From the NCBI RefSeq assembly GCF_014203045.1, contig NZ_JACHIF010000002.1, positions 372,001 through 436,000 on the forward strand: a stretch of DNA of 64,000 nucleotides, given 5' to 3'. The position numbers and the translations under genes were made by a program. Position 1 is the stretch's first letter. Each line of letters starts with the position of its first letter. This DNA is from Prosthecobacter dejongeii (GTDB lineage Bacteria > Verrucomicrobiota > Verrucomicrobiia > Verrucomicrobiales > Verrucomicrobiaceae). A model generated the notes under the pieces. The model ran no database searches. It was not told the origin of the DNA and worked only from the letters and a program-made list of their open reading frames with translations. Shown here one piece after another: positions 1-64,000 of the stretch.

Positions 1-1
1 T

Positions 2-2020
2 GGCACCTGGATCGGCGGGGATCGTGATGGCCATCCCTTTGTCACTGCGGAAGTCACCGCCCGCTCTCTCACCTCCCTACGGGCCAATGCCCTGCGCATC
101 CAGCGTCGTTCTTTGGAGGCCCTCGCCTTCCAGTCCCCGCTCAGTTCGCTGTTTCAGAAAACGCCGGAGGTCTTAGAAAACCTCATTGCCCAGCTCACGG
201 CCACCCTCCAGGCAGAGCCCAGCGTGGACCTCGCCTACATTTTGGAGCGGAATAAAGAGGAGCCCTGGCGCGCCGCCATCTACCTCATGCGGGCAAAGAT
301 CGTCCTGGCTATGGACAAGCCCGAATCCCCCGCTGCTTACATTGAGGCGTCCCAACTGGATGCCGACCTCACCGCTTATGCGGAATCCTTGATGGCTGTC
401 GGTGCTAGCACCCTGGTGCAGGAATTCATCGTCCCCCTGCGGCGGCAGTTGCTGGCCTTCGGTTTCCACTCCGCCATTTTGGACATTCGCCAGAACTCCA
501 GCTTTCATGAAAAAGCGCTGGATCAGCTCCTCCGCACCGCTGGGCTGCTGGATGATCGTCCTCTCAGCGACTGGCCTCTGAAGGAAAAACGGGCTTTGCT
601 GGAAAAGGAGCTCCTCTCGCCTCGCCCCTTCCTGGCCCCTGGCATGTCCGCTGGCCCAGAGGCGGATACGGTGCTCGCCTGCTACCGCGTCGTCGCCACC
701 CATTTGCAAAAACACGGCCCGACCGGTCTGGGCGCGCTCATTGTCTCCATGACCAAAAATGTGGAAGACCTCTTGACCGTGTACATCCTTGCCCGCGAAG
801 CCGGACTCACCGAGTGGACGCCGGAAGGACTGCACTGCCCACTGCCTGTCACCCCCTTGTTTGAGACCATGGATGACCTGGAGGCAGGGCCTGGCATCGT
901 CCAGGACTTCCTTTCTCATCCCGTCACCCAGCGCAGCCTGGGGAAGGGGAAACCCACCCTCCAGATGATGGTGGGCTACTCAGATTCGAACAAAGATTGC
1001 GGTATCCTCGCCAGCCAGTGGGCACTTCACCGCGCCCAGATCGCCTTGGCCAATACCTGCCAGGCTCATGGCGTAAAGGCCGTCTTTTTCCACGGACGCG
1101 GCGGCACAGTCGGGCGAGGGGCGGGCCCTACCCACTGGTTCATGGAGGCCCTGCCTCAGGGCTCCCTCGGCGGCTGGCTGCGCATGACGGAGCAGGGGGA
1201 AACCATCGCCCAAAAGTATGCTCACCTCGGCTCTGCCGTTTATAATACGGAGCTCCTCATGGCCTCTGCCGCTGCCGCTACGGCCCGGCATCGCCATGCC
1301 ACCACGGCACCCCTAGCGATCCATTCCACCATGGATCGTTTGGCGGACTGGAGTCGCGATGCCTACCGTGGCCTCCTTCACGCGCCGGATTTCATGCGCT
1401 TCTACCGCGCTGCTACGCCTATTGATGCACTTGAGCACGCCCGCATCGGCTCCCGCCCCAGCCGCCGCACCGGCCAGGCTACGCTGGATGACCTTCGCGC
1501 CATTCCCTGGGTCTTTTCCTGGACTCAGTCCCGCTTCTACCTGCCTGGCTGGTTCGGTGCAGGCTCCGCACTGGAGAAGCTGCGCACTGAAGACAGAGCA
1601 GCCTTTGAAGAGCTGCGCACCCAGCTTCGGGGTTCTGCCTTCCTGCGTTACGTTCTGACAAATATCGAAAGCTCCCTCGTCAGTGCCAATCCGGAGCTCA
1701 TGACTTTATACGCAGGCCTCGTCCCAGATGCCATGGTGCGGGAATCTTTCATGGGCACGATCTTGGCCGAATACTCCCGCACCCGTGAGCTGCTGGAAGA
1801 CATCTTCCAGGGCACCTTTGCCAATCGCCGCCCTCGTCTGGCCTACACGCTGGACATTCGTGAGGAACCCCTGCGTGTGCTGCATCACCAGCAGGTCAAT
1901 CTGCTGCGTGAATGGCGCGCCTGCCTCGCCGCTGGCGAAAACGAAGGGGCCGAGGCCATGCTGCCTGACCTCCTCATCTCTGTGAATGCTCTGGCCTCAG
2001 GCCTGCGCACCACAGGCTAA
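2..2020 (+). CDS. ppc: Phosphoenolpyruvate carboxylase, 5' end cut by window edge
   Basis: The enzyme adds bicarbonate to phosphoenolpyruvate to give oxaloacetate and phosphate, refilling the TCA cycle from the cytoplasm. The open frame runs in from the left edge with no start in the window. It begins directly with the family motif GTWIGGDRDGHPFVT. Further hallmarks are GYSDSNKD (about 974-997), the active-site glycine/arginine loop HGRGGTVGRG (about 1090-1120) and QGETIAQKY (about 1192-1218). The protein ends in RTTG, close to the QNTG/RNTG tail typical of the family. The fragment is 672 residues. The N-terminal part carrying the catalytic histidine lies outside the window. An internal TTG at 113 is a leucine codon, not a start. 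The family call is firm; regulation cannot be judged. Confidence 0.95.
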   Translation, partial: GTWIGGDRDGHPFVTAEVTARSLTSLRANALRIQRRSLEALAFQSPLSSLFQKTPEVLENLIAQLTATLQAEPSVDLAYILERNKEEPWRAAIYLMRAKIVLAMDKPESPAAYIEASQLDADLTAYAESLMAVGASTLVQEFIVPLRRQLLAFGFHSAILDIRQNSSFHEKALDQLLRTAGLLDDRPLSDWPLKEKRALLEKELLSPRPFLAPGMSAGPEADTVLACYRVVATHLQKHGPTGLGALIVSMTKNVEDLLTVYILAREAGLTEWTPEGLHCPLPVTPLFETMDDLEAGPGIVQDFLSHPVTQRSLGKGKPTLQMMVGYSDSNKDCGILASQWALHRAQIALANTCQAHGVKAVFFHGRGGTVGRGAGPTHWFMEALPQGSLGGWLRMTEQGETIAQKYAHLGSAVYNTELLMASAAAATARHRHATTAPLAIHSTMDRLADWSRDAYRGLLHAPDFMRFYRAATPIDALEHARIGSRPSRRTGQATLDDLRAIPWVFSWTQSRFYLPGWFGAGSALEKLRTEDRAAFEELRTQLRGSAFLRYVLTNIESSLVSANPELMTLYAGLVPDAMVRESFMGTILAEYSRTRELLEDIFQGTFANRRPRLAYTLDIREEPLRVLHHQQVNLLREWRACLAAGENEGAEAMLPDLLISVNALASGLRTTG

Positions 2021-2046
2021 GGCGCCCCTCCATCACGGCCTGCCAC

Positions 2047-2070
2047 CCCACACCTTTAAAAAGGTGTGGG
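2047..2070 (+). terminator. Hairpin after ppc, candidate terminator
   Basis: An 11-nt perfect inverted repeat (CCCACACCTTT and AAAGGTGTGGG, arms 2047-2057 and 2060-2070) starts 26 bases after the ppc stop codon. In practice the loop would open to about eight A/T bases. There is no T-tract after it, so intrinsic termination is uncertain, but position and stability fit a transcript 3' end. Confidence 0.45.
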
Positions 2071-2956
2071 CGTAAGCACACACATGCACCTATGACGACT
2101 GTCGGGAAGTTTGTCTGGCGGGGAGATCTGGGAGATTTTTCCCCTTATTCGTGGCAGTCTCGACTCTTCCTCCAGGGGGCACTCATCGGCTGAATCCCCC
2201 GTTGGATGAGAAATGCCACCGTCAGAGCTGGCGGGTCAATTTGCTAGAGCGACCTCACGACCTAGCTCCGCATTCCCCACCCACGCAAAAGGCTGGTTCC
2301 CGGCTCCGCCTTCTCCAGCGTCTAAGCAAATTCTTTGCCTGCGCTTTATTTCACAGTGGTGAAATGCGGCTGGAACTTTCGACCGCCTCACTTCCACAAT
2401 TCCAGGATTCTGAAAAAAGAGTTTGGGAAAGCATTTTCAGCATCTCCAGTCACTCAAGTGAAAAGGATCAAGCAGCACAATAAAAGCCCTAGAGCACGTC
2501 AATCCTAATCAAAATTAAGGTGAAAGAACGCAAAAACCGAACATTAGCGAGATGCGTTTAAGTGAAATGCTTTTTTTATCAAATAATCCATAATTACAAT
2601 GATAAAACGGGGCTATTTTAGGCATTTTGCCCGGTTTATTGTGCATATTGCATATTATTAATATAGGGTTTGATTGTCCTACAAGGGTGTGGCTATCAGT
2701 GGAGCTGGTGGACTCCCCTTTTTTCATCTCCATTCGGTCTTTGAATTCCGAGCCAGGGCGCTTTTTAGCAGCTCGCAGGGACCGTGCGTTCCATCATTCA
2801 TCCGCTCAGAAGCTGTCTGGGAAAGATTCCGCACCCTCTTTTTGGGGGGATTCTTTATGCATTTCTTGTTCGGCTGAGGTGCAGCCACACGCCGCCCTCA
2901 GCAGTAAATCTAGCCCACGCTAAAGCACTTTTACTCTCTCCAGTCTCTCCTGGCTT
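2071..2956. other. Long intergenic region, no gene supported
   Basis: About 0.9 kb between ppc and the giant repeat protein. Short frames here (for example 2151-2483 and 2627-2923) show no family resemblance, signal peptide or protein-like composition and are not called. Bases about 2490-2700 are clearly more AT-rich than the surroundings and hold runs such as TTTTTTTATC and ATATTATTAATATAGGG, so the promoter of the downstream gene is most likely here. No exact promoter or operator can be assigned by eye. Confidence 0.5.
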
Positions 2957-5900
2957 ATGAAGAAAGATCTCTTTACCCCCTGGTTATCGCGCATGCCTCA
3001 GCAGCCAGCGATGGGCACCATCCTGCCCACTACGTCAAAAACCAAGAGGGGAGCGTGGGCACTCTTGCCCGCTTCTCTGAAGTCCCGCTCGTCCCTTCGA
3101 TTCGCCGCCTCACTCCTGCCCGCCTCATTCATGCCCTCGAGATTCCTCAACCTCACTGTCGCCTTTCTGCTGTCCTTCTTCGCCGCCACCTCCCAGGCGC
3201 AGATCGTGGATAACTTCGACGATGGCAATTTGGGCACAAACATCACCGGTAACGGCACGGGGTTCTCCTCCATAGGCCAACTGGGTGTCTCGGAAAGTGG
3301 CGGAGTTGTGAATATGACGGGTAGCTCTTACAGCACCATGGTCATTCAGTCGAATGACACGGTGAACCCATTTCAGGCGACCAGCACCACCACGCATTTC
3401 CGTTTTGGTACCATCGCATACGCATCTGCTTGGCAGCGGTTTTGGCTAGGCTACAGAGACTCTGCATTCTTTGACAATCATTTTTTCCCAGACCAGCCGT
3501 CGGCTCAGGGATTGTATGTCTCGGTTATTTCAAACACCGGGTTCGAAAATGCCTATAACTACACGGGTAACCTGGTTTCACACAATGGGTCTATCCGCAC
3601 CATCCTAGCCTCTTGGAACTGGAGTGATGTCACTCAGCTTTCCAATCTCACCGTTAGCCTCACGACTACCGACACGACTTACAGCATCAGTTTCTCGGGT
3701 GCAGTAGCCACCCCGACTTTCACCGTGGGCGCATCCTCAGGTGCCTTGACGGGTTTAGGTTCCACCTCCGGCAAAACGTTCCGTGTCGGCGTGCACAACC
3801 AGTCCAATGGCACCAGCACAGCGGCTGTGGATGCCATAATCATGGGCGCACTGCCTGCTGCTCCGCCCACCGTCACTAATGTCACCCCCGCGACAGGCAG
3901 CACCGTGGGCGGCACCACCGTGATGATCACGGGTGCGAACTTCACAGGGGCCTCGGCCGTGACCTTTGGCGGCACAGCGGCGACGAGCTTCACGGTGGAC
4001 AGCGCCACGCAGATCACGGCGGTGACTCCGGCAGGCACCGCAGGTGCAGCCAGTGTCCTGGTCACCACCGCAGGTGGTACAAATGCAGCAAACACACTCT
4101 TCACTTACACCGCTTCGACACCTTTAGCGGCTCTGGAGGCCTATCTCAAAGCCGGTAACGCTGAGGCAGGGGACTTTTTTGGTCAAGTGGTAGCCGTCTC
4201 TGGTGACACAGCCGTCGTCGGGGCGTACTCGGAGGGCAGCAATGCGACCGGTGTCAATGGAAATGGTGCCGACAACAGTGCCTCTTACTCGGGCGCAGCC
4301 TACATCTTCACCCGCACGGCGGGCGTCTGGACCCAACAGGCCTATCTCAAAGCCAGCAACTCCGAGGCGTATGACAACTTTGGATGTTCGGTGGCCGTGT
4401 CCGGTGACACTGTCGTCATTGGGGCCTACGCGGAGGCCAGCAGCGCGACCGGCGTCAACGGGAATCAAGCGGACAACAGCGCCGTTTACTCGGGCGCGGC
4501 CTACGTCTTCACTCGCAGCGGCTCCACCTGGACCCAGCAGGCTTATTTGAAAGCGAGCAACACCGAGGAGTATGACACCTTCGGTTACTCCGTGGCCATA
4601 TCCGGCGATACCGCCATCATCGGAGCCCAAGGGGAGTCCAGCAACGCCACCGGAGTCGGTGGGAATCAAGCGGACAATAGCGCCTCAACCTCCGGCGCAG
4701 CTTACGTCTTCACTCGCAGCGGCTCCACCTGGACCCAGCAGGCCTATCTGAAAGCCAGCAACACCGGAGAGTATGATTACTTTGGGTTGTCCGTGGCCTT
4801 GTCCGGTGACACCGCCATCATCGGAGCCCAAGGGGAGTCCAGCAACGCGACCGGAGTCGGCGGGAATCAAGTTAACAACAGCGCCTCTTTCTCAGGTGCG
4901 GCGTACATCTTCAGCCGTAGCGGCTCCACCTGGACCCAGCAGGCCTATTTGAAAGCCAGCAACTCCCAGGCGGATGGCCGCTTCGGCCGCTCCGTGGATG
5001 TGTCCGGTGACACCGCCGTCATCGGGGCCTACGGGGAAGCCAGCAACGCGACTGGAGTCAACGGGAATCAAGTTAACAACAGCGCCTATTTCTCAGGTGC
5101 GGCGTATATCTTCAGCCGTAGCGGCTCCACCTGGACCCAGCAGGCCTACCTGAAAGCCAGCAACTCTGCGGTCTCTGATAACTTTGGGTTGTCTGTGGCC
5201 GTATCCGGCAACACTGCCGTGATTGGTGCCTTCGCGGAGGATAGCAACGCGACCGGAGTCAACGGGAATCAGGCGGACAATAGCACTTCCGCGTCGGGCG
5301 CGGCGTATGTGTTTACCCGGAGCGCGGGCGTCTGGACACAAAAGGACTACCTTAAGGCCAGTAACACCGGGGAGAATGACCGCTTCGGCCTTTCCGTGGC
5401 CGTGTCTGGTCACACCGCCATCATCGGTGCTAGCTTTGAGGATAGTGATGCGACCACCGTCGGTGGTGATGGTAGCAACAACAACGCTACTGAAGCGGGA
5501 GCGGCCTACATCTTTAATCTCGGCCAGGCAGCGATTGCCCCGACCGTAACCAACGTCTCCCCTGCAACAGGCAGCACGGCAGGCGGCAGGAGCGTGACGA
5601 TCACCGGCACGGACTTCACGGGAGCCACGGCGGTGACGTTTGGCGGCACGGCTGCGACGAGCTTCACGGTGGACAGCGCCACGCAGATCACGGCAGTGAC
5701 TCCGGCTGGCACCGCAGGCACAGCGAGCGTCCTAGTCACGACCACAGGCGGTACGAATGCGGCGAACACGCTGTTTACTTATGTGTCACCACCTACGGTC
5801 ACTAACGTCGCCCCAGCTCGCGGCCCGACCGCAGGCGGCACAAGCGTGACGATCACGGGCACGGACTTTACTGGAGCCACGGCGGTGACGTTTGGCGGCA

Positions 5901-8900
5901 CGGCTGCGACGAGCTTCACGGTGGACAGCGCCACGCAGATCACGGCGGTGACTCCGGCAGGCTCCGCAGGTGCAGTGAGTGTCTTGGTCACCACCGCAGG
6001 CGGTACGAATGCGGCGAACACGCTCTTCACTTACATTGCTCCGCCCACCGTGACCAACGTCAACCCTGCAACGGGCAGCACCGTGGGAGGAACCAGCGTG
6101 ACAATCACTGGAACGAACTTCACAGGAGCCACGGGTGTGACCTTTGGCGGTGCGCCAGCGTCGAGAGTCAGGGTTTTTAATGCCACGACCATCACCGCCA
6201 CCACTCCGGCTGGCACCGCGGGCCCAGCCAGTGTTCTGGTCACCACCGCAGGCGGTACGAATGTGGCTAACACTCTCTTCACTTATATCGTGCCAAACTC
6301 GGCCCCGAGCTTCAACCTACCTCTCGGCGATCTCGGACCGGCAGGGATGGTTTGGACGCAGAGAACCAGCGGCTTCGATAGCTGGAATGCCATCACCTCT
6401 TCTGCGGACGGTAGCAAGCTGGCCGCTGTGATCTTTGGCGGGCCTATCTTTACCTCAGCGGACAGTGGCGTGACCTGGACGGCGCGGGAAAATAGCCGTA
6501 ACTGGACTTCCATCACTTCCTCCGCAGACGGCAGCAAGCTCGCTGCGACCGTGAGCGCTGGACAGATCTACACCTCGACCGACAGCGGTGTGACCTGGAC
6601 GGCACGGGAAAGCAGTCGAAGCTGGACTTCCATCACCTCCTCCGCAGACGGTAGTAAACTAGCGGCCACGACTTATGCCGGCCCCGTTTACACCTCGACC
6701 GACAGCGGCGTGACCTGGACGCCCCGGGCCAGTGGCAACTTCAATTGGAACTCCATCGCTTCCTCGGCAGACGGCAGCAAGCTGGTGGCTGGCGCGTATG
6801 GAGCTCCGATTCATACATCGACCGACAGTGGCGTGACCTGGACGGCGCGGGACAGCAGCCGGAATTGGAATACCGTCGCCTCCTCCACGGATGGCAGCAA
6901 GCTGGCAGCAATCGCGTTTGGCGGCCAGATCTACACTTCCACGGACAGTGGCGTGACCTGGGTGGCGCGAGATAGCAACCGAAATTGGAACTACATTGCC
7001 TCCTCAGCGGATGGCACCAAGCTGGTGGCAACCGTGAGCTTTAACCTTGTTTACATTTCGGGAGATAGCGGGGTGACCTGGACACCCCAGGATACCAGTC
7101 GGCGGTGGAGTGCGGTCGCCTCTTCGGCAGATGGCAGCAAGCTAGCGGCAACCGTGACCAATGGTCAGATCTTTACATCAGTCCCCGCACCGCTGCCTCC
7201 TGTGGTGAAGGTGTTGGCCGGCTCGGGCACATCCACGACGCCTAACTTTGCTTTCAATATCAGCCCGGGGCCAGCCTCAGACAATGGACAGACGGTGAGC
7301 TTCACGGTGACGAACAACAACAACGCACTCTTCACCACCCAGCCAGCCATCGCGAACAATGGCACCCTGACCTTCACGCCAGGCAATACGGTAGGTTCAG
7401 CCATCGTGACGGTGACTGCCGTGGACAATGGCGGCACGGCAGCAGGTGGTGTTGACAGCAGCGCTGCGCAGACCTTCACCATTCAAGTCTTACCGCCTGC
7501 GCCGACGGTGGCGAATGTGGCGCCGTCTTCAGGCACCACCTTCGGCGGCACGAGCGTGACAATCACCGGCACGGAATTCACCAACGCCACGGCGGTCACT
7601 TTTGGTGGCACGGCTGCGACGAGCTTCACGGTGGACAGCGCCACGCAGATCACAGCCACAACTCCGGCAGGCACGGCAGGCGCGGCAAGTGTGTTGGTGA
7701 CGACACCAAGTGGCACCAATGCGGCGAACACGCTGTTCACCTATGTGGTGCCGAATTTTGCCCCGGTGATCACCAGCAATGGTGGTGATGCCACAGCCTC
7801 CATCAACGTCGCCGAAAACAGTGCCGCTGTGACAACGGTGACCGCGACGGATGCGGACCTGCCAGCGCAGACGCTGACCTTCACCAAGAGCGGTGCGGAT
7901 GCGGCCCTGTTCAATCTGGACTCCGCTACGGGCGTGCTCAGCTTCATCACCGCGCCTAACTATGAGGCTCCTGCGGACAGTGGCTTGAACAACATCTATG
8001 AGGTTACCGTGACCGTGGCAGATACCGGCTCGCCAGCCTTGAATGATGTCCAAGATCTTTCGATCATCGTCACCGATGTAAACGAAAATCCGGCGATCCG
8101 CCCTTCCAGTTCTTTCCTCGCTTACGAGACAGTGAACCCGACCCGTGACGCCTCGGGCCTGATTGTCTATACAACGAACAATGCGGCGACGCTGGCAGCT
8201 CAACCCTTTAACCGTGTGCGTTACCGTATGGATAACACCACGGGTGGCGTGGCCTACTATGCGGATGCCTCGTTTGATGCCTGGGGAGGTCTCACCGTCG
8301 CGGGACTGAAAGTGCCCGACGCGGGGAACATCCTCACGACGCAGCGCAATGTGACGAATGTCTCCATCCGCTCCAACCACCCACGGGTGATCAATAGCAA
8401 TACCGAGCTGGGCCGACTGGAACACTGGACCAATAATTACGCCACTCCCGGCATCATTGGCGGATCTGGCAGTTTGTATGATTACGACGATACGCCACAG
8501 ACGCCGATCGTGGGTTACGGCAGCTTCCAGTTGCACAACCTTTCGGCCACCGTGCCGGAGACGGTGTTTGCCTGGAACAATCACAGCAATGGTGCTGTCC
8601 CCGAAGTTGGCTTTGGCAATGCGACGATTGGAATCCATCCCGACTGGACCTTCACGAACACGGGCACCAATGCCTGGAGAATGCAGATTTACATCGAGAA
8701 CAACTTTGTTCCTCCGGCGATGAGCTTCACCGAAGACGTGGTGGGTAACATCCTGTTCTTCAATGCGCCCTTCCAAGATGACAGCGCCTCCCTCACGGTG
8801 ACTCTCTCCATCGCGGACGGCACCATCACAGGCAATGCTGGCACTGGCATCACGGTGGGTGGCACAGCGATCTCACGCACCTTCACGGGCAGCGTGGCGG

Positions 8901-11851
8901 ATCTGAACGCCTACTTCACCACGCCTGGCAAAGTGACTTACCTGGGGGCCCCGAATAACACGGTTTCCCGCACGCTCACGGTCACTGTTTCAGACGGCGG
9001 CCTGAGCACCTCCACCACCAGCACGATCCATTTGGCACCGGTGAATGATCTACCGACTGACATCGCCGTCACCCCCTCAAACGTCCCCGAAAACAATGAG
9101 CCAAACGCCATTGTGGGAACCCTCAGCACCATTGACCCAGATGTGGGGGATACGTTCTCCTACAGCCTAGTGACGGGTGCTGGCAATACGGACAATGGCA
9201 GCTTCTCCATCGTGGGTAACACCCTGCGGATCATTCCCGGGGTGGACTTTGAAACCAAGCCTTCTTACTCGATCCGGGTGCGTTCTACCGAGGCGAGCAC
9301 TGCTTTTATTGAAAAGGCTCTAACCATCAACGTCAGAGACTTGCTGGAACAAGAAATTGCCTATGACGACTTCCGCAGACCTAGCGACTCGGGCAGTGGC
9401 TGGTCCACCAACTGGAGTGTGGCCAATCCAGCCGTGGCCAATCTGGTTTATCCGCCTCTGAATTCGGGCGGACAGGCGGCAGGCAGCGGTGCGGGGCAGA
9501 GATTCCGCACCTTGGGTGCGGCCCAGACGACCGGGGTGGTCTATGTCTCTGCGCTGCTGAAAGGCGGCGGCTACTGCAACATCACCCTTTATGATACTAC
9601 CCAGGAAAAAGTATCCTTCGGGGTGGTCTATGATCCTCTGAGAGGAACGTTCAATCCCAATTTTGGCTTGTTCGATGAAACGCGTCGATTCGAAGGAGGG
9701 GCAGCCATGGTTCCAACCGCAGTGCCCATCGATACGGCGACTCATTTGATCCTGGCCCGTGTGGACTTAGATCTCAATACCGTGGACATGTGGCTGGATC
9801 CGAATCTGGCTTTGCCACTGGGAGCACCGAACTGCACCAGCCGCGCTGGGTCTGCTTCCGGTGGTAACTACGACTTCAACCGAGTGCGGCTCGAAGTGAC
9901 AGGCACGGCAGTGATGGATGAACCACGCATCATGGCAGGAGATCGTCGGTTTGTGGCAGAGCGTTTGACGAGTGCGTCTATCGCTTCCCCTAGCGTGACC
10001 AATGTGAAAAATACCCGGGCCACCCTGGGTGGAGATATCTCTCAGACGGGCGGCACGGCCATCCTGGAACGTGGCGTGGTCTATTCGGCCACCGCCGTCA
10101 ACAGCAACCCGGAAGTGGGTGGGACCGGTGTTTTCCAGGCCACGGCCAGCGGCACCTCCACAGGCACGTTTACGGTCAATGTGGCGGGCTTGGTCGCGGG
10201 TACCAATTACAGATTTAAGGCCTACGCACGCAATGCCATCGGCACGACTTACACCTTAACGACGGGCAGCTTCCAAACGCTTTCCGTGCCTGAATCGATC
10301 CCCGGCGACAGCGGTGATGTGATCAGCAATAGCTTAGCCACCGGTGCTGATGGAACATCCACCATCGGCAATTACGGTGTGCTGCGTCGCGGCGGTTTCT
10401 TGGCCGAAAATGGCGTGTTTGCCTACCCAGGTTACCTGCTGACCGGTAGCGGCAGCCCTCAGGTCACCGCGGCAAACAATTCTGGCATCTGGAAGGTGCA
10501 GGGGGGAAATCCTCTCCTAGTTGCCCGCACGGGCACAACAGTGCCTGACGTGCCTGGCGCTTTGTTTGCCACGGTGCCAGAGGTACCGGGGCTGAGCGAA
10601 TCTGGCGACGTTTCAATGCTCTCTACCTTAGTCATTGGCAGCGGTGGTGTTACCAGCGCGAATGATACGGGTCTGTGGAGTGAAATCGGCGGTGGTGGTC
10701 TGCGCCTGCTGTTGCGTGAGGATGACAGCATTCCTTCCCTTGCGGGAGTAAAGGTGGGCTCATTTGCCTCCGGCGTGTATGCCACTGCCCGGACTGGAGC
10801 CAGCACAGGCGAAGCGGTCTTCTCCGTCACTTACAAAGGAGCCAGCACCAAAACGGCCCTGCTGCGCACCAGCGTCAGTGGTGCTACCACCACGGTGAGT
10901 GTGGTGGCCCAAGAGGGCGAGATCGCCCCGGGTGCTTCCCCGGCCGCGAATTACGTGAGTGTCGCGGGCAGCTACAGTGACCCAGGGCGCATGGATGCGC
11001 AGGGGAACTTCGTCTATTCGGCTCTGACCACCCCGGGCAACAAAGAAGGCATTTGGTATCAACCCGTCACGGGCGGCACGCCTAGCAAGGTATTCTTTGC
11101 AGGTGAAACTGCCCCTGGAACCGGAGGCGCCACCTTCGCCCGCCTGCAGCGCCCATCCATGGGCAGCAATGGATTCATCAGCTTCCGCGCCACGCTGAAC
11201 CTGAATGGAGACAATGCGACCAATGCCCGCAACGACGGCATTTGGAATGGCAGTGCATCGAATCCGGCTAGCTTCACCTGCGTGCTGCGTCGCGGAGATG
11301 GCGTGTCGAAGGTGTCGAACCTGCCCGTGGGCAGCCTGGTGGGGAACCCCTGGGGTGGCTGGCTGACCAACAGCAATCTGGGAGCCTGGAGAGCCTGGCT
11401 GGACGTGGATGGCGATGGCATCAGCTCCACGGCGGATGGAGACGTGAACGCGATCTTTGCCAACCTCTCTGGAACGATGCAACTGGCCGTGAAGGTGGGC
11501 GATGCAGCCCCCGGAACAACTGGAGCGACCTTCAGTGGTTTTGACCTGCCGATGGTGGGAGGCAACAACCAGTATGCAATCCTGGGGAATCTTTCCGGTG
11601 GCGACACGGTGACAGCGAATAACCAAGGTCTGTGGAAGAGCGCCCCGAATGGTGGAGCGCTGACGCTGGCGATCCGCAAAGGGGCGACCATCACCACCAC
11701 AGAAGGCCCGAAAGTGGTGACGAAGATTGACGTTCCAGGATCGAACCAAACGGACCGCCGCTGGGAGCAGCCAGTGATGGATAGCACGGGCCGCATGGTG
11801 GTTTACGTGACGTTCGCTGATGGCAGCACCAGCCAGGTGATCGTGCCGTAG
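2957..11851 (+). CDS. Giant secreted multidomain repeat protein (TIG, FG-GAP-like, BNR-like, cadherin-like)
   Basis: This 2964-aa protein is a probable surface or secreted adhesin; its ligand is unknown. A hydrophobic stretch ending in an AQA-type site (about residues 60-82) looks like a signal peptide. The true start may therefore be the in-frame ATG at 3131. Domain order from the sequence: an N-terminal region with lectin/LamG-like feel; IPT/TIG domain (about 304-384); seven 67-aa FG-GAP-like repeats (395-863); three TIG domains (about 862-1112); seven about 40-aa Asp-box-like repeats with DSGVTW (1133-1411); an Ig-like stretch; a fifth TIG (about 1514-1597); cadherin-like domains (about 1598-1712 and 2032-2128); a fibronectin-like domain (about 2343-2440); and a C-terminal region with repeated NxxGxW motifs. 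The C-terminus shows no PEP-CTERM or other anchor. A strong terminator follows 20 bases after the stop. Confidence 0.85.
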   Translation: MKKDLFTPWLSRMPQQPAMGTILPTTSKTKRGAWALLPASLKSRSSLRFAASLLPASFMPSRFLNLTVAFLLSFFAATSQAQIVDNFDDGNLGTNITGNGTGFSSIGQLGVSESGGVVNMTGSSYSTMVIQSNDTVNPFQATSTTTHFRFGTIAYASAWQRFWLGYRDSAFFDNHFFPDQPSAQGLYVSVISNTGFENAYNYTGNLVSHNGSIRTILASWNWSDVTQLSNLTVSLTTTDTTYSISFSGAVATPTFTVGASSGALTGLGSTSGKTFRVGVHNQSNGTSTAAVDAIIMGALPAAPPTVTNVTPATGSTVGGTTVMITGANFTGASAVTFGGTAATSFTVDSATQITAVTPAGTAGAASVLVTTAGGTNAANTLFTYTASTPLAALEAYLKAGNAEAGDFFGQVVAVSGDTAVVGAYSEGSNATGVNGNGADNSASYSGAAYIFTRTAGVWTQQAYLKASNSEAYDNFGCSVAVSGDTVVIGAYAEASSATGVNGNQADNSAVYSGAAYVFTRSGSTWTQQAYLKASNTEEYDTFGYSVAISGDTAIIGAQGESSNATGVGGNQADNSASTSGAAYVFTRSGSTWTQQAYLKASNTGEYDYFGLSVALSGDTAIIGAQGESSNATGVGGNQVNNSASFSGAAYIFSRSGSTWTQQAYLKASNSQADGRFGRSVDVSGDTAVIGAYGEASNATGVNGNQVNNSAYFSGAAYIFSRSGSTWTQQAYLKASNSAVSDNFGLSVAVSGNTAVIGAFAEDSNATGVNGNQADNSTSASGAAYVFTRSAGVWTQKDYLKASNTGENDRFGLSVAVSGHTAIIGASFEDSDATTVGGDGSNNNATEAGAAYIFNLGQAAIAPTVTNVSPATGSTAGGRSVTITGTDFTGATAVTFGGTAATSFTVDSATQITAVTPAGTAGTASVLVTTTGGTNAANTLFTYVSPPTVTNVAPARGPTAGGTSVTITGTDFTGATAVTFGGTAATSFTVDSATQITAVTPAGSAGAVSVLVTTAGGTNAANTLFTYIAPPTVTNVNPATGSTVGGTSVTITGTNFTGATGVTFGGAPASRVRVFNATTITATTPAGTAGPASVLVTTAGGTNVANTLFTYIVPNSAPSFNLPLGDLGPAGMVWTQRTSGFDSWNAITSSADGSKLAAVIFGGPIFTSADSGVTWTARENSRNWTSITSSADGSKLAATVSAGQIYTSTDSGVTWTARESSRSWTSITSSADGSKLAATTYAGPVYTSTDSGVTWTPRASGNFNWNSIASSADGSKLVAGAYGAPIHTSTDSGVTWTARDSSRNWNTVASSTDGSKLAAIAFGGQIYTSTDSGVTWVARDSNRNWNYIASSADGTKLVATVSFNLVYISGDSGVTWTPQDTSRRWSAVASSADGSKLAATVTNGQIFTSVPAPLPPVVKVLAGSGTSTTPNFAFNISPGPASDNGQTVSFTVTNNNNALFTTQPAIANNGTLTFTPGNTVGSAIVTVTAVDNGGTAAGGVDSSAAQTFTIQVLPPAPTVANVAPSSGTTFGGTSVTITGTEFTNATAVTFGGTAATSFTVDSATQITATTPAGTAGAASVLVTTPSGTNAANTLFTYVVPNFAPVITSNGGDATASINVAENSAAVTTVTATDADLPAQTLTFTKSGADAALFNLDSATGVLSFITAPNYEAPADSGLNNIYEVTVTVADTGSPALNDVQDLSIIVTDVNENPAIRPSSSFLAYETVNPTRDASGLIVYTTNNAATLAAQPFNRVRYRMDNTTGGVAYYADASFDAWGGLTVAGLKVPDAGNILTTQRNVTNVSIRSNHPRVINSNTELGRLEHWTNNYATPGIIGGSGSLYDYDDTPQTPIVGYGSFQLHNLSATVPETVFAWNNHSNGAVPEVGFGNATIGIHPDWTFTNTGTNAWRMQIYIENNFVPPAMSFTEDVVGNILFFNAPFQDDSASLTVTLSIADGTITGNAGTGITVGGTAISRTFTGSVADLNAYFTTPGKVTYLGAPNNTVSRTLTVTVSDGGLSTSTTSTIHLAPVNDLPTDIAVTPSNVPENNEPNAIVGTLSTIDPDVGDTFSYSLVTGAGNTDNGSFSIVGNTLRIIPGVDFETKPSYSIRVRSTEASTAFIEKALTINVRDLLEQEIAYDDFRRPSDSGSGWSTNWSVANPAVANLVYPPLNSGGQAAGSGAGQRFRTLGAAQTTGVVYVSALLKGGGYCNITLYDTTQEKVSFGVVYDPLRGTFNPNFGLFDETRRFEGGAAMVPTAVPIDTATHLILARVDLDLNTVDMWLDPNLALPLGAPNCTSRAGSASGGNYDFNRVRLEVTGTAVMDEPRIMAGDRRFVAERLTSASIASPSVTNVKNTRATLGGDISQTGGTAILERGVVYSATAVNSNPEVGGTGVFQATASGTSTGTFTVNVAGLVAGTNYRFKAYARNAIGTTYTLTTGSFQTLSVPESIPGDSGDVISNSLATGADGTSTIGNYGVLRRGGFLAENGVFAYPGYLLTGSGSPQVTAANNSGIWKVQGGNPLLVARTGTTVPDVPGALFATVPEVPGLSESGDVSMLSTLVIGSGGVTSANDTGLWSEIGGGGLRLLLREDDSIPSLAGVKVGSFASGVYATARTGASTGEAVFSVTYKGASTKTALLRTSVSGATTTVSVVAQEGEIAPGASPAANYVSVAGSYSDPGRMDAQGNFVYSALTTPGNKEGIWYQPVTGGTPSKVFFAGETAPGTGGATFARLQRPSMGSNGFISFRATLNLNGDNATNARNDGIWNGSASNPASFTCVLRRGDGVSKVSNLPVGSLVGNPWGGWLTNSNLGAWRAWLDVDGDGISSTADGDVNAIFANLSGTMQLAVKVGDAAPGTTGATFSGFDLPMVGGNNQYAILGNLSGGDTVTANNQGLWKSAPNGGALTLAIRKGATITTTEGPKVVTKIDVPGSNQTDRRWEQPVMDSTGRMVVYVTFADGSTSQVIVP
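4139..5545 (+). repeat. Seven tandem 201-bp repeats (FG-GAP-like blades)
   Basis: Units start at 4139, 4340, 4541, 4742, 4943, 5144 and 5345, so the period is exactly 201 bases (67 codons) throughout. Each unit codes for AYLKASN, an FG pair, SVAVSGDTAVIGA, SNATGVNGNQ, SGAAYVFTRS and TWTQQ. Units 3-6 are also very similar at DNA level. The pattern resembles integrin-alpha-type FG-GAP repeats. Confidence 0.9.
6353..7190 (+). repeat. Seven tandem about 120-bp repeats (Asp-box/BNR-like)
   Basis: Units begin at the Trp codons at 6353, 6476, 6596, 6716, 6839, 6959 and 7079, giving spacings of 123, 120, 120, 123, 120 and 120 bases. Each codes for WTAR, a Trp, SSADGSKLAA, then IYTSTDSGV. The last unit stops before the DSGV segment. 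The SxDSGxTW signature is the Asp-box of sialidase-like propellers. Confidence 0.88.
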
Positions 11852-11870
11852 TCCTGTAAAGGTTTCTGGT

Positions 11871-11907
11871 AAAAGGCGCGGCCTGCAAAGGTCGCGCCTT
11901 TTTCTTT
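11871..11907 (+). terminator. Rho-independent terminator after the giant gene
   Basis: A 14-bp stem (AAAAGGCGCGGCCT against AGGTCGCGCCTTTT, one G-U pair) closes on a GCAA loop of the GNRA class and runs into T-rich sequence (TTTTTCTTT). It lies 20 bases after the stop at 11851. Confidence 0.9.
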
Positions 11908-12240
11908 GCCCAGCTTTGGAGTCTGGAACGCTGGAACTTTGCTTGCTTTCGTCGCCCCTTCGTCTGAAGTCGTCTTATTTCTCCAGGGTAAGTCCTGTGT
12001 TTAGCGGTGAGTGAACTCGGGAAATGAACGGCGTGAGATGGGCGGAATGTGAGGCCTGGAGAAAAGACGATTTCGAATCAAGGATGCTGAAATGGTCTTG
12101 CGTAGGCATCAGACTTTTGGTTTGATGATAAAGTTAATTCTTATTTAATGGATGATTAATCCTGAGGCGTGTGTTCAAAAGCACCCGTTTAGGTTGTCAG
12201 CCATGATGAGATGACTTGTCAGTTTTGAACCGTTACTCAG
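11908..12240. other. Intergenic stretch before small ORF
   Basis: No gene is supported here. The last part (about 12120-12165) is AT-rich, with TTAATTCTTATTTAATGGATGATTAAT-like composition, and may hold a promoter reading into the small ORF at 12241. No clear -35/-10 pair was picked. Confidence 0.35.
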
Positions 12241-12396
12241 ATGAAAATTCGCTACGTGATGCCTTTGAAAATGCTGTTCCTCATGGCTGTTGCCTATGGC
12301 CCCACTCCACTGCCCCTGGTGGCGCAGACGGTGAATCTCAAAAATACGGCGCAGAGTCCTGGTGAAGGACATTCCGTGAAGGCTAACAACTGGTAG
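12241..12396 (+). CDS. Possible 51-aa secreted peptide
   Basis: A short frame, ATG to TAG, codes for a basic start (MKIRYVMPLK), a hydrophobic core (MLFLMAVAYG), a Pro/Leu stretch and a VAQ cleavage-like site. A 20-residue polar tail follows. That is the layout of a signal peptide with a tiny mature peptide, or of a truncated gene for a larger exported protein. There is no Shine-Dalgarno sequence before the ATG. An AT-rich promoter-like segment lies about 80 bases upstream. Its last 14 bases overlap the 3' end of the opposing moaB gene. No family is recognised and it may be non-coding. Confidence 0.33.
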   Translation: MKIRYVMPLKMLFLMAVAYGPTPLPLVAQTVNLKNTAQSPGEGHSVKANNW

Positions 12397-12868
12397 GAAC
12401 CCGCTGGGCCAGTTTGACCGCGTGGGGAATGGCGCCTAACACGAAGCTGAGGCATTCGACCGCGCCCTGGGGTTTCCCAGGCAGGGCGATCACGAGGGCG
12501 CGATCCACAATCGCCGCGAGGCTGCGGCTCAGAATCGCATTCGGTGTGATCTCAACGGAGCGCATGCGCATCAATTCACCAAAGCCAGGAATCTCTACCC
12601 GCATGATGCCGCGGATGGCTTCCGGGGTGACGTCCCGCACATCCACTCCTGTGCCGCCGGTGGTGAGGATGAGCCCGCAGCCTTGGGCATTGAGTGAGCG
12701 AATGGCCGACTGGATGCGTTCGAGGTTGTCTGGCACAATGACTTCGCCGATGACCTGCCAGCCGTAGCCCTCCGCGGCTCGGCGCAGAGCGGGGCCACCG
12801 AGATCTTCATAGACGCCTTGGCTGGCGCGATCTGAGACAGTGATGATGCCGACGGGGAGAGTGGACAT
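12383..12868 (-). CDS. moaB: MoaB/Mog-family molybdopterin biosynthesis protein
   Basis: This is a 161-aa cytoplasmic protein of the MoaB/MogA family, which binds molybdopterin and adenylates it before molybdate insertion. Visible hallmarks are the N-terminal GIITVSDRAS, the binding loop LTTGGTGVDVRDVTPEA and the C-terminal ALPGKPQGAVEC. Length is that of single-domain members. The start codon lies 9 bases after the moaC stop, so the two genes form one transcription unit and probably one pathway. Whether it acts as MogA (adenylyltransferase) or as the less well understood MoaB cannot be told from sequence. No other moa/moe gene is in the window. Confidence 0.92.
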   Translation of the reverse strand: MSTLPVGIITVSDRASQGVYEDLGGPALRRAAEGYGWQVIGEVIVPDNLERIQSAIRSLNAQGCGLILTTGGTGVDVRDVTPEAIRGIMRVEIPGFGELMRMRSVEITPNAILSRSLAAIVDRALVIALPGKPQGAVECLSFVLGAIPHAVKLAQRVPTSC

Positions 12869-12877
12869 GGGAGCGCT

Positions 12878-13333
12878 TTAGGGGAGGGGAGTTTTGGTTT
12901 TGGAAACCAGGCCGATATCGGTGATCTGCATGGATTTGTCCACGGCCTTACACATGTCATAAATAGTCAGGGCGGCGATGCTGACCGCTGTGAGGGCCTC
13001 CATTTCTACCCCGGTGGCAGCAGTGGTTTTCACTGTGGCCAGGATTTGAACAGCCTCTGTTTGCAGATCAAAATCCACGGCCACTTTGCTCAGAGGAATC
13101 TGATGGCAGAGGGGGATGAGGTGTTGCGTTTGCTTGGCTGCCTGGATGGCTGCGATGCGCGCCACGGCGAGGACATCTCCCTTTTTGTGACCATTTTCCT
13201 GGATGAGACGCAGGGTCTCGGGATGCAGGAGGATCTTCCCTTGAGCCACGGCTTCACGCAGGCAGGGCTGTTTGTCAGAGATATCGACCATGCTGGCTTT
13301 TCCAGCATCGTCCAGATGTGTGAGGGAGGGCAT
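12878..13333 (-). CDS. moaC: Cyclic pyranopterin monophosphate synthase
   Basis: MoaC converts the cyclic GTP product of MoaA into cyclic pyranopterin monophosphate, the first stable molybdenum cofactor intermediate. The 151-aa protein starts [19 protein letters not shown], which lines up with known MoaC starts. For that reason the ATG at 13333 is preferred over the in-frame ATG at 13354. Family signatures are [21 protein letters not shown] and the active-site segment YDMCKAVDK with its catalytic Asp and Lys. It is first gene of a moaC-moaB pair and runs divergently from the DUF1501 gene, so a promoter should lie between 13334 and 13428. Confidence 0.95.
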
Positions 13334-13428
13334 ACTTTGATGATGGCAAGACATTGTCCTGTGCTCAAATGGAAGTCTTGAGGGCTGGGGTGGATAGAGT
13401 GGCCTGGCCTGGGCCGTAAGTTGCTATC

Positions 13429-14835
13429 ATGGCCCCCGCTTTTGAAAATCGCTTGAATCGCCGTCTGTTGCTTCAGCGTTCCGCTGCTGGATTCGGTGCA
13501 CTCGCCCTGCGTGGACTGCTGAGTGCCACGGAAACGGAGAATCCGCTGGCGGCCAAAAAGCCGCATTTCCCAGCGCGAGCTAAGAGGGTGATCTTTCTCT
13601 TCATGAAGGGCGGGCCTTCCCATGTGGACACCTTTGATCCGAAACCTTTGTTAGACCGTGATCATGGAAAGCCGCTGCCATTTGCACTGCCTCGCGTGAC
13701 CTTTGCGAAGACGAGCACACTGCTGAAATCGCCATGGAAGTTCAAAAACTACGGTGAGAGCGGCCTGCCAGTGAGTGATCTTTTTCCGCATGTGGCCAAG
13801 TGTGTGGATGACCTCTGCATCATGCGCTCGCTGCATGGGACGAATCCGGCTCACGGTGGCGCTTTGCTGAAGCTGCACACGGGCAGTGATACCTTCGTTC
13901 GCCCGAGCCTGGGAGCCTGGGTGAGTTATGGCCTAGGCACCGAAAACTCGGACTTGCCTGGCTTCGTCACCATCTGCCCCACACTGGCGCATGGCGGGGT
14001 CAATAACTGGGGCTCCGCTTTCCTACCCGCCTGGGCCCAAGGCACGCCGATGGGGAATGCGAGCGTGCCGGCGGCTCAAGCTGTGGTACGGCACATTCAT
14101 AGCCCTCTGAAGGTGCCAGAGTTACAACGTTTGCAGTTAGACCTGGCGAGTAAAATGAACCGGCAGCATCTGGGCACGACGGGGGAGAATGCCGATCTGG
14201 AAGCTCGGATCAATTCCTTCGAGCTCGCCTTTCGCATGCAGTCGGCCATGCCGGAATTGCAGGATATCGGGGGCGAAACGGAAGCTACGAGGAAGCTCTA
14301 TGGCCTAGACGATCCCGTGACGCAAAACTTTGGCCGCCAGTGTCTGATGGCACGGCGTTTTGCAGAGCGTGGCGTGCGCTTCATCCAGGTGACGCATAGT
14401 GATGCCAATGTTCAGTGGGATCAGCACGGTGATTTGATCAAAGGCCACACCAAGAATGCAGCAGAGGTGGATAAACCCATCGCCGGCCTGCTGCATGATC
14501 TGAAGTCACGCGGTCTGCTGGAAGATACCCTTGTGGTCTGGGGTGGTGAATTTGGCCGCACGCCTGTGGCGCAGGGCGGAGATGGGCGGGACCACAATCC
14601 TGAAGGCTTTACCATGTGGATGGCAGGCGGCGGGGTGAAAGGCGGCATCGCATACGGAGCCACGGATGATTACGGTTACTTCGCCACAGAGAACAAGGTT
14701 CACATCCATGACTTTCACGCGACCATCCTGCACATCCTCGGGCTAGATCACGAAAAGCTCACCTATCGTTATGCAGGCCGTGACTTCCGCCTCACGGATG
14801 TCCACGGCCATGTGGTGAAGGATATTTTGGCCTAG
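13429..14835 (+). CDS. DUF1501 family exported protein
   Basis: A 468-aa member of the DUF1501 family, which is heavily expanded in Planctomycetes and Verrucomicrobia and has an alkaline-phosphatase/sulfatase-like fold. The substrate is not known. The N-terminus [20 protein letters not shown] reads as a Tat-type signal with a twin arginine. Family motifs are [34 protein letters not shown] and, near the end, [16 protein letters not shown], which includes likely metal-binding Asp and His residues. Members are often paired with a DUF1553/DUF1549 cytochrome-like gene, but no such partner is next to it. It is flanked by moaCB on the opposite strand and converges on the methyltransferase gene. Confidence 0.9.
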
Positions 14836-14855
14836 CCCCCCATCGGGAAGGGGGC
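14835..14855. terminator. G/C hairpin between convergent genes
   Basis: GCCCCC (14835-14840) can pair with GGGGGC (14850-14855) over a 9-base loop, starting at the last base of the DUF1501 stop codon. No T-run follows on either strand, so this is only a candidate for a shared 3' end. Confidence 0.35.
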
Positions 14856-14880
14856 GAAACTTGAAGTTAGACTTTGGGCC

Positions 14881-16050
14881 TCACCAGGCTGCCACGACTT
14901 CGTAGGCGTAACCGACGAGGTATTCCGTCTCGGGGATGGTGGCGAGGATGGGATGATCTGGGCGCTGGCTGTACATCGCCACGCGGCGCAGGGTCTTGCG
15001 AGCATCCACGGCAGCATCTTCGATGCTGGAATGAAACTCGCCGGTGCTGACGTGGTGGCTGCAACTGTAGGTGGCCATGATGCCGCCAGGTTGCAGCATT
15101 TTCAATGCGCGCAGATGGATCTCTTTATATCCCCGCATGGCGTCCTTCACATTGGCCTTAGTCTTGGTGAATGAAGGGGGATCGAGAATGATGAGGTCGT
15201 AAGTCGCGCCGCTGGATTCCTGCTGCTTGAGAAAATCGAAGCAGTTCGCGGCGATGAAAGTGACCTTGGCTCCGGAAATTTCAGCGTTCTTTTTGGCCAG
15301 CTCGGTGGCGCTTTCGCTGATGTCCACGGCAGTGACTTCGGCCGCTCCTGCCAGGGCACAGGCTTGGGCAAAGCCTCCCTGATTGCTGAAGCAATCCAGA
15401 ACGCGTCGTCCCTTGGCCAGCTTGGCGGCGTGCTGGTAGTTGTCGAGCTGGTCGAGATACAAGCCCGTTTTTTGACCTTCGATGAGATCGGCGTGAAATG
15501 CGCTGCCTTCATGTCGAACCACAAAAGGTTCAGGGGTTTCGCCATAGACCACGCCTTTGATTTGCTCCAGCCCTTCTGCCTTGCGCACGCCACCTTCATT
15601 GCGCTGGATGATGCCCTTGGGGGAGAAAATCTGCACCAGGGCCTGGATGATGAGATCCTGGCGCATGGCCATGGCCAAGGTCAGCGTTTGAAGGACGAGG
15701 TAATCACCATAACGGTCCACCACCACCCCTGGCAGGCCATCGGATTCACTCCACACGACGCGGCAAAGGCTGGTATCTACCCCGGCATCGGTGCGGGCTT
15801 TCAGGGCGCGCTCGATGCGGCGTGTGAAGAAATCCAGATCCAAATCCTGACGGCGATAAGAGAAAAGCCGCGCACTGATCTGCGATTGTGGATTGTAGAT
15901 GGCACTGCCCATGGGCTTGCCGCGTGCGTCCTGCAACTGCACCACATCTCCGGGTTTAGGCTCGCCAAAGCGGCCTTTGATCTCGGTGGCATACACCCAA
16001 ACATGACCGTGGAAAATGCGTGCGCGAGGCTGGATAGAGAGTGTGGGCAT
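14881..16050 (-). CDS. rlmI: RlmI-like 23S rRNA (cytosine-C5) methyltransferase
   Basis: A 389-aa class I SAM-dependent methyltransferase of the RlmI (YccW) group, which methylates a cytosine of 23S rRNA at C5. The N-terminal about 75 residues form a PUA-like RNA-binding domain. The catalytic domain shows the SAM loop VLDCFSNQGGFAQACALAGA, the acidic VTAVDIS and the LILDPPSFTKTK motif. A YSCSHHVS segment probably carries the catalytic Cys. The frame is open upstream to 16200, but the ATG at 16050 (MPTLSIQPRARIFHGHVWVY) matches the usual family start; no Shine-Dalgarno sequence precedes it. The exact target nucleotide is inferred from the family. Confidence 0.85.
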   Translation of the reverse strand: MPTLSIQPRARIFHGHVWVYATEIKGRFGEPKPGDVVQLQDARGKPMGSAIYNPQSQISARLFSYRRQDLDLDFFTRRIERALKARTDAGVDTSLCRVVWSESDGLPGVVVDRYGDYLVLQTLTLAMAMRQDLIIQALVQIFSPKGIIQRNEGGVRKAEGLEQIKGVVYGETPEPFVVRHEGSAFHADLIEGQKTGLYLDQLDNYQHAAKLAKGRRVLDCFSNQGGFAQACALAGAAEVTAVDISESATELAKKNAEISGAKVTFIAANCFDFLKQQESSGATYDLIILDPPSFTKTKANVKDAMRGYKEIHLRALKMLQPGGIMATYSCSHHVSTGEFHSSIEDAAVDARKTLRRVAMYSQRPDHPILATIPETEYLVGYAYEVVAAW

Positions 16051-16144
16051 GGCAGGAAGAAAGACGAACCCTCTCCATGCAGCGGGATGACCGCTAGGGC
16101 AACTGCGAAGCCGCCGAAAGTCGTCTCGTGCGCCTGGGCAAAAC

Positions 16145-17461
16145 TCAGTCGAAGGGGGATTTGCGAATTTTGAAGACGGGGATGACGGTGGCGATCTCAA
16201 AGGGGACTTCGCCGTTTTTGAATTCCGTTAGCCGCTTCATATCCGCCATCTCAGGCTTGCTCATGGCAAACACTGGCAAGATGGGCGTGCCGTCTGCCCG
16301 GAGCTCATAACGCTGCTTTTTGTTTTGGATAAGGAGCACCCCGCCCACACGACCTCCAGGGCGTTCCCCCACGACGATGTCAATGCGGGCAGGGCTGTTG
16401 AATTTAAACCAACGCCCGGCATAGGCATGGCGATTGGGGGCCACCATGGGGCCGCCGAAGTCCTGGCGGATTTCCGTATCTCGGCGCTTTTCACCATGGT
16501 CATGGATGGGATACCAGGAGGCATCCAGCACAGGGCGGTTATTGATGTAAACGAGAAGGGCATCGTCAAAAAAACCGACGAAACGGTAGTCCCCCGGCTC
16601 GGGGACTTCGATGGTGCTGGTGTAGTGAACGAACCAAGCTCTCGGCTCCACTTCCTTTTCCACGGCAAAGGATTTGGGGCCTTCATTGGCAGACATGTTG
16701 GGGATGGCCAAAAAGGTAAAATTCATCTGCTGGCTAGCTTGATAAAAATCCTTCATCGTTGTGTCAGCGAACTTTTTGTTAGCCGCATTGTTGATGATGG
16801 CTGCGTAAGCCGCTTCCGAATCCGTGTAACCCGTGGTCTTGCGATCCCGGTTCTGCTTCAGGTCGTAAAAGGTGCCGGGCATGCCCTCGCCGCCAAGTTT
16901 GCCAAAAAAAGTCATGCCGACAAATCCCTGGACAGCTCCAGAGCCAAAGGCGGAGTTGAACCCCCCGCCGCCTCCGGCTTTACCAAAGCCACTGCTGCCC
17001 AACTTGCTGGCGCCGATCATGGCACTGGCATCTGGCAGGTCTAGGAGTTCCAGCGGAGCTTCGGGTAGGGAAAGGGTGGCGTCTATGGAGGTGGTGACAA
17101 GTCTCTGCATCGGCCGGGGTTTGTTGAGGGACGACCGCTTTTTCTGCTGCATCTGGTGTTTGACTTCGTTCGAAGCTTCAGCGCCTAGCCGGGTGCCGCC
17201 TCCAGGAAGGAAATCCACCTGCGGTTCCACGCTTTGGGTAACGACGACGACCAACCCTGCCGCCAATAATAGAACAATGTGGATGGCGAGGCTTAAGGTG
17301 AGCGAACCACCACCGATTTTCTTCCAGACACGCAACCAGGGGGAAGATATTGAGAGGGCTGCGCCTTGGGCGGGGGCTCGAAGAGCTTTGTTGGAGGGTG
17401 AGTAGAGCGAGTGCGTGGATTCACCGGAAAGGGTTGGATCAGACATGGCTTGTGCAGGCAT
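16145..17461 (-). CDS. Membrane-anchored PA14-like protein, function unknown
   Basis: This 438-aa protein has a cytoplasmic N-terminal tail and one membrane span (about residues 54-76). A basic, Gln-rich linker (QQKKRSSLNKPRP) follows, then a Gly-rich stretch (about 155-185). The large exported part contains a likely PA14-type beta domain with RFVGFFDDALLVYINNRPV. This layout, a TonB-like inner-membrane anchor carrying a PA14-like domain, suggests a periplasmic carbohydrate- or envelope-binding role, but that is inference. A second start at 17446 (MSDPTLSG) is equally possible. The methyltransferase gene follows 94 bases downstream on the same strand. It is divergent from the PEP-CTERM gene. 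Confidence 0.8.
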   Translation of the reverse strand: MPAQAMSDPTLSGESTHSLYSPSNKALRAPAQGAALSISSPWLRVWKKIGGGSLTLSLAIHIVLLLAAGLVVVVTQSVEPQVDFLPGGGTRLGAEASNEVKHQMQQKKRSSLNKPRPMQRLVTTSIDATLSLPEAPLELLDLPDASAMIGASKLGSSGFGKAGGGGGFNSAFGSGAVQGFVGMTFFGKLGGEGMPGTFYDLKQNRDRKTTGYTDSEAAYAAIINNAANKKFADTTMKDFYQASQQMNFTFLAIPNMSANEGPKSFAVEKEVEPRAWFVHYTSTIEVPEPGDYRFVGFFDDALLVYINNRPVLDASWYPIHDHGEKRRDTEIRQDFGGPMVAPNRHAYAGRWFKFNSPARIDIVVGERPGGRVGGVLLIQNKKQRYELRADGTPILPVFAMSKPEMADMKRLTEFKNGEVPFEIATVIPVFKIRKSPFD

Positions 17462-17683
17462 GATGAATCCTGAGCCCCCTGGTTAGGCCACGTTATTCGG
17501 TGAGAGAGTGGCTTTCGGGACAAAGCCTGTTCTAAATTCAGGGCAGCAAGCTAGACGTTGGTCAAATTTCTATCTGTCTGAGAAGGCGTGTACTCCTTTG
17601 AAAAAAGGTGAGGGGACTTCTTTGGGAGGTGCCACAATTAAAGGTTCTGCTCATTGCGGTTTGCGGGCTGACTGCTTAGATGA

Positions 17684-17694
17684 CCCCCCCCCCC
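17684..17694 (+). repeat. C11 homopolymer just upstream of a start codon
   Basis: Eleven consecutive C bases end five bases before the preferred ATG at 17700 of the PEP-CTERM gene. Such tracts are prone to slipped-strand length change. Here a change would alter the leader, or shift frame if translation begins at the upstream GTG at 17508. Confidence 0.95.
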
Positions 17695-17699
17695 AACCT

Positions 17700-20387
17700 A
17701 TGCAGTCCCCCCTTTTGCACGGGCTTCGTGCGTTCATTTGCCTCGCTTGCGTTTGCGTTTTTTCATCGGTCTTTGCGGCCAATGAGGCCGTCTGGACGCC
17801 CACCAATGGAACGAATTGGTCCACTTCGCCCACGGAAGGGGCTAACTGGGTGAATGCCACGGGAAGTGTGACGCCGTATAATATTTCGGGTGGCAACTTG
17901 GTCCTGCAGTTTGCCAACAGTGCGGGAGGTATTTCGAACAACAATTTTAATGCGGGATATTCCCTGGGCAGCATCACCTTTCTGGCGGGAGCCGGAGCCT
18001 ATACTTTAACGGGTAACCAAGTTTCCTGGCCGACTGGATCAAGCCCTCTGGCCATCATTGCCAACAATAGCAGCAACGACCAGCGCATTGATTTTGACTT
18101 TGCTCTCACAGCGAGCGGAAACCGATCCGTCAACAGTTCAAGCAGAACGCTGATCTTCGGCGGCAATGCGACGGGCGCAGGCACGTTTTACGTCACGAGT
18201 GGGAGCGTGACTTTCCTGGGGGAACTGTCGAACACGGGCGGGGCATATCGTACCAATGGCGGCACCTTAAAGCTGCTGAATTCTAACAACAGTTTCACTG
18301 CTGAGGCCCGGGCTGCGGCAGGCATTCTCAGCACCAATAATATTGCCAATACGGGAGTGAATTCTTCGATCGGCAAAGGGTCTAACATTGGCCTAGGCCA
18401 ATCGTATTCAAACACGGTCAGCCTGGCGACGCTGCAACTCACCAACGAGGTCAATTCTAAAACAGGCGTGGTCGGCAACGCGGGCTCCGGGATAACCAAT
18501 CGCTCCATCAACCTCAGCAACGGTCTATCCGCTGTGGCGGGCACATCACTGGCCGCGCATAACATCTGGGGCGGCGGTATTTTGGAAAACACGGTGGCTG
18601 GCGAAACTGCGACCTTTAATGGCCGTGTTACTTCCAGTGTTGGCGCAGCCAGATCCAGTCTATGGATGCTGGGTGCGGGGAATGGGGTGATCAATGGCAG
18701 CCTCGCCACAGGTACCGTCGTCACCACACCGACCATCGCTAACTCCATCAAAACAGAAGTGGTGAAAGCTGGCACGGGCACCTGGTCACTGAATGCGCCT
18801 AACGTTCATGCGGGTGTTACGACGGTGTATGATGGTGTGCTGAAAATCGGCAACTCGACCGCGCTGGGCAGTGGTGGTTTTACCACCGCAGGGAACAATG
18901 GCGGCACGGTCGTATCGGCAGGCTTGACCCGCACGGTGACTTCGGATGCCTCCAGTTTACCGAGCGTCAATGCTGCGGCTGCGGGGACTCTGGACTTGAA
19001 TGGTCAGACCAATATCAATGAGGTTATCACCCTCAATGGCAAAGGGTTTGCCGATCAGGGGGCTTTGGTGAACAACAGCAGCACACCGGCGGTGATCAAC
19101 AACGGTATCGCCTCCATCACCATGACAAGTTCAAGTGGAAACAGTGGGGCTGCCGTGACGGTGAGCATCGCCGGTGGTGGCGGTAGCGGAGCGGCCGCTG
19201 TAGGAACTTTGGGCCTGACGGCGCAGAGTTTTACCGTCACGAACGGAGGCAGTGGTTATACCACTGGAACGAATGGTTATTCGGTACTCGGCATCTCTGG
19301 TGGGGGTGGCACTGGGGCGTATGCGAAGGTGGTATTGACGGGCGGCACTGTCACTGGGGTGGAGATTCTCAACATGGGCAGTGGTTTTTCAAACACGGCT
19401 TTCAACGTGAGCATTGCGGATGCCCCCGGGGTGACGGAAGTGCCTGCCACGATCACCACCAACACGAACAACTACGCTATTGAGGTGGCTGTGAACAACC
19501 CTGGGTCTGGCTACACCACCGCGCCTACCGTGACGGTGAATGGAACAGGCACGAATACCGCAGTGGCCAATCTTTCGTCTATCAATCTAGCCACGGCCTC
19601 ACGAGTGGGCGGCAGTGGCGACATCATCGTCAATGCGGTGGTCTCAAGCTCCACGGCCACGGCGGATTTGACCAAGATCGGTGCCGGCACCTTGGTGCTC
19701 AATGGAGTGAATACCTACACCAGCAAAACCCATGTTTATGGCGGTACCTTGCAAGTCGGCACTGCTGGCAGCGGCAGCATCGGCAGTGGGGATGTGGACT
19801 TGATGACGGATGGGATTCTCGCAGGCTCTGGCACGGTGGGTGGCTACACATTGGTGAATGGCGGCATGATCCGCCCTGGCGATGCGGCGGGTGCGGGCAC
19901 GGGCTTCCTTACTTTCACCGCAGCGGGTGGGCTACGTCTTCAGGATGATGCAAATCCACTGACGTCCAATATTGGTGGGTTGCTGACGCTGAATGGCGCG
20001 ACACTCAATGCCATCCTGCTTTCGGACGATCTATCGAACGGTATCCAAACCGTCACGACAGGCTTAATCGGCGCGCATGATCAGATCCGCATCACGAACA
20101 CGTTGACGGTGGATTTGGGGATGAAATTCCAAGTGGAACTGGCCAGTGGTTATGAACCTGTCGCGGGGGATGTCTTCAATCTTTTCGACTGGGGATTCAG
20201 CAACTTTACGGGTTCCACCAATGAGAATGATTTCCTGATTCTTCCCACCCTGACCAATGGCCTTTGGAACACGTCCCAGTTTTTCACCGACGGGATTGTT
20301 TACGTGATGGTTCCTGAACCTGGAAGAGCCTTCTTGTTAGGCCTGGCGATGACGGCGATTGTCTTCCGCAGGAGGCGCTCGTTTTAA
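17700..20387 (+). CDS. Autotransporter-type beta-strand repeat protein with PEP-CTERM anchor
   Basis: An 895-aa exported surface protein of unknown binding role. It begins with a signal peptide (MQSPLLHGLRAFICLACVCVF...VFAAN) at 17700. The frame is open back to a GTG at 17508, but that extension has no signal character. The body is Gly/Ser/Thr/Asn-rich with motifs of the autotransporter-associated beta-strand repeat family, such as TKIGAGTLVLNGVNTYTSKTHVYGGTLQVG near the end and earlier variants (VKAGTGTWSLNAPNVHAGVTTVYDGVL). It closes with VPEP, a hydrophobic helix and RRRR. This is a PEP-CTERM sorting signal, which is processed by an exosortase not encoded here. There is no autotransporter barrel, so export is by Sec plus exosortase. 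A strong terminator follows. Confidence 0.88.
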   Translation: MQSPLLHGLRAFICLACVCVFSSVFAANEAVWTPTNGTNWSTSPTEGANWVNATGSVTPYNISGGNLVLQFANSAGGISNNNFNAGYSLGSITFLAGAGAYTLTGNQVSWPTGSSPLAIIANNSSNDQRIDFDFALTASGNRSVNSSSRTLIFGGNATGAGTFYVTSGSVTFLGELSNTGGAYRTNGGTLKLLNSNNSFTAEARAAAGILSTNNIANTGVNSSIGKGSNIGLGQSYSNTVSLATLQLTNEVNSKTGVVGNAGSGITNRSINLSNGLSAVAGTSLAAHNIWGGGILENTVAGETATFNGRVTSSVGAARSSLWMLGAGNGVINGSLATGTVVTTPTIANSIKTEVVKAGTGTWSLNAPNVHAGVTTVYDGVLKIGNSTALGSGGFTTAGNNGGTVVSAGLTRTVTSDASSLPSVNAAAAGTLDLNGQTNINEVITLNGKGFADQGALVNNSSTPAVINNGIASITMTSSSGNSGAAVTVSIAGGGGSGAAAVGTLGLTAQSFTVTNGGSGYTTGTNGYSVLGISGGGGTGAYAKVVLTGGTVTGVEILNMGSGFSNTAFNVSIADAPGVTEVPATITTNTNNYAIEVAVNNPGSGYTTAPTVTVNGTGTNTAVANLSSINLATASRVGGSGDIIVNAVVSSSTATADLTKIGAGTLVLNGVNTYTSKTHVYGGTLQVGTAGSGSIGSGDVDLMTDGILAGSGTVGGYTLVNGGMIRPGDAAGAGTGFLTFTAAGGLRLQDDANPLTSNIGGLLTLNGATLNAILLSDDLSNGIQTVTTGLIGAHDQIRITNTLTVDLGMKFQVELASGYEPVAGDVFNLFDWGFSNFTGSTNENDFLILPTLTNGLWNTSQFFTDGIVYVMVPEPGRAFLLGLAMTAIVFRRRRSF

Positions 20388-20415
20388 AGCGATAGATAAA
20401 ACGCAAGGCTTTAAC

Positions 20416-20480
20416 AAAAAAAGAGGTCTGGTAAAAGATGGAGACTGTTGATCTCCAGACCTTTACCCAACCTCTTTTTA
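20416..20480. terminator. Compound bidirectional terminator
   Basis: AAAAAGAGGT (20418-20427) pairs with ACCTCTTTTT (20470-20479). The outer stem is A-rich on the left and T-rich on the right, so it can end transcription from both sides. Inside it, GGTAAA/TTTACC and TGGAG/CTCCA can pair as well. It sits between the convergent PEP-CTERM and rimO genes. Confidence 0.85.
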
Positions 20481-20527
20481 AGCTGCTTTTTGGCAGATTC
20501 CGCCGTTAATTTTGATTCGTCGTAACT

Positions 20528-21880
20528 TCAGCCCGCCACGAGATCGTAACCGCGCCAGTCTTTGATAGTGACATCGGCGAAGCTGCCGACGGGGAGCTTT
20601 TTATCCACAAAGACGGTGGTATCAATGTCCGGGGCATCCATTTCACTGCGGGCCACGCCGGGTTCCTCGACAAGAACGCGAAGGGTGCGGCCGACTTGCT
20701 GGCGGTTCACCTGTTCGACACTCCGCTGGATGGCACGCATGGCTTCATTCCAGCGGGCTTTGCGGGTCATGTGATGGATCTGGCCGTCCATTTTGGCGGC
20801 GCGGGTATCTTCTTCACGAGAGTAATTGAAGACGCCGGCACGCTCGAATTTTTCGTCTTCAATGAATTGGATGAGCTCGTTGAAATCAGCCTCAGTCTCT
20901 CCGGGGAAACCGACGATAAAGGTGGTGCGGATGGCGATGTCCGGGATGCCTGCGCGGATGCGCTTGATGAGGTTGCGGATGTACGCACCGTCGGTCTCAC
21001 GCTTCATCAGGCTCAGCATATTGTCGCTGATGTGCTGCAGCGGCATGTCAATGTAGCGGGCCACTTTGGGACTTTCCGCAATGGCGGAAATGAGGTCGTC
21101 GCTCCAGTGCGCAGGGTGCGTGTAAAGCAGGCGAATCCAGAAATCTCCCGGGATGGCATTGATCTCGCGGATGAGGGTGGAAAGGGAATGGCCTTTGGTG
21201 GAGTCCACTTCGCTGCGGGGTTTAGGGCGTTCGCCCTCCCACTTGTCCATGCCAAAGTAGGTGGTGTCCTGAGAGATGAGGTTGATCTCCTTCACGCCGC
21301 TTTCGATGAGCTGACGGGCTTCCTTGACCACGCTTTCCTGAGTGCGGCTGCGATGACGGCCACGGATGCGGGGGATGATGCAGAAGGAGCAGGTGTGATT
21401 GCAGCCTTCAGCGATCTTGATGTAGGCGAAATGTTTGGGCGTGAGACGGAAGCGAGGCGTGTCGTAATCTGGGATGTATTGCGGGCCCTTCGTCACGTGG
21501 TTTTCCTGCTGCTCCTGGCCCATGAGACGTTGGATGATGGGGGCCACTTGAGTGATCTGGTCCAGGCCGATGAAGGCATCTACGTCTGGCATCAGCGTCG
21601 GCAGCTCTTCACGGAAGCGTTGGGAAAGGCAGCCTGCGACGATGATCTTTTGCTTCTTGCGCGCCTGCTGCTCTTCACGTGCATCCACAGCTTCATGGAT
21701 GGCACCCACGCTTTCCTTCTTGGCCATGTCAATGAAGGAGCAGGTATTGATGATGAGAACATCGGCCAGGTCAGCCTCCGGGGTCATGGTCATGCCTGCC
21801 TGCTGGAGGTGGCCGACCATGATTTCGGAGTCAATGAGGTTCTTGGCGCAACCGAGGGAGACGAGACCGACTTTGATCAT
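20528..21880 (-). CDS. rimO: Ribosomal protein S12 methylthiotransferase RimO
   Basis: RimO is a radical-SAM iron-sulfur enzyme that adds a methylthio group to the conserved Asp of ribosomal protein S12. The 450-aa protein starts MIKVGLVSLGCAKNLIDSE, which carries the first Cys of the N-terminal cluster domain; ICTC-like NTCSFIDMAK follows. The radical-SAM triad is CNHTCSFC within EGCNHTCSFCIIPRIRGRHR. The C-terminal TRAM domain ends VTIKDWRGYDLVAG. An upstream extension to 22087 is open, but it overlaps the divergent intergenic region and lacks family sequence, so the ATG at 21880 is used. Its leader contains a G6/C6 run instead of a Shine-Dalgarno sequence. Confidence 0.95.
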   Translation of the reverse strand: MIKVGLVSLGCAKNLIDSEIMVGHLQQAGMTMTPEADLADVLIINTCSFIDMAKKESVGAIHEAVDAREEQQARKKQKIIVAGCLSQRFREELPTLMPDVDAFIGLDQITQVAPIIQRLMGQEQQENHVTKGPQYIPDYDTPRFRLTPKHFAYIKIAEGCNHTCSFCIIPRIRGRHRSRTQESVVKEARQLIESGVKEINLISQDTTYFGMDKWEGERPKPRSEVDSTKGHSLSTLIREINAIPGDFWIRLLYTHPAHWSDDLISAIAESPKVARYIDMPLQHISDNMLSLMKRETDGAYIRNLIKRIRAGIPDIAIRTTFIVGFPGETEADFNELIQFIEDEKFERAGVFNYSREEDTRAAKMDGQIHHMTRKARWNEAMRAIQRSVEQVNRQQVGRTLRVLVEEPGVARSEMDAPDIDTTVFVDKKLPVGSFADVTIKDWRGYDLVAG

Positions 21881-22025
21881 AGGGGGGCTGAGAATACGGG
21901 TAAAAAGCCGGGAGGAAAGGAGAAGATGGGGCTTTCCTGGGGAAAATGGAATCCCACCCCGTTTGAAAACAAGGTCTAGCAATCGCTGGAAATAGGTGTA
22001 GCGCCCACGTATATCTCCAATAGCC

Positions 22026-22928
22026 ATGTCTCTTGTCCGTTCTTTTTCTGCCCGCGCCTGCCTTGTGGGTGTGTTCACTGCCCTCACTTTGGTGGGAGGC
22101 TGGGCACAGACACCCGCCCCGGAGTCTCCTCCTAAACCCCCTGTTCCCCCTCTTCCGGGTCAGGAGGGACAGCGCATGGCCATCCCAGATGACCTGCTAG
22201 GCGATGAACACGTGCGGGAGGAATTTGGCGTGAACCAATTTACCACCCCTAGTATTCGCAAGCTTTTTGAGATGCTGGATGGCCTGGGCAAACTCTCCTA
22301 CGATGCGCTGAAGAGGCCCATTTCTCGCCAGACACCTTCGGATCGTGTGCTGGTCTCATTGGGCTTGGGCACGCTGATCGCGGATGGCTTTCTCATCGTC
22401 CAATGTGAAAAGGTGGAAGCGATGGAGGATGTGGGGCGTGCTTTGATCAAATATGCGAAGGTTCTGGGAACGGGCAGCCGCATGAACCGCCACACTCAGA
22501 GTTTGTTTGAGCACAGCATTGATGGTCAGTGGGACAAGCTGCGCACTGAATTGGCCCTGACTCAGGCCGATGTGGAGGCGGAAATGGTGCAGTTGCGGGA
22601 TGTGGACATTGCCCACCTGGTGAGCTTGGGCGGCTGGCTGCGGGCTTTTGAGATCGCCACTCGTAGCGTGCATGACAACTACACACCTGAGAAAACCCTG
22701 CGTCTCATGCGCAAGGACATCGCTGAATATTACCTGGCCAGCCTGGAGCACCTGAGTCCCCGCCTGCAAGCCAATGAATCTCTCAAAGCCCTGCGTGCAG
22801 GTTTCCAGGCCCTGCTCCCACTCATGGATGTGCCGCAGGATAAGCCGATGACTCAGGGGCAAGTGAAAGCTCTGAGTGATCAGGCTGCCAAGCTGGCCTC
22901 CGTGGTGACGGGTGCGATGAAGAGCTAA
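22026..22928 (+). CDS. Exported protein of unknown function
   Basis: I do not recognise this 300-aa protein. It has a typical signal peptide (MSLVRSFSARACLVGVFTALTLVGGWAQT) and then a Pro-rich linker (about 28-52). The rest is mostly helical, with no repeats and no catalytic motif that I can name. It should be periplasmic. It is divergent from rimO (145 bases apart) and followed after 18 bases by another unknown gene, so the two are probably co-transcribed. The Ser/Thr kinase gene lies a further 137 bases on. Confidence 0.8.
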   Translation: MSLVRSFSARACLVGVFTALTLVGGWAQTPAPESPPKPPVPPLPGQEGQRMAIPDDLLGDEHVREEFGVNQFTTPSIRKLFEMLDGLGKLSYDALKRPISRQTPSDRVLVSLGLGTLIADGFLIVQCEKVEAMEDVGRALIKYAKVLGTGSRMNRHTQSLFEHSIDGQWDKLRTELALTQADVEAEMVQLRDVDIAHLVSLGGWLRAFEIATRSVHDNYTPEKTLRLMRKDIAEYYLASLEHLSPRLQANESLKALRAGFQALLPLMDVPQDKPMTQGQVKALSDQAAKLASVVTGAMKS

Positions 22929-22946
22929 TTTGCCTAACGAAGAATC

Positions 22947-23432
22947 ATGTCACAACTTTCCCCCGAACAACTGGCCCAAGTGGAAATCTGGGCGGCTGAT
23001 GGTGCCAATCTCAATGCGGTCCAAGATCGCCTCAAAACGGAGTTTGGCATCACCCTCACCTACCTGGATGCCCGCCTGCTGATGCTGGATGTCGGCGTGC
23101 GCATCAAAGACAAGCCGCGGGAGGTCATTAAACCTGCCCCGACTCCAGTCCCACCTGATGAAGTGCCTGCTGGGCAGGAAGGCCTGGACGTGGAGGTCGG
23201 TGGTCAGGTCCCTGGTGCTGGCATCCAAATGAGTGCGGACCAGATCGCCATTCCAGGTGCGCTGATCAGCGGTAAAGTGATCTTTAGCGATGGTGTCCAG
23301 GCTTCCTGGTTCCTAGATCAAATGGGGCGTCTGGGACTGAATGGTTCCCCCCAGGGGTACCAGCCGCCGCCTGCCGATGTGCCTCAGTTTCAGCAGCAAC
23401 TGGAATTGCTCATGCAGAAAGCTGGCCTCTAG
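22947..23432 (+). CDS. Small unknown protein, helical N-terminus and Pro-rich linker
   Basis: A 161-aa protein without signal peptide or membrane span. The N-terminal about 50 residues (LSPEQLAQVEIWAADGANLNAVQDRL) look like a small helical domain, reminiscent of DNA-binding or adaptor helices but not assignable. A Pro-rich linker (PAPTPVPPDEVP) joins it to a compact beta-type segment (IAIPGALISGKVIFSDG). A Pro/Gln-rich region and a helical end finish the protein. The close spacing to the upstream exported protein suggests one transcript. Confidence 0.75.
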   Translation: MSQLSPEQLAQVEIWAADGANLNAVQDRLKTEFGITLTYLDARLLMLDVGVRIKDKPREVIKPAPTPVPPDEVPAGQEGLDVEVGGQVPGAGIQMSADQIAIPGALISGKVIFSDGVQASWFLDQMGRLGLNGSPQGYQPPPADVPQFQQQLELLMQKAGL

Positions 23433-23569
23433 CCTGCTTTAGGACTCGCGAGACGGTATTCTTGTTTGAATCCCCACTGCATCCTCGTTTAGAGGGGGAT
23501 GTGTGCTTGCCTTTTGTGTCTGGTCTTGACGTGAGGCGCCATCGCAGGTTTTCTAGCGGCTGAACGGCT

Positions 23570-26083
23570 ATGAGTCACGCTCACCCCCAGGCTACGACCT
23601 CATTAGACTGCCCGATCCCACCCACGCACAATGCGCTGGCCATGCTGGATCTGGCCCTGGAGGAGTCGTTTGACCTGCTGGCTGGCGCGCAGGTGGAGCA
23701 AGAGGGGGATGTCATCGGCTGCTACACGCTGTTGAAACGCATCGGCGAAGGGGGATTCGGCATCGTGTGGAAGGCGGATCAAACCCTGCCCATTCGGCGG
23801 ACGGTGGCCATCAAGGTCATTCGTCCAGGCATGGATTCCCTGGCCGTGCTCTCGCGCTTCCGGGCTGAACGTCGTGCCCTGGAAAGGATGTCGCATCCGA
23901 ATATCGCGGTCGTTTTAGATGCGGGAACGACGCCCTTGGGGCGGCCTTATTTCGTGATGGAGCTTGTCAATGGGCGGCCCATCACTTCCTATTGTGAGGA
24001 AGCAGGTCTGGACCCCCGCCAGCGAATCTCCCTATTTTTAGATGTGTGCCGTGCGGTGCAGCATGCTCACCAAAGGGCGGTGCTGCATCGGGATCTGAAA
24101 CCCTCGAATATTCTAGTGGCTGACGGCGATTCGGGGCCGGTGGTGAAGATCATTGATTTTGGCATCGCCAAGGCTCTTTCGGATGACGGGCTGACGGGGG
24201 AAAGCATCGCCTACACCATGCGGGGCATGGTGCTGGGAACACCGGAATACATGGCCCCGGAACAGGCGGCCATGGGGGCTGAGGTGGTGGACGTGCGGGT
24301 GGACGTGTACTCGCTAGGAGCCATCCTTTACCAACTGCTCACAGGAGTGGCACCTCTGGATTCTGACTCTCACGACAAGAAAACTTCCCTCACTGCGATG
24401 CTCCAGCGCATCTATGAGATGGAGCCTTTGCGCCCCAGCTTGCGCGCGAAACAAAGGTCGGCGGCTGGCAAACATTCGCCCTGCCAACCAGAGGCTTTGG
24501 AAGGGGATCTGAATTGGATCATCCTCAAATCTCTGGAGAAAAACCCTGAGCAACGCTACGACTCAGCCAATGCTCTAGCAGATGATTTGCGCCGTCACTT
24601 GGATGATGAGCCTGTCAGTGCTGGGCCACCGGAAAACTGGTATCGGTTTAAAAAACTGGTGCGCAGGAATCGCACGGCCTTTGCTTTGGGTTCCATCATT
24701 GGGGTGAATCTGATCATCCTAGCCGCCGTCAGCACCTACGCGTTCATGCAAGAATCCAGGGCGCGCACGAATGCGGAACGGCTGCGAACTTTGGCCGAAT
24801 CTCAGTCCAAGAAAGCCCAGGCTTTGAATGGATTTTTGACCCAGTTGCTGAGTCAGGCTGGCGAGTTTGTGGCGAAGGGAAAGAATCCCGAGGCCCTCAG
24901 GCTTGCAGTGAATGAGAGCGTGAAGGAAGTGGAAAATCTGCAGAGCGAGCCTGAATTGCAAATCGAACTGCTCAAGCAGCTAACCTCCATTTTTATGGCC
25001 ATGGGGGACTACCGCAGCGCCCTGCCGCTATGCCGTCAAATGTATGAGCTATCGGCAGGTCTATACAGTGAGTCAGACCCTCGTACGCTGGCGGCCAGAT
25101 TGCTGATGGCACGGTCTTATTCAGATACAGGGGATAAACCTGAGGCCCTGCGGCAGTATCATGAGATTGAAGAGCTCTGGCGCTCGTTGGGGCCAGCCTA
25201 CGATGACAAGCGTTTTGAGGTGGCGCGTTATCACGCGCGTGAACTTGCCCGCCAGGGTCGTGGTAAAGAAGGGCAGGCTCTGGTGGAAGAATTCATGCAA
25301 AAGAACCTGGGCGATTTGCAAAAACAGGCGTCGAATTGGCTCTTCCTGGCAGATTTGCAACTGGGCATGGGCGAATATGGAATGGCAGAGGCAACGGCGA
25401 ATAAGCTGCTGGCTTTGTATTCGAAAGATGCCGCTTTGGCGGGGGCACACTCGCGTGGGCTCGCTTTGCGTACTCTGTCTCGTATCAAGGCAAAGCAGGG
25501 TGACCATGGGGCTGCGGCTCAGGCGCTGGAGGAGAGCATTCGCATTTCCGCTTCCCAGCAGGGCGCTGAATTTTACAGCTTGGTGGGCCGATGGATCGAG
25601 GTGGCCCGCCATTATAATAAAACGGGGCGTACGCAGGATGCCTTCCGGGCAACGGATGAGGCCATTTTGATTTCCCGAGGCCAGGGAAATGATCAGTTGC
25701 TACCCAGGGCCCTGCGCGGAGCGGCGGAGATCCGTGAGGAGGCGGGCCATCCGCAGGCAGCCCTGGCCTTCCGCCGAGAGTGCATGGAGATGGAGAGGCT
25801 GTATAATACGGACCGGGGAAAATGGATCTATGAGCTGTCTCAGATCGTGCGTTTGGAGGCCTTGATGAGCCTGCACGATGATTTGAAAAGAGATGCGGCG
25901 CTGCTTTGGAATCACTCACAGACGGAGCCTGCGGTGACCAGTGACCCGCCCTTCATGCGTTCCATCTGCGGCATCCTTATCAGCGCTTGTGAAAAGTGGC
26001 AAAAAGCAACGGGTGAGCTGGCCTTTCAGTCGGAAATCCTGGAGTGGAAGACCATCACGGCCGAGGGCATGGTCCAGAAGTAA
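23570..26083 (+). CDS. Receptor-type Ser/Thr protein kinase with TPR-like C-terminus
   Basis: An 837-aa Hanks-type kinase. The kinase domain (about 51-345) has the Gly loop GEGGFGIVW (59-67), the ATP-binding Lys82 in VAIK, HRDLKPSN (173-180, catalytic Asp175), DFG (197-199) and APE (229-231). All residues needed for activity are present. A single membrane span lies at about 370-393, so the kinase is cytoplasmic. The C-terminal about 440 residues, which are helical and TPR-like with A/L-rich repeats, are outside the inner membrane. Such fusions are very common in Planctomycetes and Verrucomicrobia. Substrates are unknown. It follows two unknown genes and precedes malQ; functional linkage with either is not shown. 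Confidence 0.93.
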   Translation: MSHAHPQATTSLDCPIPPTHNALAMLDLALEESFDLLAGAQVEQEGDVIGCYTLLKRIGEGGFGIVWKADQTLPIRRTVAIKVIRPGMDSLAVLSRFRAERRALERMSHPNIAVVLDAGTTPLGRPYFVMELVNGRPITSYCEEAGLDPRQRISLFLDVCRAVQHAHQRAVLHRDLKPSNILVADGDSGPVVKIIDFGIAKALSDDGLTGESIAYTMRGMVLGTPEYMAPEQAAMGAEVVDVRVDVYSLGAILYQLLTGVAPLDSDSHDKKTSLTAMLQRIYEMEPLRPSLRAKQRSAAGKHSPCQPEALEGDLNWIILKSLEKNPEQRYDSANALADDLRRHLDDEPVSAGPPENWYRFKKLVRRNRTAFALGSIIGVNLIILAAVSTYAFMQESRARTNAERLRTLAESQSKKAQALNGFLTQLLSQAGEFVAKGKNPEALRLAVNESVKEVENLQSEPELQIELLKQLTSIFMAMGDYRSALPLCRQMYELSAGLYSESDPRTLAARLLMARSYSDTGDKPEALRQYHEIEELWRSLGPAYDDKRFEVARYHARELARQGRGKEGQALVEEFMQKNLGDLQKQASNWLFLADLQLGMGEYGMAEATANKLLALYSKDAALAGAHSRGLALRTLSRIKAKQGDHGAAAQALEESIRISASQQGAEFYSLVGRWIEVARHYNKTGRTQDAFRATDEAILISRGQGNDQLLPRALRGAAEIREEAGHPQAALAFRRECMEMERLYNTDRGKWIYELSQIVRLEALMSLHDDLKRDAALLWNHSQTEPAVTSDPPFMRSICGILISACEKWQKATGELAFQSEILEWKTITAEGMVQK

Positions 26084-26145
26084 GTCAGGCCCACTTTGTG
26101 CTTAGAGTTGATTGACTCACCCTCCTCTGTCTTATCCCTCCAGCC

Positions 26146-27681
26146 ATGTTTTCTATCCCGCGCTCCAGTGGTATCCTCCTGCATCCCACCTCACTTCCAG
26201 GGAGGTTCGGCATTGGTGAAATCGGTCCTGAAGCGCATCGTTGGCTGGATTCCCTGCATCGGATGGGGCAAAAGCTCTGGCAGATGCTGCCGCTGGGGCC
26301 GACGGGATTTGGGGCTTCTCCGTATCAAAGCCTATCGAGCTTTGCCGGGAATCCGCTCATGATCAGTTTTGATTCTTTGCGCAATGACGGGGTCCTCACA
26401 CCTCAAGACTTGGCGATGATCCCGGCCTTCCCTGACCACAAAGTGAACTTTATTGCGACGGAAGAGGTGCGGACGGCGTTCCTCAAACTCGCCTGCCAGA
26501 GATTCCTGCATCAGTGTGAAGCCAGCCCATTGCTAGCGCGGGCTTTTGAGGCCTTTTGCGAGCGTGAAGCCGAGTGGTTGGACGACTATGCTCTTTTCAT
26601 CGCCATCAAAGGTGAGTGCGGTGGTCGCCCCTGGAATGAATGGCCCCCCGAGCTGGCTATGCGCCAACCCGAAGCCATCAACGATGCCATGGTGCGTTTG
26701 GATGATGCTTTGGAAGAGGTGAAGGCCCAGCAGTTTTTCTTTTTCCGCCAGTGGCAGAAATTGCATGCCCGCGCGCAGGAATTGGGCATCAGCCTCATCG
26801 GCGACATCCCTATTTTCACGGCTCATGACAGCGCGGACGTTTGGGCCCGGCCAGATCTCTTTGAACTGGATGAGCAGGGGAATCCCATCGTGGTGGCAGG
26901 CGTGCCACCTGACTACTTCAGTGCTACGGGACAGCGCTGGGGAAACCCTTTGTATAAATGGAGCGCGCACGAGGCGGAAGGTTTTGCGTGGTGGAAAGCT
27001 CGCCTGCGCAAGACTCTGGAGATGGTGGACATCGTGCGTATTGACCATTTCCGTGGCTTTGCCGCTTATTGGGAAATTCCAGCCGCAGAGCCGACGGCGG
27101 TGAATGGCCGGTGGGTCGGCGCTCCTGGAGACGCTTTGTTTGAGGCTTTGAAAGGCGAGATGGGAGATCACGTGCCTGTCATTGCGGAGGATCTGGGAAT
27201 CATCACCCCAGACGTGACTGAGCTGCGCCTACGGCATGGTTTTCCAGGCATGAAGGTGATGCAGTTTGCCTTTGGGGCAGATAGCCTTTCAGAAGATTAC
27301 ATTCCTGAATTTTATCCCGATGAGTCTGTGGCTTACACGGGAACGCATGACAATGATACCGTCCTAGGCTTGTTTAACAGCGGGGAAGGGGAGGACACGA
27401 CGCGCTCGGCGGAACAAATCGCGGCAGAGCGTCGCACCATCCTTGGTTATACCAAGACGGATGGGTCGCAGCTTAACTGGGATTTCATCCAGGCCGTGTG
27501 GGGATCTCAAGCCCGCATGGCCATCGCTCCGCTGCAAGATCTCTTGGGCCTGGGCAGCGAGTCCCGCATGAACACCCCTGGAAAAATGGGAGACTTCTGG
27601 AGCTGGCGATTCACCTGGGATCAAATGCTGCCTGAAATCGAGGAGCGCATGAAAAACATTACCTCCGGCACAGGTAGGTAG
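26146..27681 (+). CDS. malQ: 4-alpha-glucanotransferase (amylomaltase, GH77)
   Basis: This cytoplasmic enzyme moves alpha-1,4-glucan segments between maltodextrins, feeding glycogen and maltose metabolism. The 511-aa length is typical of the short bacterial form. The N-terminus SSGILLHPTSLPGRFGIGEIG is a family signature. Catalytic residues are visible: nucleophile Asp300 in VRIDHFRGF, acid/base Glu348 in IAEDLG and the third acid Asp402 in GTHDNDT. Their spacing matches Thermus amylomaltase. It starts 62 bases after the kinase stop with no visible terminator between, so partial co-transcription is possible. There are no other glycogen genes nearby. Confidence 0.96.
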   Translation: MFSIPRSSGILLHPTSLPGRFGIGEIGPEAHRWLDSLHRMGQKLWQMLPLGPTGFGASPYQSLSSFAGNPLMISFDSLRNDGVLTPQDLAMIPAFPDHKVNFIATEEVRTAFLKLACQRFLHQCEASPLLARAFEAFCEREAEWLDDYALFIAIKGECGGRPWNEWPPELAMRQPEAINDAMVRLDDALEEVKAQQFFFFRQWQKLHARAQELGISLIGDIPIFTAHDSADVWARPDLFELDEQGNPIVVAGVPPDYFSATGQRWGNPLYKWSAHEAEGFAWWKARLRKTLEMVDIVRIDHFRGFAAYWEIPAAEPTAVNGRWVGAPGDALFEALKGEMGDHVPVIAEDLGIITPDVTELRLRHGFPGMKVMQFAFGADSLSEDYIPEFYPDESVAYTGTHDNDTVLGLFNSGEGEDTTRSAEQIAAERRTILGYTKTDGSQLNWDFIQAVWGSQARMAIAPLQDLLGLGSESRMNTPGKMGDFWSWRFTWDQMLPEIEERMKNITSGTGR

Positions 27682-27746
27682 TGGCATTTGATTGATGGAT
27701 CTGCGCCGTTAAGATTGTATGAAGAAGGCTGCCCGCTGCCTTTTTC

Positions 27747-29102
27747 ATGAAGCTCGTCATCCTTCTTTTTACCCTTCTGTTCTGCCCGTGCTTGTCTGCC
27801 ATCCAGGTAGATCCCGGGAAAGGCAGCGATGCGAATGATGGTGTGAAGGCTCCGGTGAAAACGATCGCTCGTGGAGTCAGGTTAGCCCAGCCGGGAGATA
27901 CCGTTTTTTTGGCGCCTGCGACTTATTATGAAAGTGTGGTGCTCAGTGGGAAAAAAGGCGTGCCTGGGAAGCCCATCACGATTGATGGCCAGGGCGCGAT
28001 CATTGAGGGAAGTGAGCCAGTGCGTGCGGCGGAGTGGGAATCTCTAGGGGCGGGGTTATTCCGAAAAGTGAAGCTAATGCCGCGCATGGACCCTGCCATT
28101 TTAGGGCGCTGGTTTTTCCTGTGGAATGGGCGCATGAATCACATGGGCCGCACTTCCAAAGGACCGAGTGCGCCGCTGAAAAAAGTGGCGGATCTTCTAG
28201 CCGATGAATGGACCTATGTTCAGGAGGATGATGCTTTTTATGTGAAGCTGCCAGTGGGGGTGGATCTAGATGCTGCCAATCTTCGCTACCCACTGCGTAG
28301 CAGTGGAGTCGTGCTTTCTGGAGACGGTGGCCACCTTGTGGTGCGGAATCTCACGTGTACCCATGTGTACAATGATGGCTTTAATATCCACGGCGACCAA
28401 GTGGACACGGTGTTTGAAAACATTTCCGCGATCGAATGTGGGGACGATGGTTTCAGCGCTCATGAAGCTGCCGAGTGTCGTGTGGATGGTTTTGTCAGCA
28501 TTGGAAATTCCACGGGGCTTTGCGACACGGTTTCCAGTGTGACCCACTTCAAAAATGTCTATGTCCGTGACTGCCTGGGGCATGATATTTTCTTCATCGG
28601 CGATTCTCCTCACAGCATGGAAAACGTGCTGGTGGAGAGCAGTGCGGCTTACGCTTTCAGTGTGGCGCAGCACGGAGACCGCCCTCAGAATGGGCTAAGC
28701 CGGGTGACGCTGAAAAATGTAGTGATCCGCCGTCAGCCAGGGGAAACAGGCGATCTCAAAGTCACCCGAGGAGGACTGCTGAAAGCAGAGAACTGCACGT
28801 TCATTGGATTGAACGTGTTGGTAACCCCCGGTGCAGAAGTAGAGCTAACCAAATGTGTGGTGAAGGGTGGGGCGGAGAAGCCGGAAATCATCATCTTTGA
28901 TGAAGCTACCTGGAAGGGGGCGGGCAATCAGTATGACCTGAAGAGCCTCAGAAAAGGCCCGAACTTTTTTACCCCCCAAACCTTCGCGGAGTTTCAGCAG
29001 AAGTTCGGCAGTGATGCAGGTTCCAAGTGGGAAGAGGTAGCCACCTCACCCTCTGGTGTCGGGGCAGATGAGGTGAGCCTGGAGCGACTGAGAACGAAGT
29101 AG
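27747..29102 (+). CDS. Exported right-handed beta-helix protein
   Basis: A 451-aa protein with a signal peptide (MKLVILLFTLLFCPCLSAI). A DUF1565-like start (VDPGKGSDANDGVKAPVKTIARGVRLAQPGDTVFL) follows, and then the short beta-strand repeats of a right-handed parallel beta-helix (for example LVVRNLTCTHVYNDGFNI, VFENISAIECGDDGFSAHEA). Such proteins are often polysaccharide lyases or hydrolases, or simply binding scaffolds. Without a clear set of catalytic acids I do not assign a substrate. Location should be periplasm or outside. Its stop is only 4 bases from that of the convergent NHL-type gene. Confidence 0.85.
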   Translation: MKLVILLFTLLFCPCLSAIQVDPGKGSDANDGVKAPVKTIARGVRLAQPGDTVFLAPATYYESVVLSGKKGVPGKPITIDGQGAIIEGSEPVRAAEWESLGAGLFRKVKLMPRMDPAILGRWFFLWNGRMNHMGRTSKGPSAPLKKVADLLADEWTYVQEDDAFYVKLPVGVDLDAANLRYPLRSSGVVLSGDGGHLVVRNLTCTHVYNDGFNIHGDQVDTVFENISAIECGDDGFSAHEAAECRVDGFVSIGNSTGLCDTVSSVTHFKNVYVRDCLGHDIFFIGDSPHSMENVLVESSAAYAFSVAQHGDRPQNGLSRVTLKNVVIRRQPGETGDLKVTRGGLLKAENCTFIGLNVLVTPGAEVELTKCVVKGGAEKPEIIIFDEATWKGAGNQYDLKSLRKGPNFFTPQTFAEFQQKFGSDAGSKWEEVATSPSGVGADEVSLERLRTK

Positions 29103-29106
29103 CGCC

Positions 29107-30153
29107 TTAAATTCTGCGCAGTTTGTAGGGGTATGCTTGGTCGGCATTCCACTGGCAGGCGTAGAGGTCGCCTTCATCATCCACGCAGACGTCGTGGACA
29201 TTGCGGAAGATGGCTTGGTCCTGCAGCAGCACTTTGACCTGATCTCCCTCATACTCTGGTGCCAGACCCCCAGGAGCGGAGATGACTCGGTTTTCTTTGT
29301 CCAGGATGATGATGAATCCTCGTTCGCGCCACATGCGGTAGTCCCCGGGCTTCATGCCAAAGCACACGCCTGAAAGCAGTAAATCTCCCGCGATGACGGG
29401 GCGGCTCATGAAAGCGCCCGGCAGATAAACGGAGCGCACATATTGTCCATCCAGCGTGTACCAGTGGAACTCATTGCGAACGCGCTCGGTGCATAAAACC
29501 AGTGGGGTGGGGCCGCGTGAATCGATCGTCACCCCATGCGCTTGCATGAACTTACCGGCATTCATCGCCTGGGTGCTGAGGCCACCAAACTTGCGGATGA
29601 ATCTGCCCGTGTTATCAAATTGTAGGATGAACTGAGAACCGTAACCGTCTGCCACATAGATATCACCATTGGGTGCCACGGCGGCTTCGGTGGGGGCATA
29701 TTTGGAGAGTGCATCGTATGCACCACAGTCTTTGGCATGAGGTAGCTTCAGCAGGACTTCGCCTTTCAGCGTGGTCTTGATGACGGCACCGCTGGAAGGG
29801 TCACACAGCCAGAGGAATTCTTGGCCATTGCGACGGTCGAGCGTGAGGCCATGCCCGCCTTTGAGTTTGAGTGTCCAGGCATCCAGCACCTGACCTTCTT
29901 TGTCGAAGATGAGGATGTTGTTGCTGGCCTCGTTGGTGATCATGAGGAGGCGCTTTTGGGCATCCATCACCATTTCATGGCAGTCCTTCACGGGGTGTTG
30001 GTCCCGTTTGGCCTTGCACCATTCCAGGTCCAGTTGGTAACGATGCTGACCGTGGCCGATCGTGCTGCCTTGCAGGCTGGTTTTACTCTGTGACCTAACA
30101 AAAGGTGCCGCGAAGGTGGTGCTGGCAGTGGCGAGAAAAGTACGGCGTTTCAT
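29107..30153 (-). CDS. Exported NHL-type beta-propeller protein
   Basis: This 348-aa protein opens with MKRRTFLATASTTFAAPFVRS, a Tat-like signal with RR and an Ala-rich core. The body holds NHL-style blades such as NILIFDKEGQVLDAW, GDIYVADGYGSQFILQFDNTGRFIRKFGG and HDVCVDDEGDLYACQWN. It resembles the propeller proteins annotated as peptidyl-alpha-hydroxyglycine alpha-amidating lyase-like in Planctomycetes and Verrucomicrobia. Enzymatic activity cannot be claimed. It lies downstream of the 103-aa unknown gene and the transglutaminase gene on the same strand, 37 bases after the former. Confidence 0.83.
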   Translation of the reverse strand: MKRRTFLATASTTFAAPFVRSQSKTSLQGSTIGHGQHRYQLDLEWCKAKRDQHPVKDCHEMVMDAQKRLLMITNEASNNILIFDKEGQVLDAWTLKLKGGHGLTLDRRNGQEFLWLCDPSSGAVIKTTLKGEVLLKLPHAKDCGAYDALSKYAPTEAAVAPNGDIYVADGYGSQFILQFDNTGRFIRKFGGLSTQAMNAGKFMQAHGVTIDSRGPTPLVLCTERVRNEFHWYTLDGQYVRSVYLPGAFMSRPVIAGDLLLSGVCFGMKPGDYRMWRERGFIIILDKENRVISAPGGLAPEYEGDQVKVLLQDQAIFRNVHDVCVDDEGDLYACQWNADQAYPYKLRRI

Positions 30154-30190
30154 GCTCTGTAAACTAGAGCTAGAGGCAGAAACTATCGCC

Positions 30191-30502
30191 CTACCGTTTT
30201 ACAACAACCTGCCCGCCGGAATAATGCAGGAGATGTCCCGCTAGCCCTGTGAGTGTTTGCCTGGAGAGGGCGATTTCCGTTTCTCCCACGAAAAAACGAT
30301 GATGGGCCGGGGTGCTAAGGAGAGAGACCCAGGTGAGCTGCCACCAGGCATTGCCAGCCTGCGGCCCTTCACGGCAGCGCACATACTCCAGGGCTAGCAG
30401 TTCACCGCCATGGAAGGAACCCTCCTGGAGGTGTTTTTCGCTCAAGAAATCTGCGAAGGGTTGAGAATAAAAGAAACCGCAAGGGTGGCGGTGAAGGTGC
30501 AT
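30191..30502 (-). CDS. 103-aa protein of unknown function after transglutaminase gene
   Basis: An open frame with ATG start, 14 bases after the transglutaminase-like gene on the same strand. The protein has balanced composition and alternating hydrophobic segments (LLALEYVRC, WWQLTWVSLLS, HHRFFVGETEIAL). A compact beta-rich fold is plausible. There is no signal peptide, no membrane span and no family I recognise. Position suggests translation coupling with the ATP-grasp/transglutaminase set, but no Shine-Dalgarno sequence precedes the ATG. It could also be a chance frame; no other frame in this 363-base gap looks better. Confidence 0.5.
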   Translation of the reverse strand: MHLHRHPCGFFYSQPFADFLSEKHLQEGSFHGGELLALEYVRCREGPQAGNAWWQLTWVSLLSTPAHHRFFVGETEIALSRQTLTGLAGHLLHYSGGQVVVKR

Positions 30503-30516
30503 GCGTGGGAGGAAAA

Positions 30517-31398
30517 TCAGTCTGGATCTGGTAAGACATCCACCGCGACTAGGAGCCGCTGTTCTCCCGCCCCAATCGTAACGCCGCGCAGTGGACTGAC
30601 ATCGGCAAAATCACGCCCCCAGGCCACGGTGATGTGGCGCTCCGATGGCAGGACATTGTTGGTGGGGTCAGCATCCATCCAGCCGCAGGTCTCACCGCAA
30701 TAAACTGAAATCCAGGCATGAGAAGCATCTGCGCCCACCAGCTTGACCTGGCCGGGCGGGGGCAGCGTCTCTAGATAGCCGCTGACGTAGCGCGCTGGAA
30801 GTCCCAGGGAACGAATGCAGGCGATCATCACCTGGGCGAAATCTTGGCAAACGCCGCGCCGCTGCTTCAGGGCTTTTTCCACGGGGGTTGCATAGTCGGT
30901 GGCGGTGGGATCAAAGATGAAATCCTCATTGATGCGCCGGTTTAAATCACAGACCGCTTCCAAAATAGGCCGTTTAGGCGGGAAGGAGGGGCGCGCATAG
31001 TCTGCAAACTGAGCCCCGACAGGGATCAGCGTGGAGGCATAAGTCAACTCACCCGCGGCGGTGGTGGGATTGAAGACATCGCTGCGGCAGGCATCCCGAA
31101 TGGTTTCCCAGGGTGGGGTGCTGGAGGAATCGAAAGGCTGGGCACGCTCCACCTCGACAAGACTGCGGGCGATGACTTCCAGCTTTTGATGCGAGCCTTC
31201 AATCTCAAAGTACACACTTGTATTGCCAAAATAGTCAGACCTTTCCGATCTCTGCACCGGCTCCGGGCGGATGGTCAACTCATGCCATGGACACTCCTGG
31301 AAGGGCAGGGCACGAGGCTCCAGCCGGGCCGTGTAATGTCCGACGGTCACGGGGCTCTCGTAATTGTACGTGGTCCGATGGATGATGTTGTAGCGCAC
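30517..31398 (-). CDS. Transglutaminase-like cysteine protease
   Basis: A 293-aa cytoplasmic protein with the N-terminal beta domain found before many bacterial transglutaminase-like domains (MRYNIIHRTTYNY...). The catalytic triad is intact: Cys184 in RGVCQDFAQ, His228 in ASHAWISVY and Asp244 in MDADPTNN. Family members are thought to be peptidases or peptide-modifying enzymes. They are regularly encoded beside circularly permuted ATP-grasp and alpha-E proteins, as here, 32 bases downstream of that gene. The start is a GTG at 31398 without a Shine-Dalgarno sequence. The substrate is unknown. Confidence 0.93.
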   Translation of the reverse strand: MRYNIIHRTTYNYESPVTVGHYTARLEPRALPFQECPWHELTIRPEPVQRSERSDYFGNTSVYFEIEGSHQKLEVIARSLVEVERAQPFDSSSTPPWETIRDACRSDVFNPTTAAGELTYASTLIPVGAQFADYARPSFPPKRPILEAVCDLNRRINEDFIFDPTATDYATPVEKALKQRRGVCQDFAQVMIACIRSLGLPARYVSGYLETLPPPGQVKLVGADASHAWISVYCGETCGWMDADPTNNVLPSERHITVAWGRDFADVSPLRGVTIGAGEQRLLVAVDVLPDPD

Positions 31399-31430
31399 GG
31401 GGGAGGTTTTTGGGTGAGGAGGTGCGGCTT

Positions 31431-33977
31431 TTATTCCACCCGCCGGATGGCGTGGCTAAAGTAATGCTCGGTGATGATGTCGGAAAGCTTTTCCAAGCCA
31501 TCTGTAAGGGTGTCGCAGGTAGCTTTGACGGCTGCATGCAGCTCCCCTGGAGTGCGCGCCAGGGTGATGAGATTCAGGCTGCTGAGGTCAGAAAGCAAAA
31601 CGTCTGTCTGCTGCTTTTCCGGCAGGCGTGACTCCAGAGTCGGGTCCACGGGAAGTTGACTCGCCTGGCGGCCTAGGACCATGAGCTGATGAGCCACGGA
31701 GCGAGGGTTGCTATCATTGAGCAGGAGCAGATCCAGCACGGGGGCCAGCACGGGGCGGGCAAAGTGGAGGCGGCGGTAGGTCATCGTGCTATCACAAATT
31801 TCCAACAACGGGCTGAGGATGCTATCATCCTGAGGTGCCTGTTTGAGAGTGCCTTTGAGAAGGGTGAGGATGATGGATCCACGCTCTAGCCGACGGCCGA
31901 TTTCTAGGAAACGCCAGCCGTGGCCGCGGGTCATGTTTTCATGCTGCATGCCGCTGAGTGCGGCCAGGTCTAGCACCAAGGTATCTAGGGCACTTTGAGC
32001 CGCAGAAACACTGAAGGGCCCTGCTGGCAGGCGTGCATCACGATCCAGCCGATTGAAAAGACGCCACATGTCATCGGAGAGGCGATCTCGCGCAGCGGAG
32101 GCGTTGTAACGCAGGCGGCCTAGGAGGTCGGGCACACTGCCATCTCGTTTGGGATCTTGCAGCAGGGCCTGGAGGTGATCACGCAGGCTCGTCGTGCCCG
32201 TAGGGAGAAGGCCTATTTCGACCATCAATGCCACACAGCTCTGAGCTTCACGGCTCTGCACCAGGCCACGTTCACTGGCCAGACGTTGCATGACGACACG
32301 GGCCATGCGAATCGTGAGTTCAAGCCTCTCTGCATACCGACCTAACCAAAAGAGGTGATCTGCTGCACGGCTAGGCACGCCGCTCGGGGGGCGGGCAGGG
32401 CGGATGACGATGGGCTGCTGGCTGAGATGGCCAAAGGTCGTATCTTCCGTGCCATCTCCCAGCACCCAGGTGTCTTTGCTGATGCCGCCACTGCGCATGG
32501 TCACCAGCCAGCGCTGGGGCTCTGGGCTCACGCGGGCTAGGCCGCCAGGCATGGTGGCAAAACCATCCCCTTGGGCGATGGCAAAGGCGCGCCAGACCAG
32601 AGAACGGGGCTCCACCTTACTGCCATTCCAGGTGGGCGTGGTGGAGAGGCTGAGAACTTCCTGGGCCACCCATTCGTGGGGGGCTGCACGGATGCTTTCC
32701 AGCAAGCGGGCTTTTTGCTCTTTCTCCTGGTCGCGGATGAAGATGGGATCGCGGGAGCCCCGCATGAAGGCTGGTTTGACCACCCAGCGGTCCGGGTCCC
32801 GCATCAGCATGTCCAGCTCACGCCGCTGGCCGCACCACCAGGTGGGGACGCAGGGCAGCTTGAGCTCCTCCCCCAAAATATGTCGGCATAGGCCTGGCAT
32901 AAACGGATGAAGCGCAGGGGTTTCAATGACGCCTGTGCCTAGACCGTTGGCCAGGGCGATATTGCCACTGCGCCAGGCTTCCATGAGGCCTGGGGTGCCG
33001 AGAAGGGAGCCGGAATTTAACTCCAGCGGATCACAAAACACATCGTCCACATGGCGTACCATCACTTCCACCCGGCGAAGTCCCTCGAGAGTCTTGAGCT
33101 GCGCGTGGCGATCACGCACAGTGAGGTCTGCCCCTTCCACGAGAGGAAAGCCGAGGTATCTTGCCTGGAAGGCATGCTCAAAATAGGTTTCATTGTAGGG
33201 CCCCGGCGTTAGCATCAGGATCCCCGCATCCCCGTGGCGATGTTTGGGCGCGAGCGAGCGCAGCATTTCGCGCTTCAGCTCAAAGTAGTTTGCCAGTCGC
33301 CGCACGCGTGAGGCGTTGAACTCCTCCGCATACACGTTGGACATGACAATGCGGTTTTCTAGCGTGTAGCCGTGGCCGCTAGGGGCCTGGGCCCGGTCTG
33401 CCAGCACCCGCCACGTACCGCCAGCATCCCGCACGAGGTCTGAGCCGAGCGAGAAAATAAATTTACCTCCCGGCGGATTGACACCCATGACTGGCCTGAG
33501 AAAGCCTGGATTCGCCTGCACGATGCCAGGCGGTAGCAGGCCGTTTCTCAGCAGTTTCTGAGGACCGTAGAGGTCTAAAAGGATAGCGTTCAGCAGGCGA
33601 CCGCGCTGGTCTAGCCCCTCCTGCACGCGCCGCCAGTCCTGCTCAGCCACGATGAAGGGTAGCAGATCCAGCATCCATGGGCGGCTGGTGCCCAGGGCGT
33701 CATCGTAAATGTTGTAGGTGGCACCGTGATCTGCCAGCAGACGCTGGATGCTATCATTCCGCTGTTTGAGATCTGCATCCGAACAGTGGGCTAAAAAACT
33801 TCCGAAGGTCTTCCAATGCGGGCGCAGTTCTCCGCTGGGCAGCACCATCTCATCAAAGACGCCCGGCATGGCTCGATAATTGAGCAGGCACCCGTCTAGG
33901 CCACGCATCTGCTGCTGCTGCTGGGACTGGCCCGCAGGCGGAAGAGGTTCGAGATTGAAAGGCTTGGGGTTGGACAT
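31431..33977 (-). CDS. Fused circularly permuted ATP-grasp and alpha-E domain protein
   Basis: An 848-aa fusion of two proteins that are separate in many genomes. The first about 470 residues match the circularly permuted ATP-grasp family (DUF404/DUF407), with GLDGCLLNYRAMPGVFDEMV, YNIYDDALGTSRPW, MLTPGPYNETYFEH and VKPAFMRGSRDP. From about residue 530 the alpha-helical alpha-E domain (DUF403) follows, starting SRAADHLFWLGRYAERLE. ATP-grasp enzymes form amide or similar bonds. With the transglutaminase-like protease, these genes form a predicted peptide synthesis/modification set. The ATG at 33977 is preferred over a GTG at 33989 because AAGGAG lies 11 bases before the ATG but overlaps the GTG. 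Confidence 0.92.
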   Translation of the reverse strand: MSNPKPFNLEPLPPAGQSQQQQQMRGLDGCLLNYRAMPGVFDEMVLPSGELRPHWKTFGSFLAHCSDADLKQRNDSIQRLLADHGATYNIYDDALGTSRPWMLDLLPFIVAEQDWRRVQEGLDQRGRLLNAILLDLYGPQKLLRNGLLPPGIVQANPGFLRPVMGVNPPGGKFIFSLGSDLVRDAGGTWRVLADRAQAPSGHGYTLENRIVMSNVYAEEFNASRVRRLANYFELKREMLRSLAPKHRHGDAGILMLTPGPYNETYFEHAFQARYLGFPLVEGADLTVRDRHAQLKTLEGLRRVEVMVRHVDDVFCDPLELNSGSLLGTPGLMEAWRSGNIALANGLGTGVIETPALHPFMPGLCRHILGEELKLPCVPTWWCGQRRELDMLMRDPDRWVVKPAFMRGSRDPIFIRDQEKEQKARLLESIRAAPHEWVAQEVLSLSTTPTWNGSKVEPRSLVWRAFAIAQGDGFATMPGGLARVSPEPQRWLVTMRSGGISKDTWVLGDGTEDTTFGHLSQQPIVIRPARPPSGVPSRAADHLFWLGRYAERLELTIRMARVVMQRLASERGLVQSREAQSCVALMVEIGLLPTGTTSLRDHLQALLQDPKRDGSVPDLLGRLRYNASAARDRLSDDMWRLFNRLDRDARLPAGPFSVSAAQSALDTLVLDLAALSGMQHENMTRGHGWRFLEIGRRLERGSIILTLLKGTLKQAPQDDSILSPLLEICDSTMTYRRLHFARPVLAPVLDLLLLNDSNPRSVAHQLMVLGRQASQLPVDPTLESRLPEKQQTDVLLSDLSSLNLITLARTPGELHAAVKATCDTLTDGLEKLSDIITEHYFSHAIRRVE

Positions 33978-34342
33978 TCGGCGGGACACTCCTTCATCGC
34001 CAGAATGGCGGGATCAAGTAAGGAAACAGATTCAGTGCCAACGCAGACGAGGAAGTTAGAAAAGCTGGGCGTTACGAAATAGGCACTTAAATGGCGGGCG
34101 ATACGAAGATTTGGAGGTGTATAGATGGCGCTCTTTCGTGGCAGAGGCCTGCGAGTTTGTCAGATCCGTTTCACAGTGGGGGACAGGCTTTTGCCACTTA
34201 TCCCAGGTGCTTTCGTGGCCTTTGTGACTGTTTTGTCACCGTAATCATCTTTGGATTTCAAAGACGTGACTTCACTATCCAGGCCGCAGCTTTAGGCACT
34301 TCAAAGGCCTTCATGCGCGGGAATTTGTCCCACTGATCTCAC
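33978..34342. other. Divergent intergenic region, no gene supported
   Basis: About 365 bases between the divergent ATP-grasp and DUF3450 genes. An 81-codon frame at 34091-34336 has unlikely composition and is not called. The segment should carry both promoters. A small inverted repeat, GTGAC/GTCAC within GTGACTGTTTTGTCAC, is present near 34226-34241. TTTCGTGGC occurs twice. Neither can be tied to a regulator. Confidence 0.4.
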
Positions 34343-35137
34343 GTGAATACCTCCGTTCTCAGACTCTTTTCAGCGTTTTGCCTTGTCACGGCAGGGCTGG
34401 CCTACAGTGCCGAGCCTGCTCCTACTCCAGTGGATGCCGGAGACTCTATGAACCATGCCCGCTCACTCCTGCAAAAGTGGGCAGAGACGGAGCGCCTCAT
34501 CGCCTCTGAGCGGCATGAATGGGAGCAAGGTAAAGCTCTGTTAGAAGGCCGCATCACCCTCGTCGAGCAATCCGTGATGGAGATGAAAAAGAAGATCACG
34601 GAGGCTGAAACGAAGCTGGCGGATGCCAAGAAGCGCGCAGCCGAAGTAGAACTGGAAAAAGCTCAGGCGAAAGAGGCGAGCGATGCTTTGCTGGCTGCGG
34701 CGGAAGAGCTGGAAAAAGGTGTGCGAGCTCTCGTCGCACGTGTGCCGACCAATGTTAAAGAGAAGGTGAAAGTGCTGGCTGACCGCATTCCCAAAGAAGG
34801 CGCTGAAGTCAAAAACATCACCGCTGCGGAGCGTTACCAAAATGTGTTGGGCGTGGTCAATGAACTGAACAAGGCAAATCTTGAAATTGCCTCTTTGCCT
34901 GAAATTCATGAAGTGGGGAATGGAAAGAAGGCCGAGGTGAAGACGGTCTATATCGGTCTCGGACAGGCCTACTTTGTCAATGCTGCCGGTGACATCGGCG
35001 GTGTGGGTGTCCCCAACGCGGACGCCTGGGTGTGGAAGACAGATCCCACCATCGCCAAGAGCATGATGGAAGTGCTTGAGGTCATGAAAAAGACGGTGAG
35101 CCCAAAGCTCGTCGAGCTCCCTGCCACGATTGATTGA
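34343..35137 (+). CDS. DUF3450-like periplasmic coiled-coil protein
   Basis: This 264-aa protein has a signal peptide (VNTSVLRLFSAFCLVTAGLAYSAE). A long coiled coil (about 60-135, rich in E, K and A, for example ETKLADAKKRAAEVELEKAQAKEASD) is followed by a C-terminal globular part with VYIGLGQAYFVNAAGD. That layout and the last segment fit the DUF3450 family, whose genes sit at the head of TonB2-type clusters in Vibrio and Shewanella. It presumably works in the periplasm with the channel encoded next. The start is GTG and there is no Shine-Dalgarno sequence. The next gene starts 22 bases after its stop. Confidence 0.8.
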   Translation: MNTSVLRLFSAFCLVTAGLAYSAEPAPTPVDAGDSMNHARSLLQKWAETERLIASERHEWEQGKALLEGRITLVEQSVMEMKKKITEAETKLADAKKRAAEVELEKAQAKEASDALLAAAEELEKGVRALVARVPTNVKEKVKVLADRIPKEGAEVKNITAAERYQNVLGVVNELNKANLEIASLPEIHEVGNGKKAEVKTVYIGLGQAYFVNAAGDIGGVGVPNADAWVWKTDPTIAKSMMEVLEVMKKTVSPKLVELPATID

Positions 35138-35159
35138 ATTTTTTGCTGCTCTTTATAGT

Positions 35160-36668
35160 ATGAAACCTTTTGTTATTCTTTGCGCGTCTTGGTTGGCGAT
35201 GGCCACGGCCCAAGCGCAGGCTCCGGCCCCTTCAGTGTTTAATTCAGCCGCTAGTTCCGCTCAAAAAGACTATGAGAAAAGTCTGGAAGACCTTTCCAAG
35301 GCGCGGGCGGAGATTGATAAAGACAAGGAACCCATGAATCGCAAGCTCTCCGCTGCGGAGGCAGAATTGGCCGCCCTTCAAGAGAAATTTGCCCCTTTGA
35401 CTCGTGAGCTGGATCAGGCGGAACTGAATGTGGTGAACCTTAAAAATGAGGTCAAGCTCGCCACTGACGAAAGCACTTACCTCACGAATATCATGGATGA
35501 GTTTACCAAAGGGTATGAGTCTAAGGTGCACGTCAGTGAGTTGCAACGTCTGGGGGATGTCCTTAGCAAAGCCAAGGCTGCGAGTGATGACGAGAAAGCC
35601 ACGACCAAGGATCGTTTCATGGCGCAAGTAGGCCTTATCCGTGCGGCCATCACTCGGCTGGCGGAAGTGATCGGTGGCACTCGTTTTGAAGGTCAGGCCG
35701 TGGATAGCCAGGGATTTGTCATGGATGGCAAATTTGCCCTTATTGGCCCCATGGCGTTTTTCTCTGCCAAGGGAGGTGCAGGTTCGGGCATTGCAATGCC
35801 TCAGGTGGGCTCACCCATGCCGATCATCCGCAGTATTACCCCTGAGATCAATGCCTCCATCGCCACACTGGTGGAGACAGGCAAAGGCCTGCTGCCTCTG
35901 GATGCCACCCTGGGTGGTGCTATCAAAGACTTCGTGACCAAGCATAGTTTGTTAGACACCTACAAGCACGGTGGGCCGATCATGCATCCGCTCTTGCTAG
36001 TTAGCATTCTGGTTTTCGGCACGGCTATCGAGCGAATCTTTTTCATTCTGCGTGAGAAAAAGCGCCGTCAGCCACGGGATGTGCATGAGCTTTTGGAAGC
36101 TGTGGAAGCGGGTGATTTTGACAAGGCCATCAGTGTGGGCAGCAAGTCCAAGGATTATGTAGGTCGCGCTCTTTCCCATGCTCTTGAGCACGTGGAAACA
36201 AATATTTCTGATGCACTCGGCATGGCCGCAGCCATGGAGATCAAACGCTTCAAACGTGGCTTCTTCGTCCTGGATACAGGGATGACCATCGCTCCATTGC
36301 TGGGGCTGCTCGGTACGGTGACCGGGATGATGGCCTCCTTTGCCGCTATCGGTGCAGACATGGGCGCTCCCTCCGCCATCACGGGTGGTATTGCGGAAGC
36401 TCTCATCGCCACGGCCTTCGGTCTCGTCATTGCCATGACCGGTCTTGTTCCCTTCAACTACCTCAACAACATGGTGGAAGATGCCGAGCACGAACTGGAA
36501 GTGGCAGCCTCCAAGATGGAACTCATCATCGAGAAGAATAAGAAGCACGAGGAGGAGTTGCGTCACCGCCACCGCCAAATGATGGCTGGTGAAAATGTAG
36601 GTCTCCAGCAAATCTCTGGTAAGCCCGCTGTGAACAAGAACCTCGGTCAGGATCCTCTACCCGCCTAA
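35160..36668 (+). CDS. MotA/TolQ/ExbB proton channel with periplasmic coiled-coil head (TtpC-like)
   Basis: A 502-aa inner-membrane protein. It has a signal peptide (MKPFVILCASWLAMATAQA) and a periplasmic coiled-coil region (about 30-150). The C-terminal MotA/TolQ/ExbB domain has spans at about 273-291, 373-395 and 409-435. The last two carry the conserved APLLGLLGTVTGM and IAEALIATAFGLVIA motifs of proton channels. The long N-terminal head distinguishes it from plain ExbB and matches TtpC of Vibrio TonB2 systems. The upstream in-frame ATG at 35130 overlaps the previous gene and spoils the signal peptide, so 35160 is preferred. It should use the proton motive force to drive the TonB protein encoded downstream. 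Confidence 0.9.
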   Translation: MKPFVILCASWLAMATAQAQAPAPSVFNSAASSAQKDYEKSLEDLSKARAEIDKDKEPMNRKLSAAEAELAALQEKFAPLTRELDQAELNVVNLKNEVKLATDESTYLTNIMDEFTKGYESKVHVSELQRLGDVLSKAKAASDDEKATTKDRFMAQVGLIRAAITRLAEVIGGTRFEGQAVDSQGFVMDGKFALIGPMAFFSAKGGAGSGIAMPQVGSPMPIIRSITPEINASIATLVETGKGLLPLDATLGGAIKDFVTKHSLLDTYKHGGPIMHPLLLVSILVFGTAIERIFFILREKKRRQPRDVHELLEAVEAGDFDKAISVGSKSKDYVGRALSHALEHVETNISDALGMAAAMEIKRFKRGFFVLDTGMTIAPLLGLLGTVTGMMASFAAIGADMGAPSAITGGIAEALIATAFGLVIAMTGLVPFNYLNNMVEDAEHELEVAASKMELIIEKNKKHEEELRHRHRQMMAGENVGLQQISGKPAVNKNLGQDPLPA

Positions 36669-36670
36669 CC

Positions 36671-37078
36671 ATGAAGTTTCGTAAAAAGCCTAAAAAGCAC
36701 GCCAAGATTGAGGTCGTTCCTCTCATTGACGTGGTGTTCTTCCTCCTGGCCACATTCGTCATGGTGTCTCTTTCCATGACTAAGAATGAGGGGATCACGG
36801 TGAACAATCCTGCGGCCTCCACTGCGAGCCCGAAGGATAACAAAGATGCCACCTTGACTCTGAGTCTGGCTCAGACGGGCGAGATCTTCTTTAATAAAGA
36901 AAAGATCAATGCCGCTCAGTTACCCTTGCGTTTGCAAAGCTTCAAGTCTGCCAACAAAGACGGTCAAGTCGTAGTGAATGGCGATGGAGATGTGCCTTAC
37001 AAATTCATCGTCACGGTACTGGATGAAGCCCGCAAAGCTGGCTTTACTAAGATCGCCCACTCCGTTGAGCGGAAGTAA
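36671..37078 (+). CDS. exbD: ExbD/TolR-family biopolymer transport protein
   Basis: A 135-aa inner-membrane partner of the ExbB-type channel. It has a short basic cytoplasmic tail (MKFRKKPKKHAKIE) and one membrane span (about 16-38, VPLIDVVFFLLATFVMVSL). The span contains the functionally essential Asp of the family. A periplasmic domain (GQVVVNGDGDVPYKFIVTVLDEARKAGFTKIA) follows, typical of ExbD/TolR. Length is normal. It begins 2 bases after the channel gene, so translation is probably coupled. The cluster contains tonB rather than tolA/tolB, which favours an Exb role over a Tol role. Confidence 0.93.
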   Translation: MKFRKKPKKHAKIEVVPLIDVVFFLLATFVMVSLSMTKNEGITVNNPAASTASPKDNKDATLTLSLAQTGEIFFNKEKINAAQLPLRLQSFKSANKDGQVVVNGDGDVPYKFIVTVLDEARKAGFTKIAHSVERK

Positions 37079-37102
37079 CTTCGCTGCTGCCTTCTTCCTG
37101 TC

Positions 37103-37786
37103 ATGAAACAAGCTGTCGTTGGCCTGCTCGCTGCCTTGGGGCTTCATGCGATTGTGTTTCTCTTTGGTGGTTTTTTGATCCCCAAAGGCGAAGAGGGCGT
37201 GAAGAAAAAGGAAGTGCTGGTGGAGGTGGAAGTGAACAAGAAGGAAGAGAAGAAGGTGGAAGAGGAGCCCAAGGAAAAGCTGGAAGAGCCCGTGCCTGAC
37301 ATTGAGCAGGACATGAAAGACTTTCGTGAACTAGCTGCTCCCGCCGCTTCTGCGCCTGGCCCTGCTCTAAGCGCAGCCAGTCTATCCGATCTTAGCTCTG
37401 CGCTCTCCGGTGCAGGGGGGGGGGAAGGGGGCTTTGGTTCCTCCGTTGGCTTCGGTAGCGGTGTCATCGGTGGCAGTGGTTCTGGCAGCATGGGCGGCAT
37501 GGGGGATATGCTTTCGGGTGGCCAGCTAGATAACAAACCCGAACCCGTGAACCGTGCCTCGCCCAAACTTTCGAGTTCCCAGCGCCAGAAGGCTAAAGGG
37601 GTGGTCAATCTAATCATCGTTGTAGGTCCAGATGGCACGGTTTCGAAAGCGGACGTGACCGATACGCCTGATCCCTCCATCAACGCTCCCTGCATTGAGG
37701 CTGCCCGTCAGTGGCGCTTCAAGCCCGGTACTCGTGCGGGCAAGCCTGTGTCTTTTAAACTGAAACTCCCCTTCCGATTCGAATGA
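37103..37786 (+). CDS. tonB: TonB-family energy transducer
   Basis: A 227-aa protein with the full TonB layout: a single N-terminal span (about 2-24), then a Lys/Glu-rich periplasmic linker (about 30-72). A Ser/Gly/Ala-rich linker (about 75-145) leads to the C-terminal TonB domain (about 155-227), with ARQWRFKPGTRAGKPVSF and a PFRFE end. Its task would be to carry energy from the ExbB/ExbD complex to outer-membrane receptors, none of which is encoded here. A G10 run at 37415-37424 lies inside the glycine linker; loss or gain of one G would remove the TonB domain. Its stop overlaps the ATG of the TPR gene (ATGA). Confidence 0.88.
   Translation: MKQAVVGLLAALGLHAIVFLFGGFLIPKGEEGVKKKEVLVEVEVNKKEEKKVEEEPKEKLEEPVPDIEQDMKDFRELAAPAASAPGPALSAASLSDLSSALSGAGGGEGGFGSSVGFGSGVIGGSGSGSMGGMGDMLSGGQLDNKPEPVNRASPKLSSSQRQKAKGVVNLIIVVGPDGTVSKADVTDTPDPSINAPCIEAARQWRFKPGTRAGKPVSFKLKLPFRFE
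37415..37424 (+). repeat. G10 homopolymer inside the tonB coding sequence
   Basis: Ten consecutive G bases code for the glycines at residues 105-107 and the first base of the Glu codon, in the linker before the TonB domain. A one-base slip would shift the frame and cut off the functional C-terminus. A second run of G5 follows after two A bases. Confidence 0.95.
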
Positions 37787-39156
37787 AGTGTCTCCTCCCT
37801 GGCCTCTTGCTCCTTGGGTTTTCACAGCTCCACGCTGCCTCTTCCCACAAGGCTCCGTATGCCCTGCAAATGTGGAATGATCCGGCTTTCGCGCGTTACT
37901 TCGTTGGCACTTATGGCAACATTCCTGATGTGGAGCCTGAGTTAAAAGATGCGGATCGCGAGATCCTTCAGCAGCTCCTGCCTTTGATGGCTAAGCCACT
38001 GGATGCCATCCAGTTTTTATCCAAGGTGGTGGGTAAGGATTCCAATGCGATTTTTGATTTTCAGGTGGCCAGTCTTTATCTGGACAATGGGATGAACGAT
38101 CCCTCTGAGAAGTGGTTTTTGTCAGCCCTCAACAAAGCTCCTGCTTTTCGTCGTGCTTGGCGTGGTCTGGGCATGGCGCAGGTGAAAGCCAGCAAGTGGA
38201 AAGAGGCTGTGGCCAGTCTGGGTAAGGCCATCGGCCTGGGCATTCAAGATGGACCGACCTATGGGTTGCTCGCCTATTCATTGTTGGCCCTTGAGCGTGC
38301 ATCCTCGGCGGAGAGTGCCTACCGCCAAGCTTTGATGTTTGAGCCGGATTCGCTCGATTGGAAAATGGGTCTGGTGCGGGCGCAACTCAAGCAACTGAAG
38401 GCGGCCGAAGCAGCGGCTCTTTGCGATGAAATCCTGCGTGATCATCCTGACCGTATCGAATTGCTGAGCCTGCAAGCTGAGGCCTACATCGCCATGAAGG
38501 AGAATGGCAAGGCAACCGAGAACCTAGAGATTTTGGTGCGCGGTGGTCAGGCGAAGGGGGATGACATCAAACGTCTCGGGGATATTTACCTCGCGACCCA
38601 TGAGCCTGCTCTGGCACTCAGTGCCTTTAGCCGCTGGCTGGAACGCAGTGATAAGAAACCGGCTGAAGACGTGCCCCACATCGTCATGGTGGCGGAAAAT
38701 CTCTCTTCTCAAAATGCGCTGCCCGAAGCCTCTTTATTGCTGGCTAAAGCCAAGGCTAGCTCCGACAAACAATTGCCAAAAGAAGTCGAGGCCAAGATGC
38801 TTAAAGTTGAGGCACGTCTGCAAATGTCCGCAGGCAAAGGCGAGGCTGCAGCCCCCATTTTACAACGTGTTGTCGAGTTGAATCCGATGGATGGCAGCGC
38901 CCTCATGCTCTTGGGGCAGCACTTTGCGGATGCCAAGGACGGTGTGAAGGCTACTGCCTACTACGAGCGTGCCACCAAGATCAAAGAAACCGAACCGGAT
39001 GCTCTCATCCGTTTGGCGCAGATGAACATCGCCGATGGCAAGTTAGCCGATGCATTGCCCATGCTGAAAAAATCAAATGATCTGAAGCCTCGTGATGGGG
39101 TGCAGAAACTGATTCAGGACCTGGAGAAGTTCCTGAAGAAGGGGCCAAAAACCTAG
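37783..39156 (+). CDS. Periplasmic TPR protein of the Ton-like operon
   Basis: A 457-aa protein with a signal peptide (MKCLLPGLLLLGFSQLHAAS). It carries about eight TPR-like helical repeats (for example FDFQVASLYLDNGMNDPSEKWF, YGLLAYSLLALERASSAESAYRQAL, ALMLLGQHFADAKDGVKATAYYERA). TPR arrays bind proteins. Genes of this type also end TonB2-type clusters in marine gammaproteobacteria, where a TPR protein is thought to help assemble the complex. The ATG overlaps the tonB stop by 4 bases, so it is translationally coupled. I infer a scaffold or partner role for the DUF3450-channel-ExbD-TonB complex. Confidence 0.88.
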   Translation: MKCLLPGLLLLGFSQLHAASSHKAPYALQMWNDPAFARYFVGTYGNIPDVEPELKDADREILQQLLPLMAKPLDAIQFLSKVVGKDSNAIFDFQVASLYLDNGMNDPSEKWFLSALNKAPAFRRAWRGLGMAQVKASKWKEAVASLGKAIGLGIQDGPTYGLLAYSLLALERASSAESAYRQALMFEPDSLDWKMGLVRAQLKQLKAAEAAALCDEILRDHPDRIELLSLQAEAYIAMKENGKATENLEILVRGGQAKGDDIKRLGDIYLATHEPALALSAFSRWLERSDKKPAEDVPHIVMVAENLSSQNALPEASLLLAKAKASSDKQLPKEVEAKMLKVEARLQMSAGKGEAAAPILQRVVELNPMDGSALMLLGQHFADAKDGVKATAYYERATKIKETEPDALIRLAQMNIADGKLADALPMLKKSNDLKPRDGVQKLIQDLEKFLKKGPKT

Positions 39157-39245
39157 AGCATGAGTTGCAGCTAGCAACGCTGCTATTTGATGGACTTTGA
39201 AAGCTGGCGAAAGCCCCGGCCTGCCTGGGGCGTTTGTTTCCGGCC

Positions 39246-40409
39246 ATGTCACCCCACCCACGTCTCATTTCCCTGGATGCTTTCCGGGGTTTTATCATGC
39301 TGCTGATGGCCTCCTCTGGCTTTGGACTGGCGCAGATGGCTAAGGCATATCCGGATTCCTGGGCATGGCAGCAGATTGGTTATCAGGTGTCTCACGTGGA
39401 GTGGGTGGGCTGTGCGCTGTGGGATCTCATCCAGCCCGCATTCATGTTCATGGTAGGCGTGGCGGTGCCCCTCTCACTGCTGCGGCGGAAACAAGACGGG
39501 CAGGGTTTTTGGGGCCGTTTTGCTCATGCCGTTCTGCGTGCGATCATCCTTGTTTTGTTAGGTGTGTTACTTTCCACCAAAGTGGGAGATCCCCTGACCA
39601 ACTGGATCTTTCCGAACGTCTTGGCTCAGATCGGTTTGGGATACGTGTTTCTTTTTGTGCTGGCCTCGTTAGGCTGGGAGTACTGCGCGGCTGCGGTAGT
39701 CATCATTTTGGTAGGAGACTGGTATTGGTTTTTCCAGCATCCTTTGCCTGGGGCAGGGTTTGACTTTGCGGCCATCGGGGCCAAGCCTGAAGACCTCTTG
39801 GACGGGCGCTTTGCCCAGTGGAGCAAGCACTTGAACGTGGCTGCAGACTTTGACCGCTGGTTGCTGAATCTGTTTCCAAGGACCGAGCCCTTCATCACGA
39901 ACAGTGGTGGCTACACGACGATGAATTTCGTGCCCGCACTGGTGACGATGCTGCTGGGAGCCATCACTGGGGAAAAGCTCCTACGCAGTGCTAAGTCTCA
40001 CCGGCAAAAGGCGGCGGCATTGCTCATTGCAGGTATCGTCTGCCTGCTCATTGGGACCATTTTAGATATTGTCGCTGTTCCCATGGTAAAGCGCATTTGG
40101 ACTCCCTCCTGGGCCGTCTTCAGCAGTGGCTGGGTGTTCCTGATGCTGTCGTTCTTTTATTGGCTGGTGGAAGTGGCGGGTCAGCGGAAGATTGTCTTCC
40201 CTCTCGTGGTGGTCGGCATGAATAGCCTATTCATCTACATCATGCACAGCCTCGCCGCCGGGTGGATCCGCGATGCGGTCAAAACCCACGCTGGCGCAGA
40301 TATCTTCAGTGGTTCATGGGGGCCCGTGCTGGAACGATGCAGTGTGTTAGCCGTGCTTTGGCTGCTGTGCTTTTGGTTATACCGCCAGCGGGCCTTTTTG
40401 CGGGTATAA
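39246..40409 (+). CDS. HGSNAT/DUF5009-like membrane acyltransferase
   Basis: A 387-aa polytopic inner-membrane protein with about ten hydrophobic spans. The N-terminal signature RLISLDAFRGFIMLLM and the following WVGCALWDLIQPAFMFMVGVAVP match the family related to human heparan-alpha-glucosaminide N-acetyltransferase (DUF5009). Members are thought to transfer acyl groups to sugars across the membrane; the acceptor here is unknown, possibly an envelope polysaccharide. The ATG at 39246 starts directly before the family signature. A TTG at 39234 is possible but less likely. No operon partner is evident: it lies 89 bases after the TPR gene and converges on the Dabb gene. Confidence 0.88.
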   Translation: MSPHPRLISLDAFRGFIMLLMASSGFGLAQMAKAYPDSWAWQQIGYQVSHVEWVGCALWDLIQPAFMFMVGVAVPLSLLRRKQDGQGFWGRFAHAVLRAIILVLLGVLLSTKVGDPLTNWIFPNVLAQIGLGYVFLFVLASLGWEYCAAAVVIILVGDWYWFFQHPLPGAGFDFAAIGAKPEDLLDGRFAQWSKHLNVAADFDRWLLNLFPRTEPFITNSGGYTTMNFVPALVTMLLGAITGEKLLRSAKSHRQKAAALLIAGIVCLLIGTILDIVAVPMVKRIWTPSWAVFSSGWVFLMLSFFYWLVEVAGQRKIVFPLVVVGMNSLFIYIMHSLAAGWIRDAVKTHAGADIFSGSWGPVLERCSVLAVLWLLCFWLYRQRAFLRV

Positions 40410-40441
40410 AAAAGGCGGTCTGAACCTGGGTTCAAACCGCC
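40408..40441 (-). terminator. Terminator of the Dabb gene, also 3' of the acyltransferase gene
   Basis: GGCGGT and TGAACC (40414-40426) pair with GGTTCA and ACCGCC (40429-40441) around one mismatch. On the minus strand the stem is followed by six T bases, which makes a good intrinsic terminator for the Dabb gene. It begins right at the stop codon of the convergent gene. The T-loop-like GGTTCAAACC is part of the stem, not of a tRNA. Confidence 0.8.
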
Positions 40442-40455
40442 GTTGATGAGCCGGA

Positions 40456-40764
40456 TCAATGGATTGGTGAGGTATCGTAAACGATCACCCGATCAAAGAA
40501 TGGTTTGCAGACGTTCACGAAGTGAAGGTGTTTCGGGCACTCCTTTTGATAAAAGTCGTGGTCCTGCATGTTTTTGAAATGCAGGATGAGGGAGTAGTCG
40601 AAGCTGTGATCCGTCACGGGCCGCTCCTCGGTGGGGGCGGGTTTGCCGACGAAGCCGTGCTCCAAATAATCAATGGTTTTGAGAGCGATCAATTCGTTCT
40701 CAAAGGTTTCGACCTGCTCGGGGCTCAGGTCCTTTTTCAGCCAGAAATAGACGTTGTGAATCAT
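40456..40764 (-). CDS. Dabb-family (stress-responsive A/B barrel) protein
   Basis: A 102-aa small cytoplasmic protein. It matches the Dabb family by its start (IHNVYFWLKKDLSPEQVETFENEL), the middle DYSLILHFKNMQDHDFYQKECPKHLHFVN and the end FFDRVIVYDT. Dabb proteins form dimeric alpha/beta barrels. Some act in polyketide cyclisation or stress response, but most, including this one, have no known substrate. It stands alone with its own terminator downstream. The 56-aa membrane peptide gene lies 58 bases upstream on the same strand. Confidence 0.93.
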   Translation of the reverse strand: MIHNVYFWLKKDLSPEQVETFENELIALKTIDYLEHGFVGKPAPTEERPVTDHSFDYSLILHFKNMQDHDFYQKECPKHLHFVNVCKPFFDRVIVYDTSPIH

Positions 40765-40822
40765 GGTGGCTGAAATGATGGCACCTCGGGTGGGTGGCCG
40801 TCAATCCTCAAGCGACCTCAGT

Positions 40823-40993
40823 TCATGGCTTGTCGGCTGTTTTGGCAGCGGGTTCCAGCGGCAGCTTCTCAAAGCGGGTCAGCTTGGCCAAGCCATAGTA
40901 GTAGCCAAAAACGCTGCCAAGTAGGAGTAGAAAGGCCACCATGGGCCAAAAGCCTGGGAGCCAAGGCGGAGAAAGACGGCGGCGGCGTGACAT
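40823..40993 (-). CDS. 56-aa single-span membrane protein
   Basis: A short frame, ATG to TGA, downstream of the ABC permease gene on the same strand. The peptide has a basic head (MSRRRRLSPP). One clear hydrophobic helix (about residues 15-30, FWPMVAFLLLLGSVFG) and a Tyr triplet follow, then a charged tail (AKLTRFEKLPLEPAAKTADKP). Positive charges at the start predict the N-terminus in the cytoplasm. It begins 63 bases after the permease stop. No family is recognised. The orderly layout supports a real gene. A role with the transporter is only a positional guess. Confidence 0.6.
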   Translation of the reverse strand: MSRRRRLSPPWLPGFWPMVAFLLLLGSVFGYYYGLAKLTRFEKLPLEPAAKTADKP

Positions 40994-41056
40994 GAGGATC
41001 AATGATGGCGAGGCCGTGGAAAGCGAAAGCGAAAAGTGGCGAGGAGGGGAGGGCTC

Positions 41057-42748
41057 TTAGCGGAAAAGAGCCCCCAGCTTTTTGCCCAAAAGCAGCGCGG
41101 CCCCCACAATGGTGATGGTGAGGAAGATCATGGCCCACACACCGAGGGCAGAGGCGAGGTTTGGCCCATTGCCCAGGCCCATGACTAGAAAGTAGATGGC
41201 CTTGGTGATGGGGAAATGGGCGGACTGCTGCGCGAGGACCATAGAGTCACTCACCTCCAGCATGGCAAAGGCAAAGGCCAGGAGACCACCCGCAAGAAGA
41301 TGGGGCGCGACCAACGGCAGCGTGATTCGCCACAGAGCACGCTCGGGTGTCGCACCCAGATTTTGTGCCGCCTCTTCCAAGACTGGGTTGACCTGCTGAA
41401 ACCCTGCGGAGGCAGAGCGCACAATGTAGGGCAGGCGACGCACAGCATACGCGATGATCAAGATGACCAATGGATCCTCCCCCAGAATAAGCCAGTCAAA
41501 CTGCTGACCCGGGCGCGTCATGGCCAGATAACCAAAAGCCATGACGACCCCCGGCACCGCCAGTGGCAGCATGGCCATGGCGTCCAATAACTGGCGCCCC
41601 CAGATGCGCGTGCGCACATTCACATAGGCCACGCCGATGCCCAGCACTAACGCGAACGCGATGGCGATGACAGAGTATTTAAGACTGTTGGCGATCGAGC
41701 TGAGGGTGAGCTCATGTCCTAGCGCCTGATGGTAATGATCCAGAGTGAAGACCTGCGGCAGCACCGTAGCATACCAGTCATCGGCAAAGCTGAGGAGCAC
41801 CACTCCGAGATGTGGCACCACAGCCAGGAATGTGATGAAGGCAAAAGCAGAGGTGCACAGCAGGCCGAGGCTGAGCGGCAGGCGCACCGTCTCACGTGCT
41901 AGAGTGGCACGGCCACCGCCGACGGCATCGGCGCGACCAAAGAAGACCTTACTCAGGGTGTAAATGAGGGTGCTGAAGACCAGCATGACCACGACCAGGG
42001 CGTAAGGGAAAGGATTGTCGCTGAGGTCATTCAGGGAGCGGAAAATCTGCACGGCCGTGACGCGATCATAGTCAAACACCAGGGGCACGCCTAGCTCGGT
42101 AAAAGCCCAGATGAAGACAATGGTGCCCCCAGCAAAAATACCCGGCATGATGAGTGGCAGTGTGATGCGCCAAAAACGCTGCCATGGCGGGCAACCGAGG
42201 CTAGCTCCAGCTTCCTCCATGGCGGGGTCCAAATTGGCCAGAACGGCGGAGATGTTCAGGTAAAGAATGGGGTAAAGGTGCAATACCTCCATGACCACGA
42301 TTCCCAGCATCTGCCCTTCGCCCAGCCAGTCGGTGGGGTGTTTGGCATTCATCAGGCCTAACTGAATGAGTGCGGAATTTAGAGCCCCCGCCTGTCCCAA
42401 GATGGCTTTGATGCCGATGGCACCGACGAAAGGTGGGAGCACCATGGGCGTGAGCACCAGACTATTCAGCAGGCTTTTACCAGGAAAGTCATACCTCACA
42501 AACATCATGGCCAGCGGCACGGAAATGAGCAAGCAGCCCAGCGTGGTCCAAATGGCGATTGTGAATGAATTGATCAATCCCTCGCGGTAGAGAGGATTGC
42601 GAAACACCTCCGCAATGAATTCCAGCGTGAATTGGTGATCGGGCGTTTCAAAGGCCAGCTTCACTGTCGTCCAGATGGGATAGACAAAAAAGCAGCCGAA
42701 GAAGACGGCCATGATGCCGAAGACGAGGAGAGCGAGGGAGCGTGACAT
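41057..42748 (-). CDS. Fused ABC importer permease, iron (Fe3+)-type
   Basis: A 563-aa inner-membrane protein with about twelve spans. It is two permease domains in one chain, as in FbpB/SfuB. Each half has an EAA loop that would dock an ATPase: EEAGASLGCPPWQRFWRITLP in the first half and EEAAQNLGATPERALWRITLP in the second. The ATG at 42748 begins the first span (MSRSLALLVFGIMAVFFGCFF). The longer open frame to 42907 lies inside the upstream gene. It starts 19 bases after the stop of the binding-protein gene. Iron(III) is the most likely substrate by family, but thiamine or phosphonate types are close relatives. No ATP-binding gene is next to it. Confidence 0.88.
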   Translation of the reverse strand: MSRSLALLVFGIMAVFFGCFFVYPIWTTVKLAFETPDHQFTLEFIAEVFRNPLYREGLINSFTIAIWTTLGCLLISVPLAMMFVRYDFPGKSLLNSLVLTPMVLPPFVGAIGIKAILGQAGALNSALIQLGLMNAKHPTDWLGEGQMLGIVVMEVLHLYPILYLNISAVLANLDPAMEEAGASLGCPPWQRFWRITLPLIMPGIFAGGTIVFIWAFTELGVPLVFDYDRVTAVQIFRSLNDLSDNPFPYALVVVMLVFSTLIYTLSKVFFGRADAVGGGRATLARETVRLPLSLGLLCTSAFAFITFLAVVPHLGVVLLSFADDWYATVLPQVFTLDHYHQALGHELTLSSIANSLKYSVIAIAFALVLGIGVAYVNVRTRIWGRQLLDAMAMLPLAVPGVVMAFGYLAMTRPGQQFDWLILGEDPLVILIIAYAVRRLPYIVRSASAGFQQVNPVLEEAAQNLGATPERALWRITLPLVAPHLLAGGLLAFAFAMLEVSDSMVLAQQSAHFPITKAIYFLVMGLGNGPNLASALGVWAMIFLTITIVGAALLLGKKLGALFR

Positions 42749-42767
42749 CGTGGAAAGCGGTGAAAGA

Positions 42768-44432
42768 TTATTCACCCTGGCGGGCCAGGTCGTAGGCGAT
42801 CTCGTAGTTGTTGCGGAAGGTATCGCCCAGGGTTCTGGCCAGGCGGGTTTCTGCCACTTTGTCACGGGAGCGGACCACTTTGGTGATGTCACCAATGGCC
42901 AGATCATAACGAATGCTCGTCAGCTCATGAAACACCTCTACTGCACGCTGTGGTTGGTGATGCGTGATGAGGGTGTGCCAGGCTTTTTTCTGCTCCTGAT
43001 GCGTGTCCACACACATCACCCGGATGAGGAAACGCAGGGTGCTAAAGGCGGAAGCTGTCCACTCGGGGTGGTAGGTGAAGGCCTTGGCTTTTTCATACGG
43101 CATCTCGGCGGCATCGCTCATCAGCGCCAGGTTTTCAGGGGAGTAGAAATTCTTGCGCGCAGCCAGTCTGCGCAAGGCACTGCGGGTAGGGCCACCCGGC
43201 GTGCCCGCGCGATACGCCCAGATTTTTTGCCCGGCGTCACTCAGCACAAATTCGATGAAGGCGGTGGCCAGTTCAGCCTCGGGCGCACCTCGAAACATGG
43301 CGATGGGGTCCACACTCACGGAGCTACCTCCCACGGGCATGATAAAACCGATGCGGGACGTGCCATCGGGGCGGCGGGTTTCCTCCTCAGTGGACCGGCC
43401 ATAGTAGTCAATGCACATGCCGGCGGCAGCATCACCCCGTGCCACATCCAACGGAATTTTGCTGGAACTATCGCTGAAATAGCGCGCATTGGCACTGATA
43501 CGCTGGATCAAGTTCATGCCATTTCGCCAACCTTCCCGCACTCCCGCCGCCTCAATCTCCTGGGCGTTTTTAAGATTGCCTGGATTCTGCGTCAGTCGTG
43601 CGATGGCCTCCTGCATTTCCTGCTGGATGAGCATTTCAAAAGCCTTGGTGACCGTGGCGCTGCGGCCAGGATCCGCGAGGGCGAGCTGCCCGTAGAAGCG
43701 TGGATCCGCTAGGTCGCGCCACTGAGCTGGGTCTTTCTCAATGCCGAGTCGGTGCAAAACATCGCGATTGAAGACGATGCCAAAGCTGGATAAACAGCAG
43801 GCCACCCAGCGATCTTTGCCATCTCGAAAAGGCTCCCCACTCACCATCTCAGGGATGCCTTGTTCCCCGAACCATACGGGGTGCTTTTGTCGCAGCGCGG
43901 GGATGCCCGTGCCGGGTCCATTTTGGGCCACTAGGGTGCCTGCTTCTGACTGGATCTGAAAATCATAGGCCCCGCCGCCGAAGAAAACATCGAACCCAAC
44001 GCCGACACTGGACTTTAAAAAAGCCTGCCGAGCTGGATCATCCACCGGGGCTTTGGGATTCATGAAATTTTGGGCAATGCTCGGGCTCCAGACTTGGCCG
44101 AGAGCTTGCGTCCAGTAGAGTTGAAAGGCCGCGCTAAATTCAGACTTCAGCATCACGGCGATCTCGGAAGTGCCGCCGGGTACACGCCAGTCCACGGCCA
44201 CCGTTTCTCCAGTCTTCTCCTTCCAGTAACGCACGAAGGCTTGGCCAAATTCGGCTCTTAACCGCTCAGGGTGGGGCGTGACGATGACCAACTTGCGTTC
44301 CGCTTTGGATGAGACCGTGGACTGACGTGGCTTCAGCAGAAAGGGGCCGAGCAGCGTCACCAGCAGGGCGCTGACGATGGCGAGTTCTTTGCACCAGCGG
44401 CGGACAAAGGATGGAGCGGCGGCTTCAGGCAT
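42768..44432 (-). CDS. Membrane-tethered extracellular solute-binding protein
   Basis: A 554-aa binding protein of the iron-type ABC importer family, longer than the usual about 340 residues. The N-terminal hydrophobic segment (about 16-34, LAIVSALLVTLLGPFLLK) is either a signal peptide or an uncleaved anchor. The binding domain begins LVIVTPHPERLRAEFGQAF and includes ARGDAAAGMCIDYYGRS and MPVGGSSVSVDPIAMFRGAPE. The C-terminal 120 or so residues go beyond the family core and are unexplained. The ATG at 44432 (MPEAAAPSF) is preferred over one at 44477. The permease gene follows directly, so the pair forms one operon; the ATPase must come from elsewhere. Confidence 0.87.
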   Translation of the reverse strand: MPEAAAPSFVRRWCKELAIVSALLVTLLGPFLLKPRQSTVSSKAERKLVIVTPHPERLRAEFGQAFVRYWKEKTGETVAVDWRVPGGTSEIAVMLKSEFSAAFQLYWTQALGQVWSPSIAQNFMNPKAPVDDPARQAFLKSSVGVGFDVFFGGGAYDFQIQSEAGTLVAQNGPGTGIPALRQKHPVWFGEQGIPEMVSGEPFRDGKDRWVACCLSSFGIVFNRDVLHRLGIEKDPAQWRDLADPRFYGQLALADPGRSATVTKAFEMLIQQEMQEAIARLTQNPGNLKNAQEIEAAGVREGWRNGMNLIQRISANARYFSDSSSKIPLDVARGDAAAGMCIDYYGRSTEEETRRPDGTSRIGFIMPVGGSSVSVDPIAMFRGAPEAELATAFIEFVLSDAGQKIWAYRAGTPGGPTRSALRRLAARKNFYSPENLALMSDAAEMPYEKAKAFTYHPEWTASAFSTLRFLIRVMCVDTHQEQKKAWHTLITHHQPQRAVEVFHELTSIRYDLAIGDITKVVRSRDKVAETRLARTLGDTFRNNYEIAYDLARQGE

Positions 44433-44590
44433 CGTGCACCATCCAAGCGGAGTGCATGCCAAACGGCAACCCGGCATTCGCTATCCGATGATCTTTTTCC
44501 AATGGCGAAATCATCGGTGCCAGTTGGCCGATTGCAAAAAAGCCACGTTTTCGTCATCGCAAGTCCACTCCGAAATCGCATAATGACTCC

Positions 44591-44974
44591 ATGCCCACCC
44601 CTGATAACCAGCACGATATTGACATCGCCAAGGTCAACCAACGCGCCAAGGACATTGAGGATAAGCTGCCCAAACTGCGCCAGTGGATGGAGCAGGGGCA
44701 GGTAATCCTGTCCATGGTGAAGGACTACTGGGCGGGTAATTACCGCGAGGTGCCTTACTGGGCCATTAGCGCGGGGGCATTGTCCCTTCTTTATGTTCTA
44801 AACCCGGCCGATGTGATTCCTGATGTGATCATTGGCGTGGGGTATCTGGACGATGCTACCGTGGTGGCTTTTTGTCTGAAACTCATCGAGCGCGAACTCG
44901 TGAAATACAAAGAGTGGCAGGCTGCGCGGAAACCTTCCCCACCAGTGAAGGCAGGGAAGGTGATTGATGTGTGA
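44591..44974 (+). CDS. YkvA-family (DUF1232) membrane protein
   Basis: A 127-aa protein with a helical, charged first half (about 1-50) followed by the DUF1232 core: YWAISAGALSLLYVLNPADVIPDVIIGVGYLDDA. The DVIPD and DDA residues are the family signature. Function of the family is not established. The core probably inserts in the membrane. It is divergent from the binding-protein gene, 158 bases apart, and its stop is only 2 bases from the stop of the convergent acyl-CoA dehydrogenase gene. Confidence 0.92.
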   Translation: MPTPDNQHDIDIAKVNQRAKDIEDKLPKLRQWMEQGQVILSMVKDYWAGNYREVPYWAISAGALSLLYVLNPADVIPDVIIGVGYLDDATVVAFCLKLIERELVKYKEWQAARKPSPPVKAGKVIDV

Positions 44975-44976
44975 TT

Positions 44977-46833
44977 TCACACTGCTGCTAGAAGGTCCCG
45001 ACTCACCTGTCGGGCTTCCGGTTCCAAGGTTTCCTTGAGAGCCTTGTAGTGGCTAGTGAGACGCGTGCGTGTGAGCTTGCCAAAATAGCTGACCTTACGT
45101 ACCAGTTTATCCACCTCTGCGGAAGGTACGGTAGAATCGGTGATGAGCGACTGAGCATACGAGATGGTCGTTGACCAGACGAAGAGCTCGGCCCCGATAT
45201 CTACAATGCGGCCTAACAAAATCTGTCTGCGTTCGAGAGCAGGTCCATTCAGGACCATGGCGTGGAAGAGCGTGCGGGCCAGCTTATGACTTTCCTTTGC
45301 GATGGCATGCATGTCTTTTCGCAGGTGAGGATGCAATGCATGGGCAGCGCTTCCAGCCCCAGCAGGCAGCCACATGCGGGGATACCAGGTGGCGTAGGTG
45401 AGGCCTGCGCGCAGGGTTGCCTTGGCACGTTGTTTGAGCGGCAGGGTGGAGTTCACCACCTCGGCACCGATTTTTAAATGGGGATCCAGCACCTCTCGGG
45501 CGATGAACAGGCGCATGATTTCACTGCTGCCTTCAAAGATGGTGTTGATGCGGCAGTCGCGGAAGAGCCGCTCCACCGGGTCTGGTTTTTCACCCCGTTC
45601 ACGCAGTGAGTCTGCCGTTTCATACCCACGTCCCCCACGGATTTGCATGGTGTCATCCACGATGGCCCAGGCCCGCTCACTGCCCCAGAGTTTGGCGATC
45701 GCAGCCTCCAGTCGCACATCGGCATGTTTATCGCGATCCACTAGCGCAGAGACATAACGGACCATGGCCTCCATGGCAAAGCTGTCGGCGGTCATGCGTG
45801 CCAGCTTGTCTGCGATGGCGGCGTGTTTGCCTACGGGCTGGCCCCACTGCACACGCTCCGCCGCCCAGCGACTGGAGATTTCCACACAGCGCTTGGCTAA
45901 GCCGGTGCAGGCTGCGGGCAGGGTGATGCGCCCCGTATTCAGCGTGGTGAGGGCCACCTTGAGGCCTCGTCCTTCGCCGCCCAGGATGTTCTCCTTCGGC
46001 ACCCGCACATGATCAAAATGCACCACCCCATTGTAAAGCGCCCGCAGGCCCATGAAGCGGCAGCGATGGACGATCTCGACCCCTGGCCAGGATGTCTCCA
46101 CAATGAAGGCGCTGGTAGCATGGGGTTTTTCTGGCGTAGGCGTGCGGGCCATGACCACGATGATGCCGGCTTTCAAACTGTTCGTACACCAGAGCTTCTC
46201 ACCGTTCAGGATGAAGTGATCTTCTCCATCGGGTGTTGCCACCGTGGTCATGCGGGCAGGGTCACTGCCGACATTGTTTTCCGTGAGGGCAAAAGCGCTG
46301 ATGATACCGCTGGCGCATAGCGGCAGGTATTTAGCTTTCTGCTCTTCCGTGCCGAACAAAATGAGCGGCTGCGGCGCACCGATGGATTGGTGAGCGGAGA
46401 GCAGGGCAGCGAGGTTTCCACATTCCCCACCTAGCAGCATGGCGCTTCGTGAGTAGTTGGTCTGTGAAAGACCCAGGCCTCCATACTTGGTGGGAATCTT
46501 GATGCCGAAAGCTCCAAGATGGGCCAGTTCGTCCAGCAGGTTTTCAGGGATCTCTCCCGTGCGGTCAATTTCGTCCGGGTCTGCGTGCTCATCCAACACA
46601 CGTTTGAGCCGGGCCAGGAAGGCATCCCCCTGGTCATGATCTTCCACGGATTGAGCGGGGAATGGCAGCACTTTGCTAAAGTCAGGTGTGCCAAAAAAAA
46701 GCCCGGCGGCGAGGCCTGCATTGTTACGTTCATCACGCGCCGCCTCAGCCATTTCCAGGGCGGCTTTCTGGCCAGCGGACATCTTTGACATGTCAATGAG
46801 GGCCGCTGGAGGTGGGGTGAGTTCTGTTTTCAT
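44977..46833 (-). CDS. fadE: Acyl-CoA dehydrogenase (FadE-like)
   Basis: This FAD enzyme oxidises acyl-CoA to trans-2-enoyl-CoA, the first step of beta-oxidation. The 618-aa protein has the N-terminal helical domain (about 85-200). The middle beta domain carries FALTENNVGSDPARM and WCTNS. The C-terminal helical domain includes the FAD-binding IRGGRGYE and the FEGSSEIMRLFIAREVLD region. An extra C-terminal stretch of about 150 residues resembles long-chain or very-long-chain dehydrogenases and the YusJ/FadE type. It is last in a five-gene operon for lipid breakdown, 43 bases after the FadB-like gene. No Shine-Dalgarno sequence precedes it. Chain-length preference is not known. Confidence 0.93.
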   Translation of the reverse strand: MKTELTPPPAALIDMSKMSAGQKAALEMAEAARDERNNAGLAAGLFFGTPDFSKVLPFPAQSVEDHDQGDAFLARLKRVLDEHADPDEIDRTGEIPENLLDELAHLGAFGIKIPTKYGGLGLSQTNYSRSAMLLGGECGNLAALLSAHQSIGAPQPLILFGTEEQKAKYLPLCASGIISAFALTENNVGSDPARMTTVATPDGEDHFILNGEKLWCTNSLKAGIIVVMARTPTPEKPHATSAFIVETSWPGVEIVHRCRFMGLRALYNGVVHFDHVRVPKENILGGEGRGLKVALTTLNTGRITLPAACTGLAKRCVEISSRWAAERVQWGQPVGKHAAIADKLARMTADSFAMEAMVRYVSALVDRDKHADVRLEAAIAKLWGSERAWAIVDDTMQIRGGRGYETADSLRERGEKPDPVERLFRDCRINTIFEGSSEIMRLFIAREVLDPHLKIGAEVVNSTLPLKQRAKATLRAGLTYATWYPRMWLPAGAGSAAHALHPHLRKDMHAIAKESHKLARTLFHAMVLNGPALERRQILLGRIVDIGAELFVWSTTISYAQSLITDSTVPSAEVDKLVRKVSYFGKLTRTRLTSHYKALKETLEPEARQVSRDLLAAV

Positions 46834-46876
46834 GAGGATGAGAGGTTGAAGGTTGGTGTCTTTATTTCATCATACG

Positions 46877-49003
46877 TTAGACTTGTGGGATGGATGAAGG
46901 TTCAAAGGAGTTAGGCTCAGGGGTGCTGTGCTGCAGCATGCGCAGTTCCACACTGGCATTGTCTTCACCCAAATCATGCAACCAAGTGAGCGGCCCCCCA
47001 CGGAAAGGCGGGTAGCCTGTGCCCAGGATCATGGCGAGATCAATGTCTGCCGCATCACGCGTGAGGCCCTCCTTGGCGCAGCGGGCGGCTTCATTGGCCA
47101 GCAGCAGGGCAAGGCGGTGCTGCGCATGCTCGACGATGGCTTGATCATGGACAGCAGGGGATTTTTTGCGCCCCCCCGCATCGTGTTTGTAAAACCCTTG
47201 GCCAGTCTTTTTACCCAGCTTGCCTTCCGCCACTAGGCGCTCCAGCAGCGGTGAAGTTGCCAGTCTTTCAGGAAAGGCAGCGCAGAGGGTGGCGCCGACA
47301 TGCACAGCCACATCCAGGCCAATTTCGTCCAGCAGACGCATCGGGCCCATCGGCATCCCAAACTCCAGCATAGCTTCGTCAATGGTCTCCGCAGGGATGC
47401 CGCTTTCATAAAGACGCACGGCCTCCATGAGGTAGGGCATGAGAATGCGATTCACCACAAAGCCAGGACTGTCTTTGACCACCACGGGAACTTTGCCCAG
47501 CTTCTGCACAAAGGCCACGGCGGTAGCGATGACATCGTCTGACGTGTGCGCAGTAGTGATGACCTCCACCAGTGGCATGCGATGCACAGGATTGAAGAAA
47601 TGCAGACCAATCACTCGCTCGGGGTGAGGTAGAGTTTCAGCGAGTTCCGTGATGGAAAGGGCGGAGGTATTGGTGGCCAGGATTGTGTCTGGCCCACTGC
47701 GGGCAGCGAGATCGGCAAAGATCTTTTTCTTCAGGGCCATGTCCTCGGTGGCAGCCTCGATCACGATCGGGTAGTGGCCCAATGGCACAGGCTTGTGTTC
47801 GGGCTTCAGTCGATCCATAGTGTCGTTCAAATCGTGGCGAGAAATGGCGCGGCGTTTGAGACCTTCAGTAAGCAGGTCATGCACGCGGTGCATGCCACGG
47901 GCCAGAGCATCGACATTGACATCTTGCATCAAGACATGATGCCCACGACTGGAGATCCAGTGGGCGATGCCAGCCCCCATCACTCCGGCACCGATCACCG
48001 CGACATCATGCACATGGAGAGCGATTCCGCGTGGGAACGGTTTTTTGGAGGCTTCTTCTTTGCGGAAAAAGAGATCAATCAAGTGCTCGGTTTCCGACGT
48101 GAGCGCGAGGTCCAAAATGGCGTGGCGCTCCAGTTCTAAAGATTTGGCTAGGGGCAACACCGCAGCCTCCGTCGCCACTTCAATGGCACGCAGGGGCGCA
48201 TGGTAAAGGCCACGTGTTTTTTCCATGACCTGACTGCGCACTCGATGCGCGAGTGCGGTGCGGATGCCGGGCAGTTTCCAGAAGCCATGACTGAGGGGCG
48301 TTTCACGCTCCGGCATGCCTGCTGCCAGCATCTCTGAGGCCGCTTTTTCCAGCAGTTCTCTAGGAACGATTTTATCCACCAAGCCCAATCGTTTAGCGGC
48401 AGAAGATTTGACCTGTTTGCCGCTGACGATCATCTCCAATGCAGCGGGTAGGCCGAGTAATCTTGGCAAACGAGTGGAGCCACCCCAGGCGGGAATGAGG
48501 CCGATCTGGGTTTCGGGTAGGCCTAGGCGGGTGACTTCAGCGTCACTGGCGATGCGGGCATCACAGGCTAGAGTGAGCTCCAGCCCGCCTCCTAGGCAGG
48601 CCCCATGGATGAGGGCGATCTTGGGCAATGGTAAATTGGCGAGGCGGTTAAAGACGCCCTGGCCGAGTTCGATGAGCGTTTCCACCTGCCGCACGGGCGC
48701 ACTTCGCAGTGCTTTGAGATCAGCACCCGCGATGAAGATTTTATCTTTCCCGGAGCGGATGACCAGTGCTTTGGCGGCCTTGTTGCGATGAACCGCTTCT
48801 AGACAGAGATCAAACTCACGCAGGGTGGATTCATTCCACACATTGGCAGCACTGCCTTGCATGTCAAAAGTGATCCAGGCCGTGCCCGCATCATCCATGG
48901 TTAGGCGAAAATGGCTAACAGGCTGAAGTCGCAGGGTGCTGGGCGGTTTTGGGAAAAAGGCATCTTTCTCCGCCGCGAGGGTATCGAGCAGATGAGTATT
49001 CAT
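46877..49003 (-). CDS. fadB: Enoyl-CoA hydratase / 3-hydroxyacyl-CoA dehydrogenase
   Basis: A 708-aa bifunctional beta-oxidation enzyme close in length to E. coli FadB (729). The N-terminal hydratase/isomerase domain (about 25-215) shows HGACLGGGLELTLACDARIAS and GLPETQIGLIPAWGGSTRLP, with catalytic Glu residues. The NAD-binding dehydrogenase domain begins VAVIGAGVMGAGIAHW (about 333). Its HFFNPVHRMPLVEV segment holds the catalytic His. C-terminal 3HCDH domains follow (FVVNRILMPYLMEAVRL, GTGYPPFRGGPL). It takes the product of the acyl-CoA dehydrogenase encoded downstream and passes 3-ketoacyl-CoA to the thiolase encoded 28 bases upstream; the two probably form a complex. Confidence 0.94.
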   Translation of the reverse strand: MNTHLLDTLAAEKDAFFPKPPSTLRLQPVSHFRLTMDDAGTAWITFDMQGSAANVWNESTLREFDLCLEAVHRNKAAKALVIRSGKDKIFIAGADLKALRSAPVRQVETLIELGQGVFNRLANLPLPKIALIHGACLGGGLELTLACDARIASDAEVTRLGLPETQIGLIPAWGGSTRLPRLLGLPAALEMIVSGKQVKSSAAKRLGLVDKIVPRELLEKAASEMLAAGMPERETPLSHGFWKLPGIRTALAHRVRSQVMEKTRGLYHAPLRAIEVATEAAVLPLAKSLELERHAILDLALTSETEHLIDLFFRKEEASKKPFPRGIALHVHDVAVIGAGVMGAGIAHWISSRGHHVLMQDVNVDALARGMHRVHDLLTEGLKRRAISRHDLNDTMDRLKPEHKPVPLGHYPIVIEAATEDMALKKKIFADLAARSGPDTILATNTSALSITELAETLPHPERVIGLHFFNPVHRMPLVEVITTAHTSDDVIATAVAFVQKLGKVPVVVKDSPGFVVNRILMPYLMEAVRLYESGIPAETIDEAMLEFGMPMGPMRLLDEIGLDVAVHVGATLCAAFPERLATSPLLERLVAEGKLGKKTGQGFYKHDAGGRKKSPAVHDQAIVEHAQHRLALLLANEAARCAKEGLTRDAADIDLAMILGTGYPPFRGGPLTWLHDLGEDNASVELRMLQHSTPEPNSFEPSSIPQV

Positions 49004-49031
49004 AATCGTGATGGGTTAATGGATTCGTTAG

Positions 49032-50309
49032 TTAAACTCGTTCTAGGATGGCAGCGCCGCCCTGGCCCCCGCCGATGCAGAGGCTGATAAGGGCATGCTG
49101 GCCTTTGCTTTCATGAAGCTGATCCAGTGCGGTGAGTACTAGGCGGGCTCCGGTGGCCCCGACTGGGTGTCCGAGGGCGATAGCTCCGCCACGAGGATTC
49201 AAAACTTCGTCAGGGATTTCTCCCAATGGAGCTTCCAATCCTGCACGGCGCGCACTCGCAGGGTCTTTGAGACATTGCAAAACGGCCAGCACTTGGGCTG
49301 CGAAGGCTTCGTTGATTTCAACGTGGTCCATGTCGCTGAGCTTTTGATTCGTGCGATGCAAAACGGCATCCATGGCGCGCACGGGGCCTAGGCCCATGCG
49401 GCGGGGATCGCAGCCTGTGTAGGCGTAGTCCACCAGGCGACCTAGAGGCTGCCAGCCATGTCGTTTCACCGCCTCTTCACTGGCCACCAGCATGGCCACC
49501 GCTCCATCCGTGATCTGGCTGGAATTGCCTGCTGTGACGGTGCCATGATGACGATCAAATAAAGGCTTCAATCTTCCCAATTTTTCGAGGGTGGAGTCAT
49601 CCCGTATGCCATTGTCAGCCAGCACGGGCTCCACCCCGTGACCCATGATGTAGAGCGGTGACGTCTCTGCCTGCAACCGAGTTGAAGCGGCGAGAGCACG
49701 CTGATGGCTGCGCAGAGCAAAGCGGTCCTGCATCTCGCGACTGATCTTGTATTCACGCGCCAGTAGCTCAGCCGTTTCGCCCATGTTCATTTCGACCACG
49801 GGATCGGTAAGGGCCAGTTTGAGACCGATGACGGGTGCAAAGTCCACTGGGCGAAAGGTGGTCATGGCGCCGATCTTTTGACCCAAGCTACGGGCTTTGC
49901 CCAAAAGACCAAATTTATCCGCCGCTTGGCGTGAAAAGTAGAGGGGGGTATTCGACATGCTTTCCGTGCCGCCGATGACAAAGACCTCGCCATGGCCGCC
50001 ACACATTTTGGCATGAGCGGTGGTGAGGGCTTCAAGGCCAGAGGCACAGTTGCGATGCACGGTCATGGCAGGCTTGGCCTCCGGCAAACCGGCACGCAAA
50101 GCGATGACGCGGGCGATGTTTTGCGCATGAGCTGGCTGGCCCACACAGCCAAAAATTATCTCATCCACAGCCTGCGGATCCAAACCTGTGCGCGCCAGGA
50201 GAGCCGACACGGCTGCCTTGCCTAGATCCACTGCATCCAGCCCAGATAGACTGCTGCCTGCACGGGCAAAGGGAGTGCGGATGGCGGAGATGATGTAGAG
50301 AGGTTTCAT
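49032..50309 (-). CDS. fadA: Acetyl-CoA C-acyltransferase (3-ketoacyl-CoA thiolase)
   Basis: The thiolase cuts 3-ketoacyl-CoA into acetyl-CoA and a shortened acyl-CoA, closing the beta-oxidation cycle. The 425-aa protein has all catalytic residues: Cys88 in RNCASGLEAL, His in GHPVGATG (about 385), and Cys in LCIGGGQGGAA (about 411). HVEINEAFAAQVLA is a further signature. At 425 residues it is nearer the FadI type than the 387-aa FadA type. The gene follows the CoA-ligase-like gene by 45 bases and precedes the FadB-like gene by 28. The leader reads CCCATCACCGTC, with no Shine-Dalgarno sequence. Confidence 0.94.
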   Translation of the reverse strand: MKPLYIISAIRTPFARAGSSLSGLDAVDLGKAAVSALLARTGLDPQAVDEIIFGCVGQPAHAQNIARVIALRAGLPEAKPAMTVHRNCASGLEALTTAHAKMCGGHGEVFVIGGTESMSNTPLYFSRQAADKFGLLGKARSLGQKIGAMTTFRPVDFAPVIGLKLALTDPVVEMNMGETAELLAREYKISREMQDRFALRSHQRALAASTRLQAETSPLYIMGHGVEPVLADNGIRDDSTLEKLGRLKPLFDRHHGTVTAGNSSQITDGAVAMLVASEEAVKRHGWQPLGRLVDYAYTGCDPRRMGLGPVRAMDAVLHRTNQKLSDMDHVEINEAFAAQVLAVLQCLKDPASARRAGLEAPLGEIPDEVLNPRGGAIALGHPVGATGARLVLTALDQLHESKGQHALISLCIGGGQGGAAILERV

Positions 50310-50354
50310 GACGGTGATGGGAGAGGGATTGAGATAAGGCGTGGGCAGAAAGCT

Positions 50355-51848
50355 TCAGTGAGCGGTGAGGTTCACTTGGGCTTGTTGCAGTTCCTTACGT
50401 CGGTCGAGAATTTTGACCTCTTTGAGAAGACGACCCACGCCGAGCCGTTCGCGGAGATCAGGTATATCGTGGAAGCAAATGGAGTTAGGATGGATCTCGG
50501 TGACTTCGGCAAAGCGGCGATGAATGCGCTGCTTCAGATCCTCCGTATTCATGCCGGGTTCAGGGGCGACGTGGAGAATGAGCTCGTCCACGTCATGAGG
50601 ATCATTGTTATGCTTGGTCAATTCGATTTGCCATGCCGCGACGCCTTTTTGGTCATCCAGCAGGTGCTCGAGAATATTGAAGTTCACCAGAGTACCTTTG
50701 ACCTTATCCAGGTGCAGTTCGCGGATCTCGCTGACGCGGCTGATGGGGCCTAGGAGGCGGGGGCAGGTGCGGCCGCAGTGCGGGCAGCGTACCCAGGTGA
50801 GGCCTCCCTCGGCAATGTCGCCAGTTCGATAGCGCAGGACGACGGTGCCTCGTGCATCCAATGGGGTAAAGACGATTTCACCTGGATGTCCAGGCGGCAC
50901 AGGCCTGCCAGTGCGGGGATCCACCAGTTCAATGAAAGCGAGGTCGGGACTGAGGTGAAAACCACTGGCACCATTCTCTGCGGGGCATTCTGGAAAGGCC
51001 ATTTTGGCCTCAGTGAAACCATAGGTGCTGATGACATGTACCTCATCTCCTCCAAGTTCATGCACCAGTTCGATGAGGTGGGCCCGCAGACCTTCTGCCA
51101 CCTTTTCACCACCTAAGACCACACGCTTGATGTTAGGCCAATGTTTGCCCTCTTCCACTGCTTGCCGCAGCAGGTGGTAGATGAAAGTTGGGATGCCGAT
51201 CAGCACATCCGGCTGGATTTTATCCATGAGGTTCATATTGCCCTCCGTGCCCAGGGTTTTTCCCCCGCCCGTGCTCACCATGAAAGTGCCAAAACTCTGC
51301 CCCGCATGGTGTGTTTGCCAGAAGGCGAGGTGTGGCGCAAAAGGGAAGGCATTGAGGTGGCGAAAATCCCGCTGCGAGCGTCCGCACTCCATCAGACGAC
51401 GGCCTGCGGTGTCTAAATTCGCCAGGTCATGCTTGGTGAAAAGGAAGGGGACTGGGTCCGAGGAACGCCCGGTGGTGCTAGTCAGCATCACGGGACGGAA
51501 CTCATGCTCCAGGGCCTCCTTGGCCGCAGCACGTCCGTGCAGCAGAGCATTCATCACGACACTCCATTCTCGGCGCAGTTCCGCTTCTTCCGGCATCAGT
51601 ACAAACTCACGCTGCTGATCACGCGGCACGGTGAGATCGCTCTTGCTTGTGAAGGGAGCGTTGGCCCAATCGTCCAGGGTATGAAGGTCATGGACGGAAA
51701 GGTCATGCTCCTTAAACAAACGCTGGTAATGAGCGCTAAAGGGAAGCACCCGATGGGCAAGGTAGTCGCGCAGGCGACGCAGTTGCCAGTGTTGCCAAAG
51801 TTCAGGCGGCGCAGAGTCCCACGCAGGGGTTGTGGACAGGATTTTCAT
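50355..51848 (-). CDS. AMP-forming acyl-CoA ligase-like protein (PaaK-related)
   Basis: A 497-aa adenylate-forming enzyme in the phenylacetate-CoA ligase superfamily. The phosphate-binding loop is TSTTGRSSDPVPF, the adenylation motif is YRTGDIAEGG, and a Cys-rich segment (CPHCGRTC) may bind zinc, as in some PaaK relatives. The likely job is ATP-dependent activation of a carboxylic acid to its CoA ester. In this operon that would be a fatty acid released by the patatin lipase and destined for beta-oxidation. The substrate is not proven. The start ATG has AGGAG at good spacing and lies inside the end of the patatin gene (47-base overlap), so translation is coupled. Confidence 0.87.
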   Translation of the reverse strand: MKILSTTPAWDSAPPELWQHWQLRRLRDYLAHRVLPFSAHYQRLFKEHDLSVHDLHTLDDWANAPFTSKSDLTVPRDQQREFVLMPEEAELRREWSVVMNALLHGRAAAKEALEHEFRPVMLTSTTGRSSDPVPFLFTKHDLANLDTAGRRLMECGRSQRDFRHLNAFPFAPHLAFWQTHHAGQSFGTFMVSTGGGKTLGTEGNMNLMDKIQPDVLIGIPTFIYHLLRQAVEEGKHWPNIKRVVLGGEKVAEGLRAHLIELVHELGGDEVHVISTYGFTEAKMAFPECPAENGASGFHLSPDLAFIELVDPRTGRPVPPGHPGEIVFTPLDARGTVVLRYRTGDIAEGGLTWVRCPHCGRTCPRLLGPISRVSEIRELHLDKVKGTLVNFNILEHLLDDQKGVAAWQIELTKHNNDPHDVDELILHVAPEPGMNTEDLKQRIHRRFAEVTEIHPNSICFHDIPDLRERLGVGRLLKEVKILDRRKELQQAQVNLTAH

Positions 51849-52845
51849 GGTTGTACTCCTGGTTAGTTGATGTTTGACCCGTCAGCGCCAGCAGGCGTGG
51901 CAGGGCTTCCTCAGCCGCACGGCGACCCGCGCGGATGTAGCGGTCGAAATTCTCAAAATCGAACCACGTGCTTTCACAGAAAAAGGGGTGGATCACCACA
52001 TCCGCATAACGGCATTCCTTTTCGGCTAGACCGAGCTGGGCGCACATGAGTGCCCGGCGAAAAGTGTCCATCACATTGCCATAGGCCAGTAGGTTAATCG
52101 GTCTCAAGGTCGCATTCAGCAGACGTAGGAGAGGGTTTTTCTTCGTGGTCAGAGGGACGAAAGCCGTGTCTTTGCAGTGGAGAATGTCTTGTGTGGTGGG
52201 CAGGACATTCACAGCGATGACGGCATCCAGTTTGAAACGATCACGCAAGAGCCGCACGGGTAAGGGTTCGGCCGCGCCTCCGTCCGTAAATCGACGTCCA
52301 TCTAGATGCACGGGAGCACACACACCAGGGATGGCGGCGCTGGCATGCACGGCAGCCCCTACGGAGCCAGAATCAAAAACATGGGCGGCCATGGTATCTA
52401 GATCTGTGGCGACGATGAGAAGCGGTTTTTCAAGCTCTTCAAAAGTGCGTGTGCCCAGAGAGCGCTCCAGATGACAGCGGATTTTGTGGCCCCGAATTAA
52501 CCCCGTGGTGGGAGGAAAGATGGGGTCAAGCAGACGCAGCAATGTGCGGCGATCTTTGATCTCTCGGGCCAGCCCTTCGAGGTCCACGGTATTAAAACCA
52601 GCGGCATGCAGGGCACCGACATAGGCCCCCATGCTGGTGCCCGCTACGGCGGCGATGGGAATATGATTTTCTTCCAGCACCTGTAGCACACCCACGTGGG
52701 CAAGGCCACGGGCACCGCCGCCGGATAGAGCGAGACCGATGCGACGTTGATCTTTGCGTGGCTGGCAGGCGGCACTTCCTGCCATGCCAGGATCTTCGGC
52801 ATTTCGCATCCATCCGGTGGGGGATGGATTCAAGTTGGGGTTCAT
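51802..52845 (-). CDS. Patatin-like phospholipase
   Basis: A 347-aa serine lipase of the patatin family, which hydrolyses acyl ester bonds of lipids with a Ser-Asp dyad. The oxyanion loop is SGGGARGLAHVG, the nucleophile is Ser71 in AGTSMGAY and the Asp is Asp188 in FTDGGAAEPLPV. The start at 52845 is chosen because a perfect AAGGAGGT lies 7 bases before it. A longer frame to 52902 lacks such support. No signal peptide is seen, so it may act on the cytoplasmic side. It is the first gene of the lipid-breakdown operon. The last 15 codons overlap the next gene. Confidence 0.92.
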   Translation of the reverse strand: MNPNLNPSPTGWMRNAEDPGMAGSAACQPRKDQRRIGLALSGGGARGLAHVGVLQVLEENHIPIAAVAGTSMGAYVGALHAAGFNTVDLEGLAREIKDRRTLLRLLDPIFPPTTGLIRGHKIRCHLERSLGTRTFEELEKPLLIVATDLDTMAAHVFDSGSVGAAVHASAAIPGVCAPVHLDGRRFTDGGAAEPLPVRLLRDRFKLDAVIAVNVLPTTQDILHCKDTAFVPLTTKKNPLLRLLNATLRPINLLAYGNVMDTFRRALMCAQLGLAEKECRYADVVIHPFFCESTWFDFENFDRYIRAGRRAAEEALPRLLALTGQTSTNQEYNHENPVHNPCVGLCAA

Positions 52846-52852
52846 AGGGTTT

Positions 52853-52860
52853 ACCTCCTT
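52853..52860 (-). promoter_or_regulatory. Perfect Shine-Dalgarno of the patatin gene
   Basis: AAGGAGGT on the minus strand, 7 bases before the ATG at 52845. It stands out because most genes in the window have no such site. It decides the start of the patatin gene and suggests strong translation of the first gene of the lipid operon. Confidence 0.85.
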
Positions 52861-52976
52861 CTTGCTATTTTTGACGCCCTCATGAGCTGAATCGTTCAAC
52901 ACGTAGGTGTGAATTTAGGTAGATAGAAAAGGCATCCAGGCTTTGCAGAAAGACGTAGCTTGCGCCACATCCAGCC

Positions 52977-53906
52977 ATGCTGAAATTGCGTTCCATTTCC
53001 GAGCTTTCCCAGGTGCCTGGTCCCGTGGCCTTGGCCATCGGCGTCTTCGATGGCCTGCATCTGGGGCATCAGGAAGTCATCCGTGCTGCGCAAGAGCATG
53101 CGGTTCAGCATCATGGGCATGCCATCGTCATGAGCTTTGATCCGCACCCTCTCAGTGTACTCCGTCCAGAGGCTCTGCCGAAGAGGCTTTGTGGTGAACG
53201 CCAGCGGACGCGACTGCTGGCAGGGATGGGGGTATCAGGAACCTTGCTTTGTCCCTTTACCCGAGAGGTGGCGGAGACCACTGCGGAGGATTTTGTAAAC
53301 TCATTGGTTCAGGCTTGTCGGCCGCTGGGCTGCATCTCGGTGGGATACACCTGGAGCTTTGGCAAGAATCGCAGTGGCAATATTCATTCGCTCATGGACC
53401 TGGGGCAGCGGCATGACTTTGCCGTCTATGGCGTGCCACCCATCCGCAGCCATGGGGATGTGGTCAGCAGCACCCTCATCCGCGATGCCGTGGCGGCTGG
53501 GGATCTGGTGCGTGTGGATGAGATGCTCGGGCGACCTTACTCTTTGTTAGGCTCCGTGTTGCAGGGGCGGCAGTTGGCACGGCAATTAGGATTCCCTACT
53601 GCGAATGTGGCCCCCGAAGCCGAAGTGCTGCCGCCTTATGGAGTGTATGCGGTGGAAGCCCATGTGGCAGGCGAATGGCGGCCTGGCATTGCCAATCTAG
53701 GGGTGCGCCCCACCGTCGAACAAGAAGGTGTGCGACCTTCTTTGGAAGTACACCTGTTTGACTGGAGTGGAGATCTCTATGGCCAGGACTTGGAAGTTCG
53801 ACTGAAAGCCTTTGTGCGGCCTGAGCAAAAGTTTGTTAGCGTGGAGTTCTTGAAGAACCAGATCCGTGAGGATGTACAGCAGGCGCGCTCACTTTTGGGG
53901 GCCTGA
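52977..53906 (+). CDS. ribF: Bifunctional riboflavin kinase / FMN adenylyltransferase
   Basis: RibF makes FMN from riboflavin and then FAD. The 309-aa protein has the N-terminal adenylyltransferase domain with GVFDGLHLGHQEVI (nucleotide-binding HxGH variant) and SSTLIRDAV. The C-terminal kinase domain carries GRQLARQLGFPTANV, PPYGVYAV and NLGVRPTV. Length is normal. It is divergent from the lipid operon, whose flavoenzyme (acyl-CoA dehydrogenase) uses its product, although a regulatory link is not shown. No FMN riboswitch is visible in the short leader. Its 3' end overlaps the end of the convergent phosphodiesterase gene by 18 bases. Confidence 0.96.
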   Translation: MLKLRSISELSQVPGPVALAIGVFDGLHLGHQEVIRAAQEHAVQHHGHAIVMSFDPHPLSVLRPEALPKRLCGERQRTRLLAGMGVSGTLLCPFTREVAETTAEDFVNSLVQACRPLGCISVGYTWSFGKNRSGNIHSLMDLGQRHDFAVYGVPPIRSHGDVVSSTLIRDAVAAGDLVRVDEMLGRPYSLLGSVLQGRQLARQLGFPTANVAPEAEVLPPYGVYAVEAHVAGEWRPGIANLGVRPTVEQEGVRPSLEVHLFDWSGDLYGQDLEVRLKAFVRPEQKFVSVEFLKNQIREDVQQARSLLGA

Positions 53907-54845
53907 GACTTTGCGCTGGGGATTTAGCTTCATCACGATGGGGCGATGGTCGCTAGCTTTGTCAAAGTCTGCTGCCGTGTAGATGAGGGTGCCTTTGGTA
54001 TCCACATAAGGGCGCAGGCTGCGGCTCACAAAAAGATAATCCAGACGGCCGTACACATCAGCCGCGTCCCAAAAATGAGTCCACACCTGCCCGTGGGCAT
54101 CGCGTAGATAGAGATCAATCATGTATCCTGGGGTGGAGCGTGAGCCGATGATTTCGCTGATCGCGGGCTCATTACGATGCTCATTAAAATCCCCGTAGCT
54201 GACGATCTTCGCCTGGGGCTGCGCCTCAAAGATACGATCCAGGTGTTTCCGGAGAAGATGGGCCTCATTTCGGCGCATCAGGGACTCATCGGCCTCCGGG
54301 ATGGCTCGTTTGGACTTGAGATGCACTCCTAAACAGCGGATCTCAAAGCCACCGCCCACATTCACGGTGGCATCTAAAATGCCGCGCTGCATGGGAAAGG
54401 TCTCTGCCCCCATCTGGTAGGTGAGTTTCGTCTGCGAATCACGGGCCGAGATGGGAAAACGGGATAGCAGCCCCAGGCTGCGGGTGGTATCACCTCCCGT
54501 GCAGTGTTCTAGGTGCGGCAGATCCAGTCCCTGGTCGCGGAGGCGAGATTGCAGATCTTTGAGATCTTCTAAGCTGCCGATCTCACAAACGCCGAGGATA
54601 TCTGGCTGGATGTCCTTGAGAAATGCAACGACGAGTGCTTTTTCAGCCTCAGGTTTGGCGGTGAGAGGGCTGCTTTCGTCCCCAAAAGATCGCTGCATGA
54701 GCAGCCAATTTTTAAGGTTGTAGGAACAAAAGGTGACCGATTTGGGCACTTCTTGTCCATGGAGGGAAGGCCAGCTAACCAGGAGAAAAAAGAAAACGGC
54801 GAGGAAGAATCCTCGCCGTTTAAAACATGTTTGAGAGGCTTCCAT
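53889..54845 (-). CDS. Exported endonuclease/exonuclease/phosphatase-family protein
   Basis: A 318-aa protein with a signal peptide (about residues 1-31, GFFLAVFFFLLVSWPSLHGQ). The EEP fold follows: SYNLKNW at the start, GVCEIGSLEDL with the metal-binding Glu, GVHLKSKRA, and VSYGDFNEHRNEP with the catalytic Asp and Asn. YLFVSRSLRP is followed by KASDHRPIVMKL, with the final Asp-His pair. It should be a metal-dependent phosphodiesterase in the periplasm or outside. The substrate may be nucleic acid, a phospholipid or another phosphoester. tatA lies 19 bases upstream on the same strand, so the two genes may share a transcript. Confidence 0.9.
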   Translation of the reverse strand: MEASQTCFKRRGFFLAVFFFLLVSWPSLHGQEVPKSVTFCSYNLKNWLLMQRSFGDESSPLTAKPEAEKALVVAFLKDIQPDILGVCEIGSLEDLKDLQSRLRDQGLDLPHLEHCTGGDTTRSLGLLSRFPISARDSQTKLTYQMGAETFPMQRGILDATVNVGGGFEIRCLGVHLKSKRAIPEADESLMRRNEAHLLRKHLDRIFEAQPQAKIVSYGDFNEHRNEPAISEIIGSRSTPGYMIDLYLRDAHGQVWTHFWDAADVYGRLDYLFVSRSLRPYVDTKGTLIYTAADFDKASDHRPIVMKLNPQRKVSGPQK

Positions 54846-54864
54846 AGGGGTCGCCTGAGAAGGA

Positions 54865-55128
54865 TCAAATGTCTTGGGAAGAAGACACTGGCTGGCGTTT
54901 TTCGACGGTCTGGGGGATCGTCGGGCGCTGGACTTCTTCCTGCGCGTTGGTCAGTTCGTGCTCAAATTCCTCGCGGGCTTTTTTGAACTCACCCATGCTT
55001 TTACCCAGGCTGCGGGCGAAAGTCGGGAGCTTTTTAGCCCCGAAAAGGACGAGAACGAGAATGGCAATGATGATCAACTCGGGGGTGCCGAGAGGGCCAA
55101 AGGCGGTGAAAAGGTGACTAGTATTCAT
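54865..55128 (-). CDS. tatA: Sec-independent protein translocase subunit TatA
   Basis: TatA oligomers form the passage for folded proteins with twin-arginine signals. The 87-aa protein has the N-terminal span ([23 protein letters not shown], about 13-35), with the family FGAKKLP motif. The amphipathic helix [18 protein letters not shown] and a charged tail follow. tatB and tatC are not nearby, so TatC is encoded elsewhere. At least two proteins in this window (DUF1501 protein, NHL-type protein) have Tat-like signals and could be clients. It is divergent from the Gld-like ABC operon. Confidence 0.95.
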
Positions 55129-55317
55129 GGCTGTAGATAATTACGTTCGAATATGCAACGGTGCAAGCCGACCTTTTCTCCACGTGGGTGGCCAGGATGC
55201 ACGACAAGAAGGACGATTTGGGGGAAAGTCCGTTCAGGAGTTGTCATCGCTCGTTATGTGGTCTTTATTTCAAATCCTCTCAAAAAATATTCTGTCAGAC
55301 TCATTTCCCCCCTCGCA

Positions 55318-56259
55318 ATGATCTCCGTCCAAGACCTCACCAAGCAGTATGCCGGACGCATGGCGGTGGATCACATCTCTTTTGAGGTTCAGCCAGGTGA
55401 AATTGTTGGTTTTCTAGGACCCAACGGGGCAGGGAAATCGACCACTATGCGGGTTTTGACCGGTTTCATGCCGCCCACCTCCGGTCAGGTGACCGTGAAT
55501 GGGTTTGATGTCTTTCGTCAGTCGCTCGAAGTTCGCCGTTCCATCGGTTACATGCCTGAAATGGCCCCGCTTTACACGGACATGAAGGTCAAAGAGTACC
55601 TTCGCTTTCGTGGGGAGCTCAAAGGGCTGCGGGGGCGTGACATGCGCCGCCGGGTGGGCGAGGTGATGGATCTGTGCTCCGTGGCGGATGTGCGCCGACG
55701 CTTGATCGGCAATCTTTCCAAAGGCTACCGCCAGCGTGTGGCCCTGGCGGATGCCCTGCTGCATGAGCCGCCTCTTTTGATTTTAGATGAGCCGACCAGT
55801 GGCCTGGACCCCATCCAGATCCGCCAGGTGCGTGAGCTGCTGGCCAGCCTGAGGCCCAAGCACACCATTCTGCTTTCCACTCACATCCTACAGGAAGTGG
55901 AGCAAATTTGTGATCGTGTTATCATGATCCACCACGGCCGCCTGTTGGCCAACGACACTCCGGCCAACTTGACCAAAAAACTGCGCGCTCTGACCCAGGT
56001 TTTTGTTGAAGTGAATGGGGAAGGGGATGTGGCCGCCGCTCTGGAATCTCTGCCTACGGTCCGCAAAGTCATTGAAGACTCTAGAGACGGTTCCTGGACG
56101 CACTATACCCTGAGAGTAGAGCCTGGAAATGATGTCCGCGAGGCCGTGATGAATCTGGCCGCCTCTAAAAACTGGAAACTGCGGGAACTCCACCGCCAAC
56201 TCCCCAGCCTGGAGGATGTCTTTGTGGAACTGGCAGCCTCTGAGCCTGTGAAATCCTGA
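55318..56259 (+). CDS. ABC transporter ATP-binding protein, GldA-like
   Basis: A 313-aa ABC ATPase, first gene of a four-gene operon. Walker A is GPNGAGKST (34-42), the signature is LSKGYRQRV (about 134-142) and Walker B is LLILDEPTSGLDP (about 153-165). The switch His lies in LLSTHILQEVEQ. A C-terminal extension (about 220-313) is typical of exporters of the ABC-2/GldA group. The ATG at 55318 (MISVQDLTKQYAGRMAVDH) is the natural start. The open frame back to 55153 has no family sequence. GldA is needed for gliding in Flavobacterium, but homologues occur in many non-gliding bacteria. The transported substrate is unknown. Confidence 0.93.
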   Translation: MISVQDLTKQYAGRMAVDHISFEVQPGEIVGFLGPNGAGKSTTMRVLTGFMPPTSGQVTVNGFDVFRQSLEVRRSIGYMPEMAPLYTDMKVKEYLRFRGELKGLRGRDMRRRVGEVMDLCSVADVRRRLIGNLSKGYRQRVALADALLHEPPLLILDEPTSGLDPIQIRQVRELLASLRPKHTILLSTHILQEVEQICDRVIMIHHGRLLANDTPANLTKKLRALTQVFVEVNGEGDVAAALESLPTVRKVIEDSRDGSWTHYTLRVEPGNDVREAVMNLAASKNWKLRELHRQLPSLEDVFVELAASEPVKS

Positions 56260-56276
56260 CACCGCTAACCGACACC

Positions 56277-57035
56277 ATGAGAATCTTCTGGGTGCTGCTG
56301 AAAAAAGAACTGCGCGCGTTTTTCGTGTCGCCGATGGCCTACATCGTCCTGGCTCTCATCATGGTGCTGAATGGCTTTTGCCTGCGTGCCGCTCTTTCTT
56401 TATTGGAAAGTGCTCCTAGCGAGGGCTCAATCGTGACTTGGACTTTTGATGCCATTTGGTTTTGGCTGTCTTATTTCTTTGTTTTCCCACTGCTGACCAT
56501 GCGTCTTTTCTCCGAGGAGAAAAAGATGGGTACTTTTGAAACGCTATTTACCGCCCCGGTGCGTGCCTGGCAGGTGGTATGGGCTAAATACATCGCCGCC
56601 GTCATCATCTACTGTGTGCTGTGGGTGCCGAGTTACCTAAACTTTGAGCTTCTCGACTGGATCACTCTTGGGCAGATCGAGATGCCAGTGGGTGCTTTAA
56701 AAGGCAGCTACTTGATCCTTTTCGTGATGGGACTTTTCAATCTTGCCATGGGTTGTTTGGCCTCCGCCTTGACTTCCAATCAGATCATCGCCGCCGTGAT
56801 GTCCTTCACGGCCAGCCTGCTGCATTTCCTGGTGGGCCTTTTCATCAGTGTCATTGGTCGTCAGGTGAATGAAACGTTTGTGGACATCACCAACTACTTT
56901 GCCAGCCGGGAGCACATCCGCACCTTCACCAGTGGCCTCATTGATACACGCCCCTTGGTCTATTACAGCAGCTTAGCTTTGCTGTTTCTAGCCCTCACTC
57001 ATCAGGTGGTGGAATTCCGCCGCTGGAGGTCCTGA
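56277..57035 (+). CDS. ABC-2 type permease, GldF-like
   Basis: A 252-aa inner-membrane permease with six predicted spans. It starts 17 bases after the ATPase gene. The start RIFWVLLKKELRAFFVSPMAYIVLAL and the middle RLFSEEKKMGTFETLFTAPVRAWQVVWAKY are characteristic of GldF and related ABC-2 permeases. Together with the ATPase it would form an exporter or a mechanical complex. The following GldG-like and DUF4340 proteins are accessory parts. The short 39-base gap to the next gene supports one operon. Confidence 0.92.
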   Translation: MRIFWVLLKKELRAFFVSPMAYIVLALIMVLNGFCLRAALSLLESAPSEGSIVTWTFDAIWFWLSYFFVFPLLTMRLFSEEKKMGTFETLFTAPVRAWQVVWAKYIAAVIIYCVLWVPSYLNFELLDWITLGQIEMPVGALKGSYLILFVMGLFNLAMGCLASALTSNQIIAAVMSFTASLLHFLVGLFISVIGRQVNETFVDITNYFASREHIRTFTSGLIDTRPLVYYSSLALLFLALTHQVVEFRRWRS

Positions 57036-57074
57036 GCCGCCTCCGCACACGATCCCTTTTGCCATTTCGTAGCA

Positions 57075-58565
57075 ATGCCTGACTCCCTTCCAGATTCCAG
57101 CCCCTCTCCGAAGCCTTCTCTGCCAAAGAGATGGGGCATCGGCTTGAACGTGGTTTTGCAGGTCATCCTGGTGCTGGGCATTTTCTTTGGCGTCAATCGC
57201 CTGAGTTACCGCTACCACGCCCGCTGGGATCTCAGCCCGCAGCAGAGTTACACGCTCAGTTCGGCCACGCTGAACTATTTGGGCAAGCTCTCCAAAGATG
57301 TTTTTATCGCCAACGTCTTCGCCCGCGATTCCAAGATTTTCCCGGATGTACAGGCCCTTTTGGAGGAGTATCGCATCAATGGTCGTGGTCGTGTCAAACT
57401 GCGTTCCATTGATCCCCTGCGTGACATTGACCGTGCTGAGTCTCTGAAGGCTGAAACCGGGCTGGCACTGGATCAAAACGGCATCGTCATTCGCGTGGGA
57501 AACCGCACCCGCTTCATTCGGGAAGAGGAGATGGTCATTCGTGAAACTGGCAACCAGACCGTCCGTGTCATTAAGGAATTTCGTGGCGAAGACGCGGTCA
57601 CTTCAGCAATGATCAATTTGATCGAAGGTGGTGAACGCAAGTTCTACATGGTTTTAGGCAAAGGTGCCCGCACTGAGGCTGCTCTGGCCGATGCGATGGC
57701 GGCGCTGGGTGGACTGGGACGCCAGCAGAATTTTCAGCTTCTTCCCCTCAATTTGGCGGACATCAAACGGGTACCCGAAGATGCGGATGGGCTGCTCATG
57801 GTGGGGCTTCGTTATGATCTTTCAGAGCGCGAGGTGGACATGCTGAAAGCTTACTGGGGGAGCAAACGCGCCGGCTTGCTAGTGATGCTGGATCCAGCGG
57901 GTGAAACTCCCCGCTTGCACGCCTTTTTGGGGATGAATGGCGTCACACCACGTGAAGACCGCGTCCTGTATGCAGAAAGCACCGGCACGGGCACTCGAAA
58001 AGAATTCTCAGTGCAGGCCGTTTTTGACAACGAGTCCTCCATCACTCAGCCCTTAGCCGCTTCCACCGTCACCATGCCGGGGCAGTCGCAATCATTGGAT
58101 CTGCGCTTTGACGATGATTATCTGCAAAATCAGAACATCACTGTGCACGCTCTCATTGGTGCATCAGACCGCTACTGGGGAGAGAAAAATTACCTCGAAG
58201 ACCTGCCTTTGGTGGATGAAGAGGATACGAAAGCCCCCATTTTCCTAGCAGCTTCTGTCGAGCGTGGAAGCGTTACGGATGAGCGCCTGCGTGTGGATAC
58301 CTGTCGTATGGTGGTGGTGGGAAACTCCTCCCTCCTAGACAAAAAAACCGCTCTGGCTGTGAATCGTGACTTTGTCGCTGGCAGCCTGAATTGGATCATC
58401 AATCGAGACAAGCTGGGCGGCATCACTCCCAAGCTCAAACACAGCTATCGGATCCAGCTCAATCCACGGCAGAACGAGCTGATTTTTTGGATCACTACCA
58501 TCGCCATGCCGGGGCTTGTTTTAGGCCTTGGCATGATGGTCTGGGCTTCCCGCCGCGCCGCCTGA
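57075..58565 (+). CDS. GldG-family ABC accessory protein
   Basis: A 496-aa protein of the GldG family. It has a cytoplasmic Pro/Ser-rich tail and a first span (about 23-42, LNVVLQVILVLGIFFGVNRL). A large periplasmic domain follows, beginning RWDLSPQQSYTLSSATLNYL, and a final span lies at about 469-490 (WITTIAMPGLVLGLGMMVWA). In gliding Bacteroidetes it is required with GldA and GldF; elsewhere the role is unknown. It likely forms the periplasmic part of this ABC complex. The DUF4340 gene begins 10 bases after its stop. Confidence 0.9.
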   Translation: MPDSLPDSSPSPKPSLPKRWGIGLNVVLQVILVLGIFFGVNRLSYRYHARWDLSPQQSYTLSSATLNYLGKLSKDVFIANVFARDSKIFPDVQALLEEYRINGRGRVKLRSIDPLRDIDRAESLKAETGLALDQNGIVIRVGNRTRFIREEEMVIRETGNQTVRVIKEFRGEDAVTSAMINLIEGGERKFYMVLGKGARTEAALADAMAALGGLGRQQNFQLLPLNLADIKRVPEDADGLLMVGLRYDLSEREVDMLKAYWGSKRAGLLVMLDPAGETPRLHAFLGMNGVTPREDRVLYAESTGTGTRKEFSVQAVFDNESSITQPLAASTVTMPGQSQSLDLRFDDDYLQNQNITVHALIGASDRYWGEKNYLEDLPLVDEEDTKAPIFLAASVERGSVTDERLRVDTCRMVVVGNSSLLDKKTALAVNRDFVAGSLNWIINRDKLGGITPKLKHSYRIQLNPRQNELIFWITTIAMPGLVLGLGMMVWASRRAA

Positions 58566-58575
58566 CACCACCACC

Positions 58576-60423
58576 ATGCACCCGCGTACCACGGCTTTTT
58601 TGCTGCTACTTGTTGTCGCCCTCGGCGCAGTCATCCTTGGGGTTGAGCGCTACTTGCCATCCACGCGGGAATTGCGTGAGATGAAAAAAGGCCCTGCGAA
58701 ATTCAATAAAGGGGAAGTCACCCAGTTTGAGATTGATTCCAGCGGTGGCGATGGCGTTTCTCTGGCACGTGAAAAAGGCATCTGGTGGGTGCGGCGCCCC
58801 TTCAATGACCATGCAGATCCCGACAAAGTCACCAAGCTGCTGGATGAACTTCTCGCCATCGGTTGGATCGAGCGTGTACACCGTTCTGAATTCGATGAAG
58901 CTGGCTGGGCCAAAACGGCTCTTGAGCAGCCCCGACACAAATTGCGTCTCATGGCCGGCAGCGAGCTAGTCTTAGAGCTTTGGCTGGGGGCTGCGGCCCC
59001 GATCGAAGGCAGCCATTACATCGCCCTGCAAAAGGCCCAGGATAGCACCGAAGTCACTTATTACGTGGCTAAAACCACCCTGCCAGATCTCCTGAAACCT
59101 GCCCCCAAAGATTGGCGGGATAGCAAATTGGTCAGACTTTCCGCCGAACACGTCATCGGCATCAAATTGGTCCAAGAAGGTGGTCAGATTGAGTTAGCAC
59201 GCGTCCAAGACGGTGGCAGTTGGGTTTTGACGAAACCGCTTAGCACTCGCGGTAGCAAAGAGAAGATTGGCGAACTGCTTTCCACCTTGCTAAACCTCGA
59301 GATCAAGGATGCCGTCGAGGTTGCCAGTAGCTCCGCTGCCTCCATTGACGCTGGAAAGAGTCCCTCAGATACGCAGGCACAACCACTGAAAATCACCCTT
59401 ACGGCCAAGCAGGGCGAGACAATGATTGAGACCGAAATCAATCTAACTAAACCTGTCGGAGATGCGCTGGAAACGAAGGCCACTGTGAATTATCGCCGTC
59501 CTGTCTTCACCGTCTTATCGAAATCCTTGAAGGAACTCTGGGCTCAGCCCAACGACCTCCGGGATCGAATGCTCGCGCGGGTAAATTCGGAAGCCGTGAG
59601 TTCTGTACGCATTGAGTCACTGGCCTTCCCTCCGGTCATCTTGGAAAAACAATCGGAGTCCTGGTTCCTCCGCCGTCATGGTAAACTGGAGCCTGCGAAT
59701 GGCGATCGTGTCGCGCGGCTATTTGAGTCATTGAATACTCACCCCATTCGCAATTACGCCTCGGATTCGGCGGCCAATCTAGCGGGTTACGGCTTAGATA
59801 AACCTTTCCTCACGCTAATCTTTGGTGCAGCAGATGGTCGCACCTCGAAGATGTTTTTTGGGGCGAATGCCGAGCGGACGGAATTCTTCGCCAAATACGA
59901 AGCTGAGCCGAGTGTGTATCAGATCGATGCCTCATTGCTACCCAGCATTCCCCAAGACGGCATCAAGTGGAAAGGCTTAGGGGCGCTGCGTTTCACCCAA
60001 TTTGCCTTGCGCAGGATCAGCCTCGGCCTTGGCACCCAACCACCCGTGGAGCTTTCCTATGATCCCACCACCGCTCAGTGGACGGGTGTACGTGCAGGTC
60101 GTGACATCACCGCTATGATTGATCGAGTAAAGGCCGACCGCCTTGCTGGCTCTCTGGCTAAATTCAATGTCCAGGACTGGTCCGCAGATGCCACGAATGC
60201 CATTCAGGCTCTGAAAACACCTGCTCTCCGCGTGGTAGTCACCCTGGGGGAACCGGGAGTTAATACAGGTCCCACACGTGACATAGAGCTTAATTTCTCG
60301 CCGACCCAGCCGGATATGGATACTGCTCTGTACTTTGGCCAGGTCGGCACTGGCCCAGATGTTTTTTACGTCACCCGTGCTTCCCTGCTCGAGCTTTTAG
60401 CCCCGGTCTTTAAGTCGGAGTAA
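58576..60423 (+). CDS. DUF4340 protein of the Gld-like ABC operon
   Basis: A 615-aa protein with one N-terminal span (about 4-20, TTAFLLLLVVALGAVILGV). The large exported domain contains repeated DUF4340-type units, such as IDSSGGDGVSLAREKGIWWVRRPFNDHADPDKVTKLLDEL and a second copy near LAFPPVILEKQSESWFLRRHGKLEPANGDRV. The family is regularly encoded after GldG homologues and its function is unknown. It ends the operon; about 106 bases separate it from the aminotransferase gene. Confidence 0.9.
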   Translation: MHPRTTAFLLLLVVALGAVILGVERYLPSTRELREMKKGPAKFNKGEVTQFEIDSSGGDGVSLAREKGIWWVRRPFNDHADPDKVTKLLDELLAIGWIERVHRSEFDEAGWAKTALEQPRHKLRLMAGSELVLELWLGAAAPIEGSHYIALQKAQDSTEVTYYVAKTTLPDLLKPAPKDWRDSKLVRLSAEHVIGIKLVQEGGQIELARVQDGGSWVLTKPLSTRGSKEKIGELLSTLLNLEIKDAVEVASSSAASIDAGKSPSDTQAQPLKITLTAKQGETMIETEINLTKPVGDALETKATVNYRRPVFTVLSKSLKELWAQPNDLRDRMLARVNSEAVSSVRIESLAFPPVILEKQSESWFLRRHGKLEPANGDRVARLFESLNTHPIRNYASDSAANLAGYGLDKPFLTLIFGAADGRTSKMFFGANAERTEFFAKYEAEPSVYQIDASLLPSIPQDGIKWKGLGALRFTQFALRRISLGLGTQPPVELSYDPTTAQWTGVRAGRDITAMIDRVKADRLAGSLAKFNVQDWSADATNAIQALKTPALRVVVTLGEPGVNTGPTRDIELNFSPTQPDMDTALYFGQVGTGPDVFYVTRASLLELLAPVFKSE

Positions 60424-60529
60424 AAGGCAGACTAAACGGACTTGGCTTGCATCCGCAGTTGCACGCGGGCGCGTTGGTTCTACTTTCACGGCCCATTTTC
60501 ATCAGCCTCCTTCAGGCTAAACCAACCTC

Positions 60530-61609
60530 ATGAGCACCCACGTCAAACTCTACATCCCTGGTCCCGTCGAAGTCAGCCCTGCCACCTTCGCAGCCATGTC
60601 CCAGCCTATGATGGGCCACCGTGGCAAAGGATTCCAGGACCTGTATGCTGAGATCCAGCCCATGCTGCAGACTCTCTTCGGCACGAAACAGCAGGTGTTT
60701 CTCAGCACCTCTTCGGCCTGGGGCGTGATGGAAGGTTCAATTCGCAATCTGGTGAAGAAAAAGGTGCTGAATTGCTGCAATGGCGCTTTTTCTGACAAGT
60801 GGCTGGATGTTTCGAAGCGCTGTGGCAAACAGGCCGAGGCTTACCAGGTCGAGTGGGGCCAGCCCATCCTGCCAGAGGAGATTGATAAGCGCCTCGCCAC
60901 AGGTGAGTTCGATGCCATCACCTTCATTCACAATGAGACCTCCACCGGCGTGCTCAGCCCGCTGACGGAGATCGCTGCATTGAAGAAAAAATATCCAGAC
61001 GTGATGTTCATCACAGATTCTGTTTCTGGTTTTACCACCCTACCGGTGAACTTTGATGAACTGGGCATTGATGTCCTTTTGACGGGCAGCCAGAAAGCTT
61101 TCGCCCTGCCTCCCGGCTTGGCCCTTTTCGCCGCCTCAGAGGCTGCTATGGCACGCGCTGCTACCGTGGAAGATCGCGGCTATTATTTCGACTTCATCGA
61201 GTTCAAAGCCAATGGCGAGAAGAGCATGACGCCGAGCACGCCTTGCATCAGCCTCATCTACGGTCTGCGTCATCAGTTGCAGACCATGTTCGCTGAGGGT
61301 CTCGAAAACCGCTACGCACGTCATGCTCGCCTCAATGGTCTGGTGCACGACTGGGTCCGCCGCAATGGCTTCGAATTCTTTGCTCCTGAAGGCTATCGCT
61401 CGAAGTCCCTGACTTGCGTGGCTAACAACAAGGAGATTGATGTCGCGGCCTTCATCGGCCTGCTGAAAAAGAATCATAGCCTCATCATTGATGGTGGTTA
61501 CGGCAAGCTGAAGGGCAAGACCTTCCGCATCTCCAACATGGGGGATGAAACCGATGAAAGCATCGGTGCCGTCATCGCGGCTCTGGATGACAGCCTTGCT
61601 AAACTGTAG
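60530..61609 (+). CDS. Class V PLP aminotransferase (alanine-glyoxylate/serine type)
   Basis: A 359-aa cytoplasmic enzyme. PLP-binding features are Lys189 in TGSQKAFALPPG, Asp163 in ITDSVSG and STSSAWGVMEG at the phosphate site. The start VKLYIPGPVEVSPATFAAM with MGHRGKGFQ is shared by serine-pyruvate, alanine-glyoxylate and archaeal-type phosphoserine aminotransferases. Substrate choice among these cannot be settled by eye. Phosphoserine or serine-glyoxylate metabolism is plausible. It has its own terminator and no obvious operon partner. Confidence 0.88.
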   Translation: MSTHVKLYIPGPVEVSPATFAAMSQPMMGHRGKGFQDLYAEIQPMLQTLFGTKQQVFLSTSSAWGVMEGSIRNLVKKKVLNCCNGAFSDKWLDVSKRCGKQAEAYQVEWGQPILPEEIDKRLATGEFDAITFIHNETSTGVLSPLTEIAALKKKYPDVMFITDSVSGFTTLPVNFDELGIDVLLTGSQKAFALPPGLALFAASEAAMARAATVEDRGYYFDFIEFKANGEKSMTPSTPCISLIYGLRHQLQTMFAEGLENRYARHARLNGLVHDWVRRNGFEFFAPEGYRSKSLTCVANNKEIDVAAFIGLLKKNHSLIIDGGYGKLKGKTFRISNMGDETDESIGAVIAALDDSLAKL

Positions 61610-61624
61610 CTTGTTTAAATGTCG

Positions 61625-61663
61625 GCTGGCGCGGGTTTGAAAAAATCCCCGCCAGCTTTTTTT
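61625..61663 (+). terminator. Rho-independent terminator after the aminotransferase gene
   Basis: GCTGGCG and GGG (61625-61635, one bulged C) pair with CCC and CGCCAGC (61647-61656), followed by seven T bases. It lies 15 bases after the stop. Confidence 0.9.
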
Positions 61664-61677
61664 AAGCTCATTTTTCC

Positions 61678-61968
61678 ATGTCATTTAAGCCTCCAGGTCA
61701 ATGCCCAGCCTGTGGCGAATGGGTGCCACGAGGTGCGATGGCTTGTGATGATTGTGGCGCTTGCGCTAAGTCGGGTTGGAAGGGCAACTCCCAGATTTAT
61801 GATGGGCTGGACCTTCCTGACGAAGACTTCGATTACGATGAATTTGTGGAACGCGAATTCGGTTCTTCCAAGCCGGGGCGTGGCATTTCTCGGGATCTTT
61901 TTTGGCGTTGGGTGGCTGCCATTGTGCTAGCCGTGATGGTGCTGGGTTATCTGTGGGCTGCTTTTTAA
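61678..61968 (+). CDS. Zinc-ribbon protein with C-terminal membrane anchor
   Basis: A 96-aa protein. The first 32 residues hold four paired cysteines (CPACGEWVPRGAMACDDCGAC), a zinc-ribbon. An acidic middle (LDLPDEDFDYDEFVEREF) follows, and one C-terminal span (about 75-93, WVAAIVLAVMVLGYLWAAF) anchors the protein with its ribbon in the cytoplasm. I know no function for this arrangement; zinc ribbons of this kind often bind proteins or nucleic acid. It starts right after the aminotransferase terminator, so it needs its own promoter or read-through. lpxI follows 94 bases downstream. Confidence 0.82.
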   Translation: MSFKPPGQCPACGEWVPRGAMACDDCGACAKSGWKGNSQIYDGLDLPDEDFDYDEFVEREFGSSKPGRGISRDLFWRWVAAIVLAVMVLGYLWAAF

Positions 61969-62062
61969 TCGGGCCATTAATCTTCTACAAGGCGGGGGGA
62001 GATCTTCCTTTCCCCTCAGTTGTGCTCTTGAGAAGATGATTGTAAATGATAGCCAGCATCGC

Positions 62063-62875
62063 ATGTCACTCGATCTCACCTCCATTGCCCTTATTGCCGG
62101 GAACGGCATTTACCCAGAGACTTTTGTCAAAGCCGCGCGCCGTGCGGGGGTGCAGCGCTTGGTGGTGGCGGCCTTTGTCAATGAGACAAAACCAGAGCTC
62201 GCTGCCATGGTGGACGCCATCGAATGGTTCCGCGTGGGTCAGCTTAGCAAAATGATCTCCTTTTTTGTTAGGCAAGGCATCAAGCAAACGGTGATGGTGG
62301 GGCAGATCGCACCCAAAAATCTTTTCGACCTACGGCCCGACTTGCGGTTGCTCATGATGCTAGCGCGGCTGAAGCAGCGGAATGCCGAGACCTTGTTCGG
62401 TGCCATTAGCGATGAGATGGCCAAAGATGGCATCACGCTCCTACCTGCCACCACTTTTCTCGAAGACCTCATGCCGGCGCGTGGTCATGTCGCAGGTCCC
62501 ACCATCAAAAAACGTCGTTGGGAGGATGCGGACTACGGTTTCCACATCGCCAAAGAAAGCAGCCGTCTGGACATCGGTCAGACGGTCGTGGTGAAAAATG
62601 GGACCGTTTTGGCTGTGGAGGCCTTTGAAGGAACCAATGAAGCGGTCAAGCGTGGCGGGGCCATGGGAAAAGGCGGCGCAACGATGGTCAAGGTTTCTAA
62701 ACCCAACCAGGACATGCGTTTTGATGTCCCTGTGATCGGCCCAGACACCATTCGCACGGCTGCGGAGGCAGGGGTGGATTTGATTGCGGTAGAGGCTGGA
62801 AAAACTTTATTGTTAAGCCTGGAAGAACTGCGCCAAGAATGTCACCAGAGAAAGGTCGCAGTTATCGCTTTGTGA
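62063..62875 (+). CDS. lpxI: UDP-2,3-diacylglucosamine pyrophosphatase LpxI
   Basis: LpxI cleaves UDP-2,3-diacylglucosamine to lipid X and UMP, the fourth step of lipid A synthesis, and so points to an LPS-bearing outer membrane. The 270-aa protein matches the family in IALIAGNGIYPE, VGQLSKMISFFVRQGIKQTVMVG, RGHVAGPTIKK, the C-terminal IGQTVVVKNGTVLAVEAFEGTNEAVKRGG and MRFDVPVIGPDTI. The ATG at 62063 puts the family start directly at the N-terminus; an ATG nine codons earlier (62036) is possible. LpxI replaces LpxH in several phyla. No other lpx gene is in the window. Confidence 0.94.
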   Translation: MSLDLTSIALIAGNGIYPETFVKAARRAGVQRLVVAAFVNETKPELAAMVDAIEWFRVGQLSKMISFFVRQGIKQTVMVGQIAPKNLFDLRPDLRLLMMLARLKQRNAETLFGAISDEMAKDGITLLPATTFLEDLMPARGHVAGPTIKKRRWEDADYGFHIAKESSRLDIGQTVVVKNGTVLAVEAFEGTNEAVKRGGAMGKGGATMVKVSKPNQDMRFDVPVIGPDTIRTAAEAGVDLIAVEAGKTLLLSLEELRQECHQRKVAVIAL

Positions 62876-63010
62876 TCTTACCGAGGGCTTTACTGGGCAT
62901 AATTTTCTAAAAAGAGTGGTAAAGTCTTGATTTATCAGGGCAAAACCGGAAAAAATGAGCGCTTCCCGCTGTGGCGGGTCAAAAACCGAGTTCTTCTTAA
63001 CCAACCCCAT

Positions 63011-64000
63011 ATGTTACTCACAGCCCTCAAAGTTAAATTGGCCGCCATGGTCGCAGTTGCCGGTCTGAATACCGACGAAATGGACAAGCCAAGCGAGGCG
63101 TTCCAGGCCATCCTTAAGCAGCTCGAAGCTGACCAGAAAGCCGCCGCTGAGAAGCCGGGTGCTGGTCCAGACGTCAATGCCTCTTTCAACAACGCTCTCG
63201 CCAAGGTCAATGAACTGGCCAAAAACGGCGACAAAGATGCTCTGTATGCCTTGGGGCATTGGGGCGTGCTGAGCAACAGCAACGTGAACGAGATCATTGA
63301 GCTTTATCGCAAAGCCGCCGCCCAGGGCCAGGTCCTGGCCAAGGCTGAACTCGCCCAGGTGCTTCTGCAGGCCGCTCCTCAGGATCCTGAGCGCGTCGCG
63401 GAAGCCGTGAAGCTGATTCAGGAAGCTGAAGCTGCCAATAACAAAGTCGCACGTCGCCTTCTGGCGAATCTTCACATCGCCGGCATCGGTGGTGTGGAAA
63501 AAAGCGTGGATAAGGCCAAGGCTCTCCTCGAAAAAGGCAGTGCTGAAGGCGATGGCGAATCCACCCTCGGTCTTAGCCAACTATACGCAGCCGGCATTCC
63601 CGGATTGCCTAAAGACGAAGCCAAGTCCCTCGAATATCTCATCAAAGCCACTGAGCAGAAAAACGCTGTGGCCATGAGCACCTACGCTGCACGCCTTTTT
63701 GATGGCGATCCAGTCGTGGAAGGCAGCAAGCAATTGGTCAAAAAAGACCCTGAAGCAGCCATGAAGATGTTTGAAGATGCGGCTGCTACCGGCTTTGCCG
63801 CAGCGAACCGCCTCCTCGGTGCCATTTATGAAAGTGGTCTGGGTGGCAAAACCCGCGATCTGAAGAAGGCCGTCGAATATTTCACCAAAGCTGCAAACGC
63901 TAACGACGCCCAGGCTCTTTTCCGCCTCGGCAATTACTTCGAAGCAGGTCTCACTGAAGGCGAAGGCGAGAAGGCCGTCTCCGTGGTGCAGCAGAATGCC
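63011..64000 (+). CDS. Sel1/TPR-type repeat protein, 3' end cut by window edge
   Basis: The frame opens at ATG 63011 and runs off the right edge after 330 codons. The first residues (MLLTALKVKLAAMVAVAGL) are weakly hydrophobic and might be a poor signal peptide. The rest is a chain of Sel1-like helical pairs of about 36 residues: GDKDALYALGHWGVLSN, LAKAELAQVLLQAA, ARRLLANLHIAGIGGVEKSV, STLGLSQLYAAGIPG, AANRLLGAIYESGLGGKTRD, ALFRLGNYFEAGLT. Such solenoids bind other proteins. The partner and total length are unknown. The 135 bases before the gene hold only a weak CCCGC/GCGGG hairpin. Confidence 0.85.
   Translation, partial: MLLTALKVKLAAMVAVAGLNTDEMDKPSEAFQAILKQLEADQKAAAEKPGAGPDVNASFNNALAKVNELAKNGDKDALYALGHWGVLSNSNVNEIIELYRKAAAQGQVLAKAELAQVLLQAAPQDPERVAEAVKLIQEAEAANNKVARRLLANLHIAGIGGVEKSVDKAKALLEKGSAEGDGESTLGLSQLYAAGIPGLPKDEAKSLEYLIKATEQKNAVAMSTYAARLFDGDPVVEGSKQLVKKDPEAAMKMFEDAAATGFAAANRLLGAIYESGLGGKTRDLKKAVEYFTKAANANDAQALFRLGNYFEAGLTEGEGEKAVSVVQQNA

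Follow-up and report, generated by a model that had tools for sequence, protein, structure and literature searches.

A five-gene variant of the vibrios' six-gene TonB2-type uptake machine in Prosthecobacter dejongeii, with a predicted classical-class ExbB channel beneath the TtpC head

Introduction

The TonB2-type uptake machines of vibrios contain both the headed protein TtpC and a separate ExbB, and PMC6957404 reports that all six components of V. vulnificus TonB2, ExbB2 included, are essential. In the literature consulted, we found no account of why Vibrio TonB2 requires both TtpC and ExbB. We asked how a related gene cluster of P. dejongeii, in which only one such channel is apparent, might work. 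The cluster lies within a 64-kb stretch of DNA (64,000 nucleotides), referred to here as the window, from a genome designated G000.

Results

The cluster was defined using Pfam profiles and gene coordinates (Table 1). All five genes are on the + strand; at the four junctions, adjacent genes overlap by as much as 8 bases or are separated by as much as 24. The first gene matched DUF3450 with 67.8 bits (cut-off 32.6), residues 28-261 aligning with positions 14-240 of the 241-position profile, so the assignment on which the original prediction depended stands. The second gene matched MotA_ExbB (91.4 bits, residues 352-457) C-terminal to a long coiled coil, and the others matched ExbD (98.7 bits), TonB_C (46.8 bits) and TPR (65.6 bits). 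The N-terminal hydrophobic helix of TonB contains a histidine (GLHAIVFLFGG). Both the predicted order (DUF3450-like protein, headed channel, ExbD, TonB, TPR protein) and the predicted TonB2/TtpC type of the operon are borne out by these domains and coordinates. We found no second MotA_ExbB frame in the cluster, in agreement with the proposed lack of ExbB, and no exbB concealed in another reading frame of the window. The operon is a five-gene variant of the vibrios' six-gene TonB2-type uptake machine.

Table 1. Features of the five-gene cluster, in positions of the window.
Feature	Position	Strand	Basis or remarks
Element containing the dyad GTGAC-N6-GTCAC	34221..34258	+	Conserved upstream of the operon in relatives
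TtpB (DUF3450)	34343..35137	+	GTG start; Pfam
TtpC, whole frame	35130-36668	+	Longest frame, TTG start at 35130
TtpC head	35160..35969	+	AlphaFold; profile comparison with TtpB
TtpC channel domain (MotA_ExbB), classical-ExbB class, and C-terminal tail	35970..36668	+	Pfam, trees, PDB match
ExbD, membrane Asp in PLIDVVFFLL	36671..37078	+	Pfam, ExbD trees, sequence
TonB	37103..37786	+	Pfam, sequence
TtpD-like TPR protein	37783..39156	+	Pfam, TPR tree

For comparison, we examined five records, one per group, from Vibrio sp., Photobacterium, Aeromonas, Pseudoalteromonas and Alteromonas. All five have TtpC and a separate ExbB, as had been claimed for Vibrio.

The AlphaFold model of TtpB (pLDDT 86.9) has a predicted coiled coil and a small beta domain. 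No fold match was detected in the PDB at E<=0.001 (Foldseek), and a scan of genome contigs with the single TtpB recovered no relatives. The model of the TtpC head consists of an N-terminal hydrophobic stretch, a helix of ~98 residues, shorter helices and a beta domain. Profile comparison of the TtpB and TtpC heads gave a probability of 96.8 and an E-value of 2e-10 over 202 columns. Judged from sequence, the TtpC head is a homologue of TtpB and of other TtpC heads. An earlier placement of the window clade within the six-gene heads was dropped, as a larger head tree that also included 34 named loci and a gamma outgroup puts the window class outside a six-gene clade (100/100).

The channel beneath the head groups elsewhere. 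In the channel tree, the window class falls within the headless ExbB clade (support 100/96), and a wider channel set gave the same placement (97/93). The ExbD of the window likewise groups with headless ExbB/ExbD (SH-aLRT 93). The trees did not place the window channel in the TtpC class, and a TtpC-type placement was disfavored by an AU test (p 0.020), a modest value for groups named after the trees had been seen. The motif ALIATAFGL, or a close variant of it, occurs in class A and headless channels at a site where the non-gamma six-gene systems have ALITTExGL in both of their channels. The best PDB match of the TtpC channel was ExbB in E. coli TonB-ExbBD (9ddo, E 1.2e-6). The equivalents of T148, E176 and T181 (E. 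coli ExbB numbering) are kept in 32/32 class A channels compared, a set that includes L113 and L114 from clusters with a late ExbB. By sequence comparison, the window motor keeps the pore threonines, the TM3 Glu and the ExbD membrane Asp, at the positions known from work on E. coli. Thus the channel domain and ExbD are assigned by their sequences to the classical headless ExbB/ExbD class, unlike the channels of six-gene systems. Because they belong to another class, the description of the set as a reduced Vibrio-type machine did not hold.

The same class assignment makes it very improbable that the operon descends from a Vibrio-type six-gene operon that simply lost exbB and kept its original TtpC channel. 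One locus does resemble such a loss: L115 (G223) has no ExbB and a channel in the six-gene TtpC clade, together with two ExbDs and no TonB that we could find. A second lineage within the same order as the window has a TtpC head on a motor resembling DUF2341-ExbB fusions, 77% identical to such a fusion of the same genome.

A separate ExbB could instead be borrowed from elsewhere, with TtpC being accessory as in Vibrio. The window genome has 10 MotA_ExbB matches, 1 DUF3450 match and 6 Plug matches, and one candidate lender is an exbB beside tonB on contig C9 (L124), which shares its broad channel class with the window channel. However, this exbB has an exbD and tonB of its own, and its distribution does not follow that of the five-gene cluster, because similar sets occur in genomes with a five-gene cluster (G187), a six-gene cluster (G190) and no DUF3450 (G066). 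The 9 other MotA_ExbB matches of G000 all fall outside the six-gene ExbB clade, and all three marker residues are kept in the window TtpC channel. Two divergent ExbB-like genes of G000 (L128 and L127), also considered as the missing ExbB, fall outside the clades of the clusters and sit on very long branches. Related clusters can hold an additional ExbB at a position outside the TtpC-ExbD interval, as seen in two clade-A survey loci and two named loci (L113, L114, L310 and L312), which lends the borrowing explanation some support. Overall, we consider borrowing unlikely. As originally proposed, the set seems to have no channel besides the headed one, and it probably operates without the additional ExbB that usually accompanies such a protein.

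The original prediction had described the arrangement at a single locus. In a locus scan seeded with the TtpB family of the window, 80 of 137 loci were kept, and the resulting counts are biased and, as named loci partly repeat survey genomes (L139/L261, L119/L314, L113/L312), non-independent. No second ExbB domain was found within the stretch at 58 of these 80 named loci, some of which stop in or just past the cluster (e.g. L246, L261, L293 and L318), hiding any late ExbB. A second ExbB was located before ExbD in 12 loci and after TonB in 2, and 8 loci were cut. A further locus, L077, in which a model search recovered no ExbD and whose branch is very long, does not enter our conclusions. Planctomycetota supply 38 of the 58 five-gene loci. 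Thus the five-gene set is not local, being common in Planctomycetota and Verrucomicrobiaceae, and this recurrence rules out ExbB loss as a local event in one genus. The six-gene genome G190, of the same genus, has an upstream flank with 73-77% nucleotide identity to the window, but its TtpB, TtpC, TonB and TPR proteins are only 28-41% identical to those of the window, a pattern that points to operon replacement.

The proposed absence of a nearby receptor held for the window, in which a ~1,030-aa TonB-dependent receptor family had no match. It did not hold more broadly, because this family occurs near 52 of 58 five-gene loci and a copy is present in G000 on another contig, C6. This copy is likely the receptor of the window machine. 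In Brevifollis gellanilyticus NBRC 108608 (L240), the receptor gene lies immediately upstream of a five-gene operon. DUF3450 was present in 39 of 41 receptor-bearing genomes; a receptor match at E<=1e-30 was absent from 42 of 81 DUF3450 genomes. Beside the G000 receptor, a ~602-aa neighbor family was matched and a ~425-aa neighbor family was not; in Pfam, the two families gave weak TPR, PPR and Ig-like matches only.

It is quite improbable that the machine serves another outer-membrane task, such as envelope tethering or a Tol-like function, rather than receptor-coupled uptake. No family receptor adjoins the cluster in G000 or G187, and 2 of 50 five-gene genomes searched had no Plug match, as such a task might allow. 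Against it, the receptor family lies near the clusters of relatives and co-occurs with DUF3450, 48 of the 50 genomes encode a Plug protein, and neither TolB nor Pal, which in a Tol-Pal system would be encoded with the motor, was found among the seven flanking genes scanned.

The dyad element upstream of the operon recurs as 38 identical bases upstream of the six-gene cluster of G190, and matching stretches occur in G199 (49 bases, 86% identity) and G187 (37 bases, 95%). Related dyad sites precede the receptor operon and lie between pstB and pstS. Given these shared sites, phosphate acquisition would be our best guess for the use of the machine. A direct-repeat, Pho-box-like pattern was present at the operon site in 4/4 genomes and at the receptor-operon site in 2. 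The pattern missed the pst sites, and we therefore describe the element as a dyad rather than a Pho box. Near the named loci, a search for PstS and PstB gave two weak generic ABC matches only.

Discussion

We think it quite likely that the cluster encodes a five-gene Ttp-type Ton system in which one headed classical-class motor is coupled to the receptor encoded on C6. TtpC would be a pentameric classical-class ExbB bearing a periplasmic head and, with an ExbD dimer, would form the sole 5:2 proton motor of the set, pulling TonB. TtpB, presumably exported, is a free-standing paralogue of the head; together with the TPR protein it may dock on or extend the TtpC head and help couple TonB to the dedicated ~1,030-aa receptor. 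No separate ExbB would be needed because an ordinary ExbB already forms the channel beneath the head. Six-gene systems instead have two other channels (TtpC and ExbB).

More tentatively, and with somewhat less than even confidence, we propose that the head modules (TtpC head, TtpB and TtpD) are portable and on two or more occasions became attached to different proton motors. In the window family, the outcome would be a Ton machine for phosphate starvation that shares its regulation with the receptor operon and pstS/pstB and uses one headed motor to import a phosphorus source across the outer membrane.

A 2023 paper (PMC10734418) describes the Ttp class as confined to vibrios and certain marine bacteria; the loci described here extend it to Planctomycetota and Verrucomicrobiota. 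With a single headed classical ExbB apparently replacing both channels, the need for TtpC plus ExbB becomes testable, and the five-gene systems reveal which features of a motor are required by the head, TtpB and TtpD and which are not. These observations suggest that TonB-type machines evolve through recombination of heads and motors.

Comparison with known systems

The E. coli TonB-ExbB-ExbD system shares its channel fold (9ddo) and marker residues with the window; to our knowledge, it has no head, TtpB or TtpD. Headless ExbB-ExbD-ExbD-TonB-TPR operons in the same phylum as the window (L218-L221) have the same channel class, and the channels of such operons (G169, G181, G075 and G155) are 54-56% identical to the window channel. 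Unlike the window, the L218-L221 operons lack both a head and a clustered TtpB and have two ExbDs, and their TPR proteins score <150 bits with the TtpD model. Among the DUF2341-LamG-ExbB fusions (L120 in G000, and L217 in G178, assigned as a fusion by channel and length), L120 resembles the window in joining ExbB to a large N-terminal domain. The head of the fusions is unrelated and their channel class differs from that of the window; the motor of the second head-motor combination is closest to their class. The closest system is Vibrio TonB2/TonB3 (ttpB-ttpC-exbB-exbD-tonB-ttpD), which has TtpB, a headed TtpC, ExbD, TonB, TtpD and their order in common with the window. According to PMC6957404, Vibrio TonB3 has a receptor gene as the first gene of its operon. 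The window differs from Vibrio TonB2/TonB3 in that exbB is missing, the channel and ExbD are of classical type and the likely receptor is encoded on another contig.

A Ttp operon without a separate ExbB

The first gene of the operon encodes a DUF3450 protein (TtpB; 67.8 bits, cut-off 32.6), and the second encodes TtpC, in which a MotA_ExbB domain at residues 352-457 is preceded by a long coiled coil. Genes 3-5 encode ExbD, TonB and a TPR protein, and the junctions among the five genes, with short overlaps and gaps, are operon-like. There is no exbB in the set. This content and order, and the lack of exbB, are as described in the original prediction, which had also proposed a survey of gene order across the phylum.

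In our sample of the window's phylum, which the nearest named relatives identify as Verrucomicrobiota, PF11932 was found in 81 of 288 genomes. Using models made for this analysis, and dropping places under 60 bits and one duplicate (L098, of L156), we counted 101 clusters whose stand-alone DUF3450 scored higher than 60 bits. A second ExbB-domain gene was present in 91 clusters (most of them six-gene, with TtpC and a separate ExbB) and absent from ten: the window, L072, L056, L131, L139, L087, L091, L066, L115 and L077. In two of the 91, L113 and L114, the second ExbB does not lie between TtpC and ExbD; it follows TonB in L113 and stands together with TonB upstream of TtpB in L114, and in the channel tree it groups with each locus's own channel class. 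The extra ExbBs of L113 (genome G003), L114 (G139), L310 and L312, all outside the TtpC-ExbD interval, are 305-335 aa long and have an N-terminal extension.

We refer to the window, L072 (same genus), L056 (same family), L131 and L139 (other families), L113 and L114 as class A, and to L087, L091 and L066, from one family of the window's order, as class B. L115 and L077 were assigned to neither class; the L115 channel belonged to the six-gene TtpC class in the channel tree.

Coordinates of loci discussed in the text (G000, the genome of the window; G223, another sampled genome; C, contig)
Feature	Location	Strand	Content
Ttp operon	window 34343-39156	+	five-gene set
ABC transporter genes	window 41057-44477	-	permease and solute-binding protein; resemble 2-aminoethylphosphonate, molybdate and sulfate systems, with scores below cut-off
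L120	G000:C1:93500-106500		DUF2341-LamG-ExbB fusion, another headed motor; ExbD and TonB_2 protein adjoining
L128	G000:C2:645500-661000		very divergent 198-aa MotA/ExbB-like gene adjoining a 1,314-aa frame and a TonB-dependent receptor; ExbD not found by model
L127	G000:C7:240000-252500		473-aa MotA/ExbB-like protein with Cys-rich, zinc-ribbon-like N-terminus, then frames of 298 and 517 aa
L115	G223:C1:2188500-2202000		TtpB-TtpC-ExbD-ExbD-TPR, with two ExbDs; ExbB and TonB not found by the models of this analysis
L327	G000:C1:303000-322000		divergent neighbours pstB and pstS, dyad in between
Dyad site	G000:C1:5264

Class A is widespread

A contig scan of 84,980 species, one genome each, with six TtpB queries gave 137 confirmed loci, of which 80 were kept (the named loci). 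By our models, 58 were five-gene (no second ExbB domain; in a few of these the stretch stops inside the cluster or directly past it), 12 were six-gene, 2 had ExbB after TonB and 8 were cut by contig ends. The 58 were labelled Planctomycetota (38), Verrucomicrobiota (12), Lentisphaerota (3), Bacteroidota (1, a doubtful metagenome bin) or were unassigned (4). The loci closest to the window came from Verrucomicrobiaceae, among them those of Brevifollis gellanilyticus and of a bin named Prosthecobacter debontii. In a 101-row channel tree, headless ExbBs were joined (97/93) by every one of the 26 five-gene channels sampled and by the class A channels; for all eight sampled six-gene loci, both TtpC and ExbB grouped with their counterparts from six-gene systems.

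Separate descent of head and motor

In the trees, the periplasmic head of TtpC and its channel differ in descent. On a tree of full TtpC, ExbB presence had to change five times; strongly supported branches force four of these changes. In the head tree, class B heads fell among heads from six-gene clusters of class B's own family (98/93 and 99/99), and TtpB, TonB and the TPR protein of class B likewise grouped with that family's six-gene sets. The class B channel grouped with the DUF2341-ExbB fusions (100/92), as did its ExbD (SH-aLRT 95). The class B channel of genome G178 shared 77% identity over 230 residues with a DUF2341-ExbB-type frame of that genome and 72% with the DUF2341-ExbB frame of G000, as against 30% for the best-scoring six-gene TtpC channel. 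The class A channel grouped with headless ExbB (100/96) and its ExbD with headless ExbD (93); the window channel was 56% identical to a headless ExbB of G169 (a 224-residue frame), compared with 32-35% for six-gene TtpC channels in the same match list. In the six-gene locus L079, from the window's genus, head and channel both lay in six-gene groups. Gammaproteobacterial (gamma) TtpC and ExbB joined their respective counterparts only weakly (93/60 and 86/42).

The p-values of the class A and class B tests are descriptive, because the groups were named after earlier trees had been seen: joining class A (p 0.020) or class B (p 0.016) channels with six-gene TtpC channels was rejected by AU test, as was a single clade of class A and class B heads (p 2.5e-5), and values of 0.55 and 0.39 leave a single class A clade in the head tree and one clade of the three class B heads within their own family neither established nor rejected. 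An early reading had class A inside the six-gene heads; the gamma-rooted head tree puts it outside the six-gene clade (100/100). By these trees, class B is a derived motor swap. Two readings would fit class A: a classical motor (channel domain and ExbD) was acquired by an old six-gene system, or heads were joined early to two motor types.

Channel residues and predicted structure

For reference positions we used T148, E176 and T181 of E. coli ExbB. Their equivalents were conserved in 32 of the 32 channels of class A compared; this count takes in L113 and L114, as well as L139 and L261, whose channels are identical. In non-gamma six-gene systems, both threonines were present in 23/23 TtpC and 23/23 ExbB, and the E176 equivalent in 22/23 and 18/23, respectively. 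Ser occupied the E176 position in both class B channels and in four of five DUF2341 channels. The ten gamma channels conserved the threonines, one had Glu at the E176 position, and the ALITTExGL motif of six-gene channels did not extend to them. The window ExbD retains the membrane Asp, and the window TonB has a His within its hydrophobic helix.

The AlphaFold model of TtpC (pLDDT 79.6) has a helix of ~98 residues, a small beta domain and the channel, and that of TtpB (pLDDT 86.9) has a nearly identical order of elements. In structure searches, the TtpC channel matched ExbB from the solved TonB-ExbBD of E. coli, and TtpB had no solved-fold match at E<=0.001. Profile comparison matched TtpB to the TtpC heads with probability 96.8 over 202 columns. 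TtpB is thus a free paralogue of this head and may pair with it.

A receptor family associated with five-gene clusters

The original prediction had no receptor near the operon. This held for the locus itself; the genome has a 1,034-aa TonB-dependent receptor on contig C6, with CarboxypepD_reg, Plug and barrel domains. Members of its family were found within the fetched stretch at 52/58 five-gene and 12/12 six-gene named loci. In class A, the receptor gene immediately precedes TtpB at L056, L113, L131 and L139 and lies 3 kb upstream of it at L114. None was found in the fetched stretches at the window or L072, and the family occurred at only 20 of 89 other six-gene clusters in the phylum survey. 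At E<=1e-30 it was present in 41/288 genomes of the phylum sample, 39 of which had DUF3450 (Fisher p 4e-23, kinship ignored), and 42 of the 81 DUF3450 genomes were without it. Genomes of 50 of the 58 five-gene clusters were searched for Plug proteins; 48 had one or more and 25 had exactly one, which in 24 cases lay in an open frame of 985-1,411 residues.

Two further neighbour families, of ~602 and ~425 residues, recurred at 50 and 47 of 81 loci (the 80 named loci and L155). In G000 the ~602-residue family precedes the C6 receptor, and the place of the ~425-residue family is taken by a 426-aa gene with a separate BLAST family that spans five loci.

An upstream dyad shared with receptor and pst genes

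A 38-base element before the window operon has an identical copy before the six-gene cluster of G190, from the same genus. The dyad pattern built on it (TGTGWCNGTTTTGTCACC, <=2 mismatches) had four sites in G000: the operon (by construction), the operon of the 426-aa gene and receptor, the interval between pstB and pstS, and a further site at C1:5264. G190 had five matches, including operon, receptor-operon and pst sites, G199 had operon and pst sites, and G187 the operon site only; neither G187 nor G199 showed a good site near receptors. PstB of G000 and PstS of G000, G190 and G199 scored above their own cut-offs. Because a reversed control pattern also matched one or two times per genome, the argument for the dyad is one of location rather than of number.

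Among the 11 named loci that either carry the label Verrucomicrobiaceae or are closest to the window, nine have an exact GTGAC-N6-GTCAC before TtpB or before the receptor operon: L239, L240, L242, L243, L246 (a bin named Akkermansia), L278, L281, L296 and L318. L241 and L244 do not. With <=1 mismatch, the dyad was near TtpB in 11/80 named loci, two of them Planctomycetota; over all 80 there were 58 sites, compared with 36 in shuffled sequence. From these locations, phosphate acquisition is our best guess for the role of the window's family, well short of being shown.

Comparison with known systems

The accessible text of the literature searched, including PMC12204202, PMC10734418 and PMC12905483, held no description of a Ttp cluster without ExbB, which does not prove absence from print. 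In the part of PMC12505986 available, DUF3450 and DUF2341 are described as additional domains at the N-terminus of Exb/Tol-like channels, and their repeated, independent acquisition is suggested, so the idea of exchangeable heads is already partly in print; nothing was found in that part on separate ancestries of head and motor, on a five-gene class or on its link to a receptor. TtpC and a separate ExbB were both present in all five gammaproteobacterial records compared (Pseudoalteromonas, Alteromonas, Vibrio sp., Aeromonas and Photobacterium), in line with what the original prediction says of Vibrio clusters. The Vibrio tonB2 order is given as ttpB-ttpC-exbB-exbD-tonB-ttpD in the available text of PMC6957404, and the window set has the identical order minus exbB.
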